In this document: one piece after another, positions 1-21,798 of the stretch
How the letters are laid out: each line of letters starts with the position of its first letter
How positions within the stretch are numbered: the stretch's first letter is position 1
DNA from: a virus
Virus record (IMG/VR): IMGVR_UViG_3300024343_000128
Location: 1 to 21,798 of that record
DNA length: 21,798 nucleotides
Reading direction: 5' to 3' (one strand)
Made by a program: the position numbers and the translations under genes
The notes under the pieces: model-generated
The model's input: the letters and a program-made list of their open reading frames with translations, nothing else
The model's database searches: none
What the model was told of the DNA's origin: nothing

Positions 1-1582
1 CATGGTTGCCCCATCCGTAAGCAGTATCCCAGTTGGAATTGTTGTAGCCAGTAGAGCTAACGTATGTACCCGTGTCTACAGATCCATCAGACTTCAAGAA
101 ACCTGTTGTACCGCTTGTTTTAAAGCCCGTAGCGTATATGTATCCGGCTTGGTCAAACTTACCAAGCTCGTTAGTAGACTGTTTAAAGCTGATTACAGCG
201 TCTTCATCACCTTGACCGTGCTGTACGTCAGAACGTAGAGTTAAGGCTGTAGAATCGTTTATTAATGCGTCTCCACCAATGCTTCCTGACACATCAAGCT
301 TGTAAGATGGATTATTAGTCCCAATACCAACGTTGCCTGCGCTTGTGATACGCATTCTTTCTGTAGAACTTGTACCAAAAGCTAAAACACCTGTAGTTGG
401 CGATAAATCTGTAACACCACTTATACATGTTATAGCTAAATCTGCTGTAGCTCCATCTGTTAAAAAAGCAACATTACCGTCACCTCTAAGAACATTAAAA
501 CGGTAAGGAGAAGTTGTTACCGTCCCAATTCCAACGTTGCCAGAATTGTCAATTAAAACTCTATCTGAGCCATTGACACCGATAAACAGTCTTCCTGCTC
601 CACCACTAATAATGTCGGTTCTTAGATAAGCTTTTTCAGAGTATGAAGTGCCAACACCAAGCCCAATCTTAACGCCTGCACCAATGCCTCCTCCAGCGTT
701 ATAAAGTCTTAATCCTTCTACAGATGTTGTATCACTGGTTGATGTTTTAATTTCAAGCTTAACACTTGGATTTGTAGTACCAATACCTACGTTGCCATTA
801 GTATGCACACGCATACGCTCGGTCGAATTTGACTGAGTGAAAGTAATAGGAGCTGTATCTGTTACAGAAAAACCTAACTGACCTCCAGGAGCTACTTTAT
901 GTAAAGCTCTAACGCCATCATTAGCATTGATTCTAAATCCATTTAGGTATGAATATCCTTCTACATATAATGCCCAAGGTTCATTGCCATTCCATCCACC
1001 ATTCTGTTTCACGTGAAGGATAGCATCTGCGCCAGTTCCAGTTCCGTCTGTAGTTCCAGATATTTCAACAACAGAATCTGGTGTAAGAGTACCAACACCA
1101 ACGTTACCTTGAAAATAGGTGGTGTCATTAAACAAAACAGGCTCTTGAAAAGCAACAGACCCAACAGTAGAAACCTCTAACACGTTAGTAGTTCCCAAAG
1201 CTGTAGACGCAGCGAGAATAAACTTGTCAGAGTCTGAGTTGTCAATACCTATAACGTAAGACTGGGTGCTGATCTTGAACTGCATACTAGCATCGCCAGT
1301 ATTGCCGTCCTCAATAAGAAGCTTAGGGTCTGTAGTTTGGTAATCAAAGACATGGAGCTTAGCACTAGCCTCTACGCTAGCCTGATATGTTCCTACTCTT
1401 ACTCTTCCGTTATAGTATGCTGTCGTGGGGTTAGATCCAGAGGTGCTCCAAACTAAAGATACCGATGCTGCATAATCCGTACCTGCAACTGCTGCTACAA
1501 TATCACCGTTCGAATCTAGCTTTAACAGAGACCCCGTAGTGATATCGGAAAGGTTTAACCCACTTAAAAATTTTATTGCCAT
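1..1582 (-). CDS. Tail-fibre / receptor-binding-type structural protein (C-terminus beyond window)
   Basis: Open on the minus strand from an ATG at 1580-1582 to the left edge with no stop, 527 residues visible. The start MAIKFLSGLNLS resembles that of the next fibre gene (MAIDFKSSINLG), suggesting a shared virion-attachment end. At least four copies of a GNVG(I/V)GT motif, followed by P-S-x-K-L-(D/E)-type residues in the best copies, are encoded near 322-340, 525-545, 780-800 and 1090-1110. Such motifs are typical of beta-helical phage fibres and of fibres ending in a self-cleaving chaperone domain. The last visible residues (NSNWDTAYGWGNH) match the kind of segment found just before the fibre tip. 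Likely role: host recognition at the tail tip. It lies downstream of a terminator and a possible promoter of its own, so it may be expressed separately. The fibre class is secure; the receptor is unknown. Confidence 0.82.
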   Translation of the reverse strand, partial: MAIKFLSGLNLSDITTGSLLKLDSNGDIVAAVAGTDYAASVSLVWSTSGSNPTTAYYNGRVRVGTYQASVEASAKLHVFDYQTTDPKLLIEDGNTGDASMQFKISTQSYVIGIDNSDSDKFILAASTALGTTNVLEVSTVGSVAFQEPVLFNDTTYFQGNVGVGTLTPDSVVEISGTTDGTGTGADAILHVKQNGGWNGNEPWALYVEGYSYLNGFRINANDGVRALHKVAPGGQLGFSVTDTAPITFTQSNSTERMRVHTNGNVGIGTTNPSVKLEIKTSTSDTTSVEGLRLYNAGGGIGAGVKIGLGVGTSYSEKAYLRTDIISGGAGRLFIGVNGSDRVLIDNSGNVGIGTVTTSPYRFNVLRGDGNVAFLTDGATADLAITCISGVTDLSPTTGVLAFGTSSTERMRITSAGNVGIGTNNPSYKLDVSGSIGGDALINDSTALTLRSDVQHGQGDEDAVISFKQSTNELGKFDQAGYIYATGFKTSGTTGFLKSDGSVDTGTYVSSTGYNNSNWDTAYGWGNH

Positions 1583-1604
1583 GCCTGTACAGTATAGATA
1601 CTAG

Positions 1605-1612
1605 CAAAAATA
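1605..1612 (-). promoter_or_regulatory. Candidate Bacteroidota -7 box for the fibre gene
   Basis: The minus strand reads TATTTTTG, a match to TAnnTTTG, 22 nt before the fibre ATG and directly after the terminator U-tract. I see no clear TTG at the usual upstream distance. The box partly sits in T-rich terminator sequence, so it could be a chance match. Confidence 0.35.
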
Positions 1613-1613
1613 C

Positions 1614-1647
1614 AAAAAAAGAAGGGGCTGATCTCAGACCAACCCCC
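1614..1647 (-). terminator. Rho-independent terminator between the two fibre genes
   Basis: On the minus strand a continuous 10-bp stem with two G-U pairs (1637-1646 with 1624-1633) closes on a 3-nt loop, UGA. It is followed by UUC and a run of seven U (1614-1620). This is a strong intrinsic terminator placed just after the stop of the 430-aa gene, so most late transcription from upstream should end here unless it is read through. Confidence 0.88.
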
Positions 1648-1671
1648 TCTCTATTAAGCGTCTATTTGGCA

Positions 1672-2964
1672 TTAAGCAGACGCGTTAGCGTTGTCCAAAT
1701 TGCCAACCAAAGAAGTCATACAGATAAAAGCGCCCTCGGTAACACTCTGACCGAATGCAATCGTTACAGTGTCAACGGTAGGACGAGCAACCTCTACAAA
1801 CACAGTTTCGTAGTTAGTAGCACCTACAATCTCAACGCGAACCAACTTAGAGTTAAGACCGTGGGTTACGGTATACGTGTTACCAGTTTTCGTTACGTTA
1901 TCTCTGTTTACAGAATCGAGAAGGATTGAGTGGTTACCAACGCCAATAGCAGCAGCTACATCCGTAAGACGTGCCTTCCGGATACCATCGTTAACGTTAC
2001 TACCGGGCATCAATACGAAGTTCGTATTTACAGGGGCTGCATTTTGATCAATTGTATCAATAATCAACTCACCACCTACGCGCCATGCGTCATATGTCTC
2101 GTCCCAAATGAACGTCTTATCAGCAGCACTACCACGGTTTATGGTAATACCAGCATTCTCGGTGGGAGTGGTAGCTGCGCTAAGGTTGGAGTTAAGCTCA
2201 ATGATGTTATCAGCAAGAGCAATGGTCTCCGTGTTGATCGTAGTTACCGTACCATTTACGGTAAGGTTCTGATCGATAACAACAGATCCACCAAACGTGA
2301 TCGTTTCATTTTCAGACTGATCTACGGTTCTTACGATATCTGGTTGCTCAAGCTTATCAGCACCCCACATAAGGAGCGTGTACTGAACAAGGTTGTCGGC
2401 GTTATCAAGGGCAAGTTGGTTAGATGCAAAAGCAAGACCGCCACCGCTGTAGAGGTCAATAGCAATAGTGCTACTGCTACCCAAAGATGTTGCGCCAGCA
2501 GTGGTGGTAATACCGTCACCCCCAGTAAGAGTAATAGAGGAGTTGGTAAGACTGGCGTTGGGAATAGAAGCAAGCTTCAGGGCTGTGCCATCAATGGTGA
2601 TACCCGTTGATGTAGTAGGAACTAAGTAAGCAGTAGTAGTTGCGGATGTGTCGTAGAAGAAAATCGAATCGCTCTCTGGTGCGCCAAGGTTTTGAATACC
2701 AAGGTGGCTAAGGGCAATCGTAGCATCGCCACCAGAACCGTCAGTTACTGCAATACCAGTGCCCGCACTGATGGAGCGAATATCACCAGTTACGTCGATC
2801 CACGTAGTGTTGTCCCATACGTAGAGCTTCTTATTCCCAGCCGTTGTGTTGAAGTAAACCTGACCCTCGACCGGATTTGCAGGGGCAGAACTTGTTGGGT
2901 GTAAAGCAGCGTTCTGGAGCTGGTTACCCCCTAGGTTAATACTGCTTTTAAAATCGATAGCCAT
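1672..2964 (-). CDS. Phage structural / tail fibre-like protein, 430 aa
   Basis: The N-terminus (MAIDFKSSINLG) is followed around residues 30-60 by NPVEGQVYFNTTAGNKKLYV and WDNTTWIDV, a short beta-hairpin module common at the start of marine phage fibres and tail proteins. A central block (about 225-260) has VIDQNLTVNGTVTTINTETI and ALADNIIELN, another segment often seen in virion proteins of aquatic phages. The C-terminal 90 residues form a separate beta-rich domain with V-T-H-G-L-N, like the end of the 107-aa neighbour. No enzymatic motif is visible. It begins 20 nt after the 107-aa gene and ends at the terminator at 1614-1647. The role as a fibre or tail-surface protein is inferred from composition and position. 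Confidence 0.8.
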   Translation of the reverse strand: MAIDFKSSINLGGNQLQNAALHPTSSAPANPVEGQVYFNTTAGNKKLYVWDNTTWIDVTGDIRSISAGTGIAVTDGSGGDATIALSHLGIQNLGAPESDSIFFYDTSATTTAYLVPTTSTGITIDGTALKLASIPNASLTNSSITLTGGDGITTTAGATSLGSSSTIAIDLYSGGGLAFASNQLALDNADNLVQYTLLMWGADKLEQPDIVRTVDQSENETITFGGSVVIDQNLTVNGTVTTINTETIALADNIIELNSNLSAATTPTENAGITINRGSAADKTFIWDETYDAWRVGGELIIDTIDQNAAPVNTNFVLMPGSNVNDGIRKARLTDVAAAIGVGNHSILLDSVNRDNVTKTGNTYTVTHGLNSKLVRVEIVGATNYETVFVEVARPTVDTVTIAFGQSVTEGAFICMTSLVGNLDNANASA

Positions 2965-2984
2965 GTTCTTTCTTTTTTTTAGTT

Positions 2985-3308
2985 TTAGTTCATATATGCT
3001 TTTCCGCTGGTTGCTCCGTTAAAACGGATCTCCAAAGTGTTAATGCTCAGGTATTGGACTTCAGTATAAATGACATTATTACCAGAGTCAATAACCATCA
3101 CCGATGGGTATTTATTTAAATTATGTTCTACAGTCCACGTTTCAGAGTTTTCGTTCTGTGCGTGCACATAGTGTGCGTCTGATGCTCCGCCAATTACCCC
3201 CGTTACGGATACATTGACAGAAGGCTGAGATATAGTAGCTGTTTGGACTTGAGTTTGTACTCCGCCAATCGTGATGCTATCACCTGAATTAACTTCGATA
3301 TTACTCAC
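2985..3308 (-). CDS. Small beta-rich tail/virion protein, 107 aa
   Basis: The N-terminal third is T/S/V/Q-rich and low in complexity. The C-terminal half (about residues 57-107: WTVEHNLNKYPSVMVIDSGN, then TEVQY, RFNGATSGKAYMN) matches a small domain found at the ends of many phage tail and fibre proteins, with H-N-L-x-K-x-P, V-x-D-S-x-G-N and a closing SGKAY. Its start overlaps the end of the 120-aa gene by 8 nt, indicating translational coupling in the virion operon. It is probably a tail-surface or fibre-attachment component. The domain recognition is from memory of the pattern and was not checked against a database. Confidence 0.72.
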   Translation of the reverse strand: MSNIEVNSGDSITIGGVQTQVQTATISQPSVNVSVTGVIGGASDAHYVHAQNENSETWTVEHNLNKYPSVMVIDSGNNVIYTEVQYLSINTLEIRFNGATSGKAYMN

Positions 3309-3663
3309 TTACGTCCTCATTAACCTTAAACAACCCATACACCCACGTCTTGACAACTCCTACGCTGTTAGACTGTAAATCATATACATAAAGACCTCCG
3401 GGGACACCAGACATCGTAGTTGCGCTTGCTGTAATAGTAAGCTTACCTCCTGCTGTCCCAGTGTAGGAAAAGTCAGCATCTCCAATAATGTCACCAGAAG
3501 ATGTGTCTGTTTCTTTGACATCCATCTTCCAAGTATATCCAGATGACAAATCAATAGCCGCTCCAGCATTATCAGTAAAGGTCAGCTCAAGAGTAAAAGT
3601 ATCACCGCGTCTGCATGTGATATCTACCCTTGTTGATGCGTCTAAATTTATACTTGTCGCCAT
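3301..3663 (-). CDS. Small beta-sandwich virion protein (baseplate/adaptor-like), 120 aa
   Basis: The pattern CRRGDTFTLELTFTDNAGAA, then IDLSSGYTWKMDVKE, with a later GGLYVYDLQS and a closing VYGLFKVNEDVSE, is characteristic of a short Ig-like or beta-sandwich family that sits near tail and fibre genes in many phages. It carries R-x-G-D-T and D-x-x-G-x-x-I-D-L hallmarks. No signal peptide or membrane segment is seen. A promoter-like site at 3666-3694 ends only 2 nt before the ATG, so its message from that site would be almost leaderless. It overlaps the following 107-aa gene by 8 nt. The structural role is inferred from family pattern and position. Confidence 0.7.
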   Translation of the reverse strand: MATSINLDASTRVDITCRRGDTFTLELTFTDNAGAAIDLSSGYTWKMDVKETDTSSGDIIGDADFSYTGTAGGKLTITASATTMSGVPGGLYVYDLQSNSVGVVKTWVYGLFKVNEDVSE

Positions 3664-3665
3664 AT

Positions 3666-3694
3666 TGCAAATATACTAAATCATTGATTGCCAA
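3666..3694 (-). promoter_or_regulatory. Promoter-like site for the tail-protein operon (copy 1)
   Basis: The minus strand carries TTGGCA, 8 nt, then TTTAGTATATTTGCA. The TATATTTG inside it fits the Bacteroidota -7 box. The same arrangement with identical spacing occurs at 6144-6172 before the portal gene. It overlaps the last codons and stop of the portal gene. The spacing from TTG to TA (16 nt) is shorter than the 20 nt at the plus-strand promoters here, so these may form a separate late class. Confidence 0.65.
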
Positions 3695-6113
3695 GAATTT
3701 GCGAGAGAACATCTACGTCCTCAGCCAGTTCTCCACGACTGCCCTGACGTTGTGATATTAACTTGCTTTGCTCCACGGCTTGTTTCTTAACTCTGTCGTC
3801 CTTAGCTCGCTCTCGGCTTCCCTCGACTTCGCGTTGAAAACCATACTGCTTTTCTAAATTCATCTCTCTGGATTGACCCTGTAATTTCTCGAGCTCCATC
3901 TTCAACTGATATTCTAGTTGTAGCAGTTGGGCTTTTGCCTGTGATTCCAGTTGGATTTTCTGAGCTGCCAGTTGAGCCATTGCTTGTTGCTTTTGCATCT
4001 CCAGCTGGGCGGTAACCTGTGCCGTCTGCTGGTTGGCTTGAGCCTGCATCTGAGAGTTCTGTGCAGCAAGATCTTGGCGCTGTTTGATTCTCTTCTTACG
4101 GCGAACTATCAGCAGCTGCTCAGCTTGATCCACATCGTGAAGTCTACGGATCGCCATAGCGTCCTCAAGATCCAGCTCTCCCTGAGCTAGAGACTGTTGA
4201 ATATTTTGCTCCAGATACATCTTGTCCTCTTCGTTCATTCCGGTTACCACGCGAACCCCAAAATTGAAGAGCGGTAGGTTGTTGAATGAAGAAAGAACGG
4301 ACATGTTGGTCTCACCAACAGCCTTCTCGTAGACGCGATATAATACGCTTTGCTTGGGAAGGATCTGTAAACACTTGACGATGTCATCACACACGCGGCG
4401 ATAAAGAACCTGCGATGCGTGAGTAATGTCATAAATAGCGTTATTAGACGCTTGGATTGCCTGCTGGCGAACGCCTACCAGAGCCTCGCTCTTGGGTGTT
4501 GACCCATCAACCACCTCGTTGAGACCCGTAGTGTCACGGATCATATTTAGGTATTGATTGTACAGACCAATAAGCTCTTGAATGTTTCTGATTTGGTTTC
4601 CGATCTCGCGAACTGGGGGATTCTGAAATCCTCCCTCTGGGTTCTTGGATCTGTAATAGAAGACACCCGTCTGTTCGTAGATGTCCTGAATTTCCAGTGG
4701 CTGAAGCTCTCCACCTCGTCCAAGCTGTACGTTCTCCAGACCCTCAATGTCAATGATCAATCCATCAGGCTTAGCTTTAGCAATAGACTGCTGAAGCTTG
4801 AGGTGAGCCAGTTGCATCATGTCCGCATATTGGGTGATGCTGGAGACCATGCTCTTGGGCATCATTCTGCGGATGTTTGTAGCCACGACCGAGTAGCTCA
4901 TTCGAGTTCTCGTGATGTCATGGATGTTTCTAGGGAGGTTCTTCTTTAAGCCGTAATCAAAAAGGTATTTTGTTCCGACCACATACTTTCCGCCGTAGAC
5001 GGTTGCATGTTCCATCTTGCGAGACTTGCGCTCGTAAACAGATCCAGAAGGAGGGGTAAACTCTTCGTGACCTTTGTAGTAGAACCCTGTATTTCCAAAT
5101 CTGGACTGCTTTTCCTCAAAGTACAGGCAGTCAACAGACATAAACTCAAAGTCTAGAACCTCGACCACATACTCGTCATATCCGAAGACCGTCTTTTGGA
5201 GGGTCTTGTCGTAATAGCTGGTATTATACTTAGTGGGGTCGTTGGTGTATCTTGTCTGTACCTGACGAGCCATCTCTTCATATTGCTCTTCCTCGAACTG
5301 ACCGCGAGTGATACGCTTGAGCTCTTCGATTGTCATGCGCTGGATGTGGCCAGCGTACTTGAGGTCTGACATTGTAGGGTCTTCCGTCTGTGAGTGCACG
5401 AAGTATTCTGGGTCAACGTACTTGGTTGCGATGCCATAGTTGGGATCATTATCCCGCTTCACTACAGCCATTCCCAAAGTAACGAGATCCTCTACGGCTC
5501 TACGGTAGATCTTATCGTTAAAGTCGTTCCATTCAAGGGTCAGATTTGTTGCAATCTGTGCGGCAATCTCGGACGCTACCTTGATGTTGGTCTCCAAGAA
5601 GATCTCTGCCTCCTCGGGGCTTTCGGGTAGCTCTTCAATGGCAATGCCGGGATCAAGCCCAGCACCGCGAAGGGATTCAAAGAATTCTCTGTTCTCTACA
5701 CCCGCCTTGACGGTAGCTTTTTTCTTCTCTTTCTCTGTTAAGGAAAGGGGGTCTACTGCTTCAAGATTTGGGTATGGTTTTCTAGAGAGGATTTTGTTTA
5801 CTACGATCTTAACGAACTTAGGAATAATTGGAACTGGAGACCAGTCAATATTCAAAAGAGTTCCATCTCCATTGTTAGGATCGAGTGAGTTAAGTACTTG
5901 CTTGTACTTAGAAGTATCTTGTGTTCCGTTGGCATAGTCCCTGTTCGTATTGAATTCCTTCATTCTACGGTTATACAGGGAACTAGATTCATTCGCAGAC
6001 CCCCATTGTGCCATAATGGACTTAGCGTACTTCAAGCCGTAACCTTTGGACGACTTCTCCATGAAGCTTGCTAACGGATCTGGAAAGTTTCCGTAGTTCT
6101 TTGTGCTTGACAT
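3681..6113 (-). CDS. Portal protein, 810 aa
   Basis: Large protein directly downstream of the terminase gene, with the organisation of a phage portal: an N-terminal region with NGTQD near residue 62, an alpha/beta body, a long middle section rich in conserved aromatic residues, and a C-terminal helical tail. About residues 660-775 form a Q/A/E/K-rich coiled coil (QMQAQANQQTAQVTAQLEMQ onward), as seen in portals of marine and Bacteroidota phages, where the barrel and crown project into the capsid. Twelve copies would form the DNA gate at one capsid vertex and dock the terminase. It is larger than many siphophage portals and in the range of podovirus-type ones. A promoter-like site lies 31 nt upstream. 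The portal call rests on length, coiled-coil tail and neighbourhood rather than a catalytic motif. Confidence 0.82.
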   Translation of the reverse strand: MSSTKNYGNFPDPLASFMEKSSKGYGLKYAKSIMAQWGSANESSSLYNRRMKEFNTNRDYANGTQDTSKYKQVLNSLDPNNGDGTLLNIDWSPVPIIPKFVKIVVNKILSRKPYPNLEAVDPLSLTEKEKKKATVKAGVENREFFESLRGAGLDPGIAIEELPESPEEAEIFLETNIKVASEIAAQIATNLTLEWNDFNDKIYRRAVEDLVTLGMAVVKRDNDPNYGIATKYVDPEYFVHSQTEDPTMSDLKYAGHIQRMTIEELKRITRGQFEEEQYEEMARQVQTRYTNDPTKYNTSYYDKTLQKTVFGYDEYVVEVLDFEFMSVDCLYFEEKQSRFGNTGFYYKGHEEFTPPSGSVYERKSRKMEHATVYGGKYVVGTKYLFDYGLKKNLPRNIHDITRTRMSYSVVATNIRRMMPKSMVSSITQYADMMQLAHLKLQQSIAKAKPDGLIIDIEGLENVQLGRGGELQPLEIQDIYEQTGVFYYRSKNPEGGFQNPPVREIGNQIRNIQELIGLYNQYLNMIRDTTGLNEVVDGSTPKSEALVGVRQQAIQASNNAIYDITHASQVLYRRVCDDIVKCLQILPKQSVLYRVYEKAVGETNMSVLSSFNNLPLFNFGVRVVTGMNEEDKMYLEQNIQQSLAQGELDLEDAMAIRRLHDVDQAEQLLIVRRKKRIKQRQDLAAQNSQMQAQANQQTAQVTAQLEMQKQQAMAQLAAQKIQLESQAKAQLLQLEYQLKMELEKLQGQSREMNLEKQYGFQREVEGSRERAKDDRVKKQAVEQSKLISQRQGSRGELAEDVDVLSQILGNQ

Positions 6114-6143
6114 ACTATTTCTATTCAGGTAAGCCTACTTTTA

Positions 6144-6172
6144 TGCAAATATACTAAATACCTGTGTGCCAA
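6144..6172 (-). promoter_or_regulatory. Promoter-like site for the portal gene (copy 2)
   Basis: The minus strand reads TTGGCA, 8 nt, TTTAGTATATTTGCA. The 16 nt at 6144-6159 are identical to those at 3666-3681 and TTGGCA is at the same distance. It lies in the 63-nt gap between terminase and portal. Two identical gapped motifs before two virion genes argue for a real promoter class, probably late. Confidence 0.72.
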
Positions 6173-6176
6173 ATAT

Positions 6177-8303
6177 TTACCACCCTGTGTGCTTATACCT
6201 GCGGAAGAAGACCTTATTAGACAAATCTTGCTTTTTAACTTCCTTCGTTATTTTTTGTGCCGCCAGAAGCGCAAGACCAGAAGAGATGGTCATATCGAAC
6301 TTTGTTCGATCGTCGATATTATACCCAATCCAGTCTTCTAGCGTTCTGTTAAAATACATCCGACCGAAATTTCCAGTCTTTACATTCATCCCCACGTGCT
6401 CGTGAACATATGCCTCAATTGCCTGAGCGTGAGACTGGATGACATCTTTACTGTTCGATGGAATACCCTTTGTCTTTACGTTTGTAGAAGATCCCGGGGG
6501 CGTGAGGTGTTCGGGTCTATCCATGACATACCCATCGTATCCTCTTGACTCAAAGTATCTTACGATTCCGTATTTGTTGTTTTCTATTAGCAACGGATAC
6601 CCATAGAATACTGCTGCCATAAGAATGTCCTCATAGAATATACGCGCCAGTGGGGGACGCTCGGCGTACTCCGCTACAAACATATTCGACGGGAAGTTCA
6701 TGTTGAATTTATTAAAAAAATGACAAGCCCCTTTTGATCCAGAACCAGTTGTTGTTTTGTCGATATCGTAGCTATCCACGCCGCCTACGCCGTACATTTC
6801 GTTGCCCGGATGAACCTTTCCATAGCGTGTTTCCCGCTTGTTTCTAAACTCTTCCGGTGGCATCCATGACACGCGCCACTTCCCATTGGGATCTGGAGAC
6901 CAGATCACTCTAGAGTCCGCCAATCCACCCTCCCAAACGAAGTTGCCACGAACCACTGGGCTGGGGTATATCTCGTCATTGTGCTGGATTTGCTCATATA
7001 TCTTGGCGATATTGAAATGAGATGCCTTGGTAGAGTCCCGAAAAGCCTCATCTTCGGAGAACGGGAACTGTCGAATAACTTCATTGAGCTCATAGGGGTC
7101 GGCTAGCAGTGCTTTTCTCTCATTTTGGAGGTATGTTTTTGCTCCATAGTGAATTAGCTCTCCCTCGAGACCGTCTACGGCAAACTCGGGGTCTTCAATT
7201 ACTGGAAGTCCGTGTTTATCGAAAAACCCCTCCAAAGCTTCGTATGCTGGGATGAATATCTTGTATAAACCGCTTTTTGTACGCCCGTTATTGTTCCTTT
7301 CTTGTGGATCTGATGAGTAATATAGCTTTTTAAACTCTGCGCCACCCCGGTCTAGGGGGTTGACAGTTGATCCGACTAGGGCTTTTCCGATAACTTTCCG
7401 ACCAACGATCAAACAAGTGCGGTGAATACGCCAAACGTCCTGAATATCCAGTGGTCTTTCCCATTTTCCAGCCTCGTCAAGGTACAGCATGTGGAGTTTT
7501 TCCCCGTCATAGGCGTTGGTAGTGGTGTTTTTCCAGTTAATTAGAGTGTCTAGCGCCTCTCCCTTGTTGGAGGTTTTGTTTTTTTTGGTGATTCGCTTGG
7601 ATGGCTCTCTAAAAGCGAGCTCCATACGCGGATTTGTCGTACCGTCTTGGATGGGTTTAAAGAAAAACGGGTAAGATTTAAATACCGGGACGACTTTTTT
7701 CATGAAGATGTTCTCCTGAGCGTCTTTACCCGTCTTTGACATGATACCCAGAAGCTTGTCTTTCACCTGTGTGCCCTCATCTACCTCAATACAGGCGCTC
7801 ATGTTGGTATATCCCGAGCGTCTACACTTGGTGTAGATCTGCCCGAGGCATCGGGGATCGGCTTCGCAGGCAGCGAAGTGAATGAAAAGCTTCCTCTGGA
7901 AGTCAAGAAATGACGGATATCCAATATCTATCTTGCTCCACTGGAGCATCATATAATGTCGTCCGGTAATATACGTAGGAACACCTTTATTGAAAAACCA
8001 AACCCCTTCACGCCGACGTTTAAACTCTTTCTCGATATATGAAACATATTTTTGACGGAATTCTCTAGGGCTTTCTGCCCACTCATCCATTGAGCGAATA
8101 GAATCAAGTTCTTTCGGCATAGGTGTTCTTTGCCAGTGTTGATCAGATTCTTCTTTCCCGTTAAATAGTATCTCAGAATCTTCGGGTAATTCGGGTAATT
8201 GAATAAATACGCCGGAGATTTCGATGCTCTCACCTTGAGTACCATTGGGGCAAATGTTGACCACTTCCTCTTCATAGTCCTTATGTTTTATAAGTCCTGC
8301 CAT
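6177..8303 (-). CDS. terL: Terminase large subunit (packaging ATPase-nuclease), 708 aa
   Basis: Motor that translocates and cuts concatemeric phage DNA at the portal. A deviant Walker A-like segment lies at about residues 158-168 (TKCRRSGYTNM). It lacks the usual GK(S/T) but resembles the lambda-type ARVGYSK arrangement. Walker B is at about 271-278 (HMLYLDEA), with the catalytic Glu following the Asp. The RNase H-like nuclease domain starts near 505 with GVGGVDSYDIDKTTTGSGSK, where D510 is the likely first metal ligand. The length is at the large end for TerL and includes an extra 100-residue N-terminal region. It overlaps the small upstream gene through TAATG and precedes the portal, the usual order. 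Identity is secure; the packaging mode (cos or headful) cannot be judged here. Confidence 0.92.
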   Translation of the reverse strand: MAGLIKHKDYEEEVVNICPNGTQGESIEISGVFIQLPELPEDSEILFNGKEESDQHWQRTPMPKELDSIRSMDEWAESPREFRQKYVSYIEKEFKRRREGVWFFNKGVPTYITGRHYMMLQWSKIDIGYPSFLDFQRKLFIHFAACEADPRCLGQIYTKCRRSGYTNMSACIEVDEGTQVKDKLLGIMSKTGKDAQENIFMKKVVPVFKSYPFFFKPIQDGTTNPRMELAFREPSKRITKKNKTSNKGEALDTLINWKNTTTNAYDGEKLHMLYLDEAGKWERPLDIQDVWRIHRTCLIVGRKVIGKALVGSTVNPLDRGGAEFKKLYYSSDPQERNNNGRTKSGLYKIFIPAYEALEGFFDKHGLPVIEDPEFAVDGLEGELIHYGAKTYLQNERKALLADPYELNEVIRQFPFSEDEAFRDSTKASHFNIAKIYEQIQHNDEIYPSPVVRGNFVWEGGLADSRVIWSPDPNGKWRVSWMPPEEFRNKRETRYGKVHPGNEMYGVGGVDSYDIDKTTTGSGSKGACHFFNKFNMNFPSNMFVAEYAERPPLARIFYEDILMAAVFYGYPLLIENNKYGIVRYFESRGYDGYVMDRPEHLTPPGSSTNVKTKGIPSNSKDVIQSHAQAIEAYVHEHVGMNVKTGNFGRMYFNRTLEDWIGYNIDDRTKFDMTISSGLALLAAQKITKEVKKQDLSNKVFFRRYKHTGW

Positions 8304-8596
8304 TATTTGCTATATTTCTCAGCAAACCCCCCAGAGTAATCGGACTGCTCGCTGATTCCGCCACTATCTTTGAGAGATCTAATCATCTCTTCAAGCCTCT
8401 GTCTTTCCTGCAACAGCTCTCTAGCGTCGGTAGCAGTCTGTTTTATGGACTGTAGTTCTGCCTTGCGTTGCGAGCCGTTCAGGTCAGCGTCTACAGGCTT
8501 CTTGATCTCCTCGATCATGTTGTTGATGGCTATTTCCATAGCCCCCATCAGCCTCATCGCTGCGTCTAATGATGTAAAGTTATTATTTTTTGCCAT
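8303..8596 (-). CDS. Small helical protein upstream of terL, possible terminase small subunit
   Basis: 97 residues, predicted mostly helical, with a central charged helix (about 45-77, rich in E, R, Q and K) and a flexible end SGGFAEKYSK. Its stop overlaps the terL start (TAATG), so the two are translationally coupled. Its own start overlaps the end of the GroES-like gene by 14 nt. A terminase small subunit often holds this place, and the size fits. I see no clear helix-turn-helix, so the role remains a guess from position. It could equally be a head-assembly or scaffolding helper. Confidence 0.6.
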   Translation of the reverse strand: MAKNNNFTSLDAAMRLMGAMEIAINNMIEEIKKPVDADLNGSQRKAELQSIKQTATDARELLQERQRLEEMIRSLKDSGGISEQSDYSGGFAEKYSK

Positions 8597-9164
8597 GATC
8601 TACGTATAACAGGTCATCAATACGCATTCTCCACACTTTCTTTCCGTCTACCTCCATTGTGTAGTCTGAGCTTTTGGAGAAGTAGACCACGTCCCCGGCA
8701 TATGCCCCCGCTTCGTTGATGGGCTTGCTATCGTATATAATCTCTCCGTGGTCTTCTACCTTTTCTTTCTCCAGAAGTATTATTCCTGACGCGGTTTTTT
8801 TCTCGTCATCTTCTTCAGGAGGTTTAACGAATACCCAATCAGATAGCATAGCCACCCCGCCAGAAGGAGATTGAAAAGCGTATGCGTGAGATCCATATCC
8901 TCCATCAGGGTCGTATTGTACCATGTAGAGGTCGTCTTGGAAGTGGAACTTAGACTCAACGCAAACGTGATGGTGGAAATACAGGATATCACCAACACTT
9001 GCGCCAGTGTCGTACTTAGCCGGGACTGAAACGATTTCGCCATAATTGTATCTGTTTTCAAATTCATTGAACTTAGAAGCCAGATACAGCTCCGTGCCGT
9101 TTACTTCTACAGTGTCTTTGAATTTCTTAGGTAGGCGAACAATAAAGAATTGGAGTGCTCTCAT
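8583..9164 (-). CDS. Likely tandem GroES-like co-chaperonin, 193 aa
   Basis: The C-terminal half (about 108-188) follows the GroES pattern: DWVFVKPP at the first strand, a mobile-loop-like stretch E-E-D-D-E-K-K-T followed by ASGIILLEKE, then HGEII, AGDVVYFSKSSDY, and a closing RMRIDDLLYV like the ESDILAIV end of GroES. The N-terminal half (about 5-83) repeats it in weaker form: FFIVRLPKKF, YGEIVSVPAK, VGDILYFHHHV, DDLYMVQYD. Two GroES folds in one chain recall chloroplast Cpn20. Phage co-chaperonins such as T4 gp31 help host GroEL fold capsid proteins, which fits a place upstream of terL and portal. It ends 14 nt inside the next gene. The C-terminal half is convincing; the N-terminal repeat and any GroEL binding are inference. 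Confidence 0.72.
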   Translation of the reverse strand: MRALQFFIVRLPKKFKDTVEVNGTELYLASKFNEFENRYNYGEIVSVPAKYDTGASVGDILYFHHHVCVESKFHFQDDLYMVQYDPDGGYGSHAYAFQSPSGGVAMLSDWVFVKPPEEDDEKKTASGIILLEKEKVEDHGEIIYDSKPINEAGAYAGDVVYFSKSSDYTMEVDGKKVWRMRIDDLLYVDHGKK

Positions 9165-9165
9165 A

Positions 9166-9402
9166 TTAAAAGTTGAGATCGTACTCCACGATAACGGGCA
9201 TCCCCTGTATTTCCTTCCACATCATCGTTCCCTCGTTAGGCTGCTCGATGTAGATACAGTATGATATAATTCCGTTCTTGTGGTACGCTCTCTCATTAAA
9301 TTCAATTACCACTACTTTACCTTCGCCAACGCGCATACCAGTGTAGTATGCCATAGCGTCCTTCGGGTTTTGCCCGATGATGATTTTTCTAATTAGATTC
9401 AT
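9166..9402 (-). CDS. Conserved-looking small protein of unknown function, 78 aa
   Basis: I do not recognise a family. The sequence starts MNLIRKIIIGQNPKDAMAYY and continues with GMRVGEGKVVVIEFNERA, giving an alternation of short beta strands and turns; there is no membrane segment and no cysteine pair. The stop is one nucleotide before the GroES-like start and the start is one nucleotide after the preceding stop. It is clearly part of the same tightly packed operon and probably late or virion-related. Confidence 0.65.
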   Translation of the reverse strand: MNLIRKIIIGQNPKDAMAYYTGMRVGEGKVVVIEFNERAYHKNGIISYCIYIEQPNEGTMMWKEIQGMPVIVEYDLNF

Positions 9403-9403
9403 T

Positions 9404-9709
9404 TTAGTTTATTGATCCGTTGCCGAATTTCTTCTCCCACCATTCAATTGTCCCCTCGGGCGGTTCTCTATGCTCTTCCTCCATCTCCGCAGCGTCAAGC
9501 AGAAAGGTAACCAACTGCTCTACATCTTCGTAGCATGGTGAACTCATAGCAAAGGCGATGTCGTATCTATCGTCTTCGTCCTCGGTAAGGTGAGATACAC
9601 CGGCAACCATAGCAACCTCGTCCTCGAGCTCGTAGTGATCTATAAGCTTCTTCATTTCTGAAGCCAGCTCAACAAATTCACGCATGAACATTTCGAGTCT
9701 TGATGCCAT
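9404..9709 (-). CDS. Acidic small protein of unknown function, first gene of the left operon
   Basis: About 101 residues from the ATG at 9707-9709. The reading frame extends to an earlier ATG at 9745, but that start would begin 3 nt from the divergent gene at 9749, and a promoter-like TAAATTTG (9733-9740) lies inside the extension, so I prefer the internal start. The protein is very acidic (runs such as EDEDD and EMEEEH) and mostly helical, ending in a less acidic EWWEKKFGNGSIN. Acidic, small phage proteins are often DNA mimics or assembly helpers, but nothing here decides that. It leads the minus-strand operon that runs into terL. Confidence 0.6.
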   Translation of the reverse strand: MASRLEMFMREFVELASEMKKLIDHYELEDEVAMVAGVSHLTEDEDDRYDIAFAMSSPCYEDVEQLVTFLLDAAEMEEEHREPPEGTIEWWEKKFGNGSIN

Positions 9710-9732
9710 ATTTATTAGTATTTTAGTTTCTT

Positions 9733-9740
9733 CAAATTTA
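9733..9740 (-). promoter_or_regulatory. Candidate -7 box for the left (virion) operon
   Basis: The minus strand reads TAAATTTG, matching TAnnTTTG, 23 nt before the ATG at 9709. No convincing TTG is seen about 20 nt upstream. It sits in the gap between divergent genes, which is where a promoter would be expected. Confidence 0.4.
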
Positions 9741-9748
9741 ATCATTTA

Positions 9749-10189
9749 ATGAAGTCGAAAAAAACGACTACCCGCAAGATGCGGGAATTTAATAAACTGC
9801 GTAAATACGAGTATAGCACTGACCGTAACTACCTGAAGCAGTTAGACTTAGCCATCAAGAAGATGAATGAGGATCATGGTATTCCACAATCGTGGTTGGT
9901 TATCATGCTGTACGTATACGACCTAGAATTCTGGACGGCGGCACATGTCGCAAAAGAGATGCACCGCAGTGAACGAGTCCTGAAGGTCAAGTTCATCTAC
10001 CCATGCATGAAGGAAGATCTGGTCTATAAGCACTTCGACAAGCTCAGCCCCGGCAATATGACCATAGAGCAACAACTGTTCTATGATGAGAACAAGTACA
10101 ACTACCGCATCCGGTATGCCCTGACGCAACGCGCCCGGCTTTTAGTGCAGCGCTTCTACAGATTAGTAGAGGGCAAGGAGTTTACTTAG
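9749..10189 (+). CDS. Winged-helix DNA-binding-like protein, 146 aa
   Basis: Basic N-terminal tail (MKSKKTTTRKMREFNKLRKY), then a helical core. The section FWTAAHVAKEMHRSERVLKV reads like the helix-turn-helix of a MarR-type winged helix. It is followed by a possible wing (about 85-120) and a closing helix ALTQRARLLVQRFYRLVEGK, where L-T-x-x-A/G is the common ending of winged-helix regulators. It is the only plus-strand gene in the left 10.6 kb, divergent from the virion operon and convergent with the three tiny genes to its right. That position suits a regulator of the divergent promoter region. Alternatively it may be a structural DNA-binding protein. The fold is inferred from the pattern. 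Confidence 0.72.
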   Translation: MKSKKTTTRKMREFNKLRKYEYSTDRNYLKQLDLAIKKMNEDHGIPQSWLVIMLYVYDLEFWTAAHVAKEMHRSERVLKVKFIYPCMKEDLVYKHFDKLSPGNMTIEQQLFYDENKYNYRIRYALTQRARLLVQRFYRLVEGKEFT

Positions 10190-10301
10190 TGTGGGAGTAC
10201 CCCTGCTTCTTGAGCTTCATGTGATCCTCCACGGTTTTAGCCATTACTGACTTACCACCCTTATGCATCATATGCGGTTTGAATTTCTTATTGATCTTCA
10301 T
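10182..10301 (-). CDS. Tiny basic protein, 39 aa
   Basis: The frame runs MKINKKFKPHMMHKGGKSVM, continues with AKTVEDHMKLKKQGYSHTK, then TAA at 10182-10184. Its ATG overlaps the TGA of the upstream 35-aa frame (ATGA), the hallmark of coupled phage genes. The 3' end overlaps the convergent winged-helix gene by 8 nt. The strongly basic, H/K/M-rich composition resembles small DNA-binding or virion-internal peptides, but I recognise no family. Confidence 0.55.
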   Translation of the reverse strand: MKINKKFKPHMMHKGGKSVMAKTVEDHMKLKKQGYSHTK

Positions 10302-10405
10302 TTCAACTGCTTTAATACGTTAAGGTTATTCTGGGACATCTGCGCCCACTTCTTCCCATTGGAGAAGTTCGGCTTCTTGTTGCCCGCCTTGTGACTCTGT
10401 GCCAT
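10298..10405 (-). CDS. Tiny basic protein, 35 aa
   Basis: The frame runs MAQSHKAGNKKPNFSNGKKW, continues with AQMSQNNLNVLKQLK, then TGA. Its start overlaps the stop of the 75-aa gene (TAATG) and its stop overlaps the next start (ATGA), so it sits in a three-gene chain with no spare bases. Composition is K/N/Q-rich. I do not know its function; the overlapping ends are the main reason to believe it is translated. Confidence 0.55.
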   Translation of the reverse strand: MAQSHKAGNKKPNFSNGKKWAQMSQNNLNVLKQLK

Positions 10406-10632
10406 TACTTCTTGCTTCTGTTCTTCTTAGCAGTAATAAACTTCCTTTCAGCGTGATCGTAGTCCATACCATCACCATTGCCATACGTCCCCGCATCGCG
10501 GTTCTTCTTATTCAAGAATGCACGATACTTCTTGCGCTCCTCGCTCTTGTTGTACTTGCGCTGGTACTTGCGCCGCTTTTCTGCCGCCTCGGGGTTCTCA
10601 GCGTAGTATTTGGATGTCTTCCCTACTTTCAT
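10405..10632 (-). CDS. Small basic protein with GTYGNGDG motif, 75 aa
   Basis: Highly basic: an early KYYAENPEAAEKRRKYQRKY, then KSEERKKYRAFLNKKNRDAG, and a closing TYGNGDGMDYDHAERKFITA before a K/R-rich tail. The NRDAGTYGNGDG-D-(Y/V)-(D/S)-H pattern is one I associate with a small conserved protein found in many Bacteroidota and marine phages, of no known function. It heads a chain of three minus-strand tiny genes. A -7-like box (10638-10645) ends 5 nt before the ATG, so the message may be nearly leaderless. Confidence 0.65.
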   Translation of the reverse strand: MKVGKTSKYYAENPEAAEKRRKYQRKYNKSEERKKYRAFLNKKNRDAGTYGNGDGMDYDHAERKFITAKKNRSKK

Positions 10633-10637
10633 AAATA

Positions 10638-10645
10638 CAAAGATA
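10638..10645 (-). promoter_or_regulatory. Candidate -7 box for the three tiny minus-strand genes
   Basis: The minus strand reads TATCTTTG, an exact TAnnTTTG match, 5 nt upstream of the ATG at 10632. Transcription starting 5-7 nt downstream would give a leaderless message. No upstream TTG at the preferred distance was found. Confidence 0.45.
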
Positions 10646-10697
10646 ATACACTATACAACAGGGTTTTACAGCTTTGCTTAAACCAACACTTTAACAC

Positions 10698-10728
10698 TTG
10701 ACTTTCTCATTTTTTTGTTGTAACTTTG
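10698..10728 (+). promoter_or_regulatory. Plus-strand Bacteroidota-type promoter (copy 1)
   Basis: TTG (10698-10700), 20 nt, then TAACTTTG (10721-10728), an exact TAnnTTTG -7 box at a typical spacing. A near-copy (3 mismatches in 31 nt) with the same spacing lies at 16393-16423, with a weaker -7 box. Expected start of transcription is around 10734. Confidence 0.78.
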
Positions 10729-10777
10729 CTATAGAAAGGTCGCAACAGACTAGAGCAACCTTATCCCAAAACGAAGC

Positions 10778-10806
10778 GGGGAGGGGTAACCCAAAACCCC
10801 CTCCCC
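10778..10806 (+). other. GC-rich leader hairpin after promoter copy 1
   Basis: A 9-bp stem, GGGGAGGGG (10778-10786) with CCCCTCCCC (10798-10806), closes an 11-nt loop. It begins 50 nt after the -7 box. No U-tract follows, so it is not a simple terminator. It may stabilise a leader or small RNA. A second GC-rich hairpin follows the other promoter copy at 16446-16483. Confidence 0.6.
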
Positions 10807-10848
10807 CCAACTTCACACAAAGACCTTGAATTAGCCCTAACTGTATTC

Positions 10849-10866
10849 AATCCCGAACGGGATTTT
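10849..10866 (+). terminator. Weak terminator-like hairpin
   Basis: AATCCC (10849-10854), loop GAAC, GGGATT (10859-10864), followed by a short TT-ATAT stretch. The stem is only 6 bp and the U-run is broken, so efficiency is doubtful. If it works, transcripts from the promoter at 10698 would end as an RNA of about 130 nt. Confidence 0.4.
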
Positions 10867-10958
10867 ATATACTGCTATTATATCTGCTACAGGGATCTAC
10901 AAGACTTAAAGCTTTACTTTAACTATTTGAGTTTATGTTTTTAGTTTTGAGTTATATA

Positions 10959-11022
10959 GGTTTGGGGGATTATAGTATAATAACCACGCCCGCTCGCGCG
11001 ACCCGAACCGAATCTCCAAACC
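10959..11022. repeat. Imperfect long inverted repeat
   Basis: GGTTTGGGGGATT (10959-10971) can pair with AATCTCCAAACC (11011-11022) with two wobbles and one bulge, around a 39-nt loop that changes from AT-rich to GCGCG-rich. Position in the noncoding divergent region is compatible with an origin, a regulatory RNA element or a bidirectional terminator. I cannot tell which. Confidence 0.45.
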
Positions 11023-11491
11023 CAACCCCCTGACAATCAGCACTTTAGGTTCAAACATTTTACCTTTTTGTTTAACACATTCCTGCTATCTTACTGATAC
11101 ACAGCGACTTATCGTGGTTGCGTTCAAGTATACCTCTAACTTACGAGCCGTAACTAACTGAAACACAATGACTTCGATCAAGTTAGTTAAACCTTTAGTT
11201 GAGGTGGTATCAAACGACACAATCTGAAGCGATGTCGGAGTCCCTGACGGAACGAAATCAATCCCCCCTCCAGCCCTCCCTACCTCCCACAATCCACCAC
11301 AACTCACCACTAGACTCACGCACTAGTTGTTTTACTGGAGAGCGCTATTTTCCTTCTTGCTTTAAATGTACCCGCGCGTAAGGGAATGTGTCATATGATA
11401 CTATGCAAACTTTTTTTGAAATTTTTCTCGTTGATTATCAATGAGTTAGGAAATAAATGCACTTTTTTCTTGCAAATATGTCAACCATAGT

Positions 11492-11522
11492 TTGCTCATG
11501 TGAGAAATGCTTTGTAGTATTG
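11492..11522 (+). promoter_or_regulatory. Candidate promoter ahead of structured RNA
   Basis: TTG (11492-11494), 20 nt, then TAGTATTG (11515-11522): same spacing as the promoter at 10698 with one mismatch in the -7 box. It would start transcription near 11528, shortly before the boxA-like sequence and the multi-stem RNA domain. Confidence 0.45.
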
Positions 11523-11566
11523 CAGTGTCGTTCGGCTGTTGTTCCGAACACGTTCTTTGAAATGTT

Positions 11567-11738
11567 GGTCAGCCCCCCCGCGAAACCCCGCTCCCTTGTG
11601 CGGTCGGTGAAAGCCCGAGTACCGAGATGAAGTGAGTCATTCTAGCAAGTAGGATGCCGCCCCCGAAGTTGACCAACCCGTGAAATTCTGCCCTCGCCAC
11701 GAGTTGGTGAGACCATTCAAGGAATGATGAAAGGCAGA
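11567..11738 (+). ncRNA. Candidate structured noncoding RNA, multi-branched
   Basis: No coding frame, but many nested stems can be drawn. GGTCAGC (11567-11573) pairs with GTTGACC (11668-11674) and encloses CCGC/GCGG (11588-11591 with 11600-11603) and TCGGT/ACCGA (11604-11608 with 11621-11625). A second branched unit is closed by TCTGCC/GGCAGA (11687-11692 with 11733-11738). It holds two hairpins: CTCGCC/GGTGAG (11693-11698 with 11706-11711) and CATTC/GAATG (11714-11718 with 11722-11726). The hammerhead at 11751-11882 follows directly and would trim its 3' side. I do not recognise a known RNA class. Stems were found by eye without energy calculation. Confidence 0.5.
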
Positions 11739-11750
11739 GCCACCCCGCAA

Positions 11751-11882
11751 GGTTAACTGACGATGGATTGAAGCGGAACAAGGTGGTCGTTAAGGGGTAA
11801 GTATGAGGACTCCCTACATTAACATATAATCCGAAACCAAAAACCAATCTGCCCCTCTTCGGAGGGGCGGGTGGTCTTAACC
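11751..11882 (+). ncRNA. Extended hammerhead ribozyme (type I), enlarged stem II
   Basis: Stem I is GGUUAA (11751-11756) with UUAACC (11877-11882). The core CUGACGA is at 11757-11763 and GAAA at 11833-11836. Stem II is GGAUU (11765-11769) with AAUCC (11828-11832), carrying a 58-nt structured insertion (GUUAA/UUAAC and GGG/CCC can pair inside). Stem III pairs CC (11837-11838) with GG (11873-11874) and continues into a 7-bp hairpin with a UUCG loop (11851-11868). The cleavage triplet GUC ends at 11876. Odd points: one extra U (11764) between core and stem II, and an asymmetric internal loop in stem III. These could lower activity. The 13-nt stem I plus core strand is identical to that of the minimal ribozyme at 14095. 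The next gene starts 18 nt after stem I. Confidence 0.72.
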
Positions 11883-11900
11883 ACAAAAACCTCCTTGAAC

Positions 11901-12206
11901 ATGGAATACTTGATTGACCCCTCTACCTTGAAGTTCATTGCTGAAACCATCAACGGCTACAGCGAAATGGTAGCATCCAAAGAAATAGACTCAAATGAGT
12001 TGACTGAACTCGCCACTGAAATTGCTGAAGAGTGGACTCTAGATTGGGATGAGAACCAAGGCTTTGGTTCATCCGATAGCACCTACATGGTGAAAGAGTT
12101 TGTTGATTCAGTAATCAACATCCACTTCTACAAGCAGTACGAAACGACCTTCGCTCCCGTGATAACCACAACGAAGCACCATCGACTACGAGTTGTAAAG
12201 TGCTAA
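11901..12206 (+). CDS. Acidic small protein of unknown function, 101 aa
   Basis: Begins MEYLIDPSTLKFIAETINGY; helical and acidic over the first 75 residues (ELTELATEIAEEWTLDWDEN), with a short basic end (TTTKHHRLRVVKC). The frame can be extended upstream to a GTG at 11871, but that would run through the ribozyme cleavage site, so I take the ATG 18 nt after UUAACC. It is the first gene after the structured RNA and hammerhead and directly precedes element B. No family recognised. Confidence 0.65.
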   Translation: MEYLIDPSTLKFIAETINGYSEMVASKEIDSNELTELATEIAEEWTLDWDENQGFGSSDSTYMVKEFVDSVINIHFYKQYETTFAPVITTTKHHRLRVVKC

Positions 12207-12240
12207 CCAACGACCCCCGAAAGGGGGTTTGGTCTTAACC
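12207..12240 (+). repeat. Intercistronic element B: hairpin plus GGUCUUAACC
   Basis: Starts immediately after a stop codon. CCAA (12207-12210) pairs with UUGG (12229-12232), then CCCCC (12214-12218) with GGGGG (12223-12227) on a GAAA (GNRA) loop. GUC (12232-12234) and UUAACC (12235-12240) follow, as in the hammerheads, but no CUGANGA strand is present upstream. The next ATG is 15 nt downstream. Confidence 0.75.
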
Positions 12241-12255
12241 AAAAACTATAGAGAT

Positions 12256-13164
12256 ATGAAAGCAGATGTTGCGCAGAAAGTCAAGATGACTTTGTTGGAA
12301 GGGTTAAAGAAAGATGGTTTGAACTGGTTCAAGCCATGGAAGGGTGGTCTAGCCAACAACCCAATCAACAACTCCAATGGTCGTGCCTACCGAGGCATGA
12401 ATATTTTCATCCTCAACGCCGAGATGCGTTTCAAGGGATACACCTCAAATGAGTGGCTAACCTTCAAGCAGTGCGCCGAGAAGAAAGGCTCGGTCAAGAA
12501 GGGTGAGAAGGCTACTGATGTGTTCTTTTGGAACATCGGATTTATAGCAAACGGAAAGTTCTACAAGAGTGAGCAAGATGCCCTCAACGCTGGACACGAT
12601 AAGAAGGATATCACCAAGACCTTCTCGCTCCGTTTTTACAAGGTGTTCAACATTGATCAATGTGAGAATATCAGCCCTCGCCGAGTGGCGGAGGAGATTG
12701 CAGATGTTGACCCGATTGAATCTGCCGAGGCTATCGTGAAGGGCTACAAGACCGCCCCCAAGATTACCAACTCTACCGAGGACTCTGCATACTATGCTCC
12801 GATGAAAGACCTCGTCCACATGCCCTTGATTGGGATGTTCAAGTCGGCAGACGACTACTACAAGACCTTGTTCCACGAGTTGGTTCATAGCACGGGTCAC
12901 GAGAGCCGTTTGAGCCGCAAGGGGGTAATGAACACCAACCTATTCAGCAAGACCAAAGGTGACTATGCCTTTGAAGAGTTGATTGCCGAAAGCGGTGCGA
13001 TGATGTTGTCGGGGATTGCAAACCTCAATCCATGTGATAGCGACACCAATAGCCAAGCCTACATCAACGGGTGGGTTAAAGCCGTAGAAGACGCAAAAGA
13101 GAGCGCGGTGGTTAGCGCTCTAGTTCAGTCCACTAAAGCCGTGGATTACATCTTGGGAGAATAA
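12256..13164 (+). CDS. ArdC-like antirestriction protein with zincin metallopeptidase domain
   Basis: 302 residues from the ATG at 12256; an earlier TTG would place the start inside element B. The N-terminal part (about 1-130) looks like the ArdC ssDNA-binding domain: WFKPWKGG, then N-G-R-A-Y-R-G-M-N-I, and KKGSVKKGEKATDVFFWNI. The C-terminal part has a zincin site HELVH (207-211) in FHELVHSTGHESRLSRKG, with YAFEELIAE (238-246) providing the third ligand, the pattern of polyvalent-protein MPTase domains. ArdC-family proteins protect incoming DNA from host restriction, so early expression makes sense. It lies between elements B and C, so it may become a monocistronic message. The family call is strong; the peptidase target is unknown. 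Confidence 0.88.
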   Translation: MKADVAQKVKMTLLEGLKKDGLNWFKPWKGGLANNPINNSNGRAYRGMNIFILNAEMRFKGYTSNEWLTFKQCAEKKGSVKKGEKATDVFFWNIGFIANGKFYKSEQDALNAGHDKKDITKTFSLRFYKVFNIDQCENISPRRVAEEIADVDPIESAEAIVKGYKTAPKITNSTEDSAYYAPMKDLVHMPLIGMFKSADDYYKTLFHELVHSTGHESRLSRKGVMNTNLFSKTKGDYAFEELIAESGAMMLSGIANLNPCDSDTNSQAYINGWVKAVEDAKESAVVSALVQSTKAVDYILGE

Positions 13165-13173
13165 GCCCGAGAG

Positions 13174-13202
13174 CCACCCCCCACGGGGGGTAGGTCTTAA
13201 CC
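13174..13202 (+). repeat. Intercistronic element C: hairpin plus GGUCUUAACC
   Basis: CC (13174-13175) pairs with GG (13193-13194) and CCCCC (13177-13181) with GGGGG (13186-13190) on a CACG loop. GUC ends at 13196 and UUAACC occupies 13197-13202. It starts 10 nt after the ArdC-like stop. No catalytic CUGANGA strand is visible. The next ATG is 15 nt downstream. Confidence 0.73.
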
Positions 13203-13217
13203 AATAAACTGAAAAAG

Positions 13218-13496
13218 ATGAACAACTACAAAGAACTGACCGACCTACTGGAAGAAAAAGGAATGTGGAACTATGGTTGGGCAAAGCCCGGTCAAATCTT
13301 CATCAACCAAGGTCGCCGCTTGGCGGCTATTGTGTGCGATGATTCGACTGGCTACAACGTAGCCTACAAGATGCCTAACGGACGCATATACGCAAAGAAT
13401 GTTAATGCTCAAAAGGCGATTGAAATCCTACACATCGCAATGTCCTTAAAGTTGGACGGCGATACAGGTGAAGTTGAAGGTGGCTTCGGCTTCTAA
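13218..13496 (+). CDS. Small protein of unknown function, 92 aa
   Basis: Begins MNNYKELTDLLEEKGMWNYG. A short N-terminal helix is followed by strands (KPGQIFINQGRRLAAIVCDD, YNVAYKMPNGRIYAK), a helix (AQKAIEILHIAMSL) and a glycine-rich end GEVEGGFGF. The compact alpha/beta pattern suggests a folded soluble protein. It is preceded by element C, while no such element separates it from the next gene, so it may share a message with it. Confidence 0.65.
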   Translation: MNNYKELTDLLEEKGMWNYGWAKPGQIFINQGRRLAAIVCDDSTGYNVAYKMPNGRIYAKNVNAQKAIEILHIAMSLKLDGDTGEVEGGFGF

Positions 13497-13540
13497 TTAC
13501 AACCCCTAAAGAATTATTTGTTGAATAAAAAAAAATTGAC

Positions 13541-14095
13541 ATGGCTATTATCGCAACCGGAAACGAATACAAACTTCAGTTAGGTACAATTCAAGAACTC
13601 GATGCCGTCATTAAGATGGTCATCAAAGGAATTCCTGACGGATTCTTTGACTTCCAATCGAAAGGAAATCAATTCGCCACACTTGACCTGAGAGCCGACC
13701 TATCATGTGACGACCAACCTCCAGTGTTCTTGGATATGTTCTACAACGGGCTAATCACGAACTACTTCCGAAACTACGACATAGAGTTGGTCACGATGCA
13801 GTCGGATTACGAGAAGGCAAGTAAGAAGTTGAATGCGGTCAACCCACATGCCTGTTGGGAGGATGTCTTGCTACAGGTATTATCTGACGGAAATCTCGTC
13901 TTCGAAGACCACTACCAAGGGATGACGATTGAACTCGACTTAAGTAAGGTGGGAAGCAACTTCCTGAATGCCTTCAACGATGCACCTGATTACTTTATGG
14001 AACTTGTACTACTTCACGCCAACGGAGGGTCGGACGGAATCACCTACGACTCTTGGCTTCAAATGGGGACATACGGAGAAGTAATCTACGGATAG
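13541..14095 (+). CDS. Acidic protein of unknown function, 184 aa
   Basis: Begins MAIIATGNEYKLQLGTIQEL. Rich in D, E, F and Y with no basic tail, no cysteine cluster and no membrane segment. Sections such as TLDLRADLSCDDQPPVFLDM and NLVFEDHYQGMTIELDL suggest alternating beta strands. Its leader is A-rich and has no repeat element. Its stop codon TAG shares its last base (14095) with the first base of the minimal hammerhead, so a cut there would leave the ribozyme's stem III hairpin as this gene's 3' end. Function not recognised. Confidence 0.7.
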   Translation: MAIIATGNEYKLQLGTIQELDAVIKMVIKGIPDGFFDFQSKGNQFATLDLRADLSCDDQPPVFLDMFYNGLITNYFRNYDIELVTMQSDYEKASKKLNAVNPHACWEDVLLQVLSDGNLVFEDHYQGMTIELDLSKVGSNFLNAFNDAPDYFMELVLLHANGGSDGITYDSWLQMGTYGEVIYG

Positions 14096-14145
14096 GTTAA
14101 CTGACGAGTCCTGAATGGACGAAACCCCCTTCGGGGGTCTTAACC
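14095..14145 (+). ncRNA. Hammerhead ribozyme, minimal type I
   Basis: All conserved parts are present in 51 nt. Stem I: GGUUAA (14095-14100) with UUAACC (14140-14145), six pairs, open-ended, hence type I. Core CUGACGA (14101-14107). Stem II: GUCC (14108-14111) with GGAC (14117-14120), loop UGAAU. GAAA (14121-14124). Stem III: CCCCC (14125-14129) with GGGGG (14133-14137) on a UUC loop. A14124 can pair with U14138. Cleavage is predicted after C14139 (GUC). It overlaps the last base of a stop codon, and the downstream product would start 5'-UUAACC, 19 nt before an AUG. Self-cleavage is inferred from the match to the consensus. Confidence 0.93.
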
Positions 14146-14158
14146 AAAACTAGAAAAC

Positions 14159-14395
14159 ATGAATAATACTAGCAGTACAAGAGAAGCTCTCCTCGCCATG
14201 CGAGTGGGAGAGATGAAAGATATCGTGTTCAGCAACGGCATCCTCAAAAGCACCAAAGAGATGTGTCGCAACTCTGATGTGGAGTGGGAGGTGAATAGTT
14301 TCACCGAGGGGTGGATAACCGCCTACATGACCTTGGAAGATGCTATAGATTATGTAGAGGGTCGTAAGGGCTTTAATGACTTTGAGTGGGAATAA
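14159..14395 (+). CDS. Small protein of unknown function, 78 aa
   Basis: Begins MNNTSSTREALLAMRVGEMK. The visible pattern is a short disordered start, a helix, then DIVFSNGILKSTKEMCRNSD and EVNSFTEGWITAYMTLEDAI, ending acidic. It might be a small alpha/beta regulator but I recognise no family. Its ATG lies 13 nt after the hammerhead stem I, so its message is predicted to begin with a 19-nt leader after self-cleavage. Element E follows the stop. Confidence 0.65.
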   Translation: MNNTSSTREALLAMRVGEMKDIVFSNGILKSTKEMCRNSDVEWEVNSFTEGWITAYMTLEDAIDYVEGRKGFNDFEWE

Positions 14396-14415
14396 TATTA
14401 ATCACAATCATAAAA

Positions 14416-14445
14416 GAAAGGGGTAACGCCCTTTCGGTCTTAATC
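14416..14445 (+). repeat. Intercistronic element E: hairpin plus GGUCUUAAUC
   Basis: GAAAGGG (14416-14422) pairs with CCCUUUC (14429-14435), 6-nt loop, then GGUC (14436-14439) and UUAAUC (14440-14445). The single C-to-U change at 14444 would still pair with GGUUAA through a G-U wobble. No CUGANGA strand is visible. The next ATG is 16 nt downstream. Confidence 0.7.
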
Positions 14446-14461
14446 ATTAACCCGATTGCGT

Positions 14462-14737
14462 ATGCCTACAAAGTATCGTGATTCCAACGGAGAGATGTTG
14501 TACATCTTTTCTTGGTGGGGTGGCGGTGGTAATCATGTCCACGCACCTAACAAAGCGGTCGCTAGAAAACGAGCGATTGCTTTTGGAAAGGGTGTTGCCG
14601 ATAGATACGGCAAGACCTATGAGCAGTCCTTTGAGCGCTCAACGACACTAGTGCCCAACATGGGTACTTTGCGAGCAGTTAACTCTTTTGAGGAGTTTAA
14701 CGACTTTGATAGGGGTCTAGCCATGTTAGCATGGTGA
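14462..14737 (+). CDS. Small aromatic/basic protein of unknown function, 91 aa
   Basis: Start taken at the ATG 14462; the frame opens at a TTG 6 nt earlier. Begins MPTKYRDSNGEMLYIFSWWG followed by GGGNHVHAPNKAVARKRAIA, so a glycine/tryptophan-rich turn precedes a basic helix. The N-terminal half resembles small strand-turn-helix phage proteins, but no named family fits. The 3' end encodes a hairpin (14721-14734) and the stop overlaps element F. Confidence 0.63.
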   Translation: MPTKYRDSNGEMLYIFSWWGGGGNHVHAPNKAVARKRAIAFGKGVADRYGKTYEQSFERSTTLVPNMGTLRAVNSFEEFNDFDRGLAMLAW

Positions 14738-14753
14738 CCTCTAGGTCTTAACC
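14736..14753 (+). repeat. Intercistronic element F: short hairpin plus GGUCUUAACC
   Basis: GACC (14736-14739), loop UCUA, GGUC (14744-14747), then UUAACC (14748-14753). It begins inside the TGA stop of the preceding gene and is preceded by another hairpin, CCAUG/CAUGG (14721-14725 with 14730-14734). It is the most compact member. In this copy the GUC itself is paired in the hairpin, which would hide it from a trans-acting ribozyme. Confidence 0.65.
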
Positions 14754-14771
14754 AATAACAAAAACTACAAT

Positions 14772-14969
14772 ATGATACTCTTTGAATATCACGAATCAGA
14801 CGATGACGATGCATCTATCTACGGCTTGACCTTCGAGGAGGTCAACGATTGGATACAAGACCACAACGAGTACTACGAAACCAACTACCAAACTATTCAG
14901 GAGTTTAATGATGGTGAGGCGTACCGGGAGTTTATTGTAAGTGAAATGGAAAACGCAAATCTAAATTAA
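14772..14969 (+). CDS. Acidic small protein of unknown function, 65 aa
   Basis: Begins MILFEYHESDDDDASIYGLT and stays acidic (about one residue in four is D or E). It is likely a small alpha/beta fold with a helix around FEEVNDWIQDHNEYYE. Strong acidity without basic patches is common among phage anti-host proteins and DNA mimics, but there is no specific match. It follows element F by 18 nt and its stop touches the next ATG, so the next three genes form one coupled unit. Confidence 0.62.
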   Translation: MILFEYHESDDDDASIYGLTFEEVNDWIQDHNEYYETNYQTIQEFNDGEAYREFIVSEMENANLN

Positions 14970-14970
14970 A

Positions 14971-15261
14971 ATGGAAATGGAAACATATCTTAAATTCTTG
15001 AATGACCCCAACCCTCCAACGCATTTGGCGGAGGATGAGTTGTGGGAGCACTATGGTGGAGATTGCTATGGCGATATCTCTTACTATGCCTTCTTACTAT
15101 GTAGGTTCGGCGAAGCATCCAATTGGACTACGGCTATGATTATGGCTGACAAGTGGTCGGATTGGGATAGGCAAAACAAAATCCTTACTGAAGGAATGAG
15201 TGGTTACGACTCGTTACTGCATTGGTTGAATGTTGAATATGTTGGACTTTATTATAAGTAA
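14971..15261 (+). CDS. Small acidic, aromatic-rich protein of unknown function, 96 aa
   Basis: Begins MEMETYLKFLNDPNPPTHLA; rich in W, Y and D (HYGGDCYGDISYYAFLLCRF). Helical with no membrane segment. The ATG lies one base after the preceding TAA, with no repeat element between them, pointing to translational coupling. I do not recognise a family. Confidence 0.62.
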   Translation: MEMETYLKFLNDPNPPTHLAEDELWEHYGGDCYGDISYYAFLLCRFGEASNWTTAMIMADKWSDWDRQNKILTEGMSGYDSLLHWLNVEYVGLYYK

Positions 15262-15262
15262 G

Positions 15263-15526
15263 ATGAAAGAGCTAGATAGAGCAATAGAAGATTTAGGTGG
15301 TGAAATTTTCATCATGTATTCAGGCGAAAGAGACCCTGAAAAGTACATCAATGAGTGGGGCTATGCCGGGATGGAAACCCCTCACCAATCTTATAGTAGT
15401 GGATTCCAATGCAAAGGAGTTCAGTTGCGAATTGACCTAGGCGGTAAGAGTCACATGATTGAACTACCGCCCCAACTAGAGAGAGACCTCATGGATGCCG
15501 TGGAGTCCATTCTAGATGAAGAATAA
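15263..15526 (+). CDS. Small protein of unknown function, 87 aa
   Basis: Start chosen at the ATG 15263, one base after the preceding stop; the frame could begin at 15230 but would overlap the previous gene by 32 nt. Begins MKELDRAIEDLGGEIFIMYS, with a central turn-rich part (GYAGMETPHQSYSSGFQCKG) and a C-terminal helix of alternating charge (ERDLMDAVESILDEE). Soluble alpha/beta type. It is the third gene of the block between elements F and G. Confidence 0.62.
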   Translation: MKELDRAIEDLGGEIFIMYSGERDPEKYINEWGYAGMETPHQSYSSGFQCKGVQLRIDLGGKSHMIELPPQLERDLMDAVESILDEE

Positions 15527-15527
15527 A

Positions 15528-15557
15528 GAAAGGGGGCAACCCCTTTCGGTCTTAACC
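15528..15557 (+). repeat. Intercistronic element G: hairpin plus GGUCUUAACC
   Basis: GAAAGGGG (15528-15535) pairs with CCCCUUUC (15540-15547) on a GCAA (GNRA) loop: eight pairs. GGUC (15548-15551) and UUAACC (15552-15557) follow. It starts one base after a stop codon. It is the last member of the family; beyond it genes overlap directly. The next ATG is 17 nt downstream. No CUGANGA strand is present. Confidence 0.76.
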
Positions 15558-15574
15558 ATAATTTCACAATCATC

Positions 15575-15739
15575 ATGACGAAATCCAATAAGTCAGTAGA
15601 GACTATAACCTACAGCATGTTCATCCTCCGCTCTTATGCGGAAACGACCTACAACTCCTTCGTTTTATATCACCTAAAAAAGATGGAGAGTGCAATGGCT
15701 AAACTAGAAGTTGAACTCAACACCGAGAGCCATGAGTAA
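15575..15739 (+). CDS. Small helical protein of unknown function, 54 aa
   Basis: Begins MTKSNKSVETITYSMFILRS and continues YAETTYNSFVLYHLKKMESA, then a helical, charged end with TESHE. It is 17 nt downstream of element G, and its last codons overlap the next start (ATGAGTAA). The pattern is a single amphipathic helix bundle. Supported by position, overlap and reasonable composition rather than a family match. Confidence 0.55.
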   Translation: MTKSNKSVETITYSMFILRSYAETTYNSFVLYHLKKMESAMAKLEVELNTESHE

Positions 15740-15887
15740 GTACATAACCTTCAATGCCGACACGCTGATGTGGGAGGTTAGAGAAGATAACCAGACAATT
15801 GCTTCCTCTGGAGACAAGCGAAGCGTAGAACTTTACTTTCAATATTTACAAGAGAGAGATGGAAAAAGCAGTATTGACATACCTTAA
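15732..15887 (+). CDS. Small protein of unknown function, 51 aa
   Basis: Begins MSKYITFNADTLMWEVREDN and continues QTIASSGDKRSVELYFQYLQ before a short end. Two beta strands followed by a helix, as in many small phage-specific proteins. It overlaps the upstream gene by 8 nt and the helix-turn-helix gene downstream by 29 nt. No family recognised. Confidence 0.5.
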   Translation: MSKYITFNADTLMWEVREDNQTIASSGDKRSVELYFQYLQERDGKSSIDIP

Positions 15888-16179
15888 TGCACGGGTAGAA
15901 GCCCTCCAAAACCAATTGGAACTTCAAAAGCAAATCAACGCGGTGCGGTCTAAAATACCCATTGACCCCAAAAGAGCCCTGTGGATCGTGAGACACCTAA
16001 ACTCGGAGTACAACATTCCAATGAACCACATTGCTGAACGGCTAGGGGTTACTAGAGAATGGTTGCGACTCAACTTAAAAGAAGAAGCCCTCAATGAATC
16101 CATGCAACAGCGCATCCGGGACATGGTTGAGGACATGATATCTGACCTTCAGATGATTCTAGTAGAAGAGTTAAAGTAA
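15859..16179 (+). CDS. Helix-turn-helix protein with coiled-coil start, 106 aa
   Basis: The N-terminal 35 residues form a heptad-like helix (YLNARVEALQNQLELQKQIN). Residues about 55-75 (NIPMNHIAERLGVTREWLRL) read as a helix-turn-helix with I-A-E-R-L-G-V-T-R. A C-terminal helix (MVEDMISDLQMILVEE) could support dimerisation. It is likely a small DNA-binding regulator of the early region. It is the last soluble gene before a small membrane protein and the second plus-strand promoter. An inverted repeat overlaps its stop codon. Confidence 0.68.
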   Translation: MEKAVLTYLNARVEALQNQLELQKQINAVRSKIPIDPKRALWIVRHLNSEYNIPMNHIAERLGVTREWLRLNLKEEALNESMQQRIRDMVEDMISDLQMILVEELK

Positions 16180-16187
16180 TACTTTAA
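16171..16187. repeat. Near-perfect palindrome over a stop codon
   Basis: TTAAAGTA (16171-16178), one A, TACTTTAA (16180-16187). AT-rich with no U-run after it, so a poor terminator. It could be an operator for a dimeric repressor such as the helix-turn-helix protein encoded just upstream, which is a guess from proximity. Confidence 0.4.
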
Positions 16188-16191
16188 GTAT

Positions 16192-16383
16192 ATGCGTAGA
16201 TATTCAGCAAAATCGCACCTCCGAGGGAGTTTGGAAGGTGTTTCTATGATGTGGATATTCCTAGCGGTGATGAAGTATGCGCTGCAAGATTATCACGACA
16301 TGACCATCCTTTTTATGCTTTTTGTCATTTTCTTTGCCCTCTCTAGGATGGTTAAAGTAGACAAAGTATTCAAGGACAAGTAG
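16192..16383 (+). CDS. Small membrane protein with two helices, 63 aa
   Basis: A basic N-terminus (MRRYSAKSHLR) precedes two hydrophobic stretches (about 17-31, VSMMWIFLAVMKYAL, and 37-51, MTILFMLFVIFFALS) with a short polar turn between, and a basic end (KVDKVFKDK). The topology would put both ends on the cytoplasmic side. Size and layout are compatible with a small holin, an exclusion protein or an anti-host membrane factor; position in an early-type operon, away from any lysin, argues against a holin. Confidence 0.6.
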   Translation: MRRYSAKSHLRGSLEGVSMMWIFLAVMKYALQDYHDMTILFMLFVIFFALSRMVKVDKVFKDK

Positions 16384-16392
16384 TTAGCAAAC

Positions 16393-16423
16393 TTGACTTT
16401 TTCAGTTTTTTGTTCTAACTTCA
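16393..16423 (+). promoter_or_regulatory. Plus-strand promoter (copy 2) for the recombination module
   Basis: TTG (16393-16395), 20 nt, TAACTTCA (16416-16423). The 31 nt around it differ from the promoter at 10698 by 3 bases, plus changes in the last part of the -7 box (TTTG to TTCA), suggesting a weaker or modified promoter. It lies in the 144-nt gap before the ERF-like gene. Confidence 0.65.
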
Positions 16424-16445
16424 CAGACACACAAACGTGTCACTA

Positions 16446-16483
16446 CTGAAAGGCGGGGGCATCCAAAGCCCCCCGACCTTCAG
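16446..16483 (+). other. GC-rich leader hairpin after promoter copy 2
   Basis: CTGA (16446-16449) pairs with TCAG (16480-16483), AGG (16451-16453) with CCT (16477-16479) and GGGGGC (16455-16460) with GCCCCC (16468-16473). Small bulges separate these parts and the loop is ATCCAAA. It begins 23 nt after the -7 box. No U-tract follows. Like the hairpin at 10778, it may shape or protect the 5' leader of the transcript. Confidence 0.6.
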
Positions 16484-16527
16484 TTCTAATTAAGGGATAA
16501 GTATATTCAATTAAATCTAGTTTTATT

Positions 16528-17076
16528 ATGGCGAACTATCAGTTCAGAACCACCAACATCAAAGGAAAAGAGTATGTTGAGGTTCACGAGAGAATCAAGT
16601 TCTTTCGTTTAGATGAGCAGTACAAAGGATACTGCTTGGAATCGCAAATCATATCCATCACTGATGATGTAGTATGTATTCAAGCGATCATCCGCAATGC
16701 AGAAGACCGAGTGGTCGCAACGGGCATTGCCTACGAGGAGAAAGCCTCCTCTAGAATCAACGCTACATCTTATGTAGAAAACTGCGAGACCTCCGCATGG
16801 GGTAGAGCATTAGCAAACCTAGGCATCGGCATTGAGACATCCATTGCGTCAAGCAACGAGGTCATCAACGCTATAGCCAATCAGAACCAAGCGGTAAAGA
16901 GTACCGCTACCGCAACGCCCGAGAGCAATGTGTTTCAACAAGCAGTTGAGTACATCAAAAGCGCACAGGGTTCAGCAAAGGAGACAGCTTATAAGCAGGT
17001 AATCTCTAAATATGGTGGGGAATTTTCAGAGAAGCAAAAAGATGCCTTGCTGAAGTTCGTACCTAAAGCGAAGTAA
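16528..17076 (+). CDS. ERF-like single-strand annealing recombinase, 182 aa
   Basis: The central section ATSYVENCETSAWGRALANL followed by GIGIE (about 79-103) matches the ERF-superfamily signature (S-Y-x-E-x-C-E-T-S-A-x-G-R-A-L-x-x-L-G-I-G). The N-terminal half forms alternating strands and the C-terminal 60 residues a linker plus a helical domain ending KFVPKAK. Such proteins anneal complementary single strands in phage recombination and replication. It is followed after one base by a RecE-type exonuclease and then an SSB-like gene, the usual annealase-exonuclease-SSB set. It is shorter than some ERF proteins but complete in its core. Confidence 0.78.
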   Translation: MANYQFRTTNIKGKEYVEVHERIKFFRLDEQYKGYCLESQIISITDDVVCIQAIIRNAEDRVVATGIAYEEKASSRINATSYVENCETSAWGRALANLGIGIETSIASSNEVINAIANQNQAVKSTATATPESNVFQQAVEYIKSAQGSAKETAYKQVISKYGGEFSEKQKDALLKFVPKAK

Positions 17077-17077
17077 T

Positions 17078-17893
17078 ATGGACTTCGCTAGTAAACTAAT
17101 GGAACGGACAGGGAAGGGATACCTTTCCTACTCCGCCATCAAGTACGCTGCTGATGGAGCAGACGAACAAGACATGAAGCTCTTTGAGCTGTACATGAAA
17201 GGACTCTTGAAGAAGGAGAGTGATGCGATGACTTTTGGTAGTCTCTATGACACCTTACTGCTAGAGCCTCACACCCTTGATGACAAGTTCTATGTAATCT
17301 ATGATGAGGAGAAGGTTCAGGAGTTGCAATCTAACTACAAGACCCCGCGCTCAAGCAAAGAGTACAAGGATTGGTTAGCAGAAGAGACCAAGAATGCCGG
17401 CTCAAAGCGAATCGTAAACAGCGATTTAGTCAGTAAGGCGGAAGAGATGATCTTGCGACTTGATGAGTCAAATGTAGCGATCCCCGAAACCGGGGAGATT
17501 GTTCCCGTTCGCTACTTCATCACGGGTGAAGTTCAAAAAGAGATCTTGAGTTGGATTGGAGACATTCCTGTTCGCGGATTTCTAGATGTCAGAGGAGATG
17601 GATTCATTACCGACAGCAAGACCACTCGGTCTATCTCGGGATTCCGCTACGATGTATTCAAGAGATGCTACGACATTCAAGCTTTTATCTATACTCAAAC
17701 GGAAGGGGTGAGTGAGTTCTATTGGGCGGCTCAAACCACAAACAAACCATATACTGTTGCAGTATACAAGGCTACACCTCAAACGCTAGCGCGTGGAGAG
17801 GAGAAGTTTTGGTCAGCAGTAAACAACATTGCAAGGTGGCTAGATGATCCTAGCGTTGATTCAGCTAGCTTTGCAATATATTCAGAAATCTAA
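17078..17893 (+). CDS. PD-(D/E)XK exonuclease, RecE / DUF3799 type, 271 aa
   Basis: Motifs in order: LSYSAIKYA near the start, AMTFGSLYDTLLLEP (about 50-64) as the helix with G-S-x-x-D-x-L-L-x-E-P, VRGFLDVRGDGFITDSKTTR (165-184) with D170 and D179-S-K181 as catalytic residues, and YDIQAFIYTQ (198-207), the Q-x-x-x-Y motif seen in lambda-exonuclease and RecB-like nucleases. It resects duplex ends to give single strands for the annealing protein encoded one base upstream. Length fits the phage RecE-type family. Strong call. Confidence 0.86.
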   Translation: MDFASKLMERTGKGYLSYSAIKYAADGADEQDMKLFELYMKGLLKKESDAMTFGSLYDTLLLEPHTLDDKFYVIYDEEKVQELQSNYKTPRSSKEYKDWLAEETKNAGSKRIVNSDLVSKAEEMILRLDESNVAIPETGEIVPVRYFITGEVQKEILSWIGDIPVRGFLDVRGDGFITDSKTTRSISGFRYDVFKRCYDIQAFIYTQTEGVSEFYWAAQTTNKPYTVAVYKATPQTLARGEEKFWSAVNNIARWLDDPSVDSASFAIYSEI

Positions 17894-17918
17894 ATGTTTA
17901 ATTAAATCCTGAAGCCTT

Positions 17919-18230
17919 ATGTCACAAGACAAAGTATTCATGGGGTATTTCGAGCCCCTAAAGAAGTGGAACGACTCCACTAAAAAGTATGAGGACATCG
18001 ACCTCAACAACATCAGCCTTTCGGGGCGCTTTAACTTCACCCTCGCAGAACTAGAGGACATGAAGAAATACGCAACCAACCCAAAGGATGCCGACAAGCA
18101 ACCTCGAGTTTACTTCGAGTTGAAGACATCCAAGAAGGGTACGCTGTACGCTGAAGTCAATGACCCATCCACATGGGAAAAGAAAGCTCCAGCAGCAGTA
18201 GCTGCGTCTAGCGATGACTTACCATTCTAA
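17919..18230 (+). CDS. Single-stranded DNA-binding-like protein, 103 aa
   Basis: A short OB-like beta-rich body (MGYFEPLKKWND, NNISLSGRFNFTLAELEDMK, RVYFELKTSKKGTLYAEV), an alanine/proline-rich linker and a C-terminus AASSDDLPF. The last residues match the acidic DD(I/L)PF tip by which bacterial SSBs recruit partners. With ERF and exonuclease upstream, it likely coats ssDNA during recombination and replication. It is much shorter than bacterial SSB, so it may be a divergent phage version. Confidence 0.72.
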   Translation: MSQDKVFMGYFEPLKKWNDSTKKYEDIDLNNISLSGRFNFTLAELEDMKKYATNPKDADKQPRVYFELKTSKKGTLYAEVNDPSTWEKKAPAAVAASSDDLPF

Positions 18231-18555
18231 ATGGTCTAACGCACTAGCGCTTTACGCAGAATTCAATTGGGGGGTTCGGGTTGAAAAACTCAGCCCCCCT
18301 TTTTTTCTTGCGTACAAGAACGACAAGAAGATCGTCTTTCAGGCTCACATAGTCAGCACATACCTTGACAAAATCAAGTTAGATGTCAGGCTAAAGGCTG
18401 ACTTTCTTGTATTGGTATTCGCAGATAAGCCGGGAGATAATTTAATACTGCTAGCAGTTCCCGATGTTGCACCTATAGTATCAAGACCATTCGATATCCG
18501 AGAGATTGTACCGCACATTAAAGCAAAAGATAAATTAGAGTTTAGTCATGGGTAG
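18214..18555 (+). CDS. Unknown protein of the recombination operon, 113 aa
   Basis: Overlaps the SSB-like gene by 17 nt and the next gene by 8 nt. Pattern of strands and helices: KNDKKIVFQAHIVSTYLDKI, KLDVRLKADFLVLVFADKPG, then NLILLAVPDVAPIVS. It could be a small nuclease-like or accessory replication protein, but I cannot place catalytic residues. Its position between the SSB-like gene and further nuclease genes hints at DNA metabolism. Confidence 0.6.
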   Translation: MTYHSKWSNALALYAEFNWGVRVEKLSPPFFLAYKNDKKIVFQAHIVSTYLDKIKLDVRLKADFLVLVFADKPGDNLILLAVPDVAPIVSRPFDIREIVPHIKAKDKLEFSHG

Positions 18556-18793
18556 AGCTATCTATTTTTGCGATGTTGTTATTAGTTATTACAAGGGGAA
18601 ATCCAAGAAGCCTGTGCGTATGAGAAGCTGGGTAATTGGAGGTGGCGATACGCCCGGAAAGATCAACACCGACCAACACATGATGGGTCAAATTATGTCA
18701 AGGGTATACGACGATAAGTACAAGGGGGTGAGAAAATGTATGGTTGTTGAAGTTGTTAGTGTAAAATTTCTTGGTAATTCGTTTTACTATTAG
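18548..18793 (+). CDS. Unknown small basic protein, 81 aa
   Basis: Begins MGRAIYFCDVVISYYKGKSK; basic in the middle and ending KFLGNSFYY. The sequence WVIGGGDTPGKINTDQHMMG is glycine-rich and could be a ligand loop. It overlaps the preceding gene by 8 nt. No family match. Confidence 0.55.
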   Translation: MGRAIYFCDVVISYYKGKSKKPVRMRSWVIGGGDTPGKINTDQHMMGQIMSRVYDDKYKGVRKCMVVEVVSVKFLGNSFYY

Positions 18794-18819
18794 TAAATTC
18801 ACAATCAAATGTTAACAAC

Positions 18820-19020
18820 ATGGCGTATCACGACAACACAGAACACAAAAAAGTTATTGATTGCGTACTCAGGCGTAACGCAATGCTTTTCGCAAATCTC
18901 GGATCGGATTCTAGTAAAGAAGACTACGAGAAAGCAAGCGAATTAGAACTCCAAAGACTTAAAAGAATCAGGCATTTAGACCCTGATCGAATCGATACTC
19001 TTATAAGGGCAACCGAGTGA
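18820..19020 (+). CDS. Unknown small charged protein, 66 aa
   Basis: Begins MAYHDNTEHKKVIDCVLRRN; almost entirely helical and charged (KEDYEKASELELQRLKRIRH). Its TGA shares bases with the GTG start of the nuclease gene after it (GTGA), so they are coupled. It may be a small partner of that nuclease; this is a guess from the overlap only. Confidence 0.55.
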   Translation: MAYHDNTEHKKVIDCVLRRNAMLFANLGSDSSKEDYEKASELELQRLKRIRHLDPDRIDTLIRATE

Positions 19021-19421
19021 AGAGTTATGAGAAAGGAGCAGTTGGAGAAATGCATGTCACGGGTAACTTGATAACTCAAGGATTCCGAGTCCACAAACCA
19101 TTGGTAGACTCACTAGCCTATGACCTTGTATGTAGTAAGAACGGAGTGTTCTATACAGTACAAGTCAAATACTTGACCATGAAAAATGGTTATGTAGAAA
19201 CATCACCGAGAAGAGTTAGATCCACAACGGAAAGAGAAAACAATCTAGAGTTCGATATTCTAGCCATATACTGCCCCGACACAGCAGGTTGTTATTATCT
19301 ACTAGCCGAGGAATTCAAAAGCTCTATACGATTAAGATTTGATAAACCAAAAAACAACATGACTAAAGGCGTTAGATACGCAAAAGACTTTACTGAATTA
19401 TGGAAGAGACTAGGCAAGTGA
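19017..19421 (+). CDS. PD-(D/E)XK nuclease, PDDEXK_5-like, 134 aa
   Basis: Start is a GTG overlapping the previous stop by 4 nt. Catalytic pattern visible: E11 in KGAVGEMHV, D36 in DSLAYDLVC, then Q49-V-K51 in YTVQVKYL, the arrangement of intron-endonuclease and archaeal Holliday-resolvase-like folds. After the core come a basic stretch (SPRRVRSTTERENN) and further strands (DILAIYCP, YYLLAEE). Likely a small DNA-structure or repair nuclease; specificity cannot be read from sequence. Confidence 0.72.
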   Translation: MKSYEKGAVGEMHVTGNLITQGFRVHKPLVDSLAYDLVCSKNGVFYTVQVKYLTMKNGYVETSPRRVRSTTERENNLEFDILAIYCPDTAGCYYLLAEEFKSSIRLRFDKPKNNMTKGVRYAKDFTELWKRLGK

Positions 19422-19954
19422 AAATCATTGATAAAGCGTCAATAATTCATCTTGTATCAAAGATGTGGGAGCGCGAGATGGAGAACAATAACATCACGCT
19501 GAAGTGTAGAGAAAGAAGACAAGTAATGCACCGCTATGCATTCATGGTAGCAGTGCGGGAATGCACCACATTAACACTCTCTGAGATCGGTAGAATAATC
19601 AGGAAGGATCATGCTACGGTTTTGCATGCGGGAAAGCAACACGAAACCAACATGAGATTTGATACAGAATACAAGACCATCTACGACCTGTATTATTTAG
19701 AGCTGAAAGCCATATCCGAAATGATGATCGAAGATCAGGAGTTGATGTATCCAACTGATACAAACGAAATGCGGATGAGACTTATCAACCTGTCCAAGCG
19801 AGTGCGAGGACATATTGTAGAGAAAAAGGAGTTAGAGGTGGAGCTGTTAAAGTCCCGCCGTGAGCGCAGACATCTTAAAGAACACAACAAGGAACTGATT
19901 AAGCGCAACGACTTTTTAGATGAGGAAGTTAAACGATTAAAAAGACTGCTATGA
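19400..19954 (+). CDS. DnaA domain IV-like DNA-binding protein with coiled coil, 184 aa
   Basis: Residues about 36-80 read CRERRQVMHRYAFMVAVREC, then TTLTLSEIGRIIRKDHATVL and HAGKQ. This closely follows DnaA domain IV: an arginine-rich first helix, A-R/V-R-E, L-S-x-x-E-I-G, and the signature (R/K)DH(T/A)TVLHA that contacts the DnaA box. No ATPase domain is present. The second half is a long charged coiled coil (about 125-184) ending LDEEVKRLKRLL, likely for oligomerisation. It could direct replication initiation, or act as a regulator recognising DnaA-box-like sites in host or phage DNA. The fold is well supported, the role is inference. Confidence 0.78.
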   Translation: MEETRQVKIIDKASIIHLVSKMWEREMENNNITLKCRERRQVMHRYAFMVAVRECTTLTLSEIGRIIRKDHATVLHAGKQHETNMRFDTEYKTIYDLYYLELKAISEMMIEDQELMYPTDTNEMRMRLINLSKRVRGHIVEKKELEVELLKSRRERRHLKEHNKELIKRNDFLDEEVKRLKRLL

Positions 19955-20148
19955 TTTTAAATGATGAGACAAGAGATCAGTTCATGCGGATTGCTAAAGC
20001 CCGGCTGAACAAGTGGTACACCTTCGGTAAACAGCGCAACGCTATTGCGGCAAAGATGTATGTCCGCTGGTATGAGAAAAAGAAGTTAGAAGAAACAGCC
20101 AAATCAATCAAGCCATCTGACTTTAAATTTATTTATTGGGATGAGTGA
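19951..20148 (+). CDS. Unknown small basic protein, 65 aa
   Basis: Begins MILNDETRDQFMRIAKARLN; a basic helical protein (KWYTFGKQRNAIAAKMYVRW) ending acidic. The start overlaps the DnaA-like stop (ATGA) and the end overlaps the next gene by 8 nt, so it is a coupled member of the same operon. No family match. Confidence 0.55.
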   Translation: MILNDETRDQFMRIAKARLNKWYTFGKQRNAIAAKMYVRWYEKKKLEETAKSIKPSDFKFIYWDE

Positions 20149-20614
20149 AAATACATTCGATAGAGATTTAGAGTCTGGAGATGTTCTAGAGTACCACATA
20201 CTCAAGAGCATACAAAAGAAATACCCAAGAGCCATCAAGCGTATTGGATACTTCAAAGGATATGACCTTTATGTTCCGGAGACCAATACCAAGATAGAGG
20301 TGAAGCGCGACTATAAGTCTAAACACACCGGAAACTTTGTCGTCGAGATAGAGTTTAACGGGAAGCCGTCCGCCCTCGCCACCACTGAAGCAAACTATTG
20401 GGTATTTGCAGACAAAGAACATCTCTATTGGATAGCGGTGGGAGAGTTGCGGAAGCTTGTAAAGGAGCACCCCCAACTCAACCCTGTGTCATTTACGGGG
20501 AAGGGTGATGATCGCGCCAAGCGAGCATACCTAGTTCCCGTGTCTCTAATATCGCGATACAGCGATATGGTAACACCCAATGATTCACCCTATAAACCAC
20601 AATCGCCCTTGTAG
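20141..20614 (+). CDS. PD-(D/E)XK endonuclease, 157 aa
   Basis: E17 in a first helix, then GYDLYVPETNTKIEVKRD (40-57) with D42 and E53-V-K55, the core of restriction-like and resolvase-like nucleases. A following strand-helix unit (VVEIEFNGKPSALATTEANY) is in line with the fold, with more sequence (WVFADKEHLYWIAVGELRKL) completing the sheet. Possible roles: phage resolvase, replication nuclease or host-DNA degradation. The stop codon TAG (20612-20614) lies inside the acceptor and D-arm junction of the following tRNA, an unusual overlap. Confidence 0.72.
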   Translation: MSENTFDRDLESGDVLEYHILKSIQKKYPRAIKRIGYFKGYDLYVPETNTKIEVKRDYKSKHTGNFVVEIEFNGKPSALATTEANYWVFADKEHLYWIAVGELRKLVKEHPQLNPVSFTGKGDDRAKRAYLVPVSLISRYSDMVTPNDSPYKPQSPL

Positions 20615-20677
20615 CTCAACGGATAGAGCAACGCACTTCTAATGCGTAGGCTGCTGGTTCGAGTCCAGCCAAGGGTA
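20605..20677 (+). tRNA. tRNA-Arg (UCU)
   Basis: Complete cloverleaf of 73 nt. The acceptor stem GCCCUUG (20605-20611) pairs with CAAGGGU (20670-20676); the first pair is G-U. The D-stem is GCUC/GAGC. The anticodon stem ACGCA/UGCGU carries the loop CUUCUAA, anticodon UCU. The T-stem GCUGG/CCAGC carries the loop UUCGAGU. The discriminator is A. CCA is not encoded (CTA follows), so it needs host CCA addition. It would read AGA codons. The first 10 nt overlap the nuclease gene. Confidence 0.95.
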
Positions 20678-20693
20678 CTAAATTTTAATCACT

Positions 20694-20900
20694 ATGCCTC
20701 TTTACAAGAACAAAGAAACCGGAGAAACCCGTGTGTATGCAAGAACAAGAACATATGTCTATGATGATGGAAGTAAAAAAGAAGTGGATTTATCCAGCGG
20801 TCAAGAGATTACAAAAGATTGGGAGCTGGTTGTCGAGAGTACAGATTACAAAAGTGTCATCGCTAAAAAGTCGCCAACAGATGGATTCGGAAATCGCTAA
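20694..20900 (+). CDS. Unknown small protein, 68 aa
   Basis: Begins MPLYKNKETGETRVYARTRT; strands YVYDDGSKKEVDL and DWELVVEST suggest a small beta-rich fold. It starts 16 nt after the tRNA and ends with a 20-nt overlap into the zinc-ribbon-like gene. No family match. Confidence 0.55.
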   Translation: MPLYKNKETGETRVYARTRTYVYDDGSKKEVDLSSGQEITKDWELVVESTDYKSVIAKKSPTDGFGNR

Positions 20901-21033
20901 GAAGTGCATCAAGTGTGAGCAAGAGTTGCCTATGCGTTTCTTTTATATACAAAGAAGAAAGGGTAGAAGCGATTACTACAGAGGGAAGTGCAAGATGTGT
21001 TACTCCGTTGATCGAAAGCATAAAGGTTACTGA
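20881..21033 (+). CDS. Small zinc-ribbon-like protein, 50 aa
   Basis: The frame runs MDSEIAKKCIKCEQELPMRF, then FYIQRRKGRSDYYRGKCKMC and a basic end. Two CxxC pairs (CIKC at residues 9-12, CKMC at 37-40) separated by 24 residues give a four-cysteine zinc site. The pattern C-x-x-C-x-x-x-(L)-P-x-x-F-F followed by Y-x-x-x-C-K-x-C is common in small phage proteins related to HNH endonucleases but lacking the HNH residues. It may bind nucleic acid. The frame is open further upstream, but the ATG at 20881 gives a complete domain. Confidence 0.62.
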   Translation: MDSEIAKKCIKCEQELPMRFFYIQRRKGRSDYYRGKCKMCYSVDRKHKGY

Positions 21034-21034
21034 G

Positions 21035-21202
21035 ATGAAATACCGAGTCAACTACACTTACTTTAATCAAGCCGTAAATGAAAAGGCTAAATGGGAACAG
21101 CGAGAGAAAGACTTTGATAAAAGAGAGGACGCAATACTCTTTGCTGACAAGATAGCCCAGCTTGTCTCAGCGCGAAACATAAACATTCAACCCGTCCCCT
21201 AA
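21035..21202 (+). CDS. Unknown small helical protein, 55 aa
   Basis: Begins MKYRVNYTYFNQAVNEKAKW; charged and helical (EQREKDFDKREDAILFADKI) with a flexible end NINIQPVP. The ATG is one base after the preceding stop. The frame opens upstream in the zinc-ribbon gene, but that start would be out of line with the neighbours' spacing. No family match. Confidence 0.5.
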   Translation: MKYRVNYTYFNQAVNEKAKWEQREKDFDKREDAILFADKIAQLVSARNINIQPVP

Positions 21203-21228
21203 CTGCACAAGATGCTTGACCGCCAAAT

Positions 21229-21276
21229 AGCTCAATAGAAGAGCTAATACGGCTCAAAGTGTAAAGTAAATGAGCC
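21229..21276 (+). other. Two small hairpins in a 112-nt gap
   Basis: AGCTC (21229-21233) pairs with GAGCT (21241-21245) on a 7-nt loop, resembling a tRNA D-arm, and GGCTCA (21251-21256) pairs with TGAGCC (21271-21276). No anticodon or T-arm follows, so it is not a tRNA. CAAAGTGTAAA occurs twice here (21255-21265 and 21278-21288). Role unknown. Confidence 0.4.
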
Positions 21277-21292
21277 ACAAAGTGTAAAATAG

Positions 21293-21319
21293 AAACCTTT
21301 AACACCAAAGAGAAATGAA
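21293..21319 (+). repeat. 27-bp direct repeat spanning a leader and start codon, copy 1
   Basis: 27 nt identical to 21672-21698. It contains TTTAACACCAAAGAG and then the start ATGAA at 21315. In this copy the repeat lies in a noncoding gap; in copy 2 it also encodes the last residues of the upstream gene. The AAAGAGA just before ATG may be the ribosome-binding part. Confidence 0.8.
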
Positions 21320-21527
21320 GTGGCTAAAACGATTCTTCACCAAAGCAGAGATTAGAGAGGTATCTTTCCATACTGGAACTGATGGAATGAAGAAGCATAG
21401 TGAGTTTATAGATTGGGTAAATGAAAGCGATACGGAGATAATTAATTCATACATTACCTACCACCAGTATGAACATTCACATAAACCACGCTACATAAAT
21501 TATGTAATTAAAATCAAACGAAAATGA
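21315..21527 (+). CDS. Unknown small protein, 70 aa
   Basis: Begins MKWLKRFFTKAEIREVSFHT; a basic amphipathic N-terminal helix, then a polar centre and a strand-rich basic end (YINYVIKIKRK). It starts in repeat copy 1 and its stop overlaps the next start (ATGA). No family match; supported by clean coupling and composition. Confidence 0.6.
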   Translation: MKWLKRFFTKAEIREVSFHTGTDGMKKHSEFIDWVNESDTEIINSYITYHQYEHSHKPRYINYVIKIKRK

Positions 21528-21697
21528 CACCATTTCAAATAGCTAACAAGCATTACCCAAATAGTCAATTTGACGAATGTAAAATGAGTTGTATGAGATG
21601 TGGCGAAGGAGTCTGCGAATCTCAAGAAGAAGCAATAATAACACTCGCTAAAGATATATTTGAGTGCCTTAAAACCTTTAACACCAAAGAGAAATGA
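21524..21697 (+). CDS. Small cysteine-containing protein, 57 aa
   Basis: Begins MTPFQIANKHYPNSQFDECK and continues MSCMRCGEGVCESQEEAIIT. Four cysteines in C-x3-C-x2-C-x4-C spacing could bind a metal. It ends in an acidic helix followed by FNTKEK, encoded by the second 27-bp repeat. The ATG overlaps the upstream stop (ATGA), and its own stop overlaps the next start. No family match. Confidence 0.58.
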   Translation: MTPFQIANKHYPNSQFDECKMSCMRCGEGVCESQEEAIITLAKDIFECLKTFNTKEK

Positions 21698-21698
21698 A
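21672..21698 (+). repeat. 27-bp direct repeat, copy 2
   Basis: Identical to 21293-21319. It codes for the C-terminus of the cysteine-containing protein and contains the ATG (21694) of the next gene, so the same bases serve as coding end, ribosome-binding region and start. Confidence 0.8.
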
Positions 21699-21798
21699 AA
21701 ACAAAATGGCAAAATTTAAGAAAGGCGACCGAGTTCGCTACATTAGAGAAGTTGGAGATGATGGTGTCGTGTCTGGAAGTTTGGGTACTGTAGATGAA
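21694..21798 (+). CDS. Small SH3/KOW-like protein, partial (cut by window end)
   Basis: 35 residues visible: MKNKMAKFKKGDRVRYIREV and then GDDGVVSGSLGTVDE. The K-K-G-D-R-V-R-Y...G-x-x-G-T-V pattern is typical of small SH3-like or KOW barrels that bind nucleic acid or protein. The start at 21694 overlaps the preceding stop and lies in the 27-bp repeat; Met5 (21706) is an alternative. The 3' end lies outside the window. Confidence 0.6.
   Translation, partial: MKNKMAKFKKGDRVRYIREVGDDGVVSGSLGTVDE

Follow-up and report, generated by a model that had tools for sequence, protein, structure and literature searches.

The stretch of viral DNA analysed here (the window; 21,798 nt, IMG/VR record IMGVR_UViG_3300024343_000128) carries an array of seven intercistronic modules, consisting of two hammerhead ribozymes and five half modules. 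A half module is a hairpin followed, directly or after 1 nt, by GGUC^UUAA(C/U)C and a start codon (^, predicted cleavage), and it contains no catalytic core. The whole is best explained, with a probability of about 0.68, by a self-cleaving hammerhead at 14095–14145 together with cutting of the half modules in trans or over a long range, catalysis being inferred in both cases.

A compact hammerhead between two phage genes

The junction which we examined in detail consists of the following features:

13541–14095, plus strand: 184-aa protein of unknown function, upstream of the hammerhead
14095–14145, plus strand: compact type I hammerhead ribozyme, predicted cleavage 14139/14140
14159–14395, plus strand: 78-aa protein of unknown function, downstream of the hammerhead

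Stem I is open-ended and pairs 14095–14100 with 14140–14145 (GGUUAA/UUAACC, 6 bp). It is followed by the core strand CUGACGA (14101–14107), stem II (GUCC/GGAC, 14108–14111/14117–14120, 4 bp, loop UGAAU), GAA (14121–14123) and stem III (ACCCCC/GGGGGU, 14124–14129/14133–14138, 6 bp, loop UUC). C17 is at 14139, the cleavage triplet is GUC (NUH), and the catalytic core CUGANGA...GAAA with A15.1-U16.1 is present. The original prediction, made from the letters alone, had listed these elements, and each was found where it had been placed. Two further details proved correct: the last base of the TAG stop codon of the upstream reading frame (13541–14095) is the first base of the hammerhead, and the ATG at 14159 lies 19 nt downstream of 14140, the predicted first base of the 3′ product. 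The minimum free energy (MFE) fold of the isolated element is the hammerhead, which accounts for 30% of the ensemble. Loop II follows the consensus U-N-A-N-U, its three specified positions being conserved in 140, 125 and 115 of 141. This is suggestive of a tertiary contact of loop II with the region of stem I, but there is no stem I loop.

The covariance search which had been proposed as a check gave a divided result. The best Rfam matches, RF00163 (Hammerhead_1; 19.2 bits, gathering threshold 34) and RF03152 (RAGATH-1-hammerhead; 21.6 bits, gathering threshold 56.3), did not lead to a call for 14095–14145, whereas a family-specific model built from 26 relatives without the window scored 64.2 bits (E about 6e-15; E-values of the covariance tool are rough). 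The compact phage form is shorter than both Rfam models, and Rfam alone is blind to it. A gathering threshold is a curation rule and no defining structural feature; to treat the lack of a significant Rfam score as refutation, as had been proposed, is too narrow for this element.

Chance similarity was assessed with a structural descriptor. It had no match in 100 dinucleotide shuffles of the window. In 123 viral loci and the window together, the structural scan identified 169 hammerheads, whereas reversed copies (1.13 Mb) gave none, so that the hammerhead at 14095 is not a product of chance. Most of the hammerheads from the scan lie 15–30 nt before an ATG. A pattern search of IMG/VR with the TTAA of stem I fixed and stems II and III free matched at least 120 stretches, with complementary stems in nearly all of them. 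Among genome contigs there were 45 matches, many of them chance matches by structure; genomes of Pedobacter, Mucilaginibacter and Aquimarina are among those with genuine ones (same-family hammerheads in L134, L136, L144 and L156, possibly prophages).

In the alignment of the 26 relatives, 100% of the cells are paired. Two-sided changes occur in 12 of the 15 pairs (five in stem I, three in stem II, four in stem III), far above slid controls. The catalytic core is invariant in the relatives. An orthologous hammerhead is found at the corresponding junction of contig L122, where the gene upstream is 91% identical. It reads GGUUAA-CUGACGA-GGAU/AUCC-GAA-AUGCCGA/UCGGCAU-C; stems II and III have both been replaced and re-paired, and GUC has become AUC. 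L122 and a further contig, L123, both retrieved by protein, contain complete hammerheads with different stem I sequences, and thus stem I varies as well.

The structural scan, the covariation and the family-specific model strongly support a minimal type I hammerhead at the junction of two phage genes with the same orientation. We regard this identification as practically certain, while self-cleavage is only inferred. The intercistronic position had been called a distinctive use, which cannot be upheld: hammerheads before start codons are widespread in phages, as the 169 found here and earlier work (PMC3088659) illustrate, so an intercistronic phage hammerhead is not new in itself. Type III hammerheads before start codons were also seen (L114 10505, L237 981, L208 4262, L018 6103, L057 747, L067 5427, L297 25929 and L295 994). 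Some phages carry both types, and those with type III include the cultured Flavobacterium phage elemoC and Pelagibacter phage HTVC019P.

A second ribozyme and five half modules in the window

Absent from the original prediction were a second hammerhead and the five core-less sites with the common GGUC^UUAA(C/U)C. These sites, which lie beyond the coordinates given there and repeat the substrate sequence of the ribozyme, are the unusual feature. The array contains, besides 14095–14145:

11751–11882, plus strand: second, probable hammerhead, predicted cleavage 11876/11877
12213–12240, plus strand: half module 1, hairpin and UUUGGUC^UUAACC before ardC, GUC at 12232
12256–13164, plus strand: ArdC-like antirestriction protein (Pfam ArdcN, E 1.6e-25; MPTase-PolyVal, E 1.3e-26; PHROG 7245 anti-restriction)
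13176–13202, plus strand: half module 2, hairpin, A and GGUC^UUAACC, GUC at 13194
14416–14445, plus strand: half module 3, hairpin and GGUC^UUAAUC, GUC at 14437
14710–14753, plus strand: half module 4, long hairpin and GGUC^UUAACC, GUC at 14745
15528–15557, plus strand: half module 5, hairpin and GGUC^UUAACC, GUC at 15549

The element at 11751–11882 has stem I GGUUAA/UUAACC, CUGACGA, an extra U that recurs at this place in many relatives, and stem II GGAUU/AAUCC, which closes a loop II insert of about 60 nt. A GAA-ACCA arm follows, and the element carries its own half module (hairpin and GGUC^UUAACC). It is less certain than the first hammerhead, as folding into the hammerhead in cis is about 5 kcal/mol less favourable than the MFE.

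At all five half modules an ATG lies 21–24 nt further on. The C to U change in half module 3 keeps a G.U pair with the ribozyme arm. At the junction of half module 2, L122 has a complete hammerhead. Half module 1 can form a 6-bp stem III with the arm ACCAAA of the ribozyme at 11751, whose own match in cis is 4 bp; all other stems III predicted in trans within the window have 3 bp. Cofolding of the window ribozyme strands with the half modules did not recover the canonical junction, and no window-like half modules with a GAAAGG...CCTTTC hairpin were found elsewhere.

Host and neighbouring genes

One uncultured record aside, the window terminase is closest to those of Flavobacterium and Cellulophaga phages, so that, judged by this protein, a phage of the Flavobacteria type is likely. 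Related hammerheads occur in cultured Flavobacterium elemo phages and in Pelagibacter phages. The ardC gene lies inside the array with a half module on either side. Hammerheads beside ardA have been described in bacteria (PMC3088659), and we observed ardA near a hammerhead in Pelagibacter phage Jormungand. DNA similarity of ardC or of the group A modules described below to named phages was not found. A long leader (11480–11750) with a boxA-like GTTCTTTGAAA precedes the array, and the leaders of contigs L001 and L088 (see below) contain GCTCTTTGAAT and a Bacteroidota-type −7 box. These leader elements, all recognized by eye, are suggestive of antitermination of an early operon. A tRNA-Arg (TCT) gene is located at 20605–20677 among small phage genes.

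Core-less sites in other phage lineages

By its sequence hallmarks, the arrangement with core-less sites is also present in at least three further lineages, plus a weaker fourth. Group A comprises the contigs L033, L035, L038, L070, L075, L098, L199–L203 and L205–L207. It has a single ribozyme per contig with the arms GGUUAA and ACACCG, normally first in the array and, where the contig continues, followed by between one and five core-less GGUGUC^UUAACCA sites. Contig L203 stops at the ribozyme; L206 starts inside the array and has two sites and no ribozyme. In the 29 distinct half sites of group A the upstream GGUG, which lies outside the search anchor, is invariant, and the invariant block GGUGUC^UUAACCA equals the footprint of the ribozyme arms plus one A. 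On the module strand, TTAACCA comes next in 47 of 53 occurrences of GGTGTC. Phage C75C1, with a terminase 74% identical to that of group A, lacks the ribozyme and the sites alike.

L001 and L088 share a leader which ends in UCCGUGUC^UUAACC and stands ahead of unrelated genes; a search for other leaders of this type yielded only these two contigs. Their ribozymes are nearly identical up to GAAACACGGA and divergent thereafter. The arm ACACGGA pairs over 7 bp with the leader site, against just 3 contiguous bp in cis; this arm has been retained while the rest of the cis hairpin has diverged.

Lineage D (L307 and L309) was retrieved via the ardC gene and not via the motif. It has one ribozyme (GUAAUA...GAAACGU; arms GUAAUA and ACGU), followed by seven core-less ACGUC^UAUUA(C/U) sites, each accompanied by a hairpin of its own. 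Neither the arms nor the sites are those of group A, yet within each lineage the two match. In an unbiased search for 10-mers that recur ahead of ATGs, the substrate motifs of group A, lineage D and the window rank among the highest. In L062 a single half site accompanies five complete ribozymes, and its pairing in trans includes G.U; as support for use in trans this case is weak.

Hairpins abutting the half sites (−4 kcal/mol or lower) are present at 29 of 32 sites compared with 9% in the background; the hairpin of window half module 4 is longer than the 30 nt used in this test. When enzyme strand and half module were cofolded, the canonical three-way junction arose ab initio at each of the four L098 sites and also for L001 and L088; the substrate hairpin then either adjoins stem III or lies at most a few nucleotides away. 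For lineage D the canonical complex was not recovered. In the 75–150 nt upstream of the half modules of the claimed lineages no CUGANGA was found besides isolated core-like matches in L201 and L070, which are without a hammerhead, and no unpaired catalytic strands are left in the half-module contigs. Separate NUH sites flanked by complements of the enzyme arms are present. Pairing in trans is better than in cis only for L001/L088 and for 11751 with 12232; it is equal in group A and lineage D, and weaker (3 bp) at the other window sites. Since most phages of the hammerhead family contain complete hammerheads only, use in trans would be a minority arrangement.

Several candidates were discarded. 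Core-less GTCTTAAYC occurs in about 80 further phage contigs; the cases with start codon and hairpin are full hammerheads and the rest appear to be chance matches. Apparent orphan catalytic strands in other phages, considered as pure trans enzymes, are ordinary type III hammerheads with the substrate upstream, and the one in L137 is type I with a very long stem III. The ardC-carrying phage L332 has a repeated intergenic hairpin, CACAATAAC...GTCC-GCGTTATTACTA, before ATGs (724, 1148 and 1388); it has no hammerhead core and no Rfam match and is unrelated to hammerheads. On the module strand of L287 (IMGVR 3300049491_000350), seven hammerhead cleavage sites and two other starts are followed by copies, nine in all, of a conserved hairpin in the leader, which may be an H-type pseudoknot (AGUCAGGUGCAGACUAUAACAGGCAC). 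Its stems covary (AGUC/GACU, AGAC/GUCU), and it has no match in Rfam.

Proposed mechanism: one core for several sites

We propose that, while an early polycistronic phage mRNA is being transcribed, 14095–14145 cleaves itself at 14139/14140. The upstream message would then end in the stem III hairpin, and the downstream gene would receive a short 5′-OH leader starting with UUAACC. The five half modules of the window would be bare substrates in which GGUC^UUAA(C/U)C follows the hairpin. The ribozyme strand GGUUAA-CUGACGA-stem II-GAA-ACC would pair with them through a stem I of 6 bp and a stem III of 3–6 bp; the substrate hairpin would abut stem III, and cleavage would take place either in trans or over a long range within the same transcript. 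A single catalytic core could in this way serve several gene junctions. Each cut at a half module would produce an upstream message with a terminal hairpin and a downstream message with a uniform A-rich leader; the presumed benefit is monocistronic messages whose 3′ ends are shielded by a hairpin and whose leaders are uniform.

Sequences, structures, covariation, co-occurrence and the matching of sites to arms in independent lineages are observations, while catalysis, in cis as well as in trans, and the benefit of the array are inferred. That hammerheads act in trans on core-less sites is in our opinion probable, although cleavage has not been shown. With somewhat less assurance, we favour the wider proposal that several unrelated phage lineages employ a natural trans-acting hammerhead as a sequence-specific RNA endonuclease, with up to seven hairpin-GUC junction substrates, which would convert a polycistronic early mRNA into single-gene messages, arms and sites co-evolving. 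As stem III in trans is mostly 3 bp in the window and cofolding fails there, the case rests mainly on group A, L001/L088 and lineage D, and is extended to the window by analogy, on the basis of the shared architecture.

The absence of cleavage data counts against use in trans. In addition, the ribozyme's own site in group A and lineage D is identical to the other sites, so complementarity in trans is implied by that in cis, and the arm match could reflect a shared element with another role. This leads to the main rival: the hammerheads would act only in cis, and the half modules would be an independent conserved leader element for translation, protection of mRNA 3′ ends or protein binding, to which a hammerhead 5′ half was once added. 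The fixed distance to the start codon in all copies would also fit. We nevertheless consider it rather unlikely, because the element, although it differs among lineages, in every case covers the arm footprint and ends in a GUC that can be cleaved, and because the only deviations seen in stem I preserve G.U pairs. The clearest evidence against it comes from L001/L088, where the arm matches the remote site and not its own; the ribozyme at 11751 likewise matches 12232 better than itself.

Alternatively, the half modules might have arisen by decay, as hammerheads from which the 5′ half has been lost; the window would then be a degenerating array with two surviving cis ribozymes. The junction that is complete in L122 and half in the window could be understood in this way, as could the restriction of most relatives to complete hammerheads. 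Decay, however, would not be expected to leave uniform sites, and group A and lineage D each keep 3–7 half sites around a single core, with invariance across the 29 group A copies. Moreover, the hairpins are maintained with unrelated sequences and usually end immediately ahead of the stem III strand, whereas a remnant of stem III would include that strand; we therefore give decay little credence. Still less can be said for the element at 14095 being a chance or inactive look-alike or an intrinsic terminator, in spite of the Rfam scores below gathering, a stem III that is a short, GC-rich hairpin and a modest folding z-score (−1.74). This reading is strongly disfavoured by the E-value of the family model, by the L122 orthologue with its re-paired stems and by the invariant core among relatives. 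No T-tract follows the hairpin at 14095 (UCUUAACC), and a terminator reading of the module hairpins was rejected for the same lack.

Relation to known hammerheads

Type I hammerheads clustered around prophage genes, including antirestriction genes, were reported in 2011, and some of these arrays were shown to cleave (PMC3088659). They resemble the window in having the same core and in flanking small and antirestriction genes (Perreault et al., 2011, PMC3088659; review PMC6155905), with ardA in place of ardC, and were likewise proposed to process long phage transcripts. Those arrays consist of complete cis ribozymes; core-less substrates keyed to one ribozyme are not described there. The permuted SGC and CSG hammerheads (Eckert et al., 2023, PMC10085705) show that natural hammerheads exist with the C, G and S strands in another order. 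They form a single compact cis unit, whereas in the phage arrays the S strand is hundreds to thousands of nucleotides away and multiplied. The nearest natural precedent for such distance is the discontinuous hammerhead of the mammalian Clec2 3′UTR (PMC6155905), in which enzyme and substrate strands of one transcript meet across a long insert; it is of type III and eukaryotic and has one substrate per enzyme, whereas one enzyme in the phage arrays would have substrates at several gene junctions. Laboratory trans-cleaving hammerheads (PMC6155905) also use a two-armed enzyme strand to cut NUH sites, but are engineered, while the phage arrangement is genome-encoded and has a substrate hairpin abutting stem III. 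In the open-access literature we came across no description of a natural hammerhead enzyme shared by several substrates. The element at 14095 joins a known kind of hammerhead; the arrays with one enzyme and many sites are, within that literature, a new variation.

The role of prokaryotic hammerheads has been described as an open question (PMC6155905). The half modules make the idea of mRNA processing testable, as each predicts an exact cut for which a ribozyme located elsewhere should be required, and the elemo and Pelagibacter phages offer tractable systems. If the proposal is true, these would be, as far as the open-access literature was searched, the first natural hammerheads that act on sites other than their own. 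They would be among the very few natural RNA enzymes besides RNase P that work in trans, and would provide ready-made, naturally selected parts for RNA processing.
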